The translations under genes and the position numbers were made by a program. DNA of 64,000 bases, from assembly GCF_000430665.1 (NCBI RefSeq), contig NZ_AUML01000006.1, positions 62,001 through 126,000 on the forward strand, read 5' to 3'. Below, piece by piece: positions 1 through 64,000 of the stretch (its first letter is position 1; each line of letters opens with the position of its first letter). The stretch is from Aquimarina muelleri DSM 19832 (GTDB taxonomy: Bacteria > Bacteroidota > Bacteroidia > Flavobacteriales > Flavobacteriaceae). The notes below the pieces were generated by a model, which worked only from the letters and a program-made list of their open reading frames with translations, did no database searches and was not told the DNA's origin.

Positions 1-5
1 ATCTT

Positions 6-13
6 TATCTTTG
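6..13 (+). promoter_or_regulatory. -7 promoter element of rmuC
   Basis: TATCTTTG fits the Bacteroidota -7 consensus TAnnTTTG. It ends 17 bases before the rmuC ATG, so the mRNA leader would be only about 10 bases. The -33 element would lie outside the window. Confidence 0.55.
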
Positions 14-30
14 AATAAACGAAAGAGTAC

Positions 31-1377
31 ATGTCAGAATACACACCAATCATCATTGCTATAACAACAATGATAATTTCAATTATCGCTGGTTTTTTTA
101 TAGGTAAATATGTAATAACATTACAGTATAAGAGCGAAAAAAGTACTGTTGATGAAAGAGCTAATCAATTATTAGTACAATTTAACGAATATAAAAACAC
201 TTCAGAAAAACAAGTATCTGAAATAACTAAAGAACGAGAAGAGATTCGTAGAGAAAAAGATTTTCTTAGTACAGAACTTACTCGCCGTAATTCGGAATAT
301 GAAAATTTGCTCCTAAAAAATAAAGAGCAAAAAGGTGAAGTTGAAAAACTCCAAGAAAAATTCACTAAAGAATTTGAAAACCTTGCTAATAAAATTCTCG
401 AAGAAAAATCTAATAAATTTACAGAGCAGAATAAAGAAAATATCAAAAACATTCTAAATCCTTTACAAGAAAAGATCAATACGTTTGAAAACAGAATTGA
501 ACAAACTCATAAAGAAAGTATTGATTACCATGCCGCTTTGCGCCAACAAATAATTGGTCTTAAAGATCTTAATGAGCAAATGAGTAAAGAGACAACCAAC
601 CTAACCAAAGCATTAAAAGGAGACAGTAAAATGCAAGGTAATTGGGGAGAACTGGTACTGGAACGTGTATTAGAAAAATCTGGATTAGAAAAAGATCGAG
701 AATATTTTGTGCAGCAAAGTTTTACAAAAGAAGATGGTCAAAGAGTTATGCCAGATGTAGTAATTTATCTGCCAGACAATAAAAAAATGATTATTGACTC
801 TAAAGTAACACTTACTGCTTATGAACGATATGTAAATGAAGAAGATGAGACCTTACAAGCTGTCCATCTTAAAGAGCATATCACCTCATTAAAACGCCAT
901 GTTGACCAGTTGTCTGAAAAAAATTATCAAGATTTATACGATATTGAATCTCCCGACTTTATACTAATGTTTGTTCCTATTGAACCTGCATTTGCAATCG
1001 CCATAAATCAGGATAATAAATTATATAACCAAGCATTTGAAAAAAACATAGTAATTGTTACCCCTTCTACCCTACTTGCTACCTTGCGAACTATTGATAC
1101 TATGTGGAACAATGAAAAACAACAACGTAATGCTATCGAAATTGCTCGTCAAGCAGGAGCTTTGTATGATAAATTTGAAGGACTGGTTAAAGACCTTATG
1201 GGTGTTGGTAAAAAAATTGATGATACAAAAAAAGATTATTCGGCAGCAATGAATAAATTAGTAGAAGGCAAAGGAAACTTAATTACTAGTGTAGAAAAAT
1301 TAAAAAAAATGGGAGCTAAAGCTAAAAAATCTTTACCCGAAGCTATTATTAACAGAGCTATAGAAGAAAACGAATAA
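31..1377 (+). CDS. rmuC: DNA recombination protein RmuC
   Basis: RmuC-family protein of 448 aa. One N-terminal membrane segment (about residues 5-27) is followed by a long charged coiled coil (about 35-150) and then the RmuC nuclease-like core, with the family motifs MQGNWGE (around 202) and DSKVTLTAYERY (around 257). RmuC proteins limit inversions and other rearrangements at repeats, and the core resembles restriction-endonuclease folds. Biochemical activity is poorly defined. The length is normal for the family. It is followed at short spacing by two small membrane-protein genes on the same strand, possibly cotranscribed. The ATG is supported by the -7 element just upstream. Confidence 0.93.
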   Translation: MSEYTPIIIAITTMIISIIAGFFIGKYVITLQYKSEKSTVDERANQLLVQFNEYKNTSEKQVSEITKEREEIRREKDFLSTELTRRNSEYENLLLKNKEQKGEVEKLQEKFTKEFENLANKILEEKSNKFTEQNKENIKNILNPLQEKINTFENRIEQTHKESIDYHAALRQQIIGLKDLNEQMSKETTNLTKALKGDSKMQGNWGELVLERVLEKSGLEKDREYFVQQSFTKEDGQRVMPDVVIYLPDNKKMIIDSKVTLTAYERYVNEEDETLQAVHLKEHITSLKRHVDQLSEKNYQDLYDIESPDFILMFVPIEPAFAIAINQDNKLYNQAFEKNIVIVTPSTLLATLRTIDTMWNNEKQQRNAIEIARQAGALYDKFEGLVKDLMGVGKKIDDTKKDYSAAMNKLVEGKGNLITSVEKLKKMGAKAKKSLPEAIINRAIEENE

Positions 1378-1409
1378 ATCGTATTAAAAAAAAACATAAA
1401 CTGATAATT

Positions 1410-1751
1410 ATGACATCAAACTTTTCAGAAATATTACTCAGAATAACAGGGTCTTTGTTTTATATCTTACCTATTTTGATTTTTATTATTCTTGCCATCT
1501 ATTACATGAGTAAAACACAGTCTTCAAAAGAAGGAGCTTTAATTCTTATTGGTAATATATTAATTCTAATTGTGGCTATATTACATCAATTTTTATATTT
1601 ATTTATTGATGATTTTGGTTTTGACTTATATGCAATAATTAATGTTGGTGTAAATGCAATTTCTTTTGTTGGATCTGTTTTATTTTTAATAGGTCTATAC
1701 ATGATGATTCAAAAAATAATTAATACCCAAAAAGATTCTCTCAAAAACTAA
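1410..1751 (+). CDS. small integral membrane protein, unknown function
   Basis: 113 aa with three predicted membrane segments (about residues 10-34, 42-66 and 75-100) and a short charged C-terminus. No recognisable domain. It starts 33 bases after rmuC and ends 13 bases before the next gene, so it probably belongs to one transcript with them. The hydrophobic pattern and clean coding frame support a real gene, but no function can be assigned. Confidence 0.75.
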   Translation: MTSNFSEILLRITGSLFYILPILIFIILAIYYMSKTQSSKEGALILIGNILILIVAILHQFLYLFIDDFGFDLYAIINVGVNAISFVGSVLFLIGLYMMIQKIINTQKDSLKN

Positions 1752-1763
1752 GAAACAATCAAT

Positions 1764-2132
1764 ATGAAAAAAATACTTGCAATACTTATTATAGCAATTA
1801 CATTAATTTTTGCTGGCTGGTATGCTTTTATCTATTATGCATCTTATAGTGAAGGAACACGAAGCGGAGAACTTATAAAATTTAGCCATAAAGGGCTAGC
1901 TATCAAAACTTGGGAAGGAGAAATCAGCCAAGGTATATCTGGAGCGCAAATATTCAGTTTTTCAGTAGAAGCTAACAAAAAAGATATTATCCAAAAATTA
2001 GAAAAATTTCAGGGTAGATATGTAAAATTAAAATACAAAGAACGATTTGCTCAAGTTTCTTGGCTTGGAGATACAAAGTATTTTGTCATAGATGTTATAG
2101 AAGAAGAGTCTCCTCATTTCAGAAATAAATAA
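1764..2132 (+). CDS. single-pass membrane protein, unknown function
   Basis: 122 aa. An N-terminal membrane anchor (about residues 3-25) is followed by a roughly 95-residue soluble part, probably outside the cytoplasmic membrane, that includes the stretches TWEGEISQG and VKLKYKERF. The pattern is like small conserved flavobacterial proteins that databases often mislabel as 6-phosphogluconate dehydrogenase. I see no dehydrogenase motif. It lies 13 bases after the previous membrane protein, in a probable operon. Confidence 0.75.
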   Translation: MKKILAILIIAITLIFAGWYAFIYYASYSEGTRSGELIKFSHKGLAIKTWEGEISQGISGAQIFSFSVEANKKDIIQKLEKFQGRYVKLKYKERFAQVSWLGDTKYFVIDVIEEESPHFRNK

Positions 2133-2175
2133 AATAACGGTTAGCCCCATACTTAATCATTAATAAACTAATATT

Positions 2176-2718
2176 TTGAAAAAATATAAAAGCAATAAAG
2201 ACTCTAGAGTTATTATTTCACAACTTATGCTTCCTTCTCATTCTAACTTTAGTGGGAAAATACATGGGGGATATATTCTATCTTTAATGGATCAAATTGC
2301 ATTTGCATGTGCGTCTAAACACTCTGAAGCATATTGTGTGACTGCAAGCGTAGATAGAGTAGATTTTCTAAAACCCATTGAAGTAGGAGAGCTTGTTACT
2401 TTAAAAGCATCTGTTAATCACGTAGGAAACACCTCAATGGTAGTAGGGGTTAGAGTAGAATCCGAGAATATACAAACTGGTAAAATGAAACACTGTAACT
2501 CTAGCTATTTTACAATGGTTGCTAAGAATAACAAAGGAGAGAGTATTTCTATACCAGGTTTAATCTTAGAAAATAAAACCGCAATAAGACGTTTTGTAAG
2601 AAGTATAATTCGAAAAGAGGATGCTACTTTAAGGCGTAATCGTTTTAAAGAATCTGAATTTGAACCAGAATCTCATTTGGAAATCCTAAAAGAATACAAC
2701 GTAAAGGTTAATTTATAA
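2176..2718 (+). CDS. acyl-CoA thioesterase, hotdog fold
   Basis: 180-aa hotdog-fold thioesterase of the YciA/BFIT type. It carries the helix motif KIHGGYILSLMDQIAFA, with H30-G31-G32 and a conserved aspartate at D39, followed by the beta-strand stretch ASVDRVDFLKPIEVGE. These enzymes hydrolyse acyl-CoA to free acid and CoA in the cytoplasm. The start is a TTG; no in-frame ATG precedes the conserved region. A charged tail after about residue 135 extends beyond the core domain. The exact chain length preferred cannot be read from sequence. Confidence 0.88.
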   Translation: MKKYKSNKDSRVIISQLMLPSHSNFSGKIHGGYILSLMDQIAFACASKHSEAYCVTASVDRVDFLKPIEVGELVTLKASVNHVGNTSMVVGVRVESENIQTGKMKHCNSSYFTMVAKNNKGESISIPGLILENKTAIRRFVRSIIRKEDATLRRNRFKESEFEPESHLEILKEYNVKVNL

Positions 2719-2778
2719 TTAATTCTTATCTTTTGTATTATATTAGAAACCATGTAAAACCTTTGTCTATTCCAAAAT

Positions 2779-3168
2779 ATGAAAAATTTAAAAAAATCGT
2801 GTAGAATAATTTTATTACTTCTTTTGACTATACTAAGTTTAAATTGTAGTAGTAGCGATGAAAGTGCAGAACCTCTTACTCCCACAAACCCCAACACTAA
2901 TCCTAATCCTAGTAAAATCACAACATATAATGCTGATGTAAAATCAATAATAGACAACCAATGTATAAGTTGTCATACAATACCTCTTGCAGAAGGTGCT
3001 CCTTTTGCTATGCGTAATTATGCAGAGACAATTAATGGTGTAAACAGAGATCTAGTACTTAGAGTAAAATCTAATGGAGTCAATGTAATGCCTCCTGCTG
3101 GTAGATTACCACAAGCAACTATAGATATTATTTTAGATTGGGAAGCAGATGGCTTTAAAGAAAAATAA
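2779..3168 (+). CDS. lipoprotein with c-type haem motif
   Basis: 129 aa. A lipoprotein signal peptide ends in LSLNC (lipid-attached C23), followed by a Pro/Asn/Thr-rich linker (about 30-46) and one CxxCH haem-attachment motif (CISCH, C62-H66). VMPP near residue 103 supplies a plausible distal methionine. This is the layout of small membrane-anchored cytochrome c domains that carry electrons or sit beside oxidoreductases in the periplasm. Its redox partner is not encoded nearby. It is convergent with the protease gene, and the two share a hairpin terminator. Confidence 0.85.
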   Translation: MKNLKKSCRIILLLLLTILSLNCSSSDESAEPLTPTNPNTNPNPSKITTYNADVKSIIDNQCISCHTIPLAEGAPFAMRNYAETINGVNRDLVLRVKSNGVNVMPPAGRLPQATIDIILDWEADGFKEK

Positions 3169-3189
3169 CCTATAGATAATACCTAAAAA

Positions 3190-3222
3190 GAAGAAGCTGA
3201 ATAAATATCATCCAGCTTCTTC
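3190..3222. terminator. bidirectional hairpin terminator
   Basis: A 10-bp perfect stem (GAAGAAGCTG and its complement) with a 13-base loop lies between the convergent lipoprotein and protease genes. The U-run is weak on both sides, so termination is an inference from position and stem. Confidence 0.6.
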
Positions 3223-3247
3223 GTAACTACAACATATGAATCAATAC

Positions 3248-4465
3248 TTAATTTACGGTAGCAATAGGAGCAGTATACCCTCCTTTACTTACAGATCCAT
3301 TTGTACCTGTACTGTTACCTCTAAGTAGTAATATCCCTGCAACGTGTGGCGAAGCCATAGAAGTTCCAGAAATTTTATTAAACTGCCCATTTGTCCATGT
3401 AGACCATACATTAGTACCTGGTGCCCATCTATCAACACTAATACCATAACAAGAACTAGATGCTGGACTATCTGTATTTGTCATATTACCAATATTCCAA
3501 GAATTAGCAGTTCGCAATCTTTGTGGAGAATAGTACTGTGTATCATCATTACTGTTACCTGCTGCCATAGCACCATACGTAGTTCTCTCTAAGTTTCTAA
3601 ACGCATTATCTGTTGCTACATTAGTATAACGATTTCTATACCCTATACTATAATTCCAAGTATCTCCGTTTCTTGCATTTCTTGCCACATAATCAACACC
3701 TCCAAGAATACCAGCATCACTACCACTTCCTTGCGCATTTAACACTCTAACAGATACTACGGTTGCTCCATAAGCAACTCCTATAACTCCAGAGCCATTG
3801 TTTTTTGCAGCAACAGTTCCTGCCACATGCGTACCATGACCATTTTGATCTTGCCATGACCCACCAACAAAACTTCTACTACGGTTAGTATCGATATTTA
3901 AATCACTATGAGGAGAAACTCCACTATCAATAATCCAGCAAGTTTTACCAGCACCGTTAGCTCTACCAACTCTTTTAATACCCCAAGGTAAAAACTCTCC
4001 ATTTGGTAATTGAGAATCATTAGTTACTGCTTTGTTATTTACAGTTGCAGGAAGTTGATCTACAGGCTCTCCCATTTCTATATCTAATTTTCTAATATAG
4101 TTAGGCTGTACGTATGCTACATCAGGATCATTTTTAAGCATTTCTACCTGCTTTTCAGATAAGTCTTTTACATGAAATCCTTGTATTGCATTACTATACA
4201 CTTGTTTTACATTATCTTTTTGTATTGCATATTTAGATAATGTTTGTTCTGATTTTGCTTTTATTCCAGCACTTTTTCCATATAAAGACTTATTTTCATT
4301 ATAAATCACAATATATTCTCCAGGAACCGCTTGATCAGCTCCTACCGTCTCAATAGTGTCTGCGTTATTTTCGATATCTGTAACACCATCTGCATCTTTT
4401 TCGCAACTATAAAAAAGCATTGAAAAAACGGCAATTGTACTTAAAATTCTTAGTTGAGTTTTCAT
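3248..4465 (-). CDS. subtilisin-like (S8) serine protease lipoprotein
   Basis: 405 aa. Lipoprotein signal with C21, then an inhibitor-I9-type prodomain (about 48-125, with GEYIVIYNE and DPDVAYVQPN) and a peptidase S8 domain (about 155-390). The catalytic triad is visible: D180 in WIIDSGV, H210 in NGHGTHVAGT and S369 in SGTSMASPH, with the oxyanion asparagine N304 in AAGNSN. The gene should give a secreted or surface endopeptidase that matures by removing its prodomain. It is monocistronic, with its own promoter at 4542-4571. There is no C-terminal sorting domain, so lipid anchoring rather than type IX secretion is likely. Confidence 0.95.
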   Translation of the reverse strand: MKTQLRILSTIAVFSMLFYSCEKDADGVTDIENNADTIETVGADQAVPGEYIVIYNENKSLYGKSAGIKAKSEQTLSKYAIQKDNVKQVYSNAIQGFHVKDLSEKQVEMLKNDPDVAYVQPNYIRKLDIEMGEPVDQLPATVNNKAVTNDSQLPNGEFLPWGIKRVGRANGAGKTCWIIDSGVSPHSDLNIDTNRSRSFVGGSWQDQNGHGTHVAGTVAAKNNGSGVIGVAYGATVVSVRVLNAQGSGSDAGILGGVDYVARNARNGDTWNYSIGYRNRYTNVATDNAFRNLERTTYGAMAAGNSNDDTQYYSPQRLRTANSWNIGNMTNTDSPASSSCYGISVDRWAPGTNVWSTWTNGQFNKISGTSMASPHVAGILLLRGNSTGTNGSVSKGGYTAPIATVN

Positions 4466-4541
4466 TAAAATTTGATTTTTTGTGTTAAACGTATTATTAA
4501 ATTGAAATTAAAAAGTTGAGCTCTCATTAAAATTTCCATTT

Positions 4542-4571
4542 CAAATGTAGAGATTAATCTAAATAATCAAA
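4542..4571 (-). promoter_or_regulatory. promoter of the S8 protease gene
   Basis: On the minus strand TTTG (4571-4568), 18 bases and TACATTTG (4549-4542) match the Bacteroidota -33/-7 consensus closely. The leader would be about 70 bases. Confidence 0.7.
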
Positions 4572-4636
4572 TACGGTAAAAGCATAAATAACAACAACTT
4601 ATGCCACTGAAAAATAGATTTTAATAAAAAAAATGT

Positions 4637-4683
4637 ATTTGATTTTCAATAATGCAACTATGTTGCGTTACTGAAAATCAAAT
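4637..4683. other. long imperfect inverted repeat (22-bp arms)
   Basis: Two 22-base arms with a 3-base loop and two non-Watson-Crick positions form a very stable hairpin. On the minus strand it is followed by a T-run, so it looks like an intrinsic terminator, although carB already has its own terminator at 4925-4963. It stands about 65 bases upstream of the protease promoter. The rest of the gap 4466-4990 holds nothing else that I recognise. Confidence 0.6.
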
Positions 4684-4924
4684 GGTTAAAAGAAAATAAT
4701 GTAATTATGAAGATTAATTTTATTTCCTAAATCATTCGATTAATTGTAATGTATCATTTTTGAGATTTAACTAAAATTAACAATGATTAATATTTAATTA
4801 ACTTAAAACCATATAAATAATTAACTAAATCACTGAAGAAAGTACTTCTATACCGTATAAAAAGAACAAAATATGTGTAAAAAATTTAAAACTTTATTTT
4901 TTTTAAATAACAAAAAAATAAAAA

Positions 4925-4963
4925 AAGGCTGAATTCTTCATTTTAAGTTTAGAATTCAGCCTT
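4925..4963 (-). terminator. terminator of carB
   Basis: A 13-bp perfect stem (AAGGCTGAATTCT and its complement, 13-base loop) is followed on the minus strand by a run of Ts, directly downstream of the carB stop. Confidence 0.85.
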
Positions 4964-4990
4964 CTTTTTAACTTGTATTTAGAATTGTAG

Positions 4991-7843
4991 TTATTTACTC
5001 AAATACATTTTTCGTCTTGAATACAGATCATAAAATTGATCATCTTTAAGATCCTCTATAAATAATATACTTTCTCCAGTACTTTTCATTTCAGGTCCTA
5101 ATTTTTTATTTACATTAGGAAATTTATTAAACGAAAACACTGGTTGTTTGATTGCATATCCGTCTAAATGAGGTTTAAAATCAAAATCCGTAACCTTTTT
5201 ATCGCCTAACATAACTTTGGTTGCATAATTAACATAGGGTTCTCCATAAGCTTTTGCTATAAAAGGAACTGTTCTAGATGCTCTTGGATTAGCTTCTATA
5301 ATATATACCATATCATCTTTGATAGCAAATTGGATATTTATTAAACCAACAGTATTTAATGCGAGAGCGATTTTATGGGTATGGTCTTTAATTTGTTGCA
5401 TTACAAATTCTCCTAAATTAAAAGGAGGTAATGTAGCATTAGAGTCTCCTGAGTGAATTCCACAAGGCTCTATATGCTCCATAATACCAATTATATATAC
5501 ATTTTCTCCATCGCATATCGCATCTGCTTCTGCTTCTATAGCTCCATCTAAATAATGATCCAATAATAATTTATTATTAGGTATTTTACGTAGTAAATCA
5601 ACAACGTGTTCTTCTAATTCTTGTTTATTGATAACAATCTTCATTCCTTGACCTCCTAATACATAAGATGGTCTTACTAGGATTGGAAAATCTAAACGAT
5701 CTGCAACTTCTAATGCTTCTTCTGCTGTTTCGGCTATATCAAATTCTGGGTAAGGAATATTATTTTCTTTTAATAATTGAGAAAAATGCCCTCTATCCTC
5801 CGCCAAATCGAGAGATTGATAGCTAGTTCCAATTATTTTTATTCCATATCGATCTAATTTTTCTGCTAATTTTAAAGCAGTTTGACCTCCAAGTTGAACG
5901 ATTACTCCTTCGGGTTTTTCATGTCTAATAATATCATAAATATGCTCCCAAAATACAGGTTCAAAATATAATTTATCTGCTATATCAAAATCTGTAGAAA
6001 CTGTTTCTGGATTACAATTTATCATTATTGTTTCATATCCACATTCTGCAGATGCTAATACACCGTGTACACAACAGTAATCAAATTCAATTCCTTGACC
6101 TATTCTATTAGGTCCAGATCCCAGAACAACAATTTTCTTTTTATCACTAACCACACTTTCGTTGGAAACATATTTCTTTCCTTCAGGAGTTTCTATTTCT
6201 GCTTCAAAAGTAGAGTAAAAATACGGTGTCTGTGCTTTAAACTCTGCCGCACAAGTATCTACTAGTTTATAAACTCGATTTATACCAAGTTCATCTCTCT
6301 TATTATAAACTTCACTTTCATAACACCCTACCATATGAGCTATCTGTCTATCTGCAAAACCTTTTTGTTTTGCCTCCAAAATCAGCTCTTTAGTAAGAGA
6401 TTGTATAGTGTATGTCGAAATTTCTTTTTCAAGATTATATAATTCTTCATATTGTTTAAGAAACCACATATCTATTTTAGTAATTTCATGTATTCTTCTT
6501 AAAGGAATTCCTATCTGAATAGCATCATAAATTACAAATACTCTATCCCAACTGGCATAAGTTAGTTTTTCAATAATCTGGTCATAATTCTTTTCTCCTT
6601 TTCCATCTGCACCAAGTCCATTTCTTTTTATTTCTAAAGATTGTGTTGCTTTATGCAATGCTTCTTGAAATGATCTACCAATGGCCATTACTTCCCCCAC
6701 AGATTTCATTTGAAGCCCTAAGGTACGATCTGATCCTTCAAACTTATCAAAATTCCACCTTGGGATTTTTACGATAACATAATCTAAAGTAGGTTCAAAT
6801 AAAGCAGATGTAGATTTAGTGATTTGGTTATCCAACTCATCTAAATTATAACCTATCGCTAGTTTTGCTGCAATTTTAGCAATTGGATACCCTGTTGCTT
6901 TGGATGCCAAGGCAGAAGAGCGTGAAACTCTTGGATTTATTTCGATAGCAATAATATCTTCTTTTTCATCTGGGCTTACCGCAAATTGCACATTACACCC
7001 TCCTGCAAAATCACCGATACTACGCATCATATGGATTGCCATATCCCGCATTCGCTGAAAAGTTTTATCACTTAATGTCATTGCTGGTGCTACTGTAATA
7101 GAATCCCCAGTGTGAATCCCCATTGGATCCATATTTTCTATAGTACAGATAATGACAACATTATTATTGTTATCTCGTAATAACTCTAACTCATATTCTT
7201 TCCATCCGATAAGAGCTTTATCGATCATGACTTCATGAATTGGAGATATTTCAAGACCTCGGGTAAGCAATTCATCAAAATCTTCTTCTTTATATACGAT
7301 AGATGCTCCTGCTCCTCCAAGAGTATAAGATGCTCTAATCACCAAAGGAAACCCGAATTCCTGCGCTATCTCTTTTCCTTTTAGATAAGAGTTAGCTGTT
7401 GCTTGAGGAGCCATAGGGATACCTATTTTAAGCATTAGCTCTCTAAACTGTTCTCGATCTTCTGTAATATTTATAGCATCTATATCTACTCCTATTATAT
7501 CTACTTCAAAATCTTTCCAGATACCTTTCTCATCTGCTTCAATACAAAGATTAAGAGCTGTTTGCCCCCCCATCGTTGGCAATACTGCATCAATTTGAGG
7601 GTGTTCTTTTAATATCTCTATTAACGATTTTGTATTTAATGGTTTAAGATACACATGATCTGCCATAGAAGGATCTGTCATGATCGTTGCAGGGTTCGAA
7701 TTAATCAGAATCGTTTCAATTCCATCTTCTCTAAGAGAACGTAATGCTTGTGTTCCTGAATAATCAAACTCACAAGCTTGTCCAATAACAATAGGCCCTG
7801 ACCCTATTATAAGTATACTCTTTAGTCTTTCTTGTTTAGGCAT
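4991..7843 (-). CDS. carB: carbamoyl-phosphate synthase large subunit
   Basis: 950 aa. CarB makes carbamoyl phosphate from bicarbonate, ATP and glutamine-derived ammonia for pyrimidine and arginine synthesis, as a complex with CarA. Two homologous ATP-grasp halves are visible. The first begins with LIIGSGPIVIGQACEFDYS; the second, from about residue 575, begins with VVLGSGPNRIGQGIEFDY. They are joined by the oligomerisation region (about 400-550). The protein stops at about the point where the C-terminal allosteric (MGS-like) domain of enterobacterial CarB would begin (E. coli CarB is 1073 aa), so control by UMP or ornithine through that domain is not expected. carA is not in the window. Its own terminator follows at 4925-4963. 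Confidence 0.97.
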   Translation of the reverse strand: MPKQERLKSILIIGSGPIVIGQACEFDYSGTQALRSLREDGIETILINSNPATIMTDPSMADHVYLKPLNTKSLIEILKEHPQIDAVLPTMGGQTALNLCIEADEKGIWKDFEVDIIGVDIDAINITEDREQFRELMLKIGIPMAPQATANSYLKGKEIAQEFGFPLVIRASYTLGGAGASIVYKEEDFDELLTRGLEISPIHEVMIDKALIGWKEYELELLRDNNNNVVIICTIENMDPMGIHTGDSITVAPAMTLSDKTFQRMRDMAIHMMRSIGDFAGGCNVQFAVSPDEKEDIIAIEINPRVSRSSALASKATGYPIAKIAAKLAIGYNLDELDNQITKSTSALFEPTLDYVIVKIPRWNFDKFEGSDRTLGLQMKSVGEVMAIGRSFQEALHKATQSLEIKRNGLGADGKGEKNYDQIIEKLTYASWDRVFVIYDAIQIGIPLRRIHEITKIDMWFLKQYEELYNLEKEISTYTIQSLTKELILEAKQKGFADRQIAHMVGCYESEVYNKRDELGINRVYKLVDTCAAEFKAQTPYFYSTFEAEIETPEGKKYVSNESVVSDKKKIVVLGSGPNRIGQGIEFDYCCVHGVLASAECGYETIMINCNPETVSTDFDIADKLYFEPVFWEHIYDIIRHEKPEGVIVQLGGQTALKLAEKLDRYGIKIIGTSYQSLDLAEDRGHFSQLLKENNIPYPEFDIAETAEEALEVADRLDFPILVRPSYVLGGQGMKIVINKQELEEHVVDLLRKIPNNKLLLDHYLDGAIEAEADAICDGENVYIIGIMEHIEPCGIHSGDSNATLPPFNLGEFVMQQIKDHTHKIALALNTVGLINIQFAIKDDMVYIIEANPRASRTVPFIAKAYGEPYVNYATKVMLGDKKVTDFDFKPHLDGYAIKQPVFSFNKFPNVNKKLGPEMKSTGESILFIEDLKDDQFYDLYSRRKMYLSK

Positions 7844-7896
7844 GTAATAACAATATTGCTTTTTTCTTAAATTTTTATGTATTAGATATAAAAAAA

Positions 7897-7919
7897 GGCG
7901 TTACCTATAAAGTAACACC
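7897..7919 (-). terminator. terminator of rpmH
   Basis: 8-bp stem GGTGTTAC/GTAACGCC on the minus strand with a 7-base loop. It contains a G-U pair that forms only in minus-strand RNA. A run of Ts follows. It lies between rpmH and carB. Confidence 0.75.
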
Positions 7920-7945
7920 TTTAATATTTTAAAAACACATTACCA

Positions 7946-8104
7946 TTAGTGCTTATGTCTTAGTTCTGAAGAAACAGATAGCTTCTTTCTTCCTTTTGCT
8001 CTTCTACGAGCTAATACCTTTCTACCATTTGCAGAAGCCATGCGCTCTCTGAAACCGTGTTTATTTTTTCTCTTTCTCTTCGATGGTTGAAACGTTCTTT
8101 TCAT
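7946..8104 (-). CDS. rpmH: 50S ribosomal protein L34
   Basis: A 52-aa, very basic protein beginning [20 protein letters not shown] and continuing with the conserved [19 protein letters not shown] block. This is a full-length L34, part of the large ribosomal subunit, with a short extra tail ending in LRHKH. It has its own strong promoter (8179-8209) and terminator. It is divergent from the TPR membrane protein gene. Confidence 0.97.
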
Positions 8105-8178
8105 TGCTATCTATCTTTATAAATCTTCTTGAAATATCTAATTTAATATTTATGGGTATCTGTCCCGAAAACTGCGTG

Positions 8179-8209
8179 CAAATATACGAAGAGTTTTTAC
8201 TTTGGCAAA
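8179..8209 (-). promoter_or_regulatory. promoter of rpmH
   Basis: TTTG (8209-8206), a 19-base spacer and TATATTTG (8186-8179) on the minus strand give an essentially perfect Bacteroidota promoter about 75 bases upstream of the rpmH ATG. Confidence 0.8.
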
Positions 8210-8242
8210 TCTAATTATCAAAATATTTTTATTTGTTTTTAT

Positions 8243-8250
8243 TACCTTTG
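8243..8250 (+). promoter_or_regulatory. -7 promoter element of the TPR protein gene
   Basis: TACCTTTG matches TAnnTTTG and lies 27 bases before the ATG at 8278. No good -33 TTG is seen at the expected distance. Confidence 0.5.
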
Positions 8251-8277
8251 CGCCGAGTTAATAATTAAATCTTTTCA

Positions 8278-8793
8278 ATGTACAACAAAAATATAAAATT
8301 AGTAATTGCTACAATCGTAATTGGTGTGGCTATATGGCAAATAATAGAAGGATATATAGGTAATGGAATTATGCTTCTTTTATTAGCTGCGATTTTCATT
8401 TTTTTATATTTTAAAAATGAGCTTATATTGCTCGCTTTCTTAAGATTAAGAAAACAAGATTTTGATGGCGCTAAAAAATGGTTGAATAAAATCACTAATC
8501 CAGAAAGTGCTCTTACTTTAAAACAACAAGGATACCACAACTATCTTCTTGGTATCATGCTTTCACAAACCAATATAACACAAGCTGAAAAACATCTAAA
8601 AAAAGCTATTAAGCTAGGGCTTTCTATGAATCAGGATCTAGCAGTAGCCAAACTCAATCTTGCAGGCATAGCAATGACTAAGAGACGAAAAAGAGAGGCT
8701 CAGATATTACTTAATGAAGCTAAAAAATTAGACAAACATAATATGCTAAAAGATCAAATAACTATGATGAAACAGCAAATGAAAAAAATCTAA
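8278..8793 (+). CDS. membrane protein with tetratricopeptide-like helices
   Basis: 171 aa. Two N-terminal membrane segments (about 7-25 and 27-45) precede a cytoplasmic helical part with two or three TPR-like helix pairs (about 57-165), for example KQQGYHNYLLGIMLSQTNI followed by QAEKHLKKAIKLG. TPR repeats bind proteins, so this is likely an assembly or scaffold factor, but the partner is unknown. It has its own promoter element and is divergent from rpmH. Confidence 0.8.
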   Translation: MYNKNIKLVIATIVIGVAIWQIIEGYIGNGIMLLLLAAIFIFLYFKNELILLAFLRLRKQDFDGAKKWLNKITNPESALTLKQQGYHNYLLGIMLSQTNITQAEKHLKKAIKLGLSMNQDLAVAKLNLAGIAMTKRRKREAQILLNEAKKLDKHNMLKDQITMMKQQMKKI

Positions 8794-8927
8794 ACATACT
8801 AATTATTTAAAAAGATACGTTTTATATATAGCGTATTTTACAATTTATAGTATCTTACTAAAATTTTTTAGTCTAAAAATGTTTTTTAAAAACTTTACAC
8901 TACATTAGCTACCGTAATCTATTTATA

Positions 8928-9743
8928 ATGAAGAAATTATTAGTTCTGGGAATCTTGTTTTTTTATTTCAATAATTCCTTTGCCCAAGAAGAAAGAAAAA
9001 TACCCTTTTCGGTTGCTATCTCATCTCATCTCATTAAGTATAATCAAAAAATAGATGCTGCTTATCAAGATAGAGATCTAGAGAGAGCTGAATTTCTATT
9101 CGACTCTTTAGTAACAAATCATCTTAATGGTACCTATATGGATAATTTTAATGTTTATCCGTTAAAGGGAGAATCTATTTCGTTAGAAGAATACGAGAAG
9201 CCTATCTTTTTAATCACTTCTGCTTCATGGTGCGTTCCTGGTATTGGAGAAATCCCTGCACTTAATGATTTAGCAGACAGGTTTCATGATCAAATAGATT
9301 TTGTAGTATTATTTTGGGATACAAAAGAAAACTTAAAAGAAAAAGTAAAAGAGTATACTCAAAACATAAAACTAGTCCATATAGATGAAAAAACCAACCA
9401 AGATTCTTATATCATTAACAAACTAAAACATGCATTAGGCTTTCCTATGATGTATTTTATGGATAGTAATAAAAAGATTTTGGATATACGAAAAATAGTT
9501 ACTCACCATTCTAGTGAAACACTAAGCAACTCTTACAGCATTCATTTTAACTCTTTATCTAAAGGAGTTTCTCTTTTAATTTCTAACCTAGATTTGAATT
9601 CCGAAACTAGCACGACAGAAAGCGATACAATACAGAATAAAGATAATCGAAGTGAAGAAGAACGAAATATTGATGAGGAGTATGAAATCTATAAGAGAGA
9701 ACAAGATTCTTTAAACAATAACACTAAAAGAAAAAATAATTAA
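8928..9743 (+). CDS. exported thioredoxin-fold protein lacking the CxxC pair
   Basis: 271 aa with an Sec signal peptide (about 1-19, cut after NNSFAQ) and a TlpA/redoxin-like domain (about 75-200). The strand-turn expected to carry the redox pair reads SASWCVPGIGEIPALN: the first cysteine (C102) is present but the second of CxxC is glycine, so a standard disulfide exchange is not possible. The cis-proline region is present as LGFPMMYFMD. The C-terminal 60 residues are low-complexity and charged. It could be a one-cysteine redox protein or a binding protein. The gene stands alone. Confidence 0.8.
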   Translation: MKKLLVLGILFFYFNNSFAQEERKIPFSVAISSHLIKYNQKIDAAYQDRDLERAEFLFDSLVTNHLNGTYMDNFNVYPLKGESISLEEYEKPIFLITSASWCVPGIGEIPALNDLADRFHDQIDFVVLFWDTKENLKEKVKEYTQNIKLVHIDEKTNQDSYIINKLKHALGFPMMYFMDSNKKILDIRKIVTHHSSETLSNSYSIHFNSLSKGVSLLISNLDLNSETSTTESDTIQNKDNRSEEERNIDEEYEIYKREQDSLNNNTKRKNN

Positions 9744-9756
9744 AAGTTATATTGTT

Positions 9757-10125
9757 TTATTTACCAAAAATTATTTTTATAGCGACTATAAACAAAACTC
9801 CTCCAAATATTTTTTTTAAAAGTGCTTGATTTATAGATATTGCCAATTTACTGCCTAAATACCCTCCTATAACAAATGTTATAGCTATAACAATAGCATA
9901 TTTCCAGTTCACAAACCCTTCTTGGTAGTAATTATAAGCCGCTAATAAAGTTACAGGAACTGCTAGTACTGCTAAGCTTGTTCCTTGAGCCTCATGTTGA
10001 GAAAAATTCATCAACAAGATTAATAAAGGAATCATTATTACACTTCCTCCTACCCCTAAAGTCCCACTAAAAAATCCTGCTAATAATCCTATTAAGATTA
10101 ATGATATAAGTATTGAAGTATTCAT
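9757..10125 (-). CDS. half-size TSUP (TauE/SafE) permease
   Basis: 122 aa, about half the usual length of the TauE/SafE sulfite and organosulfonate exporter family. It covers a single copy of the internal repeat, with the hallmark GGSVIMIPLL after a glycine-rich first segment and four membrane helices (about 5-30, 40-60, 75-95 and 100-120). Half-size members probably work as dimers. The substrate is unknown. It converges with the preceding thioredoxin-fold gene, 13 bases apart. Confidence 0.85.
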   Translation of the reverse strand: MNTSILISLILIGLLAGFFSGTLGVGGSVIMIPLLILLMNFSQHEAQGTSLAVLAVPVTLLAAYNYYQEGFVNWKYAIVIAITFVIGGYLGSKLAISINQALLKKIFGGVLFIVAIKIIFGK

Positions 10126-10186
10126 AAATTCACTTTAATAAGTTGCTAACTTAATCAAAAATCTATTAAATCTCTATCCTAAATTC

Positions 10187-11134
10187 TTATTGTCCTGTTT
10201 CTGAAGTATAATACCCTTCTCTTGGTATCTGAATAAGATATTCTTTGCTTGTAGAGTTGTTTAGATGTGTTTCTCTAAGCCAAGGATTGTGTAATTTTAA
10301 GATTTTATAATTTATAGCATACTGCTTAGCGAATTCATTAAAATCAGAAATAGGCTTATCTACCAACACATTAAAAGTTGGAATATGAGTATATAGATCT
10401 TTTTCACTAAAGTTAAATCCATATTGTTTTGGATTACTTAAAATCTCTTTTACCGCAATTATCCTAAACACATATCTTCCTGTTTCTTCTCCTAACAAAA
10501 GGTCATAATATGATTTTGCATCTTGCCTATCCAATTGTTTATTGACGCCCGCTACACCTGCATTATAACCAGCTGCAGCCAAAGTCCATGATCCTAAACG
10601 TTTTTTTGCGTTTTTTAGATACTCACAAGCTACTAATGTAGATTTTTCGATATGATATCTTTCATCTACATTCTGATTTACTTCTAATCCGTATTCTTTA
10701 GCTGTACCTTTTAATATCTGCCAAAAACCCGTTGCATGTGCAGGTGATACAGCTTGAGTTAAACCACTTTCTATAACTGCTAGATATTTAAAATCTTCTG
10801 GTATCCCCTGTTCTTTAAGAATAGGCTCTATAATAGGAAAATATTTATTAGCTCTTTTAAAAAGCAATAAACCATTAGATTGCCAGTAAGTATTCACTAA
10901 CAACTCTCTATCCATTCTCTCTCTTATATCTGGGTTTTCTATAGGCACCAATTCACCCGAAAAATTAAGATTATCTGGCATTGGTATAGCATAAACGTTA
11001 TAATCGCTTACTAATTTTTTCTCTAAAACTTTTTGAACTAATGGTTTTTCTGCACTGTCTTGAGTCGCATTTACTAATATTCCAAAAGTGAATACCACGC
11101 CTAAAAAGACTAAAGCTTTTTTAATCATCTTCAT
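10187..11134 (-). CDS. lytic transglycosylase, SLT/MltD type
   Basis: 315 aa with an N-terminal signal peptide (about 1-23). The SLT catalytic domain (about 95-225) has the catalytic glutamate E122 in LAVIESGLTQ, then PAHATGFWQI and the YNAG motif in AAAGYNAGVAG. Such enzymes cut peptidoglycan glycan strands with formation of 1,6-anhydro ends. The C-terminal part (about 240-315) resembles the region that precedes LysM repeats in MltD, but no clear LysM is seen. It acts in the periplasm, either in the inner membrane or soluble. It has no obvious operon partner. Confidence 0.92.
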   Translation of the reverse strand: MKMIKKALVFLGVVFTFGILVNATQDSAEKPLVQKVLEKKLVSDYNVYAIPMPDNLNFSGELVPIENPDIRERMDRELLVNTYWQSNGLLLFKRANKYFPIIEPILKEQGIPEDFKYLAVIESGLTQAVSPAHATGFWQILKGTAKEYGLEVNQNVDERYHIEKSTLVACEYLKNAKKRLGSWTLAAAGYNAGVAGVNKQLDRQDAKSYYDLLLGEETGRYVFRIIAVKEILSNPKQYGFNFSEKDLYTHIPTFNVLVDKPISDFNEFAKQYAINYKILKLHNPWLRETHLNNSTSKEYLIQIPREGYYTSETGQ

Positions 11135-11203
11135 TACTTAAGTAGGTTTTGATTTTGTTGGGGAACTAAGATTTATCGTACAATATAGCATAAAAAAGTT
11201 ACA

Positions 11204-11935
11204 CTAAGACAAGTTACCCTTAAATATTTTTGGTAAATTTTTATTAAACCATCTTGCTCTATTAACTATCATAACATGAGTTCCTTTATCAACAACTATG
11301 CACTTTTTAATATTTACTATAGGAAAAACAATATCCTTATCTCCATGAATATGTATAATCCCCTCTATTGTCTCTTCTTGATCCCAACACACTATATTCT
11401 TTATAGCCCAATCCAAATATCTTTTATCCTTCATGGATAAATATTTTTGATACATCGTGGCACGTTTTTTAGCAAAATCACCAAAAGCTAGTTTTTCCCA
11501 ATTACTAATTTTAGAGATCACTCCTGTCGGAAGTAACTTATATGCTTTTGTTTTTCGAGCAATCTTTATTCGTTTTGGTAATTCATGTTTATTTTTTACA
11601 CTAGAAATAATGACTATTTTTTTAACATCGATACACTTACTCATCTCTTGCACTATTATTCCTCCAAAAGAAACACCTATTAAGATACAGTTTCTATACT
11701 TAACTTCCTCACACATTCGCTTTGCATAATCCTGTATAGATTCATTCTTGTATGGAATTTTCCAAGATAAAGTATGTATTATATACTCCTCTTTTGGGAG
11801 TTTAATGAATTCGAAAATTGAAATATCTGCTGCCATTCCTGGAACAAAATAAACATGGCTAACTTCCTGCGACATAGGTATTTTAACAGTGATTTTTGAG
11901 TTTAGATCCCTTATTTCATTATCTTTGTTGTTCAA
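11204..11935 (-). CDS. alpha/beta hydrolase
   Basis: 243 aa with an alpha/beta-hydrolase layout: an oxyanion-type loop YFVPGMAADISIFEF (about 29-43), the nucleophile elbow GVSFGG, a candidate acid in HGDKDIVF and the catalytic histidine in KGTHVMIV near the C-terminus. The substrate is unknown. The first 20 residues are outside the conserved fold, so translation may start at the methionine at about residue 21 instead. The gene stands alone with about 240 AT-rich bases upstream. Confidence 0.85.
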   Translation of the reverse strand: MNNKDNEIRDLNSKITVKIPMSQEVSHVYFVPGMAADISIFEFIKLPKEEYIIHTLSWKIPYKNESIQDYAKRMCEEVKYRNCILIGVSFGGIIVQEMSKCIDVKKIVIISSVKNKHELPKRIKIARKTKAYKLLPTGVISKISNWEKLAFGDFAKKRATMYQKYLSMKDKRYLDWAIKNIVCWDQEETIEGIIHIHGDKDIVFPIVNIKKCIVVDKGTHVMIVNRARWFNKNLPKIFKGNLS

Positions 11936-12172
11936 AATTATGGTATTCCCTTCTTAGAAAAAAGGAAATATTGAGTTAATTTTTTATAAATAAAGGAATA
12001 TTAAAACAAATAAATCTTAGTTAGGTAAGGAAAAAGTCAGTGCATAAATAATTAGCTAATAGCTACTGTTTTTGGGATCAATATTACAAACTCTTATCTA
12101 TATCAAGGTTTTCATAATCAGTAAGGTTAACCCCTTATTTATCGGGATTAATACCTCAATAATTTAAAAAAT

Positions 12173-12484
12173 ATGGAGAACATGAGTGCTATTGAATTAG
12201 AAATTACAGATAATGAATTTCTAAGACAATTCGAAACCACAATTGAAGGTCAAAAAGCGAAAATTGAGTATGCATTACAAGAAAGAAAAATTTTCCTTAC
12301 CAAACTTATCATGAGTGAAGAACATCTTGAAAAAGGATATGATCAAGATTTTATTGTTGCTGTATTTAATTTAATTGAAGAACGCAATATTAGATTAGTT
12401 CCTACTTGTCCTATTATAGCTAAGTTTATGCGTAAAAACAGAAGGAAATATAAAGATTTACTTCCGGTAGGAATAAACATATAG
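12173..12484 (+). CDS. short GNAT-family N-acetyltransferase (YjdJ/COG2388 type)
   Basis: 103 aa, the size of the minimal GNAT proteins of the YjdJ group. It has a small beta-sheet region (FETTIEGQKAKIEYALQERK), then a helix and IRLVPTCPIIAKFMRKN, which corresponds to the conserved C-terminal acetyl-CoA side. The substrate is unknown. Two in-frame ATGs (12173 and 12182) are possible starts. A bidirectional terminator follows. Confidence 0.85.
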   Translation: MENMSAIELEITDNEFLRQFETTIEGQKAKIEYALQERKIFLTKLIMSEEHLEKGYDQDFIVAVFNLIEERNIRLVPTCPIIAKFMRKNRRKYKDLLPVGINI

Positions 12485-12512
12485 CTACACGTTTACTTTC
12501 TAAAAACAAAAA

Positions 12513-12538
12513 AACTGCTCTCAAGCAGTTTTTTTTGT
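12513..12538. terminator. bidirectional terminator between GNAT and mtaB genes
   Basis: AACTGCT CTCA AGCAGTT hairpin flanked by A-run and T-run, placed between the convergent genes, so it can stop transcription from both sides. Confidence 0.85.
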
Positions 12539-12595
12539 TTTAAATTTTTAAACAATATACATCAACTAGCTCATCATACTATAAAAAAGGATTTA

Positions 12596-13915
12596 TCAAG
12601 CTTTTCCTTTAAAATCAAACCTAACTACTCCATCATCATCTATAGCTGTTAAATATACTTTGTGTACAGTATTCACATACCCTGGATTCCATGGCATTTT
12701 TACTTTTACATAATTCTCAGTAAAACCATATATATACCCTTCTTTATTTTCAGACTCAAATAACACCGTTCTTTCTGTACCTATTTGACTCTCATAAAAA
12801 GCTCTTCTTTTCTTTACAGATAGCCCTCTTAACATTTTACTTCTTTTCTTGCGAACATCTGCTGCAACTACTCCTTCTAATTTTGCAGCAACAGTATTAT
12901 CTCTTTCAGAATATGTAAAAACATGCAAATATGATATTTCTAATTGTGATAAGAAATTATACGTATCTAAAAACAGATCATCTGTCTCCCCAGGAAAACC
13001 AACAATAACATCTACTCCTATACAGGCATGAGGCATTACCTCCTTAATTTTGTTTACTCTATCTACATAAAGATTACTAAGATATCTGCGACGCATCAAT
13101 TTTAAAACCGCATCGTTACCAGATTGTAAAGGAATATGGAAATGAGGAACAAAAGTTCTGGAGTTAGCTACAAAATCTATGGTTTCATTTTTAAGCAAAT
13201 TTGGCTCTATCGAAGATATCCTTAATCGTTCTATTCCATCTACTTTATCTAACGCTTGTACAAGATCAAAAAAAGTATGTTCATGTTTTTTATTCCCAAA
13301 CTCTCCTTTACCATAATCTCCTATATTTACTCCCGTTAAAACGATTTCTTTAATTCCTTTTTCAGAAATCTCTTTTGCGTTCTTCAAAACATTACCTAAA
13401 GTATCACTTCTAGAAATACCTCTTGCCAAAGGAATTGTACAATAAGTACATTTATAATCACATCCATCTTGGACTTTTAAAAACGCTCTGGTACGATCTC
13501 CTATAGAATAACTACCTACATAAAAATCAGCTTCTTCTATTTCACAAGAATGTACTTCGCCAAATTCATTTTTAGACAGATCATTAATATAATCTGTTAT
13601 CTTAAATTTTTCTGTAGCTCCCAAAACCAAATCTACCCCATCTACAGACGCTAATTCTTCTGGTTTTAATTGCGCATAACAACCAACCGCAGCTACAAAG
13701 GCTTCTGGATTTATTTTTTGAGCTTGCTTTACTATCGTTTTAAATCTTTTATCTGCATTCTCAGTAACAGAGCATGTATTGATTACATAAATATCTGCAT
13801 TCTCCGAAAAATCTACACGATCAAAGCCTTCTTTTGTAAAATCTCTGGCTATCGTAGATGTTTCTGAAAAATTCAGTTTACATCCTAACGTATAAAAAGC
13901 AACTTTTTTTCTCAT
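12596..13915 (-). CDS. mtaB: tRNA t6A37 methylthiotransferase MtaB
   Basis: 439 aa from the preferred ATG at 13915 (MRKKVAFYTLGCKLNFSET); an upstream in-frame ATG at 13930 adds five residues without family support. It carries the three N-terminal cluster cysteines (in LGCKLN, NTCSVTENAD and VGCYAQL), the radical-SAM motif CDYKCTYC and a C-terminal TRAM-like domain. MtaB adds a methylthio group to t6A37 of tRNAs that read ANN codons, using two iron-sulfur clusters and SAM. The TLGCKLN form of the N-terminus separates it from MiaB and RimO. Confidence 0.95.
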   Translation of the reverse strand: MRKKVAFYTLGCKLNFSETSTIARDFTKEGFDRVDFSENADIYVINTCSVTENADKRFKTIVKQAQKINPEAFVAAVGCYAQLKPEELASVDGVDLVLGATEKFKITDYINDLSKNEFGEVHSCEIEEADFYVGSYSIGDRTRAFLKVQDGCDYKCTYCTIPLARGISRSDTLGNVLKNAKEISEKGIKEIVLTGVNIGDYGKGEFGNKKHEHTFFDLVQALDKVDGIERLRISSIEPNLLKNETIDFVANSRTFVPHFHIPLQSGNDAVLKLMRRRYLSNLYVDRVNKIKEVMPHACIGVDVIVGFPGETDDLFLDTYNFLSQLEISYLHVFTYSERDNTVAAKLEGVVAADVRKKRSKMLRGLSVKKRRAFYESQIGTERTVLFESENKEGYIYGFTENYVKVKMPWNPGYVNTVHKVYLTAIDDDGVVRFDFKGKA

Positions 13916-14046
13916 AAAAATATAACTCACATTTCCGCAAAGACAGAAATCTCTTTATATTTACCCTTTAATGCTTAGGAAAATCAAACATCTTTAGAAT
14001 AAATTTTGAAGGTGTAAATATACCAACAATAATTCATTTACTAAAA

Positions 14047-15675
14047 TTGAAGCTTATTCATTTTTTTTTCATAATTCGCTATCTACTAATAGTTTGCATA
14101 TGCATCACTGCAGTATCCTGTAAAGATTCTACTACAGAAAACAGAAATCATTTAGTATTTCGTTACAATCAATACGAAAACATTAGTTCTTTAGATCCTG
14201 CTTTTGCTAGAGACTTACCTAATATTTGGTCTACCAATCAATTATTTAACGGTTTGATACAGTTAGATGATTCGTTACATATAATACCAGACATAGCAAA
14301 AAGTTGGAAAGTTTCTAAGGACGCATTAGAATACACTTTTATCCTTCAAAAGAATATAAAATTTCATAAACATCCACAATTCAAAACAAAAGACAGTACC
14401 AGAAATGTTATTGCAAAAGATTTTGTATATAGTTTTGACAGACTAGTCGATCCTAAAGTAGCATCTCCAGGAAATTGGGTTTTAAAAAACGTAAAAAACT
14501 ATAATGCTATTAACGATACTCTTTTTAGAATTAAATTAAAAAAACCTTTTCCTGCTTTTTTAGGATTATTAGGTATGCGCTATTGCTCTGTGGTTCCAAA
14601 AGAAATTGTAGAATTTTATGGCAATCAGTTTAGATCTAACCCAATAGGAACAGGGCCTTTTAAGTTTAAACTATGGGAAGAAAATGTGAAATTAGTATTT
14701 AGAAAAAATGAATTATATTTCGAAAGAGACAAAAAAGGAAAACAACTTCCTTATCTTGAAGCTGTTGCTATTACTTTTTTACCCGATAAACAAAGTGAAT
14801 TTTTACAATTCGCTCAAGGCAAACTTGATTTATTAAATAGCTTGGATGCATCTTACAAAGATGAATTATTAACCCCAAGTGGCAAGTTAAGAGATGTCTA
14901 CAAAAACCAGATTAATATAAGCAAAGGCTCTTATTTAAATTCTGAATACCTTGGATTTTATTTAGAATCCGATAAAAAAGAAATCCAATCAGAACTACTA
15001 CGAAAAGCTATAAATTATGGTTTTGATCGAAAAAAAATGATCACCTATCTAAAAAACGGGATAGGAACTCCTGCTACTAATGGTTTTATCCCCAAAGGCA
15101 TGCCTGGGTTTAATAACACACCAGGATATACTTACAACCCAGAAAAAGCTAAAGAACTTATAGATACCTACAAAAAACAAACTGGTGACAATAATCCAAC
15201 TATACGCATCGCAACAGACTCTAATTACCAAAGTATTTGTGAGTTTATACAACGAGAGCTAGAAAAAGTAGGGTTAAACATTATAGTAGATGTAATGCCC
15301 TCTTCTACCATACGGCAAAAAAAATGGGCAGGAAAGTTAGAATCTTTTCGAGCGAGTTGGATTGCAGATTATCCTGATGCAGAAAACTTTCTCTCTCCAT
15401 ATTACAGTAAAAACTTTACTCCTAATGGCCCAAATTACACACATTTTAAAAATGAAATTTTTGACAAATTGTATGAGGAAAGCTTTTTAATCACCAATAC
15501 TAAACTAAGAGAACAACACTATACTAAAATGGATTCTATTATTATTGCAGAAGCACCTATTGTTCCTTTATACTACGACCAAGTTGTTAGATTTACTCAA
15601 AAAAATGTAAAAGGACTGACTAACAATCCTCAAAATTTTCTGATCTTAAAAAGAGTCTGGAAAGAGAAAAAGTAA
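14047..15675 (+). CDS. peptide-binding lipoprotein of an ABC transporter (SBP family 5)
   Basis: 542 aa. Lipoprotein signal ending in ITAVSC (C25), then the family-5 solute-binding fold typical of oligopeptide and dipeptide binding proteins: SLDPAFARDLPNIWSTNQLF near the N-terminus, NPIGTGPFKF around 200, the lobe-two stretch LLRKAINYGFDRKKM and the C-terminal EAPIVPLYYD. It should bind peptides or a similar ligand in the periplasm for import. No permease or ATPase genes adjoin it, so the partner must lie elsewhere. The start is a TTG; there is no in-frame ATG before the signal peptide. Confidence 0.9.
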   Translation: MKLIHFFFIIRYLLIVCICITAVSCKDSTTENRNHLVFRYNQYENISSLDPAFARDLPNIWSTNQLFNGLIQLDDSLHIIPDIAKSWKVSKDALEYTFILQKNIKFHKHPQFKTKDSTRNVIAKDFVYSFDRLVDPKVASPGNWVLKNVKNYNAINDTLFRIKLKKPFPAFLGLLGMRYCSVVPKEIVEFYGNQFRSNPIGTGPFKFKLWEENVKLVFRKNELYFERDKKGKQLPYLEAVAITFLPDKQSEFLQFAQGKLDLLNSLDASYKDELLTPSGKLRDVYKNQINISKGSYLNSEYLGFYLESDKKEIQSELLRKAINYGFDRKKMITYLKNGIGTPATNGFIPKGMPGFNNTPGYTYNPEKAKELIDTYKKQTGDNNPTIRIATDSNYQSICEFIQRELEKVGLNIIVDVMPSSTIRQKKWAGKLESFRASWIADYPDAENFLSPYYSKNFTPNGPNYTHFKNEIFDKLYEESFLITNTKLREQHYTKMDSIIIAEAPIVPLYYDQVVRFTQKNVKGLTNNPQNFLILKRVWKEKK

Positions 15676-15750
15676 GACTAATTATTTAATCTCTTATTGA
15701 AATTGTAATTCCACAAAACTTGCCCTTCAAATTATTGATTCTTTATAATA

Positions 15751-16935
15751 TTACTGCGACTCATACCCTTTTCGCCATTGTTTAGTTTCTTCAAAAATAT
15801 GTTCTAATATCTTTTTTTCCTGATCTGTAAATTCAATATTCCTTCTAGACATAACCACTTTAGCTACTTCAAAAGCTTTATTTGTTAAATAAACAGTAAA
15901 ACCACTACTTCCTCCCCAACTATAGCTAGGTACAAAATTACGAGGAAACCCAGTTCCAAAAATATTAGCACTTACACCAACCACTGTACCTGTGTTAAAC
16001 ATAGTATTTATACCACACTTAGAATGATCTCCCATCATTAAACCACAAAATTGTAGTCCTGTTTTTGCAAAACCTTCAATTTCATAACTCCAAAGTCGCA
16101 CAGGAGCATAATTATTCTTAAGATTAGAGGTGTTGGTATCTGCTCCAAGATTACACCATTCACCAAGTACTGAGTTCCCCAAATATCCTTCATGACCCTT
16201 ATTTGAACACGCAAATAATATGGAATTATTTATCTCTCCTCCCGCTTTAGAATAAGGCCCTATGGTTGTTGCTCCATAAATCTTTGCCCCCATCTTTACT
16301 ACTGCTCCCTCACACAAAGCAAAAGGTCCCCTAATCAGACTACCCTCCATTATTTCGGTGTTTTTTCCTATATAAATAGGTCCTTTACTAGCGTTAAGTG
16401 TGGTAAATTCAAGCTTTGCTCCTTCTTCTATAAATATGTTTTCTGGTGCTATAACATTATTACTTTCAGGAATAGGCTGGGTTTCCCTATCTTTAGTAAG
16501 CAACAAAAAATCACTTTTAATAGCTAAATCATTTTTTGAAAAAATGTCCCATGTCTGTTCTACTGTAATTAATTCTAAATTATAGTCTATTATTTCGTAG
16601 TTATCAAAATCTACTTCTTGCCCCTCTTCTACATAAAAAACTATAGGCTCATCCTTATAAAATATAGCCTGATTAGCTTTTAGATTTTTAATCCTAGACA
16701 CTAAGTCTTCAGATGGAAGGCAAGATGCATAGATCATTATATTTTTTTCTAGCTCTACTAAAGGATATTTTTCACTAAGATAATCCTCGGTAACTGTAGA
16801 TGTCGTAGAACCCAAGTGTAATTCCCATTTTTCACGAATTGTTAATACTCCTATACGAATATCTGCAACTGGTCTAGTATACGTAAAGGGTAATAAGGCA
16901 TTACGAGAAGGGCCATCAAAAAGAATATAATTCAT
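15751..16935 (-). CDS. GlmU-like sugar nucleotidyltransferase/left-handed beta-helix protein
   Basis: 394 aa. The N-terminal part (about 1-170) resembles a reduced nucleotidyltransferase fold and has the conserved opening ILFDGPSRNALLPFTYTRP. The C-terminal part (about 170-360) is a left-handed beta-helix of hexapeptide repeats (IYIGKNTEIMEGSLIRGP, IYGATTIGPYSKAGGE). The type is common in Bacteroidota and is annotated as GlmU-family. The classical GlmU uridylyltransferase motif is not evident, so UDP-GlcNAc synthesis should not be assumed. It is 187 bases downstream of rpmE2 on the same strand, past its terminator. Confidence 0.88.
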   Translation of the reverse strand: MNYILFDGPSRNALLPFTYTRPVADIRIGVLTIREKWELHLGSTTSTVTEDYLSEKYPLVELEKNIMIYASCLPSEDLVSRIKNLKANQAIFYKDEPIVFYVEEGQEVDFDNYEIIDYNLELITVEQTWDIFSKNDLAIKSDFLLLTKDRETQPIPESNNVIAPENIFIEEGAKLEFTTLNASKGPIYIGKNTEIMEGSLIRGPFALCEGAVVKMGAKIYGATTIGPYSKAGGEINNSILFACSNKGHEGYLGNSVLGEWCNLGADTNTSNLKNNYAPVRLWSYEIEGFAKTGLQFCGLMMGDHSKCGINTMFNTGTVVGVSANIFGTGFPRNFVPSYSWGGSSGFTVYLTNKAFEVAKVVMSRRNIEFTDQEKKILEHIFEETKQWRKGYESQ

Positions 16936-17073
16936 GATTTTATGTCAAAAAAATTAATAATTAATCTAAGAGTGAATTGATGCAAAAATAAAGACGTTAA
17001 TGTTAAAAATAATGCTGTTTGCCGAATTTATTTGCAAAATAAAATTCTAAAAAAAATACAATAACCAAAAAAA

Positions 17074-17104
17074 AAAAGCCTTTCCATACAGAAAGGCTTT
17101 TAAA
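17074..17104 (-). terminator. terminator of rpmE2
   Basis: AAAGCCTTTC CATACA GAAAGGCTTT hairpin followed on the minus strand by a long T-run, just downstream of rpmE2. Confidence 0.85.
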
Positions 17105-17122
17105 CATATTGTTAATGCTAGA

Positions 17123-17374
17123 TTATTTTTTAAACTTAGCATATTTATTTTTAAACTTATCAATTCGTCCTGCTGTATCGATAAGTTTTGACTTACCTGT
17201 ATAAAAAGGATGCGAAGTTCTAGAAATCTCTAACTTTACTAATGGATACTCTACACCATCCACCTCGAGAGTCTCTTTAGTATTTGCTGTAGATTTAGTT
17301 AAAAAAACTTCCTCATTAGACATGTCTTTAAAAGCTACTAATCTATAATTTTCTGGGTGAATATCTTTTCTCAT
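17123..17374 (-). CDS. rpmE2: 50S ribosomal protein L31, type B
   Basis: 83 aa. It starts [17 protein letters not shown] and contains [20 protein letters not shown], which identify L31 type B. There are no cysteines, so this is the zinc-independent form. Full length for the family. It is monocistronic, with a consensus promoter (17403-17432) and a terminator. Confidence 0.97.
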
Positions 17375-17402
17375 TGTATTAATCTTTTCTTTTTTCGAGG
17401 TG

Positions 17403-17432
17403 CAAATTTAATCATTATCTTTAAATTAACAA
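17403..17432 (-). promoter_or_regulatory. promoter of rpmE2
   Basis: TTG (17432-17430), exactly 19 bases and TAAATTTG (17410-17403) on the minus strand fit the Bacteroidota consensus. The element lies about 30 bases before the ATG. Confidence 0.8.
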
Positions 17433-17551
17433 TAATATTGATTATTTTTTTTGTCAATTTTCTTTAATATTTAATTTTTCAAACCCCTGATGTAACATTT
17501 TAGTATATTTGTCTACTTATGGTCTATAATAACCAAAACAAAAGTATGTAA

Positions 17552-18079
17552 ATGGAAAATATAAAAGCATCTTCAAAAAAGATTATCATAAACTACGGAA
17601 TATTATTAGGTATAGTTTCTGTGTTATTAGGTGTTGTTATGTATATAACAAACGCATACAAAGACCCTCATTGGATATATTCAGTTATTGGATTTATAGT
17701 GCTTATAGGCGTGATAAGCTATGGTATAAAAGCTTTTAAAACATCTAATAATGGATACTTAATTCTTATGGATGCTATAAAAATAGGCCTTGGTATTGCT
17801 CTTATTGGCGGGATTATAGGAGCTATTTGGTCTTTTACCCTAACTAATATTATAGAACCTGACTACACGCAACAAGTTCTTGAAGTACAAAGAGAAAAAA
17901 TGATAGAACAATACCCTGATTTTTCTCAGGAACAAATTGATCAAAGTATGGCTATTGCCGAAAAATTCAGCACCCCTTTTGTTAGTATAGCACTTTCTAT
18001 AATAGCTAGTTTATTCTTTGGTTTTATTATTTCTCTTATCGCAGGATTAGTAATGCAAAAGAAACAAGATTTATATTAA
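17552..18079 (+). CDS. DUF4199 integral membrane protein
   Basis: 175 aa with four predicted membrane helices (about 10-30, 38-58, 70-98 and 145-170) and a hydrophilic segment (about 105-140). The pattern and residues (INYGILLGIVSVLLGVVMY at the start) match the DUF4199 family of Bacteroidota, which often sits just before a family-2 glycosyltransferase. It ends 3 bases before the glycosyltransferase, so the two are cotranscribed and may act together in the membrane. Function unknown. Confidence 0.88.
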   Translation: MENIKASSKKIIINYGILLGIVSVLLGVVMYITNAYKDPHWIYSVIGFIVLIGVISYGIKAFKTSNNGYLILMDAIKIGLGIALIGGIIGAIWSFTLTNIIEPDYTQQVLEVQREKMIEQYPDFSQEQIDQSMAIAEKFSTPFVSIALSIIASLFFGFIISLIAGLVMQKKQDLY

Positions 18080-18082
18080 TAT

Positions 18083-19030
18083 ATGGATATATCTGTGGTT
18101 ATACCACTGCTAAATGAGCAGGAGTCACTTAACGAATTATATAATTGGATTGCAAAAGTTATGCAATCCAATTCTTTTTCTTATGAAATCATTTTTATCG
18201 ACGACGGTAGTACAGATGGATCTTGGGAAACAATTGTAAAATTATCTTCAAAATATGAAGAGGTAAAAGGAATTCGTTTTTTAAGAAATTTTGGAAAATC
18301 CCAAGCTTTACATGCTGGTTTTGAAGCTGTACAAGGAGATGTGATCATAACAATGGATGCAGATTTACAAGATAATCCAGAAGAAATTCCTGAATTATAT
18401 GACCTTATTAATAAAGAAGGATTTGATCTTATTTCTGGATGGAAAAAGAAAAGGTACGATTCTGTTATCGCAAAAAACATACCCTCAAAATTATTTAATG
18501 CAGCAGCTAGAAAAACATCTGGTGTAAAATTACATGATTTTAATTGTGGATTAAAAGCGTACAAAAATAACGTCGTAAAGAACATCGATGTTCATGGCGA
18601 AATGCACCGTTATATACCTGTACTGGCAAAAAATGCAGGATTTAGCAAAATCGGAGAAAAAATAGTATTACATCAAGCTAGAAAATACGGGAAAACAAAA
18701 TTTGGAATGAACCGATTTATTAATGGTTTTTTAGATTTAGTAACCATTTGGTTTATGTCTCGCTTTGGCAAAAGACCAATGCACTTTTTTGGATTAATAG
18801 GAACGTTACTTTTTATAATTGGATTTTCCTTTTCATTATATCTTGGTATCGATAAACTTTTTATAGAAACCAAAGGTAGATTAATTGCTCAAAGACCCGA
18901 ATTTTATGTAGCCTTAACTTCTATGATTTTAGGAACTCAGTTTTTTCTTGCTGGCTTTTTAGGCGAAATTATTTTGACTACGAACAGAAATAAAGAAAGA
19001 TATACAATAGCAGAGAGAATACACCTTTAA
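18083..19030 (+). CDS. family 2 glycosyltransferase (DPM1/GtrB type)
   Basis: 315 aa. A GT-A domain (about 1-215) has ISVVIPLLNEQESL, IDDGSTDGSW and the metal-binding MDADLQDNPEEIP, followed by two C-terminal membrane helices (about 232-255 and 270-300). This arrangement is that of polyprenyl-phosphate glycosyltransferases, which move a sugar from a nucleotide to a lipid carrier at the inner membrane. The sugar cannot be deduced. It is in an operon with the DUF4199 gene. Confidence 0.92.
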   Translation: MDISVVIPLLNEQESLNELYNWIAKVMQSNSFSYEIIFIDDGSTDGSWETIVKLSSKYEEVKGIRFLRNFGKSQALHAGFEAVQGDVIITMDADLQDNPEEIPELYDLINKEGFDLISGWKKKRYDSVIAKNIPSKLFNAAARKTSGVKLHDFNCGLKAYKNNVVKNIDVHGEMHRYIPVLAKNAGFSKIGEKIVLHQARKYGKTKFGMNRFINGFLDLVTIWFMSRFGKRPMHFFGLIGTLLFIIGFSFSLYLGIDKLFIETKGRLIAQRPEFYVALTSMILGTQFFLAGFLGEIILTTNRNKERYTIAERIHL

Positions 19031-19133
19031 ATTCAATGTTGTAAAATTGGAGTTAAAATAAAAGAAATTGAATTCAAACCGATTATAGTAATAAATAATG
19101 AGTAATAGACTTACCTCAATATTCAAAATATAG

Positions 19134-19141
19134 TATTTTTG
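19134..19141 (+). promoter_or_regulatory. -7 promoter element of the phosphohexomutase gene
   Basis: TATTTTTG fits TAnnTTTG and ends 17 bases before the ATG at 19159. The -33 region shows only TTA. Confidence 0.5.
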
Positions 19142-19158
19142 CACCTAAAACCAATAGT

Positions 19159-20889
19159 ATGCAAATCACAGATTCTGTTATAAATGTTAGAGTTGAAGAA
19201 TGGCTAACTCCAGTTTTTGACGCAACCACACAAAAAGAAATCAAGAACTTAAAAGAAAATAATCCTGAAGGGTTAAAAGAAAGTTTTTATAAAGATTTAG
19301 AATTTGGTACTGGAGGTATGCGAGGCATTATGGGAGCAGGAACTAATCGAATAAATAAATATACGTTAGGCAAAAGCACTCAGGGCTTAAGTAATTATTT
19401 AATAGAACAGTTTCCTAGTGAGCAACCAAAAGCAGTAATAGCATATGACTGTAGGAATAATAGTGATACCTTAGCTCAAATAGTAGCAGATGTGTTTTCT
19501 GCTAATGGTATTAAAGTATATCTTTTTTCAAGTCTTCGACCTACTCCAGAATTATCTTTTGCGGTAAAAGAATTAAATTGCCATTGTGGTATTGTACTCA
19601 CTGCCAGTCACAATCCTCCTGAATATAATGGTTATAAGGTATATTGGAAAGACGGCGGACAATTGGTTCCACCACAGGATAATGAAATTATCACGAAAAT
19701 AAATACTTTAAAATACTCTGATATTCTATTTGATGCCAATCCAAATTTAATACAAAAAATAGATCAAGAAATTGATACAGTTTTTATTGAGCAAAGTGTA
19801 AAAAACGGAAGTTTTGTTACTTCACAACAATATAAAGATAACACAACAATTGTTTTTACTTCGTTACACGGCACTTCTATTACCGCCGTACCCGAAACCT
19901 TAAAAAAAGCTGGATACAATAATGTACATATCGTTAAAGAACAAGCAGAGCCAGACGGAAATTTCCCTACAGTAAAATCTCCTAATCCGGAAGAACCCGA
20001 AGCCTTAACAATGGCTTTGGAACTTGCTTCAAAAGTAAACGCTGATATTGTAATAGGTACAGATCCAGATTGTGATCGATTAGGAATTGCAGTTCGCAAT
20101 AATCAAGGAGAGTTACAATTACTAAACGGAAACCAAACAATGATAGTCATGACTTGGTTTCTTTTAGAGAATTATAAAAACAAAAAAGGATTTAATGGAA
20201 ACGAATTTATTGCTTCGACAATAGTATCTTCTCCTATGATGCAAAACCTTGCAAATGCTTATGATGTAGAGTACAAAGAAGTATTAACGGGCTTTAAATG
20301 GATTGCAAAACTAATTAAAGATTTTCCTGAAAAACATTTTATAGGAGGAGGAGAAGAAAGTTTTGGGTATATGGTGGGAGATTTTGTAAGAGATAAAGAT
20401 GCCGTAACCTCTACCCTGTTGGCTTGTGAAATAGCTGCTTTTACCAAAGCTAATGGCAGTTCTTTCTACAATACTTTATTAGAATTATATACTAAATATG
20501 GTTTTTATAAAGAAAATCTAGTTTCTCTAGTAAAAAAAGGAATGGACGGGGCTGCTGAAATTAAACAAACCATGATTGACTTAAGAAACAATCCACCAAA
20601 ATTTATAAACGAAGAAAAAATAGTTTTAATCGAAGACTACCAAACGAGTATTTCTAAAAATATCCAGAATCATACCGAAGTGATTATCGATACTCCTAAA
20701 TCAAATGTTTTGATTTTTTATACGGAAGAAGGAACTAAAATTGCTGCTAGACCTAGCGGAACAGAACCTAAAATAAAATTTTATATCAGTGTGCAAGAAT
20801 CTTTACATAAAATTGAGGATTTTGATACTATACAACAAAAATTAGATAGTAAAATTGAAGCTATCAAAAAAGACTTAAAGTTAATTTAA
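19159..20889 (+). CDS. phosphohexomutase (phosphoglucomutase/phosphomannomutase)
   Basis: 576 aa, alpha-D-phosphohexomutase family with all four landmarks: the phosphoserine loop LTASHNPPEYNGYK, the Mg-binding loop GTDPDCDRLG, the sugar-binding GGGEESFGYM and the phosphate-binding RPSGTEPKIKFYIS. It interconverts hexose 1- and 6-phosphates (glucose or mannose). The length and the GTGGMRGIMGAGTNRIN start match the long PGM2-like group. The ABC exporter follows 31 bases later and may share the transcript. Confidence 0.95.
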   Translation: MQITDSVINVRVEEWLTPVFDATTQKEIKNLKENNPEGLKESFYKDLEFGTGGMRGIMGAGTNRINKYTLGKSTQGLSNYLIEQFPSEQPKAVIAYDCRNNSDTLAQIVADVFSANGIKVYLFSSLRPTPELSFAVKELNCHCGIVLTASHNPPEYNGYKVYWKDGGQLVPPQDNEIITKINTLKYSDILFDANPNLIQKIDQEIDTVFIEQSVKNGSFVTSQQYKDNTTIVFTSLHGTSITAVPETLKKAGYNNVHIVKEQAEPDGNFPTVKSPNPEEPEALTMALELASKVNADIVIGTDPDCDRLGIAVRNNQGELQLLNGNQTMIVMTWFLLENYKNKKGFNGNEFIASTIVSSPMMQNLANAYDVEYKEVLTGFKWIAKLIKDFPEKHFIGGGEESFGYMVGDFVRDKDAVTSTLLACEIAAFTKANGSSFYNTLLELYTKYGFYKENLVSLVKKGMDGAAEIKQTMIDLRNNPPKFINEEKIVLIEDYQTSISKNIQNHTEVIIDTPKSNVLIFYTEEGTKIAARPSGTEPKIKFYISVQESLHKIEDFDTIQQKLDSKIEAIKKDLKLI

Positions 20890-20920
20890 ACAACAGTATT
20901 TACTGTTAAGCATATTTTTA

Positions 20921-22750
20921 ATGAACTATTTTAAACAAATTCTTCGCTTTGCGAAACCATACAAATCTTATGGAGTCTTAAATATTATATGTAATATTTT
21001 TTATGCTCTATTTAGCACATTATCATTTTTAGCCTTAATCCCTGTGTTAAAAGTTTTATTTAATACCGAAAAAGAAATTATATATTATGAACCTGTTTGG
21101 GATGGCTTAAAAAACTCAAAAACATATTTAACCGACAGTCTTAATTGCTTTATAACCGATAACATGGCAACACAAGGTAAAATGCCTGTTCTTACTTATA
21201 TGATTGTTGGTATTATTGCTGTTTTTATGCTTAAAAACCTTTTTAATTATCTAGCTATGTACTTTATTACATTTTTACGTAATGGAGTATTAAAAGATAT
21301 TAGAAATGAGCTTTATGAAAAATCTGTTAGTTTACCATTATCTTTTTTCTCAGAAAAACGAAAAGGAGATACCATGGCAAGGATTTCCACCGATGTATTA
21401 GAAATACAACATTCTTTTCTTTCTATTTTAGAATTAATTGTGCGAGAACCCCTTACTATAGTGTTTACTCTTGCTGCAATGCTCTTTTTAAGTGCTAAAT
21501 TAACTTTATTTGTTTTTATATTTATTCCTGTATCTGGATTTTTAATCTCTTTAATTGGTAAAAAATTAAAAAAACATTCCGATAAAGTACAACAAGAGCA
21601 AGGTTTTTTTCTTTCTATAGTCGAGGAAACTTTAGGAGGTCTAAAAGTTATTAAAGGATTTAATGCTGAAGGTATATTTGGCGAGAAATTTAAAGAATCT
21701 ACATCCAGGTTTAATCAATTTTCTAACACCCTACTTAATAGACAAAATTTAGCCTCTCCTACCAGTGAATTTTTAGGAATTTGTGTAATTTCAGTATTAT
21801 TATGGTACGGAGGAAAACTTGTATTTATTGATGGAACTTTAGAAGCCGAAATGTTTTTAGCTTATATTGGATTAGCTTATAATATACTAACTCCTGCTAA
21901 GGCTATTTCTAAAGCTAATTATGGTGTAAAAAAAGGAAATGCAGCTGCAGAACGCGTGTTAGAGATATTAAATACTCCTTCTCCTTTACAGGATAAACCT
22001 GATGCTATTGATAAAAAAGAGTTTAATTCTGACATTACCATAGAGAATATTTCCTTTAAATATGAAGACGAATATGTACTAAACAACTTTTCTTTAAAAG
22101 TACCTAAAGGAAGTTCTGTAGCTCTTGTTGGACAATCTGGAAGTGGTAAATCTACCATCGCTAATCTAGTTACCCGTTTTTATGATGTAAATAAAGGGGC
22201 TATCAAAATAGATAATTTAGATATTAAGGACTTAACCAAACATTCTTTAAGAAACTTAATGGGTCTGGTAACTCAAGACTCTATATTATTTAATGATTCT
22301 ATTAAAAATAATCTATTAATAGGAGAGCCTAATGCATCTGATCAAGAAATAATTAATGCATTAAAAGTAGCTAATGCCTGGGAATTTATAAAAGATCTAC
22401 CCGCTGGTATAGAAACAAATATTGGAGATAGTGGTAACAAACTTAGTGGGGGGCAAAAACAACGTTTATCTATAGCCAGAGCTGTTTTAAAAAACCCTCC
22501 AATCATGATTTTGGACGAAGCTACTTCAGCTTTAGATTCTGAAAGCGAAAGATTAGTGCAGTCTGCATTAGAGAACATGATGAAAAATAGAACTAGTATT
22601 GTTATTGCACACAGACTTTCTACTATACAAAACTCTAATTTAATCGTTGTAATGCAAAAAGGTGAAATTGTAGAACAAGGTACTCATGACGAGCTTATTA
22701 TAAAAGATGGTGTCTATCAAAAACTAGTAACCATGCAGTCATTTGAATAA
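20921..22750 (+). CDS. MsbA-like ABC exporter (fused permease-ATPase)
   Basis: 609 aa. An ABC type-1 exporter membrane domain (about 15-340, six helices) is fused to an ATPase domain (about 365-605) with Walker A GQSGSGKST, signature LSGGQKQR, Walker B IMILDEATSAL and the H-loop IAHRLSTI. It probably works as a homodimer that flips lipid or a drug across the inner membrane. MsbA (lipid A flipping) is the closest functional class, but the substrate is inferred. A strong terminator follows. Confidence 0.94.
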   Translation: MNYFKQILRFAKPYKSYGVLNIICNIFYALFSTLSFLALIPVLKVLFNTEKEIIYYEPVWDGLKNSKTYLTDSLNCFITDNMATQGKMPVLTYMIVGIIAVFMLKNLFNYLAMYFITFLRNGVLKDIRNELYEKSVSLPLSFFSEKRKGDTMARISTDVLEIQHSFLSILELIVREPLTIVFTLAAMLFLSAKLTLFVFIFIPVSGFLISLIGKKLKKHSDKVQQEQGFFLSIVEETLGGLKVIKGFNAEGIFGEKFKESTSRFNQFSNTLLNRQNLASPTSEFLGICVISVLLWYGGKLVFIDGTLEAEMFLAYIGLAYNILTPAKAISKANYGVKKGNAAAERVLEILNTPSPLQDKPDAIDKKEFNSDITIENISFKYEDEYVLNNFSLKVPKGSSVALVGQSGSGKSTIANLVTRFYDVNKGAIKIDNLDIKDLTKHSLRNLMGLVTQDSILFNDSIKNNLLIGEPNASDQEIINALKVANAWEFIKDLPAGIETNIGDSGNKLSGGQKQRLSIARAVLKNPPIMILDEATSALDSESERLVQSALENMMKNRTSIVIAHRLSTIQNSNLIVVMQKGEIVEQGTHDELIIKDGVYQKLVTMQSFE

Positions 22751-22777
22751 TAAAATCATTTTACATTATATATACAA

Positions 22778-22812
22778 GAGGGTGTTTGATTTTTCAAACA
22801 CCCTCTTTTTTA
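22778..22812 (+). terminator. terminator of the ABC exporter transcript
   Basis: A 12-bp perfect stem (GAGGGTGTTTGA and its complement) with a TTTT loop is followed by six Ts. It stands 28 bases after the stop. Confidence 0.92.
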
Positions 22813-22844
22813 TCATTTCAATTAAGTTTATAACTTAAAATTAA

Positions 22845-23005
22845 TACGATTTACGGATGAGAATTGCGTATAAATAATTGCAAAGGTTTTTCGCTAGATT
22901 GATGAATCAAATTAAAGAATAGCCATAGCTATTGTTTCATTTTATGAAGAAAATATAGTAGAAAAAGAGTGCGATTATATGCGAGATTTTTATTCGTAAA
23001 TCGTA
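22845..23005. repeat. MITE-like element 1 (161 bp, inverted ends)
   Basis: TACGATTTACG at 22845-22855 is repeated inverted and perfectly as CGTAAATCGTA at 22995-23005. Internal stretches also pair (GCGTATAAATAATTGC and related sequence near 22870 and 22965). There is no coding sequence. It has the size and ends of a miniature inverted-repeat element, or it may encode a folded RNA. No target duplication was verified. Confidence 0.5.
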
Positions 23006-23007
23006 TA

Positions 23008-23160
23008 ATACCATTTGTAGTTTGAGTTTACTGGAAAAAAAAGTTTGAGCCAGACCCGAATCTGGTATTAAGCATAGCAGGGCTACGGTTTATTTTCATT
23101 CTAATACTTGAGGCAAAAAAAGAACATTTTATTACGATAAATTCAAATTGTAAATGGTAT
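23008..23160. repeat. MITE-like element 2 (153 bp, inverted ends)
   Basis: The 23-base end starting ATACCATTTGTAGTTTGA at 23008-23030 recurs inverted at 23138-23160 with four mismatches. It is noncoding and abuts element 1. It is probably another miniature inverted-repeat element. Confidence 0.55.
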
Positions 23161-23289
23161 AAACCTTAGACTAACAATTTACCATATACCAAAACAGAAA
23201 TAATCTTTTACAAAATCTTCTGAATTTCATAAAATTACTTTAACAAGATAGATTTTAATAAATAATGAAAAGAAAATTAAAGAAGAAAT

Positions 23290-23421
23290 AAAAAAGAGTG
23301 CTTTCGCACTCTTTCTTTTCACACAAATCATCTTAATTTAGGGGCTTACTCTAAAAATTAAAACTCACTTTTATAAAAAACTTTCATCTTGGGGGAAATG
23401 AAAGAACTCAATCATTATTAC
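23290..23421 (-). ncRNA. candidate small RNA, copy 1
   Basis: Minus-strand unit. The -7-like element TATCTTTA (23433-23426) predicts a start near 23421. A hairpin with stem CTTTCAT/ATGAAAG and a UUCCCCCAAG loop follows, then the single-stranded stretch AAGCCCC, and finally the terminator AAAGAGTGC GAAA GCACTCTTT plus a T-run (about 23291-23312). Length about 130 nt. A 14-codon reading frame from 23415 is also present. Confidence 0.6.
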
Positions 23422-23560
23422 ACTGTAAAGATACAATTTATTTTTAATAAACCTAATAAAAAATGTATTTTATCTAAAAAATATGTTTTTAAACTTATAC
23501 AAGCTAATTAAACACATTTAAATGTAGTATAATTCTTACTTATGTGTTTTAAATACGACA

Positions 23561-23693
23561 AAAAAAAGAGTGCTTTCGCACTCTTTCTCTTCACACAAAT
23601 CATCTTAATTTAAGGGCTTACTCTAAAATTAAAACTCACTTTTATTAAAAAACTTTCATCTTGGGGGAAACGAAAGAACTCAATCATTATTAT
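23561..23693 (-). ncRNA. candidate small RNA, copy 2
   Basis: Same layout as copy 1. The -7-like element is at 23705-23698. The hairpin's A-U pair has become a G-U pair (CTTTCGT), which keeps the stem. The terminator keeps the GAAA tetraloop. This copy has the longest frame of the set: 25 codons from 23687 to 23610. Confidence 0.6.
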
Positions 23694-23846
23694 AGTGTAA
23701 AGATACAATTTATTTTTAATAAACCTAACAAAACATGTATTTTATCTAAAATACATGTTTTTCATCATCGAAAAATAAACTAAAATCATTAAAAAGTAAT
23801 CTAATTCTTACTTTTTAATGATTTTCATATAGTATATCTATAAAAA

Positions 23847-23982
23847 TAAAAAAAAGAGTGCTTTCACACTCTTTTCTTTCACACAAATCATCTTAATTTA
23901 GGGGCTTACTCTAAAAATTAAAACTCACTTTTATTAAAAAACTTTCATCTTGGGGGAAATGAAAGTACTCAATCATTATTAC
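23847..23982 (-). ncRNA. candidate small RNA, copy 3
   Basis: The -7-like element is at 23994-23987. The C-rich-loop hairpin is identical to copy 1. The terminator's closing C-G pair is replaced by U-G, so the stem is still able to form (AAAGAGTG...CACTCTTT). Confidence 0.6.
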
Positions 23983-24121
23983 TCTGTAAAGATACAATTT
24001 ATTTTTAATAAACCTAATAAAAAATGTATTTTATCTAAAAAATATGTTTTTAAACTTTTAAAACTATCTGTACATTACAAAAATGTAATCTAATTCCTAC
24101 TTTTTGTGTTTATCTTAAAAA

Positions 24122-24253
24122 CAAAAAAGAGTGCTTTCACACTCTTTTTCTTCACACAAATCATCTTAATTTAGGGGCTTACTCTAAAAATTAAAACTCA
24201 CTTTTATTAAAAATTTCATTTTGGGGAAAATGAAAAAACTCAATCATTATTAC
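24122..24253 (-). ncRNA. candidate small RNA, copy 4
   Basis: The most diverged copy, with the -7-like element at 24265-24258. Its hairpin TTTCATTTT CCCC AAAATGAAA has two changes that lengthen the stem (a U-G pair becomes U-A, and a new U-A pair forms), while the short reading frame is shifted. This favours selection on RNA structure over a peptide. Confidence 0.6.
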
Positions 24254-24392
24254 ACTGTAAAGATACAATTTATTTTTAATAAACCTAATAAAAAATGTAT
24301 TTTATCTAAAAAATATGTTTTTAAACTTTTAAAACTATCTAAACGTTACAAAAAAGTAATCTAATTCCTACTTTTTATATTTGTATTAAAAA

Positions 24393-24526
24393 CAAAAAAG
24401 AGTGCTTTCACACTCTTTTTCTTCACACAAATCATCTTAATTTAGGGGCTTATTCTAAAAATCAAAACTCACTTTTATTAAAAAACTTTCATCTTGGGGG
24501 AAATGAAAGTACTCAATCATTATTAC
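24393..24526 (-). ncRNA. candidate small RNA, copy 5
   Basis: The -7-like element is at 24538-24531. The hairpin is as in copies 1 and 3, and the terminator as in copies 3 and 4. This is the first copy that a polymerase entering from the right would meet; upstream lies the divergent ECF sigma gene. Confidence 0.6.
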
Positions 24527-24729
24527 TCTGTAAAGATACAATTTATTTTTAATAAACCTAATAAGAAATGTATTTTATCTGAATTATACGGTTTTAATCT
24601 ATTTAAAATAATATTCCTACAAAATTCCTACAAATAATAATTTTACCCTAATTAAACCATTTTCTCGTACTTTAGTCTAAAAAGAAAATGAAGTATAGAA
24701 TACTTTAATAACTAAAATCAATTTTACCT

Positions 24730-25272
24730 TTGAATACTCAAAATGAACAAGACTTACTAACAGCTTTAAAATCTGATATAAATTCTTCTTTTAGTAAACT
24801 TGTTACTTTATATCAAGAAAGGTTATACTGGCATATAAGAAACATCGTGAAAAATCATCATGATACAGATGATATATTACAAAATGTATATATTAAAGTA
24901 TATAATAACATTAATAATTTTAAAGGAGATAGTAAACTGTATTCATGGTTGTATCGTATAGCTACAAATGAATCTATAACTTTCTTGAATAAAAAAGCGA
25001 AAAAAGATAATATTACTAATGAAGAATTAAGTCAAAAATTGATTCAAAACTTAGAGGCTGATGTGTACTATGATGGTAGCCAGATAGAACTAAAGCTACA
25101 AAAAGCTATTGCTACTTTGCCTCAAAAACAACAAATAGTATTTAATATGAAATATTTTCAAGAATTAAAATATAAAGAAATATCAGAAATATTACAAACT
25201 AGTGTAGGTGCTTTAAAAGCATCTTATCATATCGCTACAAAAAAAATTGAAGAATTTTTAAAAAATGATTAA
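24730..25272 (+). CDS. ECF-type RNA polymerase sigma factor
   Basis: 180 aa. Sigma region 2 (about 20-90, with HDTDDILQNVYIKVYNNI and KLYSWLYRIATNE) and region 4 (about 120-175, with LPQKQQIVFNMKYFQELKYKEIS and a helix-turn-helix) are clear. It directs RNA polymerase to a small regulon, normally held in check by an anti-sigma factor. It heads an operon with the next two genes, the first of which is the likely anti-sigma. The start is a TTG at 24730; there is no ATG in frame before region 2. This TTG also lies inside the string TACCTTTG, which looks like a -7 element. Confidence 0.92.
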   Translation: MNTQNEQDLLTALKSDINSSFSKLVTLYQERLYWHIRNIVKNHHDTDDILQNVYIKVYNNINNFKGDSKLYSWLYRIATNESITFLNKKAKKDNITNEELSQKLIQNLEADVYYDGSQIELKLQKAIATLPQKQQIVFNMKYFQELKYKEISEILQTSVGALKASYHIATKKIEEFLKND

Positions 25273-25303
25273 ACCTTTTTACTTAAAATAAGTCTTACTA
25301 ACA

Positions 25304-25834
25304 GTGAAAAAAGATAAATTACATAAAAACAATGGTGGGTTTAAAGTACCCGAAGAATATTTTGAAAACTTAGAGAGTCGTCTTTCAAAAAAAATACCTT
25401 TTAAAACTGAAAAAAAACTTCTTTCAAAAACAAAATATTCTTCAGGATTTAAAATTCCAGATGAGTATTTTGTAGGTTTTGAAAATAAAATACTTCGAAA
25501 AGTTAAAGAAACTAAATCTAAAAGAAAAGTGATTTCTTTAATCACTAGAAAAAATATTTTATATTTTTCTAGTATTGCAGCAATGATTGCTATTATAATA
25601 TCTCTATCTATTAGCAAAGAATCTGAACTAAGCTTTAATGACATTACAGTTGCTGATATTTACACCTATTTTAATGAAGAAAACATAGAACTTAGTACTA
25701 TTGAAATAGCTGCATTACTCGAAAGTGATGTTAGTTACACTGAAACATTAGAAAAAGAGTTAATTAATGAAGATGTAATTTTAGATTACCTATCTAGGGG
25801 ATATCTAGATGATGACATTATATCTGTAGAATAA
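25304..25834 (+). CDS. probable membrane-bound anti-sigma factor
   Basis: 176 aa, GTG start. The cytoplasmic N-terminal part holds two copies of a short motif, GFKVPEEYFENLE (about 12-24) and GFKIPDEYFVGFE (about 46-58), then a single membrane segment (about 90-110) and an acidic C-terminal part. The topology and its place directly after an ECF sigma gene are those of anti-sigma factors, although I see no zinc-binding or FecR domain. Function is inferred from context. Confidence 0.75.
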   Translation: MKKDKLHKNNGGFKVPEEYFENLESRLSKKIPFKTEKKLLSKTKYSSGFKIPDEYFVGFENKILRKVKETKSKRKVISLITRKNILYFSSIAAMIAIIISLSISKESELSFNDITVADIYTYFNEENIELSTIEIAALLESDVSYTETLEKELINEDVILDYLSRGYLDDDIISVE

Positions 25835-25843
25835 ATTAAAAAC

Positions 25844-26287
25844 ATGAAAAAAATAATATTACTTATTTACGTTATTTTTATTTATAGCGGAATCTTTGCC
25901 CAAAATGGATCTAGAGAAAAGATAAAAGCTTTTAAAATAGCTTATATAACAGAAAAATTGAACCTATCAAGTAAAGAGGCACAAGAATTCTGGCCTATAT
26001 ATAACAATCATGAAGAAATAATTGAAAATCTTAGGAAAGAAAAACGTAAATTAATGAAAGCTTTAAAAGAAGCTGATGATTCTGAAAACATAACAGATAA
26101 ACGTGCCGAAGATTTTATAAATCAATATCTTGAATCAGAAGAAAAAAAATCAAAAGCAAAGAAAAATTTAATCTTAGATTTAAAAAAAAGTATTCCAAAC
26201 AAAAAAATTATAAAGCTTATCAAAGCAGAAAGAGATTTTCATAAACGCATGTTGGACAGAATTAAAGGGCACAGAAAAGAACACTAA
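25844..26287 (+). CDS. small exported helical protein (Spy/CpxP-like)
   Basis: 147 aa with a signal peptide (about 1-19, ending IFAQ) and an all-helical, highly charged mature part containing EKLNLSSKEAQEFWPIYNNH. This opening is found in flavobacterial sensor-like proteins encoded behind ECF sigma operons. It ends the three-gene operon and probably acts in the periplasm, sensing stress or chaperoning. The Spy/CpxP relation rests on shape rather than clear motif identity. Confidence 0.78.
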   Translation: MKKIILLIYVIFIYSGIFAQNGSREKIKAFKIAYITEKLNLSSKEAQEFWPIYNNHEEIIENLRKEKRKLMKALKEADDSENITDKRAEDFINQYLESEEKKSKAKKNLILDLKKSIPNKKIIKLIKAERDFHKRMLDRIKGHRKEH

Positions 26288-26348
26288 ATAAGAAAACTCT
26301 TAAAAAAACAATGTCAATCACAACGTAATCAATACCAAGTTCTGTTTT

Positions 26349-27416
26349 TTATTTAAAAATAAGTCGAGCTACTCTATTCTTACCTGCAGCAATTGCTACA
26401 CTATCATTAATAAACCTTAGTGTATAAAACCCTTCTTTACTTATATTTTGCCATGTATTACCAAAATCATTAGAGATAGAGATTCCTGTAAAACCTAAAG
26501 CAACAATTTCTTTACCCCCGCCGTTAGGCACGTATTGAACACAACTTTTATATCCTGTACCAGTGCCATCAGACACTAATTCCCAGGTCTTCCCACCATC
26601 ATTAGTTATGGCTTTATTTTTTGTGTTACTTTTAGGACTGGTATAATCTCCCCCAAAAATCACTCCTGTTTTATCGTCATAAAAATCTATGGAATAAGCT
26701 CCTGTAGTTTCTTTTCCTTGAATAATAGGAGTATTAAAAACCTTCCATGTTTTTCCTTTGTCGGGAGAAAAAAACACTCTGGATTTCATACCTCCAGAAA
26801 TAATCCATGTTTTATCTGCTATTATACTAATATTACCATTGCTAGCCGCAAAAGCTGCTTCTCCAGCAACAGTAGGAGGTAGATCTTTACATGAAACTTT
26901 TTTCCATGTTTCTCCCCTATCCCTAGTAATGACTATAGATAAACAAGAATCTGTAGGATCCCCCATAGCAATACCTTCTTCTAAATTCCAAAAAGCAATA
27001 GCATCATAAAATACCTTTTCATGAGTTTCGGTATATACAATTTTTTCTTTTTTTTCTTTAATCTCAATTTTCCTTAATCTTGCAGGAGACCCTATTCCTA
27101 AACTAAAAAACGAATTATCCTTAAATACCACTGCTCGCTGTTCTGCAACCCAATTATTATCTTTAGCAAAAATATCTTTCTCAAAATCAGCAAGAAAAAC
27201 TTCTTTTGTTGTAAGATCTAAAAAACCATAACCTTTATTGTGTCCAAAGCCAACTAAGGTGTCTTTATAAATATCTAAAGCCCTTATACTAATAGAATCT
27301 TCAAATAGAATTTCAATCTCAACTTCAGAGAAATTATGGGAAATAGTTTTATTTTCTGAAACGTATAAACTAAAAATTAAACTCAAAAACAATAAACTGA
27401 TTATTCTCATCCTCAA
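26349..27416 (-). CDS. exported BNR/Ycf48-like beta-propeller protein
   Basis: 355 aa with an N-terminal signal peptide (about 1-20). It has repeated Asp-box-like blocks: TRDRGETWKKV, SPDKGKTWKVF, TNDGGKTWELV and SNDFGNTWQNI, at about 168, 216, 270 and 317. These repeats form a beta-propeller as in BNR-repeat and photosystem-II assembly factor (Ycf48) proteins. Such proteins bind partners or sugars; no catalytic residues of sialidases are visible. It is divergent from the rRNA methyltransferase gene. Confidence 0.88.
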   Translation of the reverse strand: MRMRIISLLFLSLIFSLYVSENKTISHNFSEVEIEILFEDSISIRALDIYKDTLVGFGHNKGYGFLDLTTKEVFLADFEKDIFAKDNNWVAEQRAVVFKDNSFFSLGIGSPARLRKIEIKEKKEKIVYTETHEKVFYDAIAFWNLEEGIAMGDPTDSCLSIVITRDRGETWKKVSCKDLPPTVAGEAAFAASNGNISIIADKTWIISGGMKSRVFFSPDKGKTWKVFNTPIIQGKETTGAYSIDFYDDKTGVIFGGDYTSPKSNTKNKAITNDGGKTWELVSDGTGTGYKSCVQYVPNGGGKEIVALGFTGISISNDFGNTWQNISKEGFYTLRFINDSVAIAAGKNRVARLIFK

Positions 27417-27456
27417 TAATTATACTCAAATATAATAGTATTTCGTTACAAAGGTA

Positions 27457-27464
27457 TACCTTTG
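27457..27464 (+). promoter_or_regulatory. -7 promoter element of the rRNA methyltransferase gene
   Basis: TACCTTTG fits TAnnTTTG. It contains the upstream TTG (27462), which therefore cannot be the translation start of this transcript. The ATG at 27486 is preferred. Confidence 0.55.
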
Positions 27465-27485
27465 CACACCTTAAAAAACAATACA

Positions 27486-28697
27486 ATGCGTTTACATAGA
27501 AATCTTGTCTTTGCTGTCATAGATGGATTACACGAAATATTTAATGAAGGAGCTTATGCAGATAAAGTAGTTCAAAAATTGCTAAAACGCGATAAAAGAT
27601 GGGGATCCCGAGATCGCAGTTTTGTTGCAGAAACTTTATATGAAATTGTACGTTGGAAACGTCTTTACACTGAAATTGCTGAAGTAAAAGAGCCTTTTTC
27701 TAGAGAAAATTTATGGAGAGTATTTGCGGTTTGGGCAACATTAAGAGGTATTTCTTTACCAGACTGGAAACAAATTGGGCCTACTCCTACTCGACGAATC
27801 AAAGGTCGCTTTGATGAACTAAGTAAGATTAGAAAATTCAAAGAATCTATCCCAGATTGGATGGATCAATTAGGAGAAGAAGAATTAGGGAAACTATGGA
27901 ATAAAGAAATTAGTGCTCTAAATCAACAAGCTCCTGTAGTATTGCGAGCAAATACTTTAAAAACTACCCGAGATAAATTAAGAGGTCTTTTAGAAGATGA
28001 AAAAATAGACACCGAGTTTATTAAAGGATATCCAGATGCTCTTCAACTTACTGAAAGAACGAACGTATTTACTACAGAGGCATTTAAAAACGGCCTTTTT
28101 GAAGTACAAGATGCTTCCTCCCAATTAGTAGCAAATTTTTTAGACATACAACCTGGGCAACGAGTTGTAGATACCTGTGCTGGTGCTGGAGGAAAAAGCC
28201 TTCATCTGGCAGCATTAATGGAAAACAAAGGACAAGTTATAGCCATGGATATTTATGACAACAAACTCAAAGAGCTTAAAAGAAGAGCTCGTAGAGATGG
28301 TGCGCATAATATTGAAACCAGAGTTATTGAAAGCACAAAAGATATTAAAAAATTACACAGTAAAGCAGATCGCGTATTGATCGACGCCCCTTGTAGTGGT
28401 ATTGGTGTATTACGCAGAAACCCTGATGCTAAATGGAAATTACAACCTGAATTTTTAGATAAAATTAGAAAAACACAAGCCGAAATATTAGAAAATTACT
28501 CTAAAATTGTAAAACCAGGAGGAAAATTAGTGTATGCAACCTGTTCCATATTACCATCAGAAAATCAAGAGCAGGTAAAGACTTTTCTTTCTAAAGAAAT
28601 AGGAAAAGAATTTACTTTTATTAAAGATAAAAAAATACTATCGCATCAATCTGGATATGATGGGTTTTATATGGCTTTATTAGAAAGAAAATCATAA
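27486..28697 (+). CDS. RsmB/NOP-type rRNA (cytosine-C5) methyltransferase
   Basis: 403 aa from the ATG at 27486. An N-terminal NusB-like/RNA-binding part precedes a SAM-dependent methyltransferase domain (about 175-400) with the motif DTCAGAGGKSLHLA, the first conserved cysteine in DAPCSGIGVLRRNPDAKW and the catalytic cysteine in YATCSILPSENQEQV. It makes m5C in rRNA with SAM in the cytoplasm. RsmB (C967 of 16S rRNA) is the likely subfamily, but the target base is inferred. A hairpin terminator follows. Confidence 0.92.
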   Translation: MRLHRNLVFAVIDGLHEIFNEGAYADKVVQKLLKRDKRWGSRDRSFVAETLYEIVRWKRLYTEIAEVKEPFSRENLWRVFAVWATLRGISLPDWKQIGPTPTRRIKGRFDELSKIRKFKESIPDWMDQLGEEELGKLWNKEISALNQQAPVVLRANTLKTTRDKLRGLLEDEKIDTEFIKGYPDALQLTERTNVFTTEAFKNGLFEVQDASSQLVANFLDIQPGQRVVDTCAGAGGKSLHLAALMENKGQVIAMDIYDNKLKELKRRARRDGAHNIETRVIESTKDIKKLHSKADRVLIDAPCSGIGVLRRNPDAKWKLQPEFLDKIRKTQAEILENYSKIVKPGGKLVYATCSILPSENQEQVKTFLSKEIGKEFTFIKDKKILSHQSGYDGFYMALLERKS

Positions 28698-28742
28698 CTA
28701 AAAAACGCCTGTATTTAATTACCTAATCAAACATTTCGGAAC

Positions 28743-28787
28743 AAAATATCAGGATATACTTCTAAAAGTATGTCCTGATATTTTTTA
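28743..28787 (+). terminator. terminator after the rRNA methyltransferase gene
   Basis: A long stem (AAAATATCAGGATATACTT with its near-complement, 3-base loop, one G-U pair) runs into six Ts. Confidence 0.85.
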
Positions 28788-28934
28788 ACTTACCATCAAA
28801 AATAAAACTCTCAATAAAGAATTAAAAATTTAATATTTTCTTTTTTCACTGAAAACGGGGTGTCCTGAAATATCCAAACTATTTAATTTTGGGCCTCGAA
28901 AATAGATTCTCAAAATTTTTAAATAGCCTTAAAA

Positions 28935-29228
28935 ATGAAAAAAATCAACCCCCAAATGATTATATGGCTGATAATCCAGTTTCTAATCGTTTTATTTACT
29001 ATGTCTTCTCAGGATAGTGAAAGCTTAATAATGTTTTGGTTTACCCTTCCTTTTCTAATACTTAATTGTATCGCAATCTTTATCATACTATTAGGAAAAC
29101 CAAAAACTGGAAGCATTCTATTTTTAATAGGAAGCGTTCTTTTTATACCAATAGGTTTGATTGGAGCAATAGGAGCACGTAAAATACTAAATGAGATAAA
29201 AGAAAAAAAATTTTTAGAAACACTTTAA
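28935..29228 (+). CDS. small integral membrane protein
   Basis: 97 aa with three predicted membrane helices (about 6-24, 30-52 and 60-82). No motif is recognised. Its stop overlaps the spacing to the next gene by a single base, so the two membrane proteins are cotranscribed and may act together. The function is unknown. Confidence 0.7.
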   Translation: MKKINPQMIIWLIIQFLIVLFTMSSQDSESLIMFWFTLPFLILNCIAIFIILLGKPKTGSILFLIGSVLFIPIGLIGAIGARKILNEIKEKKFLETL

Positions 29229-29229
29229 T

Positions 29230-29670
29230 ATGGAATCCACAAAAGACTTCTTTTTAAGCAAAAAAGTAGCTAATCAATATCTATACATGGGAGTAACAGC
29301 CTTAGTAATAGGTGTAATTTTTTTAGTTTTAATTGGCAACGTAACATTATTAGGAATAGGTATCTTATTTACGATAATGGGAGTACTAAATCAAAGTTTA
29401 AAAATAATAAAGCTTTATCCTCAATATCTAGAAGTAAAACTAGGTGTAATAGCCTCAAAAAAATTAATAAAATATGATCAAATCACAGGTTTTTCTGTTG
29501 AAAAAAAGATGATGATATTACATTATAATAATGAAAAAAATGAACCTAAAAAAGTTAAGTTTCACATTAAAGCTTTTGAAAAAGAAGATATTATAGAATT
29601 AGATCAAGAATTAAAACAAAAAACAGACTTAGAACCTATTCATACCTTCATTCAAACAGGTATAGAATAA
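29230..29670 (+). CDS. membrane protein with PH-like C-terminal part
   Basis: 146 aa. Two close membrane helices (about 18-38 and 40-58) are followed by a beta-rich, lysine-rich soluble part (about 65-146). The order resembles bacterial PH (YdbT/DUF304-like) membrane proteins, but this is only a fold-level impression. It is translated in a pair with the preceding membrane protein, one base apart. Confidence 0.7.
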   Translation: MESTKDFFLSKKVANQYLYMGVTALVIGVIFLVLIGNVTLLGIGILFTIMGVLNQSLKIIKLYPQYLEVKLGVIASKKLIKYDQITGFSVEKKMMILHYNNEKNEPKKVKFHIKAFEKEDIIELDQELKQKTDLEPIHTFIQTGIE

Positions 29671-29792
29671 TAGATCATTTGTTTTCTTTTTTACCGCAGC
29701 AACTTATCATAAATATTAATTATTGTTTAAAATTCAGTGAATAACTATGCTATTCAATACTAATTTTATGCTAAACTTTAGTTATAAAATAG

Positions 29793-29800
29793 TAAATTTG
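29793..29800 (+). promoter_or_regulatory. -7 promoter element of purL
   Basis: TAAATTTG matches TAnnTTTG and ends 29 bases before the purL ATG. There is no clear -33 TTG. Confidence 0.5.
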
Positions 29801-29829
29801 CGGCTTACTAAAAATCAAACAATCGAAGT

Positions 29830-32800
29830 ATGATCCACTTCTTCGGAAACCGAAACGAGAAAGTATTTGCAGTTCAAACAAACAATGAAATCTCTTCTGA
29901 AAACATAAAAAAATTGATCTGGTTATTTGGCAACCAACCGCAACTATCTATGGCGTCTATTGACGCTTTTTTTGTTGGTCCACGCGCAGCAATGATTACT
30001 CCTTGGAGTACCAATGCTGTAGAAATAACTCAGAACATGGGAATAGAAGGAATTATAAGAATAGAAGAATTTCTATCCGTTCCTAAAAATCATACCGATT
30101 TTGATCCTATGCTTTCTCAAAAATATGATGGTTTAGATCAAGAAATCTATACCATTCATATAAAACCAGAATCTATTATAGAAATTGAGGATATAGCTGC
30201 TTACAACTCTAGTGAGGGACTCGCTCTTAATAACGAAGAAATTGAATATCTGGAAGGTGTTAGTAAAAAAATAGGAAGAAAACTAACTGATTCTGAGGTG
30301 TTTGGCTTTTCACAAGTAAATTCTGAGCACTGCCGCCATAAAATATTTAACGGTACATTTGTAATTGATGGAGAGGAACAACCTGTTTCTCTTTTTAAAT
30401 TAATTAGAAAAACGTCAGAAACAAACCCAAATGATATTGTTTCTGCCTATAAAGATAATGTAGCTTTTGTAAAAGGACCAAAAGTTACTCAGTTTGCTCC
30501 AAAAACAGCAGACAAGCCAGATTTTTATCAAGAAACTGAATTTAACAGTGTGATTTCTCTTAAGGCAGAAACACATAATTTTCCAACAACAGTAGAGCCC
30601 TTTAATGGCGCTGCAACAGGATCTGGTGGAGAAATAAGAGACAGACTTGCTGGAGGAAAAGGATCTTTACCTCTTGCTGGTACTGCCGTCTACATGACAT
30701 CATACTCACGTTTAGAAAATAACCGCCCTTGGGAGCAAGCCATGAAAGAAAGAGATTGGCTATATCAAACCCCAATGGATATTTTAATAAAAGCGTCTAA
30801 TGGAGCATCTGATTTCGGAAACAAATTTGGACAACCTTTAATCACAGGATCTGTACTTACCTTCGAACATCAAGAAGACGCCCGAAAACTTGGTTTTGAT
30901 AAAGTTATCATGCAAGCTGGTGGGATTGGATATGGTAAAGCCGAACAAGCAATCAAAGCAGTACCCGAAAAAGGAGATAAAATTGTAATCCTAGGAGGAG
31001 AAAACTATCGAATCGGTATGGGCGGTGCTGCAGTATCCTCTGCCGACACAGGAGAGTTTAGTAGTGGTATCGAATTAAACGCCATACAACGCTCTAACCC
31101 AGAAATGCAAAAACGTGCTGCTAATGCCATTCGAGGTATGGTAGAAAGCGAAGAAAACACTATAGTTTCTATACATGATCACGGTGCAGGAGGGCACCTT
31201 AACTGTCTTTCTGAATTAGTAGAAGAAACAGGAGGGAAAATTGATTTGGATGCATTGCCAGTAGGAGATCCTACTCTATCTGCTAAAGAAATTATTGGTA
31301 ACGAGTCTCAAGAACGTATGGGATTAGTTATTGGTAAAAAATCTATCGATACACTACAACGTATTGCAGAACGAGAGCGATCGCCAATGTATCAGGTTGG
31401 AGACGTTACTGGAGATCATAGATTTACTTTTGAATCTAAAACCAAAGGAGATAAACCAATGGATTTAGCTTTAGAAGATATGTTTGGCAGCTCTCCAAAA
31501 ACGATAATGACCGATAATACGGTAGATCGTAATTATGATAAAATTACATACACCTTAGATAATTTTAGTGATTATTTAAATCAAGTTCTGCAATTAGAAG
31601 CTGTTGCTTGTAAAGATTGGTTAACTAACAAGGTAGACCGTTGTGTTGGAGGAAAAGTAGCTAAACAACAATGTACTGGACCTTTACAATTGCCACTAAA
31701 CAATTGTGGTGTAATGGCTTTAGATTATAACGGTAAAGAAGGCGTTGCTACTAGCATCGGGCACTCTCCTATCTCTGGTTTGATTGACCCAGAGGCTGGT
31801 AGTAAAAATTCAATTGCCGAAGCATTGACTAATATTATTTGGGCACCTCTTAAAGATGGATTATCTTCAGTTTCTTTATCTGCAAACTGGATGTGGCCAT
31901 GTAAAAATGAAGGAGAAGATGCTAGATTATATAAAGCTGTAAAAGCCATTTCAGAATTTGCTATAGATTTAGGAATTAATGTGCCTACTGGTAAAGATTC
32001 TTTATCTATGAAACAAAAATATGCCAATGAAGAAGTTATTTCTCCTGGTACGGTAGTTATTTCTGCAGCTGCTAATTGTAACGATATCACTAAAATTGTC
32101 GAACCCGTTTTACAAAAAAACCAAGGTAATATATACTACATTAACCTTTCTAAAGACAAACATCAATTAGGAGGGTCATCTTTTGCACAAATACTTAATA
32201 AAATTGGTTCTGAAGCTCCTAGCGTAAAAGATGCTGCTAGTTTTAAGAAAACCTTTGATGTTATTCAAAACTTAATTAGAGAAGATAAAATTGTTGCAGG
32301 CCATGATGTTGCCTCTGGTGGTTTAATCACTACACTACTCGAACTATGCTTTGCAGATGTTAACCTTGGCGCAGAATTAGACCTCACTACTATTGGAGAA
32401 GCTGATTCTATTAAGTTATTATTTGCAGAAAACGCTGGAATTGTAATCCAAAGTGCTTCAAATTCAGATATAGAAGCTGTTCTAACGAATAATAATATTG
32501 AATTCTTTACTATTGGTACTGTAAAAGAACAAGCATCTTTAACCATCAAAAACCATAAGGATTCTTTTAACCTTAATATTGAAGAATTAAGAAATACATG
32601 GTATAAGACTTCTTATTTACTAGATCAAAAGCAAACTTCAAATAACTTAGCAAAAGATCGATTTGATAATTATGCAAATCAACCTCTGCACTACTCTTTT
32701 CCATCTCATTTTACAGGAAAGAAACCAGTAATCGATAGTACAAAACCAAGACCAAAAGCAGCTATTATACGCGAAAAAGGAAGTAATTCTGAACGCGAAA

Positions 32801-33495
32801 TGGCTAATGCAATGTATTTAGCTGGCTTTGATGTTAAAGACGTACACATGACGGATTTGATTTCGGGTCGAGAAACATTAGAAGATATTCAATTTATAGG
32901 TGCCGTAGGAGGTTTCTCTAACAGTGATGTTTTGGGATCCGCCAAAGGATGGGCAGGAGCTTTTTTATATAATGATAAAGCAAATACAGCCTTAAAAAAC
33001 TTCTTCAAACGAGAAGACACCTTATCTGTTGGTATCTGTAATGGTTGTCAATTATTTATGGAACTTGAAGTTATTAATCCAGACCATGAAACACATGGTA
33101 AATTATTACATAATAGTTCTCACAAACACGAAAGTAACTTTACTTCGGTTCATATTCAGAAAAATGACTCTGTAATGTTATCTACATTAACAGGAAGTAC
33201 ACTTGGAGTTTGGATTTCTCATGGAGAAGGAAAATTTAATCTTCCCCTTTCAGAAGAAAACTACAACATTGTTGCCAAATATGGTTACGAAGATTATCCT
33301 TCCAATCCAAATGGATCAGATTACAATACGGCAATGATGACAGATAAAACAGGTAGACATTTGGTTATGATGCCACATATCGAGCGTTCTATTTTTCAAT
33401 GGAACTGGGCTTATTATCCTCAAGAAAGAAAAGATGAAGTATCTCCTTGGATCGAAGCTTTTGTAAATGCCAGAAAATGGTTAGAAAAAAAATAA
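29830..33495 (+). CDS. purL: phosphoribosylformylglycinamidine synthase
   Basis: 1221 aa, the long single-chain form that combines synthetase and glutaminase. The FGAM synthase core has FSQVNSEHCRHKIFNG near 160 and KAETHNFPTTVEPFNGAATG near 245. The C-terminal class-I glutaminase domain (about 965-1221) has the nucleophile motif SVGICNGCQLF and the downstream SHGEGKF histidine. It converts FGAR, ATP and glutamine to FGAM in purine synthesis. Full length for the family, monocistronic, and followed by a decayed gene. Confidence 0.97.
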   Translation: MIHFFGNRNEKVFAVQTNNEISSENIKKLIWLFGNQPQLSMASIDAFFVGPRAAMITPWSTNAVEITQNMGIEGIIRIEEFLSVPKNHTDFDPMLSQKYDGLDQEIYTIHIKPESIIEIEDIAAYNSSEGLALNNEEIEYLEGVSKKIGRKLTDSEVFGFSQVNSEHCRHKIFNGTFVIDGEEQPVSLFKLIRKTSETNPNDIVSAYKDNVAFVKGPKVTQFAPKTADKPDFYQETEFNSVISLKAETHNFPTTVEPFNGAATGSGGEIRDRLAGGKGSLPLAGTAVYMTSYSRLENNRPWEQAMKERDWLYQTPMDILIKASNGASDFGNKFGQPLITGSVLTFEHQEDARKLGFDKVIMQAGGIGYGKAEQAIKAVPEKGDKIVILGGENYRIGMGGAAVSSADTGEFSSGIELNAIQRSNPEMQKRAANAIRGMVESEENTIVSIHDHGAGGHLNCLSELVEETGGKIDLDALPVGDPTLSAKEIIGNESQERMGLVIGKKSIDTLQRIAERERSPMYQVGDVTGDHRFTFESKTKGDKPMDLALEDMFGSSPKTIMTDNTVDRNYDKITYTLDNFSDYLNQVLQLEAVACKDWLTNKVDRCVGGKVAKQQCTGPLQLPLNNCGVMALDYNGKEGVATSIGHSPISGLIDPEAGSKNSIAEALTNIIWAPLKDGLSSVSLSANWMWPCKNEGEDARLYKAVKAISEFAIDLGINVPTGKDSLSMKQKYANEEVISPGTVVISAAANCNDITKIVEPVLQKNQGNIYYINLSKDKHQLGGSSFAQILNKIGSEAPSVKDAASFKKTFDVIQNLIREDKIVAGHDVASGGLITTLLELCFADVNLGAELDLTTIGEADSIKLLFAENAGIVIQSASNSDIEAVLTNNNIEFFTIGTVKEQASLTIKNHKDSFNLNIEELRNTWYKTSYLLDQKQTSNNLAKDRFDNYANQPLHYSFPSHFTGKKPVIDSTKPRPKAAIIREKGSNSEREMANAMYLAGFDVKDVHMTDLISGRETLEDIQFIGAVGGFSNSDVLGSAKGWAGAFLYNDKANTALKNFFKREDTLSVGICNGCQLFMELEVINPDHETHGKLLHNSSHKHESNFTSVHIQKNDSVMLSTLTGSTLGVWISHGEGKFNLPLSEENYNIVAKYGYEDYPSNPNGSDYNTAMMTDKTGRHLVMMPHIERSIFQWNWAYYPQERKDEVSPWIEAFVNARKWLEKK

Positions 33496-33498
33496 TAT

Positions 33499-33901
33499 GT
33501 GGATAGTAATAAAGCTCTTTTAATAATTGATATACAAAAGGAATATTACACTAAATATACTTCTGTTTAATACTGAGGGATTTGTAAAATGAATGAACAC
33601 TCTTGCACAGATATTTAGAAAATTAGGTTCTCCTATAATTTTTATTCAGTATAACGGCACAAAAACAAATGAATTTGTGCCTAATACTATCGAATGGGAA
33701 ATTCTAGATGAATTAAAAGTAGACGCTTTAGACATCCTTATAAATAAATATGCAAATGATACATTCTATAAATCTACTCTTGAGTCTAAATTAAAAGACT
33801 TAAGAGTAGATCATTTATTTATTACAGGTTGTGCAACCGATTTTTGTGTCGCATCCACAATTCAATCTGCTCTAATAAAAGATTATACTCTTTTCTCTTA
33901 G
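33499..33901 (+). pseudogene. broken isochorismatase-family hydrolase gene
   Basis: The reading frame from GTG 33499 gives VDSNKALLIIDIQKEYYTKY, the opening of a cysteine hydrolase of the isochorismatase/nicotinamidase family. It then hits a stop at about 33568. The match resumes in another frame at TEGFVK, has an in-frame TGA just before 33593, and continues with IIFIQYNGTKTNEF and the catalytic-cysteine region ITGCATDFCVASTIQSAL. A stop at 33899 cuts off the C-terminus. With a frameshift and stops, no active enzyme is expected. Confidence 0.8.
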
Positions 33902-34295
33902 AAGTAAAGTTCTAATATATCAACTAAACAAATATCAAAATTAATCTGCTTTTATTGGCCCCTCTAAAAACTCATAATACAAAAAATAACTTGTTATAAC
34001 GTCTTAATAAATACAGCAACTACTATTTTTATACAATCAAAAGAAGAATCTTTCAACAAAAACAATAAAAAAGTGATGAGTTAACAAATTACATAGCCTT
34101 TTTTTATATATTAGGGTTGGGTATTATAAGAATTTTTATAATTTGCCAAACTATGCATGCATAATAGTTTTTTTTTAGCTCTTAAGCTAATGATATATTT
34201 TATTAGGTGTTTCTTTTTAGAAAGACTAATTATTATTTAAAAAATCATTGGTAAAGAATATTTAAAATTATAAAAAAAATATTTTAAAATAACGT
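33902..34295. other. 394-bp noncoding gap before the acyl-CoA ligase gene
   Basis: AT-rich. It holds the MarR-type palindrome at 34152-34163, a second inverted repeat TTAGCT-CTTA-AGCTAA at 34175-34190 and a TATATTTT stretch at 34194-34201 that may be a -7 element. No gene was seen. Confidence 0.6.
34152..34163. promoter_or_regulatory. palindromic operator, probable MarR site, ligase promoter
   Basis: TATGCATGCATA is a perfect 12-bp palindrome identical to the one before marR at 36212-36223. It stands about 135 bases upstream of the ligase ATG. Binding by the linked MarR protein is inferred. Confidence 0.65.
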
Positions 34296-36068
34296 ATGAC
34301 GACAATTACTCGACTTTTTGATTTCCCACATTATCAACTAAAAAAATTTAATTTAGATAAGGCTTTAATAACTAAATATAATGGCGAATGGATTGCTACA
34401 TCTACTAAAGAATATGTAGAAAAGGCTAATCAAATTAGCCGAGGGCTACTTCGATTAGGAGTCAAACCCAATGACAAAGTAGCTATCATTTCCTCAAATA
34501 ATCGTACCGAGTGGAACATAACCGATATTGGCGTTCTTCAAATTGGAGCACAAGATGTTCCTATTTATCCAACTATTTCTCAAGAAGATTATGAGTATGT
34601 CTTAAATCATTCAGAAGCAACATACTGTTTTGTTTCAGATGAAGAAGTATTTCAAAAGGTTAAAAACATTAAACAAAATGTACCTTCTTTAAAGGAAGTC
34701 TATTCTTATGATGATATTTCGGGGTGTAAAAGTTGGAATGAAGTATTAGAATTAGGTAAAGACGATAGCAATCAACAAGAAGTAGAAACCATCATGGCTT
34801 CTATAAAAGAAGATGACCTTGCTACACTTATATATACTTCTGGAACCACAGGAAGGCCTAAAGGAGTAATGTTGAGTCATAAAAATGTAGTTAGCAATGC
34901 CATAAATAGTTCGACAAGATTTCCTATTGTTGACGGAGAAACAAAAGCATTAAGCTTCTTACCTGTTTGTCATATTTATGAACGAATGTTAATGTACCTG
35001 TATCAATATAGAGGAGTAGGTATTTATTTTGCAGAATCCTTAGAGACCATAAGTGATAACTTAAAAGAAATTAAACCTGAGGTTATGACCGCAGTTCCTA
35101 GGCTATTAGAAAAAGTTTATGATAAAATTATTGCAAAAGGTACGGATCTAACAGGTATTAAAAAGAAACTATTCTTTTGGGCAGTAGATCTTGGTTTACA
35201 ATATGAACCTTATGGAGCTAATGGCTGGTGGTATGAAAAAAAGTTAGGTATTGCAAGAAAACTTATTTTTAGCAAATGGCAAGAAGCATTAGGTGGTAAC
35301 TTAAAACTTATCGCATCTGGTAGTGCTGCATTACAGCCAAGGTTAGCTAGAATATTTAATGCAGCAGATATTGGTGTAATGGAAGGATATGGTCTTACAG
35401 AAACCTCTCCTGTTATCTCTGTAAACGAAAAAGAAAACCAAGGATTTAAAATAGGAACCGTAGGAAGAATGATCCCTAATACCGAAATAAAGATTGCTGA
35501 AGATGGAGAAATATTGGTAAAAGGACCTCAAGTAATGCTTGGGTATTATAAAGATGAAGAAAAAACCAATGAAGTCCTAAAAAACGGGTATTTTCACACT
35601 GGTGATATTGGTGAAGTAGATAAAGATGGTTTTTTACGTATTACCGATCGTAAAAAAGAAATGTTTAAAACCTCTGGAGGAAAATACGTTGCCCCACAAT
35701 TAATCGAAAATGCTATGAAGCAGTCTCGTTTTATTGAACAGATTATGGTAATTGGTGAAGGAGAAAAAATGCCAGCAGCATTTATACAACCCAATTTTGA
35801 ATTTATAAAAGAATGGGCAGATCGTAAAGGAATAAAAACAGGTAACTCTATTCAGGAAATAATTAGCAATCCCGCAGTTATTAATCGTTTTCAAGAAGAA
35901 ATAGATATCCATAATGAAAAATTTGGAAAATGGGAACGGGTCAAAAAATTTGAATTAACACCAGACGAATGGAGTATTGAAGCTGGTCACCTCACCCCTA
36001 CTATGAAACTAAAAAGAAAGATAATTAAAGAAAAATATAAATCTTTATATTCAAAAATTTATGGCTAA
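34296..36068 (+). CDS. long-chain fatty acid-CoA ligase (AMP-forming)
   Basis: 590 aa of the ANL superfamily. The P-loop motif YTSGTTGRPKGVMLSH (about 180), the A5 motif GYGLTETSPV (about 363), the hinge TDRKKEMFKTSGGKYV and a C-terminal lysine domain are present. It activates fatty acids to acyl-CoA at the cytoplasmic membrane face, the first step of beta-oxidation. This fits the downstream marR-beta-oxidation operon, with which it shares an operator palindrome. It is followed by its own terminator, so it is a separate transcript. Confidence 0.94.
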   Translation: MTTITRLFDFPHYQLKKFNLDKALITKYNGEWIATSTKEYVEKANQISRGLLRLGVKPNDKVAIISSNNRTEWNITDIGVLQIGAQDVPIYPTISQEDYEYVLNHSEATYCFVSDEEVFQKVKNIKQNVPSLKEVYSYDDISGCKSWNEVLELGKDDSNQQEVETIMASIKEDDLATLIYTSGTTGRPKGVMLSHKNVVSNAINSSTRFPIVDGETKALSFLPVCHIYERMLMYLYQYRGVGIYFAESLETISDNLKEIKPEVMTAVPRLLEKVYDKIIAKGTDLTGIKKKLFFWAVDLGLQYEPYGANGWWYEKKLGIARKLIFSKWQEALGGNLKLIASGSAALQPRLARIFNAADIGVMEGYGLTETSPVISVNEKENQGFKIGTVGRMIPNTEIKIAEDGEILVKGPQVMLGYYKDEEKTNEVLKNGYFHTGDIGEVDKDGFLRITDRKKEMFKTSGGKYVAPQLIENAMKQSRFIEQIMVIGEGEKMPAAFIQPNFEFIKEWADRKGIKTGNSIQEIISNPAVINRFQEEIDIHNEKFGKWERVKKFELTPDEWSIEAGHLTPTMKLKRKIIKEKYKSLYSKIYG

Positions 36069-36115
36069 TTCAATACGTTTATCACATTATTAAACATGAT
36101 AACTTTTAACTATTA

Positions 36116-36154
36116 ATAACAAAACTCCTCATTTTATGAGGAGTTTTGTTATTA
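36116..36154 (+). terminator. terminator of the acyl-CoA ligase gene
   Basis: AATAACAAAACTCCTCAT and its complement form a near-perfect stem of about 17 bp with a short loop. It is symmetric, so it could also act on the other strand. Confidence 0.8.
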
Positions 36155-36211
36155 ATTAAATATAAAACCGTACATTTCATCATCTTTTCTGAAAACTTTC
36201 ACTTTATTTAT

Positions 36212-36223
36212 TATGCATGCATA
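36212..36223. promoter_or_regulatory. palindromic operator, probable MarR autoregulatory site
   Basis: A second copy of TATGCATGCATA, 37 bases before the marR ATG. It covers the expected -33 position of the promoter whose -7 element is TACCTTTA at 36235-36242, the usual place for a repressor site. Confidence 0.7.
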
Positions 36224-36234
36224 GTAAATTTTAT

Positions 36235-36242
36235 TACCTTTA
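36235..36242 (+). promoter_or_regulatory. -7 promoter element of the marR operon
   Basis: TACCTTTA differs from TAnnTTTG in the last base. It lies 18 bases before the marR start. Confidence 0.5.
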
Positions 36243-36259
36243 CTTCATAATTTTTTTAA

Positions 36260-36715
36260 ATGAGAGAAAAGACAATAGATTATGCACTTAGAGCAACTTG
36301 GATGGCTGTTGCTAAGATGTATAACGAAGAAGCTGGTAAAAAAGGCAGTACAATGGCTACAGGATTTGCGCTTATAAGTATAGATCCAGAAAATGGCACC
36401 CCTTCTACTTCATTAGGCCCAAAGATGGGAATGGAGGCAACTAGTTTATCACGTACTTTGAAAGCTATGGAAGAAAAAGGGTTGATTTTTAGAAAGAAAA
36501 ACCCCCAAGATGGTCGTGGCGTATTAATCTATCTGACTCCTTTTGGCGTAGAAATGAGAAATTTCTCAAAAGAAGTAGTCTTCACCTTTGATAATATGGT
36601 AAAACAACATGTCTCTAAAGAAAAACTAGATATTTTCTTAGAAGTGTTTCAAACCATAAATGATCTAATATCCTCAAAAAAAATTTACTCAAAACAAGAA
36701 TCTATAACACCTTAA
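36260..36715 (+). CDS. MarR-family transcriptional regulator
   Basis: 151 aa with a winged helix-turn-helix (about 40-110): LGPKMGMEATSLSRTLKAME as the recognition-helix region and the wing RKKNPQDGRGVLIYLT. Helices at both ends serve dimerisation. MarR proteins bind palindromic operators as dimers and release on binding a ligand; here acyl-CoA or fatty acid is plausible because the gene heads a beta-oxidation operon. Two identical palindromes upstream of this gene and of the acyl-CoA ligase are the likely targets. Confidence 0.93.
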   Translation: MREKTIDYALRATWMAVAKMYNEEAGKKGSTMATGFALISIDPENGTPSTSLGPKMGMEATSLSRTLKAMEEKGLIFRKKNPQDGRGVLIYLTPFGVEMRNFSKEVVFTFDNMVKQHVSKEKLDIFLEVFQTINDLISSKKIYSKQESITP

Positions 36716-36732
36716 CAACTCGAAGTTAAAAA

Positions 36733-39138
36733 ATGAAAAGAATCATTAAAAAAGTTGCTGTTGTCGGCTCAGGAATTATGGGATCTGGTATTGCATGTCA
36801 TTTCGCTAATATCGGAGTCGAAGTGCTATTGTTAGATATCGTTCCTAGAGAACTAAACGACAAAGAAAAAGCAAGTGGTCTAACACTTGAGGACAAAGTA
36901 GTTCGTAATCGATTAGTAAATGATTCCCTTACAACTGCTCTTAAATCTAAACCTTCACCAATTTACCATCAAAAATTTGCAAATCGTATTACTACTGGAA
37001 ATCTAGAAGATGATATTGCAAAAGTTGCGGATGTAGATTGGATTATAGAAGTCGTAGTTGAAAGACTAGATATTAAAAAAATGGTTTTTGAGAATCTAGA
37101 AAAACATAGAACTCCAGGTACATTAATTACCTCTAACACATCTGGTATTCCTATTCATTTTATGAATGAAGGAAGAAGTGAGGATTTCCAAAAACATTTT
37201 TGTGGCACACACTTCTTTAATCCTGCACGTTACCTGAAGTTATTTGAAATTATCCCTGGCCCTAACACTTCTTCAGAAGTTTTAGATTTTCTTAATGGAT
37301 ATGGAGAACAATACTTAGGAAAAACTTCTGTAGTAGCAAAAGATACCCCTGCCTTTATAGGAAATAGAATTGGGATTTTTAGCATTATGAGTTTATTTCA
37401 TATGGTAAAAGATATGGACTTAACCATAGAAGAAGTAGACAAGCTTACAGGACCAGTAATTGGTCGTCCAAAATCTGCAACCTTCCGTACGGTAGATGTA
37501 GTTGGCTTAGACACATTAGTACATGTAGCTAATGGTATTGCGGATAATTGCCCTAAAGATGAGCGCCTAGAGTTATTCAAACTACCTGATTTTATAGGTT
37601 CCATGATGGATAACAAATGGTTAGGAAGCAAAACGGGACAAGGATTTTACAAAAAGAATGTAGGGGCAGACGGACAAAGAGAAATTCTTTCTTTAGATCT
37701 AAATACTTTAGAATACAGAGCTAACAAAAGAGCATCTTTTGCGACTTTAGAAATGACGAAAACGATAGATAAAGTAGTAGATCGTTTTAAAGTATTAGTA
37801 TCTGGAAAAGACAAAGCAGGAGAATTTTATCGTAAAAACTTATCTGCTTTATTTGCATACGTATCTAACCGAATTCCAGAAATCACAGATGATTTATATA
37901 AGATTGATGATGCTATGAAAGCTGGTTTTGGCTGGGAGCATGGTCCTTTTCAAATATGGGATGCTGTAGGTGTAGAAAAAGGAATAAAAATGATGCAAGC
38001 TGAAGGGTATGAACCTGCTGCTTGGGTAAAAGATATGATTGCCTCAGGAAGTACTTCTTTCTATACCGTTAAAAATGGAGCAACCTATTTTTATGATATC
38101 CCTAAAAAAGAGCAAGTAAAAATACCAGGACAAGATGCCTTTATTATTTTAGACAATATTCGTAAATCTTCAGAAGTATTTAAAAATAGTGGTGTTGTAG
38201 TAGAAGATCTTGGTGATGGAATTCTAAATGTAGAGTTCCAAAGTAAAATGAATACTATTGGTGGCGATGTATTAGCAGGTCTAAATAAAGCTATTGATAT
38301 TGCCGAAAAAGATTTCCAAGGATTAGTTGTTGGTAATCAAGCTGCAAACTTTTCTGTAGGAGCAAATATCGGAATGATATTTATGATGGCTGTAGAGCAA
38401 GAATATGACGAGCTTAATATGGCTATTAAATATTTTCAGGATTCTATGATGCGCATGCGTTATTCTGCAATCCCTACCATTGCTGCTCCTCATGGTATGA
38501 CACTTGGTGGCGGATGCGAACTTTCTATGCATGCAGATAAAGTTGTTGCTGCCGCAGAAACCTATATAGGGCTAGTAGAATTTGGAGTTGGTGTTATTCC
38601 TGGTGGTGGTGGATCTAAGGAGATGGCATTACGAGCCTCAGATACCTTTAAGAAAGATGATGTAGAGCTTAATGTGCTTCAAGAACATTTTTTAACTATT
38701 GGTATGGCAAAGGTATCCACTTCTGCTTATGAAGCGTATGATACTAACATACTTCAAAAAGGAAAAGATATTGTTGTTGTAAATAAAGATCGCCAGATTG
38801 CTACCGCAAAAGCACATGCAAAGTTAATGGCAGAACAAGGATATACCCAACCAGTACGTCGTAAAGATATAAAAGTATTAGGTAAGCAAGCTCTGGGAAT
38901 GTTTCTGGTAGGAACAGACTCTATGGAGGCTAGTAAATATATTTCTGAACACGATCAAAAAATTGCGAATAAGTTAGGATATGTTATGGCAGGTGGAGAT
39001 TTATCTGAGCCAACCCTAGTTACAGAACAATACTTATTAGATCTAGAACGTGAAGCTTTCTTATCTCTTTGTACAGAACGAAAAACTTTAGAGCGTATCG
39101 AACACATGCTTAAGAAAGGAAAACCGTTACGTAATTAG
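36733..39138 (+). CDS. 3-hydroxyacyl-CoA dehydrogenase/enoyl-CoA hydratase fusion
   Basis: 801 aa. The N-terminal NAD-binding domain has VVGSGIMGSGIACHFA (residue 9 on), the dehydrogenase helical domain spans about 190-450 (with GTHFFNPARYLKLFE), and a crotonase-fold enoyl-CoA hydratase part lies at about 480-690, with the oxyanion-hole stretch HGMTLGGGCELSMHA and FGVGVIPGGGGSKEM. The dehydrogenase-first order is opposite to FadB and is usual in Bacteroidota. It carries out the hydration and oxidation steps of fatty acid beta-oxidation. It is second in the marR operon, 17 bases after marR. Confidence 0.94.
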   Translation: MKRIIKKVAVVGSGIMGSGIACHFANIGVEVLLLDIVPRELNDKEKASGLTLEDKVVRNRLVNDSLTTALKSKPSPIYHQKFANRITTGNLEDDIAKVADVDWIIEVVVERLDIKKMVFENLEKHRTPGTLITSNTSGIPIHFMNEGRSEDFQKHFCGTHFFNPARYLKLFEIIPGPNTSSEVLDFLNGYGEQYLGKTSVVAKDTPAFIGNRIGIFSIMSLFHMVKDMDLTIEEVDKLTGPVIGRPKSATFRTVDVVGLDTLVHVANGIADNCPKDERLELFKLPDFIGSMMDNKWLGSKTGQGFYKKNVGADGQREILSLDLNTLEYRANKRASFATLEMTKTIDKVVDRFKVLVSGKDKAGEFYRKNLSALFAYVSNRIPEITDDLYKIDDAMKAGFGWEHGPFQIWDAVGVEKGIKMMQAEGYEPAAWVKDMIASGSTSFYTVKNGATYFYDIPKKEQVKIPGQDAFIILDNIRKSSEVFKNSGVVVEDLGDGILNVEFQSKMNTIGGDVLAGLNKAIDIAEKDFQGLVVGNQAANFSVGANIGMIFMMAVEQEYDELNMAIKYFQDSMMRMRYSAIPTIAAPHGMTLGGGCELSMHADKVVAAAETYIGLVEFGVGVIPGGGGSKEMALRASDTFKKDDVELNVLQEHFLTIGMAKVSTSAYEAYDTNILQKGKDIVVVNKDRQIATAKAHAKLMAEQGYTQPVRRKDIKVLGKQALGMFLVGTDSMEASKYISEHDQKIANKLGYVMAGGDLSEPTLVTEQYLLDLEREAFLSLCTERKTLERIEHMLKKGKPLRN

Positions 39139-39149
39139 TATGGAGAATT

Positions 39150-39554
39150 TAGTATTGAGTAATTAGATAAATCATGCACAAAGTTGAGGATTTAAAAATA
39201 TGGAAAAAGTCAATTGACTTGGCTAAAGCTGTATACCAACTTGCCGCAGAACTTCCATCTAATGAAAAATACGGATTAATTTCTCAGATAAAACGTAGTT
39301 CTATTTCTGTTTCTTCCAATATAGCTGAAGGTGCAGGAAGAAATTCAAATAAAGAATTTAAACATTTTTTGAGTATTGCTAATGGTTCCTGTTATGAACT
39401 TCATACACAATTAATATTAGTAATAGAATTAAATATAATAAGTAAAGAAAAAGTACAACCAGTAATTGAATTTTGTATTGAAATACAGAAAATGAATTAT
39501 TCATTTCAAAAAAGATTATAAATCTCAATACTAACATCTCAATACTCAATACTA
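39150..39554 (+). mobile_element. IVP-type element: four-helix-bundle gene with inverted ends
   Basis: TAGTATTGAG at 39150-39159 is mirrored by CTCAATACTA at 39524-39533, and tandem CTCAATACT copies continue at 39538-39554. The enclosed gene is of the 23S rRNA intervening-sequence type. The element separates two beta-oxidation genes that are normally adjacent. That it is mobile is inferred. Confidence 0.55.
39174..39521 (+). CDS. four-helix bundle protein (23S rRNA IVP family)
   Basis: 115 aa. It has the family hallmarks LKIWKKSIDLAKAVYQLA at the start and QIKRSSISVSSNIAEGAGR in the middle, then a helix with FLSIANGSCYELHTQL. These proteins form pentameric four-helix bundles and were first found in rRNA intervening sequences. 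Their molecular role is unknown. The gene sits inside a beta-oxidation operon, flanked by inverted repeats, and has no functional link to it. Confidence 0.92.
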   Translation: MHKVEDLKIWKKSIDLAKAVYQLAAELPSNEKYGLISQIKRSSISVSSNIAEGAGRNSNKEFKHFLSIANGSCYELHTQLILVIELNIISKEKVQPVIEFCIEIQKMNYSFQKRL

Positions 39555-39561
39555 TAAAACA

Positions 39562-40752
39562 ATGAAAACAGCATATATAGTAAAAGCATATAGAACCGCC
39601 GTAGGAAAAGCTCCTCGTGGTGTGTTCAGATTTAAAAGAACAGATGAATTAGCTGCCGAGACTATCGAGTATATGATGAAGGAACTTCCTAACTTTGATA
39701 AGTCCCGTATCGACGATGTTATTGTTGGTAATGCTATGCCAGAAGGATCTCAAGGGTTAAACATGGCTCGTTTGATCTCTCTTATGGGATTAAACTCTGT
39801 GGATGTACCTGGGGTAACTGTTAACCGGTTTTGCTCTTCAGGGATTGAGACTATAGGTATTGCAACTGCAAAAATACAAGCAGGTATGGCAGATTGTATT
39901 ATCGCTGGTGGTGCAGAGAGCATGAGTTCTGTACCTATGACAGGGTATAAAACAGAATTAAATTATGATTTGGCTAAATCTGGTCATGAAGATTATTATT
40001 GGGGTATGGGTAATACTGCCGAGGCAGTAGCACATCAATTTAAAGTATCTCGTGAGGATCAGGATGAGTTTGCATATAACTCCCACATGAAAGCATTAAA
40101 AGCACAAGCTGAAGGTAAATTTGAGGATCAAATTGTACCCATAAATGTAGAACAGATATATGTAGATGAAAACGGAAAAAAAGCATCCAAATCGTATACA
40201 GTAACTAAAGATGAAGGTCCTCGTGCAGGAACTAGCAAAGAGGCTTTGGCTAAACTTAGACCCGTATTTGAAGCTGGTGGTAGCGTTACCGCTGGTAACT
40301 CCTCACAAATGAGTGATGGTGCTGCCTTTGTAATGGTAATGAGCGAAGAAATGGTTAAAGAATTAAAACTGGAACCAATCGCAAGACTTGTAAACTATGC
40401 AGCAGCAGGTGTAGAACCAAGAATTATGGGTATCGGACCAGTAAAAGCAATCCCTAAAGCTCTTAAACAAGCAGGTTTAAAACAAGGAGATATTGAGTTA
40501 ATAGAACTTAATGAAGCTTTTGCGTCTCAATCTCTGGCAGTAATGCGAGAGTTAGGTCTTAATCAGGATATTGTGAATGTTAATGGAGGAGCCATTGCAT
40601 TGGGCCATCCTCTGGGATGTACTGGTGCTAAACTTTCTGTTCAATTGTTCGATGAGATGCGTAAACGTGACATGAAAGGTAAATATGGAATGGTAACCAT
40701 GTGTGTAGGTACCGGACAAGGAGCTGCAGGAATTTATGAATTTTTAAATTAA
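39562..40752 (+). CDS. fadA: acetyl-CoA C-acyltransferase (thiolase)
   Basis: 396 aa, full-length thiolase. The nucleophile C91 is in [13 protein letters not shown], and the C-terminal motifs [29 protein letters not shown] and [14 protein letters not shown] carry the histidine and second cysteine. It cleaves 3-ketoacyl-CoA with CoA to acetyl-CoA and a shortened acyl-CoA, the last step of beta-oxidation. It is in the operon after the dehydrogenase/hydratase, with the IVP gene in between. Confidence 0.95.
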
Positions 40753-40773
40753 ACTAGAATTGAGATATGAGAT

Positions 40774-40820
40774 TTGAGTATTGAGAATACTGTAAAAACT
40801 TTCTTACTACTTAATACTCA
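40774..40820. repeat. remnant of the AGTATTGAG inverted repeat
   Basis: TTGAGTATTGAGAATACT at 40774-40791 and TAATACTCA at 40812-40820 resemble the ends of the IVP element 1.2 kb upstream but enclose no gene. It lies between thiolase and acyl-CoA dehydrogenase. Confidence 0.45.
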
Positions 40821-40848
40821 CTAATAATTACTAAAATCTTATAAAAAA

Positions 40849-42663
40849 ATGAGTACAGAAATAAAAAACAAAGATATTCTTAGAGGAGGACAATTCCTTG
40901 TTAAAGAAACTAAAAGTGAAGATGTATTTACTCCAGAAGATTTTTCTGAGGAGCAAAAAATGATGCGAGATAGTACCAAAGAGTTTGTAGATCGAGAATT
41001 ATGGGCTAATTGGGAAAGATTTGAACATAAAGATTATGCATATACAGAAGAATGTATGCGTAAAGCTGGAGAACTTGGACTTTTAGGAGTTGCTGTACCA
41101 GAAGCATATGATGGTTTAGGTATGGGATTTGTATCTACCATGTTGGTATGTGATTACATATCTGGAGCTACTGGATCCTTTAGTACTGCTTTTGGAGCAC
41201 ATACTGGTATTGGTACCATGCCAATTACCTTATATGGTAATGAAGAGCAAAAGAAAAAATATGTTCCTAAACTAGCAACTGGTGAGTGGTTTGGAGCGTA
41301 TTGCTTAACAGAGCCAGGAGCTGGATCTGATGCAAATTCTGGAAAAACAAAAGCGGTTCTTTCTGACGATGGAAAACATTACTCTATTTCTGGTCAGAAA
41401 ATGTGGATTTCTAATGCAGGATTCTGTAGCTTATTTATTGTTTTTGCACGTATCGAAGATGATAAAAATATCACAGGATTTATTGTAGAAAACGATCCTT
41501 CTAACGGTATTACTATGGGGGATGAAGAAAAGAAATTAGGTATCCACTCCTCTTCTACTCGTCAGGTATTCTTTAACGAAACCAAAGTACCTGTAGAAAA
41601 CATGTTATCTGAAAGAGGTAATGGTTTTAAAATTGCAATGAATGCTCTAAATGTAGGTCGTATCAAACTTGCCGCAGCTTGTTTGGATGCACAGCGTAGA
41701 GTAATTGGAGAGGCTACTAAATATGCAAATGAGCGTATACAGTTTAAAACTCCGATTATGAACTTTGGAGCTATTAAAGCTAAAATTGCAGAAATGGCAA
41801 CAAATACGTATGCAGATGAATCTGCAAGTTATAGAGCTGCAAAAAATATTGAAGATAGAATTACTATCCGCCAGGCAGAAGGAAATACACATCAAGAAGC
41901 AGAACTTAAAGGAGTTGAAGAATATGCTATCGAATGTTCAATTCTTAAAGTTGCCGTTTCTGAAGATGTACAAAGTTGTACCGATGAGGGTATACAAATA
42001 TTTGGAGGTATGGGATTCTCTGCAGATACCCCAATGGAATCTGCATGGAGAGATGCCCGTATTTCTCGTATTTATGAAGGAACCAATGAAATAAACCGTA
42101 TGCTAGCTGTAGGAATGTTGGTTAAAAAGGCAATGAAAGGTCATGTAGACTTACTAGGGCCTGCTATGAAAGTTGCAGATGAACTTACAGGAATTCCTTC
42201 TTTTGATACTCCTGATTATTCTGTATTATTTTCTGAAGAAAAAGAACTTCTTGCTAAACTTAAAAAAGTATTCTTAATGGTTGCTGGATCTGCTGTACAA
42301 AAATTCGGTCCTCAATTAGAAGAACACCAACAATTATTGCTTGCTGCATCCGATATATTAATTGAAATATATATGGCAGAATCTACCATCTTACGTACCG
42401 AAAAAAATGCAAAACGTTTTGGTGAGGATAAACAAGAAACTCAAATTGCAATGTCTCAGTTATACCTATATAATGCTGTAGATATTATTATCAAAAAAGG
42501 AAAAGAAGCAATTGTTTCTTTTGCTGAAGGAGATGAGCAAAGAATGATGTTAATGGGTCTTAAGCGTTTTACGAAGTATGCAAATCAACCAAACGTAGTT
42601 GCTTTAAGAACTAAAATAGCAGATAAAATTGCCAAAGAAAATGGGTATTTCATTGGTCAATAA
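40849..42663 (+). CDS. acyl-CoA dehydrogenase, long form
   Basis: 604 aa. The acyl-CoA dehydrogenase core (about 30-430) has the FAD/substrate motifs [18 protein letters not shown] and KMWISNAGF and the catalytic-base region [17 protein letters not shown]-terminal helical extension (about 450-604) is like that of VLCAD/ACAD9-type enzymes. It oxidises acyl-CoA to trans-2-enoyl-CoA, passing electrons to ETF. It is the last gene of the marR operon and is followed by a terminator. Confidence 0.94.
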
Positions 42664-42742
42664 TTCTATATAAAGTAGTATATACTTTATGAATAGCCCT
42701 CCCTAAGGCTTTAAACCAGGGAGTTGTTTAAATTTCATTTAG

Positions 42743-42773
42743 AAACCGCCTTTTAATATGTAAAGGCGGTTTT
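42743..42773. terminator. terminator between acyl-CoA dehydrogenase and ArsR-like genes
   Basis: AAACCGCCTTT TAATATGT AAAGGCGGTTT with six Ts on the plus strand, between convergent genes. A second hairpin (CTCCCT...AGGGAG, about 42701-42722) precedes it. Confidence 0.88.
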
Positions 42774-43463
42774 TTAAATTTCTAAATCCAAATATTTCTT
42801 AACCTCTGCTCTCCCTGTTGCTGTAAACACCACTCCTCTAGAATTTTTTATTTTACGTATCCAGTCTTTTTCTATCATAATAGTTAGTAATGATGCTCCT
42901 ATTGCTCCCGCGATATGATATCTACGTTCACTCCAATCCATACAAGGGTGAGCAAAAGATCGTTTTTGTAAAATTATTTGATCTATATCAATACCTACAG
43001 AATCAAACCAAGATTTTCCTGAGGAAGTTACTTTGTATGTTTTTTCAAAAAGCTTTATGATTCCATTAGCAAGTAAAGCATCTGTTATTTTAACACCAAC
43101 CTCCCCTGCTAAATGATCATAACAGGTTCTGGCATAAGTAATATCGCTTTGTTCTGGTTTTTTAGTTTTTTTAACCTTTTTACCTACAGATACTAAACTT
43201 GCCATAGATTCGATAACCTGAGCAACTTCAGAGCTTGCGTATCTATAATATCTATGCCTTCCTTGTTTTTCTACCTGTACTATATTTGCATCTATTAACT
43301 TTTTAAGATGGTTACTCGCAGCTTGTGCTGAAACATTTGCACAGATCGAAAGCTCCATAGCTGTATATGCTCTGCCATCTAGTAAGCACCAAAGCATGGC
43401 AGAACGAGACTTATCTCCCAAAAGAGAAGCTATTTCAGAAAATTTATTTTCAAATTCTTCCAT
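42774..43463 (-). CDS. ArsR-type winged-helix regulator with C-terminal domain
   Basis: 229 aa. The N-terminal ArsR/SmtB-type winged helix (about 5-95) includes DKSRSAMLWCLLDGRAYTAM, the recognition region ANVSAQAASNHLKKL and the wing EKQGRHRYYRYAS. The C-terminal 110 residues include LAGEVGVKITDALLANGII and CMDWSERRYHIAGAIGASLL, a conserved block of unknown ligand specificity; C, H and D residues there could bind a metal or effector. There is no target evident nearby. The tandem array lies immediately upstream of it. Confidence 0.9.
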   Translation of the reverse strand: MEEFENKFSEIASLLGDKSRSAMLWCLLDGRAYTAMELSICANVSAQAASNHLKKLIDANIVQVEKQGRHRYYRYASSEVAQVIESMASLVSVGKKVKKTKKPEQSDITYARTCYDHLAGEVGVKITDALLANGIIKLFEKTYKVTSSGKSWFDSVGIDIDQIILQKRSFAHPCMDWSERRYHIAGAIGASLLTIMIEKDWIRKIKNSRGVVFTATGRAEVKKYLDLEI

Positions 43464-43574
43464 ATACTAAACCTATAGTATTTATCATAAAGCACCTAAG
43501 TAATTTAATATTTTTTACTTCATTAATACCTAAAAAAGGTATGTAATTCCTATGGATAACTTTGAATTATTAAT

Positions 43575-43902
43575 AGTAACTTCAGGTCTTCCACTAGAGC
43601 CCCAGAATGATTCACAGTAACTTTTGATGTTCCACTAGAACCCCAGAACCATCCACAGTAACTTTTGATATTCCACTAGAGCCCCAGAATGATCCACAGT
43701 AACTTTTGATGTTCCACTAGAACCCCAGAACCATCCACAGTAACTTTTGATATTCCACTAGAGCCCCAGAATGATCCACAGTAACTTTTGATGTTCCACT
43801 AGAACCCCAGAACCATCCACAGTAACTTTTGATATTCCACTAGAGCCCTAGAATGATCCACAGTAACTTTTGATATTCCACTAGAACCCCAGAATGATCC
43901 AC
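43575..43902. repeat. tandem array, eight copies of a 41-bp unit
   Basis: Eight head-to-tail 41-bp copies, each beginning AGTAAC. Two variants alternate (GATGTTCCACTAGAACCC and GATATTCCACTAGAGCCC), giving an 82-bp higher-order period. Each unit contains the inverted repeat TTC-CACTA-GAA. The array is about 44% GC, richer than its surroundings, with stops in the frames, so it is noncoding. It fills most of the 469-bp gap 43464-43932. Confidence 0.92.
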
Positions 43903-43932
43903 AGCAAGTTTGGTTCCTTCTCTATTCTATTA

Positions 43933-44403
43933 TTAATCCCATATTATAGAAGTTTCCATCCTTAATGTTCTTAAATATCCCAACATCTGCCCGATATGTA
44001 CAGATTCATGAAATGCAATTCTATTAAGGTAATCTCCAAGTTTTTTACTCTGCCCTACTTCTGTTCTTTCTATCTTTATATTTTCGAGATCAGATTCTGC
44101 AAGCCCATGTATCATTTGTAAAAAACTATTTCTATATTTTTCAGCCATTTCTAACTCAAACTCTACGTCTATATACTTTAAGTTAGCCCACGGGGATTTA
44201 TAATCGCCCAAATTGCCTCTATTATCAATTATTTTATGAAATAAATGTTCACTCTCAAGCACATGTCTTATCATTTGGATACTAGTAAATGCATCTTTAT
44301 CTGGTTTCCAGTATAAATAATCTTTTGGTATTTTTTTCCATAGTTTAATACTTCGTCTTCTTGTCTCGGTAAAATTTAATATTATAACTTGAATAGAGTT
44401 CAT
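43933..44403 (-). CDS. DinB-like four-helix protein
   Basis: 156 aa, DinB/YfiT-like metal-binding helical bundle. The helix with IRHVLESEHLFHKIID and the C-terminal FHESVHIGQMLGYLRTL supply the histidines expected of the metal site. Members include thiol transferases and many proteins of unknown role, often related to stress or detoxification. It ends just before the short TIR element and starts after the 41-bp array. Confidence 0.88.
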   Translation of the reverse strand: MNSIQVIILNFTETRRRSIKLWKKIPKDYLYWKPDKDAFTSIQMIRHVLESEHLFHKIIDNRGNLGDYKSPWANLKYIDVEFELEMAEKYRNSFLQMIHGLAESDLENIKIERTEVGQSKKLGDYLNRIAFHESVHIGQMLGYLRTLRMETSIIWD

Positions 44404-44416
44404 AAAATTTCTTATT

Positions 44417-44592
44417 TAGTGTCTGGTCGGAAATAGACGAGTTTCAGAATTTGAAAGATTCTTGATAAAATTTTGATTTTATTTTGGGAAGCAGATACAT
44501 TAGCATCAGACAACTAAAAAAAAGCATGAATTTTATAAAAAGAATCCAATTTGGTTTTGCTGTATTTCCGACCATACACTGACCATACACTA
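44417..44592. repeat. MITE-like element (176 bp, TIRs TAGTGTMTGGTCGGAAATA)
   Basis: The left end (44417-44435) recurs inverted at 44563-44592, where GACCATACACT is duplicated in tandem (44570-44580 and 44581-44591). The interior is noncoding. The right end overlaps the stop codon of the ACT-domain gene, so insertion may have shaped its C-terminus. Confidence 0.55.
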
Positions 44593-44985
44593 GTTATATA
44601 CTCCTTTACTCCAATTATCCGAAACAACTTTCCCTTTTTCATAATCATCTACCACTAGTATTAATTGGTTATCATGATCGCTATATAAAACCTGTATATT
44701 AACTCCTGCCTGTTGCATTATACGAGTTATTTTTCCTAATTGTCCGGGTTGGTCCTGTTGTAACCGTTGTATCAATATTTTATTTTCTTTTATAACTTTA
44801 ATATTGTTATTTTCTAAAGCCTTTCTTGCTTTGGTTGCATCTTCAAAAAGAAAGTGAGCAGTTCCCGAGTTCCCAGCGATCCATGCGCCTCCTCCCTCAA
44901 CACTTACCTTGGCACTTGCTAATACCTCTCCCATTTTTGCTAAGGCTCCGGGATGGTTTTCTAATTGTATTTCTAAATCTTTCAT
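44590..44985 (-). CDS. ACT-domain protein, two ACT repeats
   Basis: 131 aa with two ACT domains in tandem: the first begins LEIQLENHPGALAKMGEVLA, the second begins near residue 68 with ILIQRLQQDQPGQLGKITRI. ACT domains bind amino acids or other small effectors, and stand-alone pairs are thought to act as regulators. No catalytic domain is attached. It lies 14 bases from the OsmC gene, its probable operon partner. Its stop codon lies within the right end of the neighbouring TIR element. Confidence 0.88.
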   Translation of the reverse strand: MKDLEIQLENHPGALAKMGEVLASAKVSVEGGGAWIAGNSGTAHFLFEDATKARKALENNNIKVIKENKILIQRLQQDQPGQLGKITRIMQQAGVNIQVLYSDHDNQLILVVDDYEKGKVVSDNWSKGVYN

Positions 44986-44999
44986 ACTTTAAAATATAT

Positions 45000-45467
45000 T
45001 TATTTAATTATTGGATGTATACTAATTTTTGATTGTATCGAATTTGCTATATAACATCTGGAATGAGCTGCGTAATGCATTTTTTCTATTTGATCTAAAG
45101 AAGGTGTTTCTAAGTTTGAAAAAACAACCTTTGGGTTTAATATGATTTGGCGGATTGCCATTTTTCCTTTTTCGTTTTGGCCCGTAGTCCCTATAACGGT
45201 ATCTGTGTACGACTCGATACTGTAATCTTGGTGTGCCGCAATAGAAAGAAAAAACAACATATGGCAGCTCGAAACGGATGCTAAAAAAGCTTCTTCTGGA
45301 TCTACGGCAGAGGCATCAGACATAGGGATGGAAACAATTTCTGGAGAAGAGGATGCTACTAACTCTATACCTCCATCAAAGAACCACGTATGTACTCTGC
45401 TGTATTTTCCATCTTTAAATATTTCCTGCTTTTGTTTTTTCCAAAATATTTTTGCTGAATGCTTCAT
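45000..45467 (-). CDS. OsmC/Ohr-family peroxide-detoxifying protein
   Basis: 155 aa, OsmC-like fold. The two conserved redox cysteines are present in SSCHMLFFLSIAAH (about residue 68) and SRCYIANSIQSK (about 137), with DPEEAFLASVSSCH as the family signature. It reduces organic hydroperoxides or acts on related electrophiles in the cytoplasm. The general OsmC type is more likely than Ohr. In a probable operon with the ACT-domain gene. Confidence 0.9.
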   Translation of the reverse strand: MKHSAKIFWKKQKQEIFKDGKYSRVHTWFFDGGIELVASSSPEIVSIPMSDASAVDPEEAFLASVSSCHMLFFLSIAAHQDYSIESYTDTVIGTTGQNEKGKMAIRQIILNPKVVFSNLETPSLDQIEKMHYAAHSRCYIANSIQSKISIHPIIK

Positions 45468-45610
45468 TTAGATTTCTATGATTTTTGAATGTTTTTTTTG
45501 ATTTACTTACTGTAAAAGTAAAACGGATCGTTTTCATTCATTTCATTCTATAATGAAGTATGGATTTCATTAATAAGTAATTATATATATTTGGATATTC
45601 TGGATTTTTG

Positions 45611-45706
45611 AAATCAAGAACCTCGGAGCAAGCTCGCGAGGTATGCTTCCGAAAATATATTTTGTTTTCGAAGCAAGCGAGAATTAAACTCCACAATGTG
45701 GATTAA
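45611..45706. repeat. three-hairpin repeat element, copy A
   Basis: Three adjacent hairpins: CCTCG-GAGC-AA-GCTC-G-CGAGG (45621-45641), TGCTTCCGAAAA...TTTTCGAAGCA (45644-45675) and TCCAC-AAT-GTGGA (45690-45702). A diverged second copy lies at 62695-62793. It is noncoding and fills the centre of the gap 45468-45841, where I see nothing else. Confidence 0.6.
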
Positions 45707-45841
45707 ATGTGGGTAAAACCATTTTTAATTTTTAAGAATTACGTTATATAACCATAAGTGATTGTTACTTTTAAATAAGTATCCACCAGTTTTTAAATTA
45801 TGTTCCTTACTTTTATCTGGATTATAGGATTAAATCTTACT

Positions 45842-46636
45842 ATGAAAAGAATATTTTTTTTTTGTGTTTTATTATGGATTACTTTCAGTTGTAAAAAAAA
45901 CCAGGTAACTTCTGTACAAAACCTACTAGCAATTGCAAATCCAAAGACAGTAGTTCAATCTAAAAAAATCGATCATCAAATTAGAGAAATCAATCAAGCC
46001 ATAATTGTCCCTAAGCTAGATGGAGAAATGAACGATCCAGCATGGAAAGAAGCCATTTGGTATGGTTTTGATCAAAAATGGCTGGGAGAACCGTATACTT
46101 TTAATGATTTTTTTGGTAGATATAAAATGGCATGGACTCCAGAAGGTATATATATACTTGTTGAAATTAAAGATGATGTTTTATACGATCAGTATAAAGA
46201 TCCTTTGAGACTATGGTGGGATGATGATTGTATAGAAATATTTATTGATGCAGATAATTCTGGTGGAAACCACCAATATTCTAACAATGCTTTTGCTTAT
46301 CATATTGCATTAGATGGTAATGTAGTAGACTTAGATGAAAATAAAAAGCCTACACTATTCAATAATCATATTAATTCTAAAAGAAAAACCAAAGGTGATG
46401 TATCTGTATGGGAGTTTAAGGTTACGATCTATGATGATACCTATACTGAAAGAAAAATTAATGAACCACTTGTATTAAAAAAAGATCAAAAAATAGGATT
46501 TGCTATTGCTTATAATGATAATGATGGTAGTCTTGAAAGAGAAAATTTTATTGGTTCTGTTTTTATTCCTGGAGAAGAAAAAAATTTAGGGGGCATTAAC
46601 GCAGATGTTTTTGGTACTATAATTTTAAAAGAGTAA
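45842..46636 (+). CDS. lipoprotein with CBM9-like domain
   Basis: 264 aa from ATG 45842, which begins a lipoprotein signal ending in WITFSC; an in-frame ATG at 45800 would place 14 extra residues before it. The mature part is a beta-sandwich of the CBM9-like type found in carbohydrate-binding and DOMON-like proteins (IIVPKLDGEMNDPAWKEA, then LWWDDDCIEIFIDADNSGG and a GFAIAYNDND stretch). It probably binds a sugar or haem-like ligand at the cell surface. It ends 4 bases before the MFS gene. Confidence 0.88.
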   Translation: MKRIFFFCVLLWITFSCKKNQVTSVQNLLAIANPKTVVQSKKIDHQIREINQAIIVPKLDGEMNDPAWKEAIWYGFDQKWLGEPYTFNDFFGRYKMAWTPEGIYILVEIKDDVLYDQYKDPLRLWWDDDCIEIFIDADNSGGNHQYSNNAFAYHIALDGNVVDLDENKKPTLFNNHINSKRKTKGDVSVWEFKVTIYDDTYTERKINEPLVLKKDQKIGFAIAYNDNDGSLERENFIGSVFIPGEEKNLGGINADVFGTIILKE

Positions 46637-46640
46637 CTCA

Positions 46641-47801
46641 TTGAAGCCTAAATTTTACATATTGCCTGTAATTATTATTTCGCAATTCTTTTGCACCTCC
46701 CTTTGGTTTGCAGGTAATGCGGTAATTGATGATCTTGCCACCCAGTTTAATGTTAGTTTTAACCTTCTTGGATATCTGTTATCATTTGTTCAGTTTGGTT
46801 TTATAATTGGGACACTTACTTTTGCTTTATTAACACTCGCAGATCGATTTTCACCATCTAAAATATTTATGCTTTGCGCCATTTTAGGAGGGGTATCTAA
46901 TTTATTTTTATTAATCCCTAATATAACTGTATTTAATTTATTGACTGCCCGATTTGGTACGGGTTTTTTTCTGGCAGGAATATATCCTATTGGTATGAAA
47001 ATAGCTTCGGATTATTATAAAGGTGGTTTAGGAAAAGCACTAGGGTATCTGGTCGGAGCTTTAGTTTTAGGAACTGCATTTCCTCATTTAATAAATGTAC
47101 TTTCGTGGAGCAGTGATTATAAAGCTGTTATTATAAGCACATCTATATTAGCATTTATAGGTGGTTTTAGTATGTGGTTTTTAGTTCCGGATGGTCCTTA
47201 CAGAAAGTTAATTTCAAAATTTCAACTTGGTATAGTTACTCAGCTTTTTAGCATTCCTAGTTTTAAAAAAGCGGCTTTTGGGTATTTCGGACATATGTGG
47301 GAACTATATGCTTTTTGGGGATTTACTCCTTTAATCCTTAAAACCTATGCAAATAATCAGTTTATAGAACTCCAAATTTCTTTCTGGTCATTTATTATAA
47401 TCGCTAGTGGAGTGATTTCGTGTATACTTGGTGGATTGATTTCTTTAAAAACAGGAAGTAAAAAAGTAGCATATAACTCGTTGCTAATTTCTGGATTACT
47501 TTGCTTGGTTTCTCCTCTTCTTTTTGAATTACCTCCTGAGTTATTTTTAATTTTATTATGTATATGGGGTATGCTTGTTATTTCAGATTCTCCACAATTT
47601 TCTACAATGGTAGCTGCTGCAGCTCCTCCAGAACTAAGAGGTACTGCTCTAACCATAGTTAATTGTATTGGATTTGCTATAACAATTGTTAGTATACAGC
47701 TACTCTCTTTTTTAACCGAAATATCGGATAGTCCTGTAGTTTATATGGTTTTAAGTATAGGTCCTATTTTAGGCTTATATGCACTACGAGCTAAATTTTA
47801 G
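46641..47801 (+). CDS. MFS transporter
   Basis: 386 aa with about 12 membrane helices in two halves. The motif between helices 2 and 3 is present in altered form (TLADRFSPSKIFMLC). The start is a TTG just after the CBM9-like lipoprotein gene, and the two are cotranscribed. An MFS carrier next to a ligand-binding lipoprotein suggests uptake of the ligand bound at the surface, but the substrate is unknown. The family resembles nitrate/cyanate-type MFS permeases in layout. That relation is uncertain. Confidence 0.9.
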   Translation: MKPKFYILPVIIISQFFCTSLWFAGNAVIDDLATQFNVSFNLLGYLLSFVQFGFIIGTLTFALLTLADRFSPSKIFMLCAILGGVSNLFLLIPNITVFNLLTARFGTGFFLAGIYPIGMKIASDYYKGGLGKALGYLVGALVLGTAFPHLINVLSWSSDYKAVIISTSILAFIGGFSMWFLVPDGPYRKLISKFQLGIVTQLFSIPSFKKAAFGYFGHMWELYAFWGFTPLILKTYANNQFIELQISFWSFIIIASGVISCILGGLISLKTGSKKVAYNSLLISGLLCLVSPLLFELPPELFLILLCIWGMLVISDSPQFSTMVAAAAPPELRGTALTIVNCIGFAITIVSIQLLSFLTEISDSPVVYMVLSIGPILGLYALRAKF

Positions 47802-47813
47802 AGGATCTTAAAA

Positions 47814-48275
47814 TTATGATTTCTCTAATGCTTTTTTAATCCTAGACATGGCTTTGGACATTTGAGTTTCTACAGTTTTAATAGATATATCTAATTGTTC
47901 TGCTACTTCCCGGTACTTAAAACCTTGAACTTTATTGAGTAAAAATATCTCTTTACATTTAGGAGGAAGTTTATCTATCTCTACTTGAACTCTATTAATT
48001 TGAGTTGTAACAAAATCATCTTCTTCCTCTATAAAAATGTCTAAAGTTTCTTTTTGAACTCGCTGTATATAGTTTAGTTCTTTTTTATTTTTCTTAAATG
48101 TATCTATCAATTCATGGTAGCAAGACTTGTATAGATAGTTTTTGACAGAAGTTTTTATATTTAATTTCTCTTTATTCTTCCATATCTTAAACATAACATT
48201 TTGAACTATATCTTCTGCCTGCTGCCTATCTTTGGATAGAGTAAAAATGTAGGCGCATAATTCATTATAGTGCAT
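47814..48275 (-). CDS. FecI-like ECF sigma factor
   Basis: 153 aa from the only canonical ATG. Region 2 (KDRQQAEDIVQNVMFKIWKN) and region 4 (LPPKCKEIFLLNKVQGFKYREVAEQL with a helix-turn-helix) are clear. However, the same frame stays open and family-like for another 20 codons upstream (to 48335: ITQIEELKKGNEFVYRYLYE), which is the missing start of region 2. No ATG, GTG or TTG exists there; ATT at 48335 is the best candidate. It should pair with the FecR protein encoded divergently at 48504 and switch on the SusC/SusD operon. Confidence 0.88.
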   Translation of the reverse strand: MHYNELCAYIFTLSKDRQQAEDIVQNVMFKIWKNKEKLNIKTSVKNYLYKSCYHELIDTFKKNKKELNYIQRVQKETLDIFIEEEDDFVTTQINRVQVEIDKLPPKCKEIFLLNKVQGFKYREVAEQLDISIKTVETQMSKAMSRIKKALEKS

Positions 48276-48412
48276 TTCATATAAATACCTATATACAAAT
48301 TCGTTTCCTTTTTTAAGTTCTTCTATTTGGGTAATATTATTTATAGCTATCTTTTTTTAACTCATTTTTTAACCTCATCTCACAATAATTAACACAAACT
48401 TTGCATAAATAA

Positions 48413-48446
48413 TAAAAAAAACACTCTTAGGAGTAAGGGTTTTTTA
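48413..48446 (+). other. hairpin with T-run between sigma and fecR genes
   Basis: AAACACTCTTA-GGAG-TAAGGGTTT folds with two bulges and is followed by T-runs, as in an intrinsic terminator. It stands about 60 bases upstream of the fecR start in a divergent promoter region, so it could be an attenuator or end a short leader RNA. Confidence 0.4.
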
Positions 48447-48503
48447 TTTTTTTTAAGTCTTAACTATAAATAAGCCAATAATTCGAATAAAAAAAATAAA
48501 GGT

Positions 48504-49658
48504 TTGGATACAGATCAGATACTAAAATATATAAACAATGAGATGTCTGAACTCGAAATAATCGAGTTTGAAAAACTTCTTAAAGATGAAAAAAATCTAA
48601 GCCTGTTAAAAGAATATACCGTTACGGATCATTATATTCAATTAAACAAAAATGATTTTGACTATCAAAAAGCATCTTCATTGCTTCAAAAACAGATACA
48701 AAGTACAAAATCCATTACTAAAACCCGTAAGAATAAAAGTAATAATTACTTAAAATACGCAGCTATATTTATAGGTGTTTTTATTAGCACCTCTTTATAT
48801 TTTTATAACGACCTTTTATTCCATAAAAACCCCGTTACAGATCAGGTTACATTGCAGTTAGACAATGGTAGTTTAGAGACTATTAAAGAAAATGACCTAT
48901 TTAAAGAGATCAAAGATGAAGATGGAATTCTTTTGGGTGTTCAAGAAAAAAGTAAAATCGTTTATAAAAACAAAAAAGATAGTTTGGCTCAAACCAAATT
49001 AACCATCAATACATTAACAGTTCCTTATGGCAAAAAATTTCAATTAGTATTGTCTGATGGCACAATTGTTCATGTTAATTCTGGTTCTACTTTAAAATTC
49101 CCTGTACAGTTTATCCCAGGTAAAATTCGTGAAGTAGAGCTATCTGGAGAAGCATATTTTGAAGTTGTTAGAAACGAAAAAGATCCCTTTATTGTATCTG
49201 CCAATGGCATTAAGACTGAGGTTTTTGGAACAAAATTTAATGTCTCTTCTTATCCTAATGATCCTTTTTCTGAAGTTGTTCTTGTAGAGGGTAGTGTTGG
49301 AGTTTTTAAAGACAAAAAAAGATTTGATACAAAAAAAGATACTTTTCTTAAACCTAATCAAAAAGCCAGTCTTATAAAGGCTAATAAAAGCTTAGACATT
49401 TCTGAAGTAAAAACAGAAAACTATATAGCTTGGGTTGATGGTGTGTTGTTATTTAAAAATGAAAGTTTTGAGAATATTATGAAAAAACTGGAAAGAGCTT
49501 ATAACAAAAAAATAACCATCAATTATCAAAAAATTAAAACTGAAAAATTTACCGGTCGATTTGATATAGAAAACATAGAAAATGTGTTACAAACGTTTAG
49601 TAGCAACACTTTCTTTAATTTCAATATCAGAAAAAATGAAATAATTATTAATCCTTAA
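48504..49658 (+). CDS. FecR-like anti-sigma factor/signal transducer
   Basis: 384 aa. The cytoplasmic anti-sigma part (about 1-75) is followed by one membrane helix (about 84-104) and a periplasmic FecR domain (about 155-260: TLTVPYGKKFQLVLSDGTIVHVNSGSTLKFP) with a C-terminal DUF4974-like domain (about 310-384, GVLLFKNESFENIMKKLERAYN). It receives a signal from the STN domain of the SusC-type receptor and controls the FecI sigma factor. TTG start. It is on the opposite strand from its sigma factor, which is not the usual arrangement. Confidence 0.94.
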   Translation: MDTDQILKYINNEMSELEIIEFEKLLKDEKNLSLLKEYTVTDHYIQLNKNDFDYQKASSLLQKQIQSTKSITKTRKNKSNNYLKYAAIFIGVFISTSLYFYNDLLFHKNPVTDQVTLQLDNGSLETIKENDLFKEIKDEDGILLGVQEKSKIVYKNKKDSLAQTKLTINTLTVPYGKKFQLVLSDGTIVHVNSGSTLKFPVQFIPGKIREVELSGEAYFEVVRNEKDPFIVSANGIKTEVFGTKFNVSSYPNDPFSEVVLVEGSVGVFKDKKRFDTKKDTFLKPNQKASLIKANKSLDISEVKTENYIAWVDGVLLFKNESFENIMKKLERAYNKKITINYQKIKTEKFTGRFDIENIENVLQTFSSNTFFNFNIRKNEIIINP

Positions 49659-49750
49659 ACATTAGAAAAGAATGATCACAAAATAGCTATAAAATAAAAA
49701 TCGAGAAATGCTGCAACATCTCCCGATTTTAGAATAAGCGTAATTTAACA

Positions 49751-52700
49751 ATGGTTCAATCATTAAATCATATTAAAAATATGAAAAAAATTAGACAGAA
49801 CCGTACAAATGGTGCGGTAAAATTAATATTTAATTTAAAAATGAGGCTAACAATACTACTTATTATTTTGTCTCTATTCAGAATAAACGCAAATACTTAT
49901 TCTCAAAACACTAAGATATCCTTAGATGTGAAAAATTTCACTATTGAAAAAGTATTTGATTTAATTCAGAAAAAAACAGAGTTCAAAGTGTTTTTTAAAG
50001 GTGCTGAGGTTAACACTCAAAGAAAAGTATCTCTTAGAGTTTCTAATAAGAGAGTAGAGTACATTTTAGATCAAATTTTTAAAAACACTAGCATTTCCTA
50101 TAAAATAGTAGATAAACAAATTGTATTAATAAAAAAATCAATTGATACTAATTACATTATCCCACTCAAAAAGAAGCCTCAATCCTCTCTTGTAAAACCA
50201 CAACAAGGTATTGAGATTACTGGACAAGTAATGGATAAAAATGGGCTACCTATTCCTAGTGCCACTGTATCTATACAAGGTACTACAACAGGGGTAGTAA
50301 CAGATTTTGATGGAAATTTTAATATGCGGGTTTCTTTATTAGATGTTCTTAAAGTTGAAAATTTAGGTTTTGAAACCCAAACCATTACAGTTACAGATAA
50401 AAACAAAAAGAAGTATTATTTTACTTTAAATGAATCTATAGAATCATTAAATGAGGTAATAATAACTGATGGTTATAAAAAGGTAGATCGCCGATTATTT
50501 GCTGGTGTCGCTACAAAACTTAATTTAGAAGATATTAAAATTGATGGTGTTTCTGATGCCTCAAGACTTTTAGAAGGTAGAGATGCCGGAGTAGTTGTTG
50601 ACAATGTATCTGGATCTTTTGGTGCATCGCCAAGAATTAGAATTAGAGGTAATACTTCTTTAAACGGTAACAACAATCCTATTTGGGTGGTTGATGGTGT
50701 TATCTTAGAAGATAATGTAGAATTGGATCAACAAGATTTAGCATCTGGAGATATTAATTCATTAATTGGCTCTTCGATCGCAGGATTAAACCCTGATGAT
50801 ATTCAAAGTTTTTCTGTTCTTAAAGATGCCTCTGCAACTGCATTATATGGAGCACGTGCCAAAAATGGAGTTATTGTAATTACTACTAAAAAAGGGAAAA
50901 GAGGAGGCGTAAGTGTAAATTATAATAATAATTTTTCTTTTAGATTAAGACCAAGGTATACTAACTTTAATGTACTAAACTCTCAACAAGAACTTTCGGT
51001 ATATGCAGAATTAGTAGAAAAAGGGTTAGTAGATTTGACTTCTGCACAAAGAGCTGAATCTTATGGAGTCTTAGGAAAATATTATAATCTTAGAAGACCT
51101 AATGATGTTCAAATAGGAACTAATGGTCAATTAGCCGATAGTTTTTTTCAACGTTATCAGGTAGCAAATACAGATTGGTTTAAAACTTTATTTACAGATT
51201 TAACACTACAACAAAATCATTCTTTAAGTGTTTCTGGCGGTAGTGATGATGCTATTTACTATTTTTCTTTAAGTTACCTTAATGATGAAGGACAAACTAT
51301 AGGAGACAAAGCACAACGTTATACTACAAAATTAAATACTAAATTTAATCTTTCAGATAAACTTTCATTAAGTACTGCTCTAACAGGTAGTTTTAGAGAT
51401 CAGATTGCTCCTGGAACAAATGATAGAGTATTAAACCCTATTACTGGTGAGTTTGATCGTGAATTTGAGATTAATCCATATAGTTATTCTTTAACAAATA
51501 GTAGAAGTGTTACTCCTTATGATGAAAATGGGGATTTAGAGTTCTTTAGAAAAAATTATGCCCCTTTCAATATTATTCATGAATTAGATAATAATTATAT
51601 TAATATTGATGTAACTGATATTACTTTTCAAACAGATCTAGAATATAAAATAGCAAAAAACTTAACTGCAAACTCTACTTTTAATTATCGTAAAGCTATT
51701 ACCCAAAGAGAACATGTAATTGGGGATAGATCTAATCAGGCCGAAGCATTTAGAGCAGGTGCAGGAGATAATATAATTGGTCCTATTAACCCTTTCTTAT
51801 ATCAAGATAGAGATAATCCAGATAGACCTCCATACTCTATATTACCAGAGGGTGGTATCAATATCTATAATGAAAATGTATTAGATTATTTGTATCTAAG
51901 AAACTCTATCACATGGAACCCTAGTATTAACGATAATAACCAATTTACTTTCCTTTTAGGACAAGAAATTAAATCTTCTAATAGACAAAGTAGAGAGTAT
52001 AATGGTATAGGTATATCATACGAGAATGGGTATTTAATTAATACAAACCCAGATGCTATTGATCAATTAGTAGATGGAAACGATCAATATTTTAATATTT
52101 CTAATTTTAGAGATCGATTTACTGGTTTCTTTTTGAATGCAGGATATACTTTAAACAATAAGTATACTGTAAATGGTACATTAAGATATGATGGTTCTAA
52201 TCTTCAGGGGTCAAGTCCCAAAGCAAGATACCTTACAAACTATAATATTAGTGGTGCATGGAATATTGATAAAGAAGAGTTTTTTAATGTAGAATGGGTA
52301 AACCTATTAAAACTTAAAGCTACTTATGGACTATCTGGTGGTAGAGGTCCTCTTACCAGTGCTACTTTGGATTTAAGAGCTCGTGTTCCTTTACGTCCGC
52401 AAGATTTAGAAAGTGTTATAAATATAAACTCCTTAGAAAATAAAGATTTAACCTTTGAAAAACTAAAAGAGTTTAGTACAGGGTTAGAATTTTCCTTATT
52501 TAACAATAGAATCGCTGGAGAAATAGGGTATTACCAACGTAATTCATTTGACCTTATCGGGACTGTTAAAACCAGTGGCGTTGGTGGTCAAGCTTTTAAA
52601 AGTGGTAACTATGCCGATCTAAATGTTGAAGGGTATGAATTTGGAGTATCTACTGTAAATATTAAAACAAAAAACTTTGAATGGTCTACTAATATTAATG

Positions 52701-53491
52701 TTGGTTACAATACCGAAGAAGTAAAAGAACTTCAATTTAATCCTCGTTTAGTTGATTTAATATCACCAGGAGGAGCTGCATTTACTGGACGCGAAATCTC
52801 AGCTCTATATTCAACTCGTTTTGCAGGATTAAATGAATTTGGTATTCCTACATTTTTTGATGCAGACAACAATAGAGTTACCAATATAGATCTTCAAAGC
52901 AGAGAAAATATTGAAAAAATATTAAAATATGAAGGGCCTACACAACCTAGAGGCGCTGGTGGATTGAGTAATACATTTAAATATGGCGGGTTCTCTTTAT
53001 CTGCTAACATATCTTTTAAATTTGATTATAAAATACGCTTGAATGGTAATTTTGATGCAGCATATACTGATTTCAATTCTTTACCAGGAGAACTTATTAA
53101 TAGATGGGCATTACCAGGAGACGAAAATGTAACTAATATACCTGCAATATTAGACAATCGTACTATAATAAATCAACTTAATGGCACTGTTAATAATGGT
53201 CTTGTATCTGCAGGTAACAATGCATACCAATTATATAACAACAGTGACTTAAGAGTTGTTGATGGTACTTATGCTCGTATGAGATCTATTGCATTAGGAT
53301 ATACCGTACCATCAGAATACGCAAAGAAAATAGGTTTTACCTCTGCTAAAATTCGTTTACAAGGAGAAAATCTTTTCTTACTGTATTCTGATAAAGGTCT
53401 AAATGGTCAGGATCCTGAGTTTTTTAATTCAGGAGGAGCTGCATTACCAGTACCTAAAACAGTATCTGTTTCACTTAATGTTGGATTTTAA
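49751..53491 (+). CDS. SusC/RagA-type TonB-dependent receptor with STN domain
   Basis: 1246 aa. A signal peptide (about 25-52, ending ANTYSQ) is followed by an STN signalling domain (about 58-128), a carboxypeptidase-regulatory-like beta domain (about 152-232, GQVMDKNGLPIPSATVSIQG), the SusC plug (about 240-380, with IRIRGNTSLNGNNNPIWVVDG and VLKDASATALYGARAKNG) and the 22-strand barrel to the C-terminal aromatic. It takes up a large ligand across the outer membrane with TonB energy and signals to the FecR protein. The peptidase neighbours suggest peptides as ligand. A second in-frame ATG at codon 11 could also be the start. Confidence 0.95.
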   Translation: MVQSLNHIKNMKKIRQNRTNGAVKLIFNLKMRLTILLIILSLFRINANTYSQNTKISLDVKNFTIEKVFDLIQKKTEFKVFFKGAEVNTQRKVSLRVSNKRVEYILDQIFKNTSISYKIVDKQIVLIKKSIDTNYIIPLKKKPQSSLVKPQQGIEITGQVMDKNGLPIPSATVSIQGTTTGVVTDFDGNFNMRVSLLDVLKVENLGFETQTITVTDKNKKKYYFTLNESIESLNEVIITDGYKKVDRRLFAGVATKLNLEDIKIDGVSDASRLLEGRDAGVVVDNVSGSFGASPRIRIRGNTSLNGNNNPIWVVDGVILEDNVELDQQDLASGDINSLIGSSIAGLNPDDIQSFSVLKDASATALYGARAKNGVIVITTKKGKRGGVSVNYNNNFSFRLRPRYTNFNVLNSQQELSVYAELVEKGLVDLTSAQRAESYGVLGKYYNLRRPNDVQIGTNGQLADSFFQRYQVANTDWFKTLFTDLTLQQNHSLSVSGGSDDAIYYFSLSYLNDEGQTIGDKAQRYTTKLNTKFNLSDKLSLSTALTGSFRDQIAPGTNDRVLNPITGEFDREFEINPYSYSLTNSRSVTPYDENGDLEFFRKNYAPFNIIHELDNNYINIDVTDITFQTDLEYKIAKNLTANSTFNYRKAITQREHVIGDRSNQAEAFRAGAGDNIIGPINPFLYQDRDNPDRPPYSILPEGGINIYNENVLDYLYLRNSITWNPSINDNNQFTFLLGQEIKSSNRQSREYNGIGISYENGYLINTNPDAIDQLVDGNDQYFNISNFRDRFTGFFLNAGYTLNNKYTVNGTLRYDGSNLQGSSPKARYLTNYNISGAWNIDKEEFFNVEWVNLLKLKATYGLSGGRGPLTSATLDLRARVPLRPQDLESVININSLENKDLTFEKLKEFSTGLEFSLFNNRIAGEIGYYQRNSFDLIGTVKTSGVGGQAFKSGNYADLNVEGYEFGVSTVNIKTKNFEWSTNINVGYNTEEVKELQFNPRLVDLISPGGAAFTGREISALYSTRFAGLNEFGIPTFFDADNNRVTNIDLQSRENIEKILKYEGPTQPRGAGGLSNTFKYGGFSLSANISFKFDYKIRLNGNFDAAYTDFNSLPGELINRWALPGDENVTNIPAILDNRTIINQLNGTVNNGLVSAGNNAYQLYNNSDLRVVDGTYARMRSIALGYTVPSEYAKKIGFTSAKIRLQGENLFLLYSDKGLNGQDPEFFNSGGAALPVPKTVSVSLNVGF

Positions 53492-53502
53492 AAATATAAA
53501 TT

Positions 53503-55014
53503 ATGAAGAACTATAAATTAAAATCATATATACTATTACTCGTTGTTGTTATATTAAGTGCTAGTTGTGAAAAATATTTAGATGAATCTCCAGACGACAG
53601 ATTAGTATTAAATACTGTTGAAAAAGCAGCTAAAGTTGTTGCAGATGGTTATGTTGATGCTAGTTATGTTTTTACAGATATATATACTGACTTAGTAGGA
53701 CCGCTTGGTGCCCCTGATGCTAATGGTGTTGTACAAGACTCTGGAGGAAATTCTATTAATTTACAGGATAATCAAACCTATACTTGGGGAGATGTAACAG
53801 CTATATTTCAGGAAACACCAACTTTTTATTGGGATAATGCTTATGAAGCAATTGCCCATACTAATGAGGTTTTAGCTATAATTGATAATCTTGAAGGGGA
53901 TCAAAAAAGAAAAAATGCTGTAAAAGGTGAAGCTTTATTATCAAGAGCTTATCACCATTTTATGTTGGTTAATCTGTTTGGATTGCATTATGATGCAAAT
54001 GCTTCTTCTAATTTAGGAGTACCATATATATTAGAACCTGAGACAGAATTCTTACCTAATTACAAACGTAATACGGTGGCTGAAGTTTATGATCTTGTCG
54101 AAAAAGATTTATTAGAAGGATTGGCTCTAATCAATGATGATTTTTTTACAGGAACAAAAAAGTATCATTTTACAAAAAAAGCTGCTCAGGCTTTTGCTTC
54201 AAGATTCTACTTATGGAAAGGAGATTATGTAAATTGTATCGCATATAGTAATTTATTTCTTGATGGTACTCCTGAAATCTTTTTAAAAGATTTTACTTCT
54301 CTTGCTGGTAGTGGTTATAATTCTGCAGCAGAAAGATATAGTGATCCATCACATCCAAGTAATGTTTTAGTAATACAACAGTTTAGTTCTTATACAAGAA
54401 GAAACCGAGGATATGGACTTAATGCTATTCAAGTAAATGAAATGTATCGAAACCTATTTAATGTTGCGGATAACAGAACTGAAATAGGAGGATGGAGAGC
54501 TGGTACAGAAGCTAACTTTCATGCTAAATTAAGAGAATACTTTTTTAGAGAAAATTTATCCTCAAATTCGGGACAACCCTATTATATAGCTCAAGTATTA
54601 AAAGGAGAAGAAGTATTACTTAATCGAGCAGAAGCTTATCTCTTTTCTAATAGACAAAGTGATGCCTTGGCAGATATTAATATTTTAGCTAACAAAAGGT
54701 ATAATGGAACAACTTATAATAGTGTAACCGATATTGCTACTTATTACAATCCTGTTACCACTAGTGGTATTTCTAAAAACTTATCTGGTGATGATAAAGC
54801 TATTTTAGAATTAATACTAGATGAAAGAAAAAAAGAATTCTGGGATCACGGTTTACGTTGGTTTGATATTAAAAGACATAGTATATCCATAACTCACACA
54901 CTACCTGTAACTCAAGGAGGAGAAACATTTACATTAGCTAAAGATGATTTAAGAAAAGCTATACAAATACCTAATGATGCTCTTTCATTTGGATTAACCC
55001 CTAACCCTAGATAA
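53503..55014 (+). CDS. SusD/RagB-type outer-membrane lipoprotein
   Basis: 503 aa. Lipoprotein signal ending LSASC (C22), then the TPR-based SusD fold with the conserved segments GEALLSRAYHHFMLVNLFG, EVYDLVEKDLLEGL and, near the C-terminus, LDERKKEFWDHGLRWFDIKR. It forms the lid of the SusC channel and binds the substrate at the cell surface. It follows susC by 11 bases in the same operon. Confidence 0.95.
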   Translation: MKNYKLKSYILLLVVVILSASCEKYLDESPDDRLVLNTVEKAAKVVADGYVDASYVFTDIYTDLVGPLGAPDANGVVQDSGGNSINLQDNQTYTWGDVTAIFQETPTFYWDNAYEAIAHTNEVLAIIDNLEGDQKRKNAVKGEALLSRAYHHFMLVNLFGLHYDANASSNLGVPYILEPETEFLPNYKRNTVAEVYDLVEKDLLEGLALINDDFFTGTKKYHFTKKAAQAFASRFYLWKGDYVNCIAYSNLFLDGTPEIFLKDFTSLAGSGYNSAAERYSDPSHPSNVLVIQQFSSYTRRNRGYGLNAIQVNEMYRNLFNVADNRTEIGGWRAGTEANFHAKLREYFFRENLSSNSGQPYYIAQVLKGEEVLLNRAEAYLFSNRQSDALADINILANKRYNGTTYNSVTDIATYYNPVTTSGISKNLSGDDKAILELILDERKKEFWDHGLRWFDIKRHSISITHTLPVTQGGETFTLAKDDLRKAIQIPNDALSFGLTPNPR

Positions 55015-55023
55015 ATTTTGATT

Positions 55024-55929
55024 ATGAAAACACAAAATATAATAAAACAACTATTGTTTCTTAGCCTAGGTTTAATAATACTATTAGGATGTGATAGAGA
55101 AGAGACATTACAACCAACACCTATTTTTGAAAACGGAGAACCCGAATCGACTGATGAACTAGATCAATTTCTAAAAATTGAGTTTAGAGATATTTATGGT
55201 TGTGTAATACATTATAAATTTGTAGATAAATTTATTGATCCTACTAAATCAGCAGTTCCTCCTCGTGTAGAAGTAGTGAGACCTATAGCTGAATTAATTA
55301 AAGAAGCATGGATAAAACCATACAATAAAGCTTCAAACCAAGGAGATGAGTTTTTAAAGACCTATTTTCCTGCAGAAATTGTAATCTTAGGCTCTCCTAT
55401 TTTTAACAATGATAATACGATCACATTAGGCGTAGCAGACTCGGGAGTTAGAGTTACTTTAACTCAAGCAAATAATTATGCACCTGGCAATACTGGTTGG
55501 ATTTTACAAACATTTAGAACGCTACACCATGAATTTGCACATATTGTAGATCAAAATTTCAAATTTGATATAGAAGCTTTCTTTAAAATTTCTGAAGATA
55601 GCTATACTTCTCCTGGTTCATGGACTCAAGAAGATGAAGAAAGTGCTATTATTAGAGGCATGGTAACCCCATATGCCACTTCTGCTCCTTCTGAAGATTT
55701 TGCAGAAATTATGGCGCGCATAATTACTACAGATCCTGCTGTATTTGAATCTACCTACATTACACCTGCAGACTGCTCTGTTGCTGGAGCTCCAGCTAAC
55801 TGTGGAGAAATAAATAAAGGTAAAGCTAAAATTAAACAGAAGTATGACGTAGTAGTAAAATACATGAAAGAACAAGTAGGAATTGATCTTTTTGTATTAA
55901 GAGATGAGTTTTTAAATAATATCAATTAA
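55024..55929 (+). CDS. import-associated zinc metallohydrolase lipoprotein
   Basis: 301 aa from the ATG at 55024 (an upstream TTG at 55018 adds two residues). Lipoprotein signal with a lipobox LILLGC, and a zinc-binding HExxH motif in LHHEFAHIVDQN at about residue 170. The type is known as a SusC/D-associated putative zinc metallohydrolase. It is thought to trim the ligand at the cell surface before or during uptake. It is third in the operon, 9 bases after susD. Confidence 0.92.
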   Translation: MKTQNIIKQLLFLSLGLIILLGCDREETLQPTPIFENGEPESTDELDQFLKIEFRDIYGCVIHYKFVDKFIDPTKSAVPPRVEVVRPIAELIKEAWIKPYNKASNQGDEFLKTYFPAEIVILGSPIFNNDNTITLGVADSGVRVTLTQANNYAPGNTGWILQTFRTLHHEFAHIVDQNFKFDIEAFFKISEDSYTSPGSWTQEDEESAIIRGMVTPYATSAPSEDFAEIMARIITTDPAVFESTYITPADCSVAGAPANCGEINKGKAKIKQKYDVVVKYMKEQVGIDLFVLRDEFLNNIN

Positions 55930-55945
55930 TCAAATTTAGAACGAC

Positions 55946-57277
55946 ATGCTTAAAAATATAAAAATATATACATTACTTCTTATTACTTTAGGCTTTATCG
56001 CCTGTAGTACAGATAATGAAGTAGAACCGTTATTTAATCAAGACATTGATACTCGTGTGGATACTTTGTTAAAAAGTTATAAATCAACTTTAACAGCTCC
56101 AGAGTTTGGATGGAAAGTAGTATACCAACCAAAAAATAGTGTTGGTTTTTATAATATTTTATTAAACTTTAACCAAGACAATACTGTCGAAATAGTTTCT
56201 GATTATCAAGGAGGAACACAAGATTTTGAAACTACCTATAGAGTAGGTAAAAGTCATTTTCCAGAATTAGTACTAGAAAATTATTCGACTTTCCATAATC
56301 TATTTGAAGTTGCAAATTTTAGCCTACAGGCAGAATTCGAATTTATTTTTGAAAATGTAGCAGATAATAAAATTGAATTTAGAAGTAAATCAGATAAAGG
56401 AGAAGAGGTTACTAAAATTGTTTTTGAAAAAGCAATATCTGGTGACAAAGAACGTATTATGGGATTACGGGAATCTTTTGATGAAGTAGCCCTTGGACAT
56501 GAAACAAATAGTTTTCTTAGAAATATAATCGTTACAGATCCTGCAGCAGCTCCAACAGATCCCCCTATATTTAGTGGTACATTTTCATTCTCAGAACTAG
56601 ACAGAACTGGTATTATTACCACTTTTGATCAAAGTACAGGAAAAATAGCTTCTACTTCTTATGTTGTATCTATTAGTGATACTGGGTTTTCATTTACTAC
56701 ACCTTTTAAAGTGAATGGGGTAGATATTACTACTTTTTCTTTTGTTGAAGCAGATAATAATTTTATTTCTGAAGATGGTAATTTAAACACCATTATCGGA
56801 TATAATCTAGCTCCTGTAGCAACAGCACTTGTTCCTCAATTATTCTCAGATGATGTAGATACTTTTGACACTAGATTTCCTAGATATTTATACTTTGATG
56901 ATACTTCTGGTAACTTCCTAAAGCTAACATCACCAGATTTTCTGCATTTAACTAAAAGTATCAATGCTCCTGTTTTGGACATTAGAATGAATTGGTTTGG
57001 ACCAGATGTACATGGTATAATTGTAAATGGACTTAGTGAGCCATTAACCTTAGCTTTTAACATAGCCAAAATACCAGGGCAAAAAATTGTTTTACAATAT
57101 CTTGGATCCACAAACAACGCCATAATAAATGAAGCTGAAAGTTTATTAAACTTATTAAGAGATGGTGCTGGATGGTATGTACAACAAACTAATGAGAGTA
57201 GGTTTAGAAACAATCCTTCTTTCTCATTAACAAGCGTAAGCTTTCCTAATTTTAGATTTTCAATATATGGAATTTAA
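55946..57277 (+). CDS. DUF4302 lipoprotein
   Basis: 443 aa with a lipobox (GFIAC, C20) and the DUF4302 pattern (RVDTLLKSYKSTLTAPEFGWKVVYQPK, of which the beginning is distinctive; beta-rich remainder). This family occurs next to SusC/SusD and the zinc metallohydrolase in many Bacteroidota and is a surface component of unknown function. It is fourth and last in the operon, followed by a terminator. Confidence 0.9.
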   Translation: MLKNIKIYTLLLITLGFIACSTDNEVEPLFNQDIDTRVDTLLKSYKSTLTAPEFGWKVVYQPKNSVGFYNILLNFNQDNTVEIVSDYQGGTQDFETTYRVGKSHFPELVLENYSTFHNLFEVANFSLQAEFEFIFENVADNKIEFRSKSDKGEEVTKIVFEKAISGDKERIMGLRESFDEVALGHETNSFLRNIIVTDPAAAPTDPPIFSGTFSFSELDRTGIITTFDQSTGKIASTSYVVSISDTGFSFTTPFKVNGVDITTFSFVEADNNFISEDGNLNTIIGYNLAPVATALVPQLFSDDVDTFDTRFPRYLYFDDTSGNFLKLTSPDFLHLTKSINAPVLDIRMNWFGPDVHGIIVNGLSEPLTLAFNIAKIPGQKIVLQYLGSTNNAIINEAESLLNLLRDGAGWYVQQTNESRFRNNPSFSLTSVSFPNFRFSIYGI

Positions 57278-57342
57278 CTTTTAAAATTTAAATACAAAAA
57301 ACTATTGTTTCATTACAATAGCCTTTCTAACTCAACTTGCGA

Positions 57343-57371
57343 AAACCCAGAGCTAACTCTCTGGGTTTTTT
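57343..57371 (+). terminator. terminator of the susCD operon
   Basis: AACCCAGAG CTAA CTCTCTGGGTT with a 7-T run, about 65 bases after the last stop. Confidence 0.88.
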
Positions 57372-57471
57372 TGATTTATTACAACATTATACTTTTATAA
57401 AAAACATCACATTAACATTTACTTAAGAATAAGATCTGTATTTCCTTGTATTTTAGAAAACAAAAAAAACA

Positions 57472-59007
57472 ATGAAAAATATTTTGGCTTTTTTAATTAC
57501 CCTTATAGCCTTTACTTCCCTAGCCCAAACCAATACAGAAATATACCTTTTTGATATCCTTAAAAAAGGAAATAAACAGACCCTATTCAATAAGAAAAAC
57601 ATATCTAATAATAACGGGTATGATAATCAACCTTATATTATAGAAGACTCTGTTGTTTTATTTTCCTCTACCAGAAACAATCAAACAGACATAGCTGCAT
57701 ATAATATCCAACAGACAAAATTAAATTGGATTACAAATACGAAAACAGGAAGTGAGTACTCTCCTGTCAGAATTCCTGATACAAATGATATTTCTGCCAT
57801 TCGACTGGACAAAGACGGTAAACAATTACTATATAGATACAAGTATACAACAGGAGATTCTAAAGTACTATTACCTAACCTTAAAGTAGGATACCATACT
57901 TGGTACACAAAAGATATAGTTATTTCTTCAGTTCTGGAAAAAAATGGATTATCATTAGTAGTATCTAACTTAAAAAATAATACTAACGATACCATACAAA
58001 AACAAGTCGGTAGATCGCTACATAAAATTCCAAATTCAAACCTGATTAGTTACATCAGTAAAGAAAATGAAGTTTGGGAAATTAAATCTTTAGATCCTAT
58101 TACTAAATCTACAAAGACAATTATACATACAATTCCTAAAGTAGAAGATATGTGCTGGTTACCAAATGGTACTATCTTAATGGGAAAAGAAAACAGGATA
58201 TTCAAATTCACTCCAAAAACAGATTCGAGATGGAGTACTTTTTATACTTTTATGGATAACGAAATCGGAAACATTTCAAGAATGGCAACAAATAGCAATG
58301 GAAATAAACTTACGGTAGTATCCGAAGTTTCTCCTGAACACATCGTACAAGAACAAGTAGAAGCATATAACTCTCGTGATATTAATGCCTTTATGGCTAC
58401 CTATACTGAAGAAGTCTCTATTTATACATTTCCTAATACTCTTCGATATGAAAATAAGGAAGCTATGCGACCTTACTATGAAAAAAAATTCAAAGAAGAA
58501 GTTGATTTAAATTGCAAAATAAAACAGCGTATTGTATATCAAAATAAAGTAATAGATGAAGAATATGTTACCTACAAAAATAAAAATGTAAAAGTAGCTC
58601 CTATCTATGAAATAGAAAATGGAAAAATTGCTAAAGTAACTTTTATAAAACCACAAGAAAACGATAATGATAGTATCGAAAAAAATGCAGAAAAAATAGT
58701 CCAACAGCAATTAGATAGATATAATAACAGAGATATTAATGGATTTATGAATACTTACTCCAAGGATGTAAAAGTGTATGATTTCCCAAACAAACTTTTA
58801 TATGAAGGTCAAGAAAAAATGAAAAAAGAGTATTCTGATTTCTTTAAAAACACTACTGATCTACATTGCGAAATTAAAAATAGAATCGTGATGGGCAATA
58901 CGGTTATAGATAAAGAATTTTTAACCATTAATGGAAAAAACTATAGCGCCATTGCTATTTACGAAATAGAAAATAATAAAATTACTAAAGTGACTTTTAT
59001 AAGGTAA
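57472..59007 (+). CDS. exported TolB-like propeller fused to two NTF2-like domains
   Basis: 511 aa with a signal peptide (about 1-18). Residues about 20-285 form a TolB/WD40-type beta-propeller (blocks such as QPYIIEDSVVLFSSTRNNQT and WLPNGTILMG). Two consecutive SnoaL/NTF2-like domains follow: EQVEAYNSRDINAFMATY from about 288 and QQLDRYNNRDINGFMNTY from about 409. The two copies share the D-I-N-x-F-M-x-T-Y start and the EIEN-KI-KVTFI end and clearly arose by duplication. The function is unknown; a binding or assembly role outside the membrane is likely. Confidence 0.88.
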   Translation: MKNILAFLITLIAFTSLAQTNTEIYLFDILKKGNKQTLFNKKNISNNNGYDNQPYIIEDSVVLFSSTRNNQTDIAAYNIQQTKLNWITNTKTGSEYSPVRIPDTNDISAIRLDKDGKQLLYRYKYTTGDSKVLLPNLKVGYHTWYTKDIVISSVLEKNGLSLVVSNLKNNTNDTIQKQVGRSLHKIPNSNLISYISKENEVWEIKSLDPITKSTKTIIHTIPKVEDMCWLPNGTILMGKENRIFKFTPKTDSRWSTFYTFMDNEIGNISRMATNSNGNKLTVVSEVSPEHIVQEQVEAYNSRDINAFMATYTEEVSIYTFPNTLRYENKEAMRPYYEKKFKEEVDLNCKIKQRIVYQNKVIDEEYVTYKNKNVKVAPIYEIENGKIAKVTFIKPQENDNDSIEKNAEKIVQQQLDRYNNRDINGFMNTYSKDVKVYDFPNKLLYEGQEKMKKEYSDFFKNTTDLHCEIKNRIVMGNTVIDKEFLTINGKNYSAIAIYEIENNKITKVTFIR

Positions 59008-59069
59008 ACCCTATTCTTATAAATATGTTGAGATCATTTTAATTAAATTAGGCTATTAAATTAACACAC

Positions 59070-60404
59070 ATGAAAACATTTCTTACCGCAACCTTAATTT
59101 TATTATCCATTATATTAACTGCACAAACAGATCAAAAAATGTATGATATCATTAATGATATCTCCTCAAAACGTATAGAAAAAGATATAAAAACATTAGC
59201 AGGTTTTGGTACCCGTCATACACTAAGCGATACGGTTTCTAATACAAGAGGAATTGGTGCTGCCAGACGATGGATAAAATCAGAGTTCGATAAAATATCT
59301 AACCAATGTAATAATTGCTTAGACGTTTTTTATCAAAAAGATTTGGTAAAACAAGGCACTAACCAACGTATTACAAAAGATGTATGGGTAGTAAATGTTG
59401 TTGCTATACAACGAGGAACAAAATATCCAAATAGATTTATTATGATGAGTGGGGATATAGACTCTAGAGTTACAGACCCCACAGATTACACTTCGGATTC
59501 TCCAGGAGCTAATGATAATGCTACAGGTATGGCAGGAGCTATTGAAGCCGCAAGAGTACTAACCAAATATAAATTCGAAAACAGTATTATCTATGTAGGC
59601 TTATCTGGAGAAGAACAAGGTTTATTTGGTGGTCAAGGCTTGGCAAAGTATGCAAAACAAAAAGATTGGAATATTATTGGAATCATGAATAACGATATGA
59701 TAGGTAATATTAAAGGAGTAGACGGGGTTATTGACAATAGAACTTTTAGAATATTTTCAGAACCAGTTCCTCCATCCGAAACTGAAAAACAAAGAAAATC
59801 GCGACGGTTTTATGGTGGCGAAGTAGATGGCGTTTCTAGACAACTTGCACGATATATTCATAAAACCGTAAAAACATATATGCCAGAAATGAACCCCATG
59901 ATGGTATATCGATTAGATCGTTTTGGGCGTGGTGGACACCACAGACCATTTAACGATGCTGGTTATGCTGGAATCAGAATTATGGAAGCACATGAAAATT
60001 ATACTCAGCAACATCAAAATATCAGAGAAGAGGATGGAATCCAATACGGAGATGTAGTAGAGCATGTTAATTTTGATTATGCAACAAAACTAACTTCTGT
60101 TAATGCTATAAATCTTGCCAGTATAGCATGGGCTCCCCCTGCTCCTACCGAAGTTAAAATTGGAGGAATTGTAGAGCCCTCTGTAAAATTTAAATGGAAA
60201 AAAATTAACGACCCTAACATCTTAGGATATAAAATATATTGGAGAGATACTACATCCCCAACTTGGGATCACAGCCGATTTGTAGGTAACATTGATAATT
60301 TTATATTAGATAATATTGTTATTGATAATTTCTTTTTTGGGATTGCTACCGTAGGTAAAAATGGATACGAAAGCCCCGTAGTATTTCCTTCAGAAATATT
60401 TTAG
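59070..60404 (+). CDS. exported M28-family zinc aminopeptidase
   Basis: 444 aa with a signal peptide (about 1-18), a peptidase M28 domain (about 100-350) and a C-terminal fibronectin-III-like part (about 355-440). Metal-site motifs present: SPGANDNATGMAGA (aspartate ligand), LSGEEQGLFGG (catalytic and bridging glutamates), NNDMIGN and FGRGGHHRPFND (histidine). In the first motif the usual GHxDS reads GDIDSR, so an aspartate replaces the first zinc-ligand histidine. It should remove N-terminal residues from peptides in the periplasm or outside the cell. It fits with the adjacent M1 peptidase and the SusC/D system. Confidence 0.92.
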   Translation: MKTFLTATLILLSIILTAQTDQKMYDIINDISSKRIEKDIKTLAGFGTRHTLSDTVSNTRGIGAARRWIKSEFDKISNQCNNCLDVFYQKDLVKQGTNQRITKDVWVVNVVAIQRGTKYPNRFIMMSGDIDSRVTDPTDYTSDSPGANDNATGMAGAIEAARVLTKYKFENSIIYVGLSGEEQGLFGGQGLAKYAKQKDWNIIGIMNNDMIGNIKGVDGVIDNRTFRIFSEPVPPSETEKQRKSRRFYGGEVDGVSRQLARYIHKTVKTYMPEMNPMMVYRLDRFGRGGHHRPFNDAGYAGIRIMEAHENYTQQHQNIREEDGIQYGDVVEHVNFDYATKLTSVNAINLASIAWAPPAPTEVKIGGIVEPSVKFKWKKINDPNILGYKIYWRDTTSPTWDHSRFVGNIDNFILDNIVIDNFFFGIATVGKNGYESPVVFPSEIF

Positions 60405-60490
60405 AGAACAATCAATCACAATAAAAAATCTTTGCTTTTTGATAAAAACCCTATGAATAGTAAAAATACACTCCCCTAGTTGAAAAAAAC

Positions 60491-60868
60491 ATTAACTATC
60501 ATGGCGAAAACAGCAACTATCTTGTAGAAATCGTTAGCTATCATGAAGAAATCATCAACTAAGCTGGAGAAAGTGTTAACTATCATGGCGAAAACAGCAA
60601 CTATCTTGTAGAAATCGTTAGCTATCATGAAGAAATCATTAACTAAGCTGGAGAAAGTGTTAACTATCATGGCGAAAACAGCAACTATCCTGTAGAAATC
60701 GTTAGCTATCATGAAGAAACCATTAACTAAGCTGGAGAAAGTGTTAACTACCATGGCGAAAACAGCAACTATCCTGTAAAAAGTATTAACTAATTTATGG
60801 AAAGCGTTAACTAAATCCCTAAAATTATTTGCTAGTTTAGCACAAGAGTTAAATCTATAACTAAAATC
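60491..60868. repeat. 21-bp tandem array, about 18 copies, 84-bp higher-order period
   Basis: The unit GTTAACTATCATGGCGAAAAC and variants of it repeat every 21 bp from 60491 to 60868. Four distinct 21-mers form an 84-bp block that recurs three times nearly exactly; further copies then degenerate rightwards. Twenty-one bases is two helical turns, so the GTTAACTA and GAAA parts face the same side of the DNA. The minus strand is open for 92 codons only because the unit is a multiple of 3. The region before it (60405-60490) shows nothing else. Confidence 0.9.
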
Positions 60869-60883
60869 AACACCTTAAAGACA

Positions 60884-62506
60884 ATGCATAAATTTTTTCT
60901 TTTCTGCTTGCTTACCATTCAGGTACAGTTTTTGCTCGCACAAGATCTGCCATTTACAAAACAAGATTCCTTGCGCGGATCTATAACTCCAGAACGAGAG
61001 TGGTGGGATCTAACCTATTATCATCTGGATATTAAAGTAAATCCAGATAAAAAGACAATATCAGGAAAAAACACTATACAATACCGTGTTTTAAAAGAGC
61101 ATAATGTAATACAAATCGACCTGCAAGCTCCTTTAAAGATTGAGAAAGCACTACAAAACAATAAAAAGCTTGAAATAACCTCTATTGGCAACGCTCACTT
61201 TATAAAACTTACAGAACCTCAACAAAAAGACATTATATATACAATCGATGTTTACTATAGTGGAAAACCTCGCGAAGCTGTTAATGCACCTTGGGATGGT
61301 GGTATTTCTTGGAAAAAAGACACGAATAACAAACACTTTATAGCCTCTTCCTGTCAAGGATTAGGTGCTAGTGTATGGTGGCCCAATAAAGACCATATGT
61401 ATGATGAAGTAGACAGTCTTTTAATAAGTGTTAACGTTCCTAAAGATTTAATCAACGTTTCTAATGGAAGATTACGTAAAATAGAAAATCATGATGATCA
61501 CACCAAAACATATCATTGGTTTGTAAGTAATCCCATCAATAATTATGGGGTGAATATTAATATTGGAGATTATGTTCATTTTGGAGAAAAATACGAGGGC
61601 GAAAAAGGAATTTTAGACATGGATTATTATGTGCTTAGAGACAATCTGGAAAAAGCTAAAAAGCAATTTAAAGATGCCTCTAAAATGATGAAAGCTTTTG
61701 AACACTGGTTTGGTCCCTACCCTTTTTATGAAGATAGTTTTAAACTGGTTGAAGTACCCTATCTGGGGATGGAACACCAAAGCTCTGTGACCTACGGAAA
61801 TAAATATAGCAATGGATATTTAGGAAATGACCTTTCTGGATCAGGATGGGGTATGAAATTTGATTTTATTATTATTCACGAATCTGGTCATGAATGGTTT
61901 GCAAATAATATCACGAATAAGGATATTGCAGATATGTGGGTGCATGAAAGTTTTACTGCTTATTCCGAGAATTTGTTTTTAGATTATTATTACGGTAAAA
62001 AAGCCTCGTCAGAATATGTTATCGGAACCAGAAAAATGATTCAAAATGACAAACCAATTATTGGTCCCTATAACGTAAATAAAGAAGGCTCTGGAGATAT
62101 GTACTATAAAGGAGCAAATATGCTACATACACTTCGCCAACTTGTAGATGATGATAAAAAATGGAGAACTATTTTAAGAGATCTCAACAAAGAGTTTTAT
62201 CATCAAACAGTAACTACAAAACAAATCGAAGAATATCTTTGTACTAAAACCAAAATCGATCTTACTTTCTTTTTTGAGCAATACCTTAGAACTATAAAAA
62301 TACCTACTCTAGAATATAGCTTAGAGAAAGGAAAACTAAAATATAGGTATACAAATAGTATACAAGGTTTTGATATGCCAATACGCATTTTTACAGACGA
62401 TAGTTTACAATGGATACAACCAAGTGCTTCTTGGCAAACAACCGATTTTAAAGGAGATAAAATCACTGTTGACCCTAATTTTTATATAAATATAAATGCA
62501 TTATAA
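60884..62506 (+). CDS. exported M1-family metallopeptidase
   Basis: 540 aa with a signal peptide (about 1-19). An N-terminal saddle domain, then the thermolysin-like catalytic domain with the exopeptidase motif GMEHQS (about 295-300) and the zinc site HESGHEW (H332, E333, H336) plus the third ligand E355 in MWVHESF. It is shorter than full aminopeptidase N and lacks the large C-terminal domain, as is common for Bacteroidota secreted M1 enzymes. It should hydrolyse peptides from the N-terminus outside the cytoplasm. Confidence 0.94.
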   Translation: MHKFFLFCLLTIQVQFLLAQDLPFTKQDSLRGSITPEREWWDLTYYHLDIKVNPDKKTISGKNTIQYRVLKEHNVIQIDLQAPLKIEKALQNNKKLEITSIGNAHFIKLTEPQQKDIIYTIDVYYSGKPREAVNAPWDGGISWKKDTNNKHFIASSCQGLGASVWWPNKDHMYDEVDSLLISVNVPKDLINVSNGRLRKIENHDDHTKTYHWFVSNPINNYGVNINIGDYVHFGEKYEGEKGILDMDYYVLRDNLEKAKKQFKDASKMMKAFEHWFGPYPFYEDSFKLVEVPYLGMEHQSSVTYGNKYSNGYLGNDLSGSGWGMKFDFIIIHESGHEWFANNITNKDIADMWVHESFTAYSENLFLDYYYGKKASSEYVIGTRKMIQNDKPIIGPYNVNKEGSGDMYYKGANMLHTLRQLVDDDKKWRTILRDLNKEFYHQTVTTKQIEEYLCTKTKIDLTFFFEQYLRTIKIPTLEYSLEKGKLKYRYTNSIQGFDMPIRIFTDDSLQWIQPSASWQTTDFKGDKITVDPNFYININAL

Positions 62507-62694
62507 TTTCTGATAAACACAAAATATGTTTCTGCAATAAGAAAAAAATAAAAAAAAAAATAAGATTTCGATATCTAATCTCGTTAACAAATATATTTTT
62601 TATTAAGACTATTTAGCTGGTTAGAAAAATATCTCCTTTTGCATTTATTAAGAAGTGTTTAAATAATCTAGTAACAGTCTTTATCAAAAACTAA

Positions 62695-62793
62695 AAATCG
62701 ATAACCTCAGAGCAAACCCTTAAGATTTGTTACCAAAAAAATATTTTATTTCCGAGACATTTCTTAAAAATAGAAACCCTCGACGAGGGATTA
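62695..62793. repeat. three-hairpin repeat element, copy B (diverged)
   Basis: The stretch AAATCGATAACCTCAGAGCAA aligns with AAATCAAGAACCTCGGAGCAA of the copy at 45611, and the end CCCTCG-A-CGAGGG plus GATTAAA matches its last hairpin. The middle has decayed. It fills part of the 300-bp gap before the GNAT gene, where I see nothing else. Confidence 0.5.
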
Positions 62794-62806
62794 AAAGTAA
62801 TACTAA

Positions 62807-63331
62807 ATGAATTTTATACCTTTTCCCAACCTACAAACCGATAGACTATTATTAAGACAATTAAAAAAAGAAGACGCTAATTCTATTTTATTTTTACGAT
62901 CCGATGCGATAGTCAACAAGTATGTCAAAAGACCAAAAACAGATACTGTACAAGATGCTATTGATTTTATAAATAAGATTAATAATGGTATTATAGAACA
63001 TGATTGGATTTTTTGGGGAATTACTATAAATGGTAATCCAGACCTAATAGGAACTATTTGTTTATGGAATTTTTCTGAAGATCAAAAAATTGCCGAAATA
63101 GGATATGATCTTCACCCAGAGTTTCATAAAAAAGGTATTATGAATGAGGCTCTAAACTCTATACTAAATTATGGCTATAAATCTCTAAACCTAGAAATTG
63201 TAGAAGCATATACCCATAAAAACAATGAAGCTTCTAAAAATTTATTATTCAATAACGGTTTTCATCTTATAGAACATAAAATAGATAAAGACAATTTAGA
63301 TAATATTATTTTTGCTTTAGAATTATTTTAA
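62807..63331 (+). CDS. GNAT-family acetyltransferase (RimJ/RimL type)
   Basis: 174 aa. It starts LQTDRLLLRQLKKEDANSIL, has the acetyl-CoA-binding region around IGYDLHPEFHKKGIMNEALN (a variant of Q/RxxGxG/A) and NNEASKNLLFNNGF near the C-terminus. These enzymes N-acetylate proteins or small amines using acetyl-CoA. The substrate is unknown. Confidence 0.93.
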   Translation: MNFIPFPNLQTDRLLLRQLKKEDANSILFLRSDAIVNKYVKRPKTDTVQDAIDFINKINNGIIEHDWIFWGITINGNPDLIGTICLWNFSEDQKIAEIGYDLHPEFHKKGIMNEALNSILNYGYKSLNLEIVEAYTHKNNEASKNLLFNNGFHLIEHKIDKDNLDNIIFALELF

Positions 63332-63337
63332 ATTTTA

Positions 63338-63384
63338 TAAAAAAGAAGTTGTTTTAGCTTATCATAAAACAACTTCTTTTTTGA
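63338..63384. terminator. terminator after the GNAT gene
   Basis: AAAAAAGAAGTTGTTTTA and its complement form a stem of about 18 bp with an 8-base loop, ending in Ts. It is symmetric and could also terminate minus-strand transcripts. Confidence 0.88.
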
Positions 63385-63390
63385 TTCTTA

Positions 63391-63569
63391 TTACTTCTTA
63401 TAGAAGATTTTTGTTATATTTTCTGCTTTATGATTATCTAACGACATCTATATAATATATATTCCTTTAGATAAAGTCAATACATCTATACTACTCCGTT
63501 TTTTCACCATAAATATCAAAAATTGTAATATTTATTTTTTGATAAAAGTCTTTATTAACAAAAGATAGA
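63391..63569 (-). pseudogene. relic of a type IX secretion sorting domain
   Basis: The minus strand reads LSFVNKDFYQKINITIFDIY followed by GEKTE and a stop, then in another frame RSSIDVLTLSKGIYII, a stop, and MSLDNHKAENITKIFYKK to the TAA at 63391. This is the pattern of a C-terminal type A sorting domain (IxIFDIYG...LSKGIYxI...TxKFxKK) of type IX secretion cargo. One frameshift and one in-frame stop disable it, and no body of a cargo gene remains upstream. Confidence 0.7.
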
Positions 63570-63643
63570 CGTTATAAAACATCTTTTTTTAATTCCTCTT
63601 GTAACAATTTATAAACTTATGCATCAAAGGGAAAAACAAGAAC

Positions 63644-64000
63644 ATGAAAACATTTAAAATCACATTTGTATTAGTATTAGCAATAGTACATTTAGGATTT
63701 GCGCAAACACCCGCAATTAAAACTGAAGTAATAGGAAAAGGAAAACCTGTATTATTTTTACCAGGATTTACTACCCCAGGATCTATATGGAAAGAAACTA
63801 TAGATAATCTAACCCAAAAAACTGAAGCACATTTAATCTCTTATGCAGGATTTAATAGTAATCCCCCTATAGCAATGCCTTGGTATGCTACTATTAAAAA
63901 AGAACTAATAGCCTACATTAAAGACAAACAACTAGCCAATTTAAAAATAGTGGGGCATAGTATGGGCGGCAATATAGCTGTTGATCTTGCCGCAGAACTA
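63644..64000 (+). CDS. exported alpha/beta hydrolase (partial, runs off the window)
   Basis: The first 119 residues are visible. A signal peptide (about 1-20, ending GFAQ) is followed by an alpha/beta-hydrolase fold: VIGKGKPVLFLPGFTTPGS, with the oxyanion loop, and the nucleophile elbow GHSMGG near residue 107. The acid and histidine lie beyond the window. It is a secreted or periplasmic esterase- or peptidase-like enzyme of unknown substrate. Confidence 0.9.
   Translation, partial: MKTFKITFVLVLAIVHLGFAQTPAIKTEVIGKGKPVLFLPGFTTPGSIWKETIDNLTQKTEAHLISYAGFNSNPPIAMPWYATIKKELIAYIKDKQLANLKIVGHSMGGNIAVDLAAEL

Follow-up and report, generated by a model that had tools for sequence, protein, structure and literature searches.

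In the flavobacterium Aquimarina muelleri DSM 19832, the region between an msbA-like transporter gene and an ECF-type sigma factor gene very probably holds five paralogous noncoding small RNA (sRNA) genes, every one of them equipped with a promoter and a terminator; their transcripts are predicted from the DNA. The place of this array between the two genes, shared with a short RNA in other genera, is new here; no description of the Aquimarina RNA was found in the literature covered, that of open papers outside their supplements. The array lies in the window, the whole stretch of 64,000 nucleotides analyzed (contig NZ_AUML01000006.1, positions 62,001 to 126,000), and coordinates given without a locus name are counted from its first letter.

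The five-unit array and its predicted RNA

Five repeated units of about 136 nt, each with a promoter, two C-rich hairpins, and a terminator, occupy positions 23286-24526 on the minus strand. As originally predicted, they form a five-copy tandem family: the repeats are direct, with unit-to-unit spacings of 272, 289, 271, and 273 bp, and Tandem Repeats Finder places them at 23277-24608 (period 271, 4.8 copies). Every unit reads, in order, a -7 box, a hairpin (H1) with a C-run in its loop, a second hairpin (H2), the linker TTAAGATGATTTGTGTGAA, and, last, a terminator carrying a T-run. The -7-like element reported earlier, TATCTTTA, occurs once in each of the five units. The terminators were likewise recovered in a scan of 22700-24800, where five of six terminator-like sites are those of the array on the minus strand (shuffle mean 0.3); the sixth, at 22776-22807 on the plus strand, lies outside it. 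With up to three mismatches allowed, the array hairpin sequence matches the window 5 times, compared with a mean of 0.00 over 100 shuffles. Bit scores in the following feature list are from R1, a covariance model with 40 model sequences.

20921..22750, plus strand: msbA-like ABC transporter gene, conserved neighbor 3ʹ of the array (Pfam ABC_membrane, ABC_tran; synteny)
23286..23421, minus strand: sRNA unit 1, R1 153.0 bits (predicted transcript, start site at about 23420)
23558..23693, minus strand: sRNA unit 2, R1 151.4 bits
23846..23982, minus strand: sRNA unit 3, R1 143.7 bits
24119..24253, minus strand: sRNA unit 4, R1 143.2 bits
24390..24526, minus strand: sRNA unit 5, closest to the sigma factor gene, R1 147.8 bits (a match by construction, because unit 5 is among the 40 model sequences)
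23426..23433 (unit 1), 23698-23705, 23987-23994, 24258-24265, and 24531-24538 (units 2-5), minus strand: -7 element TATCTTTA
23381..23404 (unit 1), 23653-23676, 23942-23965, 24213-24236, and 24486-24509 (units 2-5), minus strand: hairpin H1, with CCCCAA in the loop
23330..23364 (unit 1), 23602-23635, 23890-23924, 24163-24197, and 24434-24468 (units 2-5), minus strand: hairpin H2, with tip AAGCCCC (AAGCCC in unit 2)
23318..23336 (unit 1), 23590-23608, 23878-23896, 24151-24169, and 24422-24440 (units 2-5), minus strand: conserved linker TTAAGATGATTTGTGTGAA, its 5ʹ part overlapping H2
23290..23315 (unit 1), 23560-23587, 23848-23875, 24123-24148, and 24394-24419 (units 2-5), minus strand: terminator
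23463..23475 (unit 1), 23735-23747, 24024-24036, 24295-24307, and 24568-24580 (units 2-5), minus strand: proximal upstream repeat AGATAAAATACAT
23483..23494 (unit 1), 23755-23766, 24044-24055, 24315-24326, and 24588-24599 (units 2-5), minus strand: distal upstream repeat
24730..25272, plus strand: ECF-type sigma factor gene, divergent conserved neighbor (Pfam Sigma70_r2, Sigma70_r4_2; synteny)

Comparison across the genus supports the original proposal that the units are genuine noncoding RNA genes. In an alignment of 147 copies (139 distinct) from loci of genomes matched by BLASTN, 98.8% of paired cells in the distinct rows are able to pair, compared with 47-69% when the partners are slid. 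Changes on both sides are seen in 20 of 29 pairs, whereas shuffles average 5.7 and none of 500 reached as high. By element, and with the alignment fitted to a model that holds H1 and the terminator without H2, such changes affect all 11 terminator pairs, 7 of 8 H1 pairs, and 2 of 10 H2 pairs; H2 is nearly invariant, so that its support comes mainly from conservation and less from covariation. Homologues without a conserved hairpin and terminator had been named as evidence against the proposal; over the 147 copies, H1 is paired in 97.9% of cells and the terminator in 99.6%. Differences within the array that leave pairing intact were also borne out by reading the alignment, namely an A-U to G-U change in copy 2, a U-G to U-A change in copy 4, and a C-G to U-G change at the terminator in copies 3-5. 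Moreover, fold z-scores lie between -4.6 and -6.5 in all six copies folded (two from the window and four from relatives). Identity between loci on sampled pairs is 0.83 in the transcript and 0.55 in the spacer, compared with 0.54 for shuffled spacers.

C-runs recur in nearly all copies of this RNA. Runs of at least three Cs number exactly two in 121 of 131 distinct copies, one in 7, and none in 3, whereas shuffled copies average 0.15 runs each. In the lowest-energy folds of the 121, a hairpin loop contains the entire first run in 114 and the entire second run in 4, and the mean unpaired probabilities are 0.98 and 0.69, respectively, as if, in these folding models, the second run had three of its four Cs open and the remaining C paired at the loop end. 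The AAGCCCC stretch, described earlier as unpaired, is actually the tip of H2.

Additional elements surround the array. Upstream of each unit stands GTAGGAAT (or GTAAGAAT), on the minus strand at 24613-24631, 23532, 23804, 24093, and 24364; this type of element is doubled, 11 bp apart, before unit 5 and is also present before the first unit in some relatives. A 29-bp inverted repeat with 79% complementarity (22844-22872 / 22978-23006) lies between msbA and the array. The sigma factor gene and two small genes downstream of it (176 and 147 aa; no Pfam match) span 24730-26287 and occur together in most of 29 loci from other genera; the two small genes could encode an anti-sigma factor and a periplasmic protein. 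The window has two more tandem arrays, at 43575-43911 (periods 41/82 bp) and 60486-60792 (periods 21/42/84 bp).

Distribution in Aquimarina and a probable single-copy relative

BLASTN found the RNA in 32 of the 56 genomes searched, own genome included, and all 32 are Aquimarina. Under strict filters, which were applied in both the genus and the family search, R1 detected the RNA in 65 of 66 Aquimarina genomes, with 1-12 copies where present; all 58 good-quality genomes were positive. The same model gave no match in 394 non-Aquimarina genomes of the family, in a search in which three Aquimarina genomes were all positive. Copies incomplete at one or the other end of the profile were dropped, which left 139 of 148 in one count and 140 in the promoter and repeat-pair counts. 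Copies outside the main array lie at several kinds of site, including one where an E1 dehydrogenase gene is accompanied by TonB-receptor, FecR, and ECF-sigma genes and another where the neighbors are DUF456, DUF58, and BlaR1-like genes.

The earlier remark that no known family was recognized holds. At gathering score, the window yielded no Rfam match, and the array's 14 weak matches do not include FopS; the only matches in 16 related loci were 8 tRNAs, all in one locus, with none to an sRNA family. A known Rfam family was rejected on these grounds. An element borne by phages, plasmids, or viruses was likewise rejected: one unit, used as query, has no match in phages or plasmids, and a 20-base core has none in viral contigs.

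A sibling RNA was seen in three genomes, G018, G010, and G009 (L075:5222-5345(-), L081:1982-2100(+), and L060:4411-4524(+)). It shares the linker and terminator and has a different, G-rich 5ʹ part (GGTTTTRAAGNGGNGTTTTT) plus a CTAAC..GTTAG hairpin. The 3ʹ module of the sRNA seems exchangeable, and the sibling's G-run could pair with the C-loops. A pattern search for this G-rich class returned mostly chance matches, with 3 real members among 8 loci examined. Separately, the own genome has an isolated linker-like stretch with one mismatch (L178, G000:C4:13689-13707), and no C-run hairpins were seen around it by eye.

The same intergenic region holds a shorter RNA in other genera of the family. 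A sigma-factor search of 80 family genomes gave 29 non-Aquimarina loci as best matches, in 27 of which msbA was within reach; the two loci left out for want of msbA within reach were L185, which nonetheless has a match to the short-RNA model R2, and L204. In 19 of the 27 msbA-sigma intergenics, a shorter RNA with a CCCC hairpin and a terminator is encoded opposite to the sigma factor gene, in the same orientation as in Aquimarina. A further intergenic (L211) has a CCCU variant and another (L202) is ambiguous; CCCC hairpin and terminator are absent from the other 6 of the 27 (L189, L196, L200, L203, L212, and L213). By reading, the terminator loop also carries CCC in 9 of 20 short RNAs. One non-Aquimarina locus, L208, has two tandem short RNAs at this place (953-1040 and 1205-1292, minus strand).

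R2, built from 20 short RNAs without Aquimarina, matched 116 of 397 family genomes and 80 of 237 genera, with one copy in 115 genomes and two in one. All 30 matches inspected, of 117, are placed between msbA and the sigma factor gene. Among 196 genomes of the order, many of them from the same family, 3 matches were found, all within the family. In the short RNA, H1 has both-side changes in 6 of 6 pairs, compared with 2.8 expected (1 of 500 shuffles as high), and 24 cells changed on both sides, compared with 6.4 in shuffles; over the short-RNA alignment, pair types are no more numerous than in shuffles (79 of 500 as high). The invariance of CCCC among the 20 short RNAs is circular because these sequences were picked for CCCC.

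The array in Aquimarina likely descends from this single-copy sRNA of other Flavobacteriaceae, as far as sequence comparison can tell. Because neither R1 nor R2 recovers the other form of the RNA, the case for descent is built on place, promoter, and first hairpin. R2 gave no match in the own genome; its best E value was 0.38 against an Aquimarina unit and, within the window, 0.73. Promoters and first hairpins were compared in 49 distinct intergenics, 27 from the best sigma-factor matches and 22 picked by R2, after 8 loci repeating a genome had been dropped from 57. An Aquimarina profile of promoter plus H1 reached E < 0.001 in 18 of the 49 (10 of the 27), with a best value of 5.7e-11 and reversed controls of at most 1.4 bits; in 31 of the 49, E was above 0.001 or no match was found. 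Added to the shared place, orientation, and upstream repeats, these matches make common descent likely but not proven, and H2 and the linker would then be an Aquimarina addition.

Promoters, targets, and competing explanations

A promoter scan with the Escherichia coli consensus found no excess (12 found, compared with 14.7 in shuffles), which is the expected outcome if the promoter is of another type. Across 140 copies, anchored on TAnnTTT, a TTTGG box stands 18 nt before the -7 box; the units of the window read TTAGG. Farther upstream are two direct repeats, roughly ATCGATNAARTGYA and CGATNAAATGCA, at a start-to-start distance of 20-21 bp. In the 49 intergenics, this repeat pair was found in 37 (17 of the 27 and 20 of the 22 picked by R2), compared with 0.04 expected and none in reversed sequence, and it is confined to intergenics with CCCC. 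The proximal repeat lies 43-44 bp ahead of the -7 box in 28 of 34. The pair is degenerate in Aquimarina, where a looser pattern was found in 95 of 140 copies, compared with 1.7 expected.

Such a layout points to response regulators with LytTR domains. According to PMC4847170, LytTR sites consist of two repeats of 9-11 nt with a spacer of 11-13 nt and have no common consensus, and E. coli YpdB, a LytTR protein, binds a direct repeat of GGCATTTCAT. The repeat pair upstream of the sRNA promoters, with its start-to-start distance of 20-21 bp, fits this arrangement, and the complement of the repeat contains GCATTTNAT; because LytTR sites lack a common consensus, the match is one of layout only. The own genome has 15 LytTR matches, which are candidate activators. 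On this sequence pattern, the case for LytTR-type control of the sRNA promoters is evenly balanced.

Targets were sought among 637 ORFs in 800 kb of one relative. The original prediction called exposed C-runs typical of RNAs that bind G-rich targets or proteins; start regions gave no support to G-rich targets in the one relative whose G-runs were counted. GGGG is rarer at starts, with 12 in 637 start windows compared with 31 in upstream windows and 51 and 49 in coding windows, and TTGGGG occurs 2 times at starts, compared with 3 upstream and 9 and 5 in coding windows. Pairing energies of the loops and linker against the 637 start regions yielded single candidates and no clear target set. Blocking of start sites by the C-loops as a general mode of action was rejected on both counts; single targets of that kind may exist. 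The linker is antisense to start contexts such as CACAAATCATG, and AAATCAT occurs 26 times at starts, compared with 12.6 for permutations (0 of 60 as high). When the linker is taken whole, its match to start contexts is equalled by 47 of 300 shuffled versions and is only suggestive, a lead. ACAAATCATG was counted 22 times in the own genome and its reversed control 14 times; four of the 22 sites (L291, L293, L297, and L298) resemble gene starts, all with signal-peptide-like N termini by eye.

The explanation favored here, with moderate confidence, is a LytTR-activated, base-pairing sRNA of LhrC-like build that would have gained a hairpin and copies in Aquimarina. A LytTR-type response regulator would bind the upstream repeat pair and activate the sRNA promoters, and the several copies would add dose quickly. 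The sRNA would then act in trans, pairing with mRNAs through its exposed C-rich loops and conserved linker. Considered by itself, and by analogy, base pairing could prove right or wrong about equally well.

The strongest rival is titration of a protein, in which the C-rich loops would sequester an RNA-binding protein (for example, one with RRM or KH domains) and copy number would set the dose. CsrB-type RNAs sequester an RNA-binding protein in this manner. The repetition of C-runs within each RNA and over the copies fits such a role, as do the variation of Aquimarina stem bases with pairing kept while the C-runs stay, and the lack of enrichment of G-rich start regions, the expected partners of the C-loops. 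However, each RNA has two C-runs only, the candidate protein is hypothetical, and loops alone would account neither for the conserved linker nor for an H2 stem that hardly varies. Titration is accordingly a possible, though rather unlikely, account of the array.

Similarly tentative is another reading, in which a family-wide, LytTR-controlled sRNA with an exposed CCCCAA loop would act via a protein or via G-rich sites off the starts. It would not work by covering Shine-Dalgarno sequences, the mode of known C-rich sRNAs, since these bacteria hardly use them. Aquimarina would have added the second C-rich hairpin and the start-antisense linker to give a dose-tunable array, with one genus showing the stepwise growth of an sRNA from one copy into a multi-seed array.

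It is improbable that the sRNAs belong, as an RNA arm, to the regulon of the neighboring ECF sigma factor. The constant neighborhood of the main array would suit such a link, but the sRNA promoters are of the sigma-A type and sRNA copies are present at other places as well. Furthermore, an ECF-like box (AAAC-N14-20-GTCT) is found on the strand of the sigma gene in 41 of 49 intergenics, compared with 1.9 expected; with the box on that strand, the sRNA promoters appear to fall outside the sigma regulon. Less probable still is that the repeats act as DNA, with operator sites titrating a regulator and the transcripts as by-products; every unit does have the upstream repeat pair, but the hairpin and terminator pairs covary and conservation lies in the transcribed part, not in the spacer.

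Least probable of all, to the point of near dismissal, is that the units are genes for small peptides. An early ATG in the window copies opens a frame, MIE[FY]F[HR]FPQ..., that by reading is open in all five units, and among the 12 commonest outcomes a frame of 13 or more codons from this ATG is kept by at least 25 copies. Of 131 distinct copies, however, 44 read Met-Ser-stop from the early ATG and 35 lack an ATGA in their first 20 nt; the median length of the longest ATG ORF is 9 aa, with 25 aa or more in 4 copies. Peptide genes were rejected, as no reading frame is conserved among these copies.

Comparison with known systems

The sRNAs of Flavobacteriia have received little study. The one described here can be found and tested in tractable relatives, given how strongly comparison supports it, its fixed genomic position across many genera, and the type of activator proposed for it. 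A LytTR-activated, base-pairing sRNA would show the use of C-loop sRNAs in bacteria that hardly use Shine-Dalgarno sequences, as well as the growth of a single sRNA gene into an array.

RNAIII, under AgrA, is a regulatory RNA behind a LytTR-type site and also encodes a peptide. It is longer than the array units, and no sequence relation is claimed. The Rfp RNAs of Flavobacterium psychrophilum resemble the array RNA, in a comparison by description only, as conserved structured sRNAs of the same family of bacteria; according to PMC9723704, the third stem-loop of Rfp18 is predicted to pair with protease mRNAs.

FopS (RF04319) is likewise a multicopy family of paralogous sRNAs and comes from the same phylum as Aquimarina. 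PMC11697453 counts 14 FopS members in Bacteroides thetaiotaomicron, alongside six in another family, and describes canonical sigma-A-type promoters, a Rho-independent terminator, and an RNA made up of a single-stranded 5ʹ stretch and a terminator hairpin. Multicopy sRNA arrays had been called rare in Bacteroidota; multicopy families are known there, FopS being one, though no tandem array is described in the accessible text of PMC11697453. In contrast to FopS, the array units have two hairpins before the terminator. Membership in FopS was rejected given these two hairpins and the lack of an Rfam match, the FopS model scoring 15 bits on the opposite strand of one locus (L187), compared with a gathering score of 56.

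LhrC, for which an Rfam family exists, is matched by the Aquimarina array in being multicopy with redundant C-rich loop motifs, the second C-run of the array RNA being only partly open. According to PMC4132741, LhrC1-5 of Listeria monocytogenes comprise five copies, each with its own promoter, whose expression needs the LisRK two-component system; lapB mRNA is bound by a CU-rich motif that recurs, redundantly, in the two hairpin loops and in a single-stranded stretch, and UCCC motifs are discussed as binding Shine-Dalgarno sequences. The Aquimarina array differs in that it belongs to another phylum, with no sequence relation seen and no Rfam match, and in that G-runs are not enriched at starts in one Aquimarina genome. 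The likeness to LhrC is one of architecture, not of descent.
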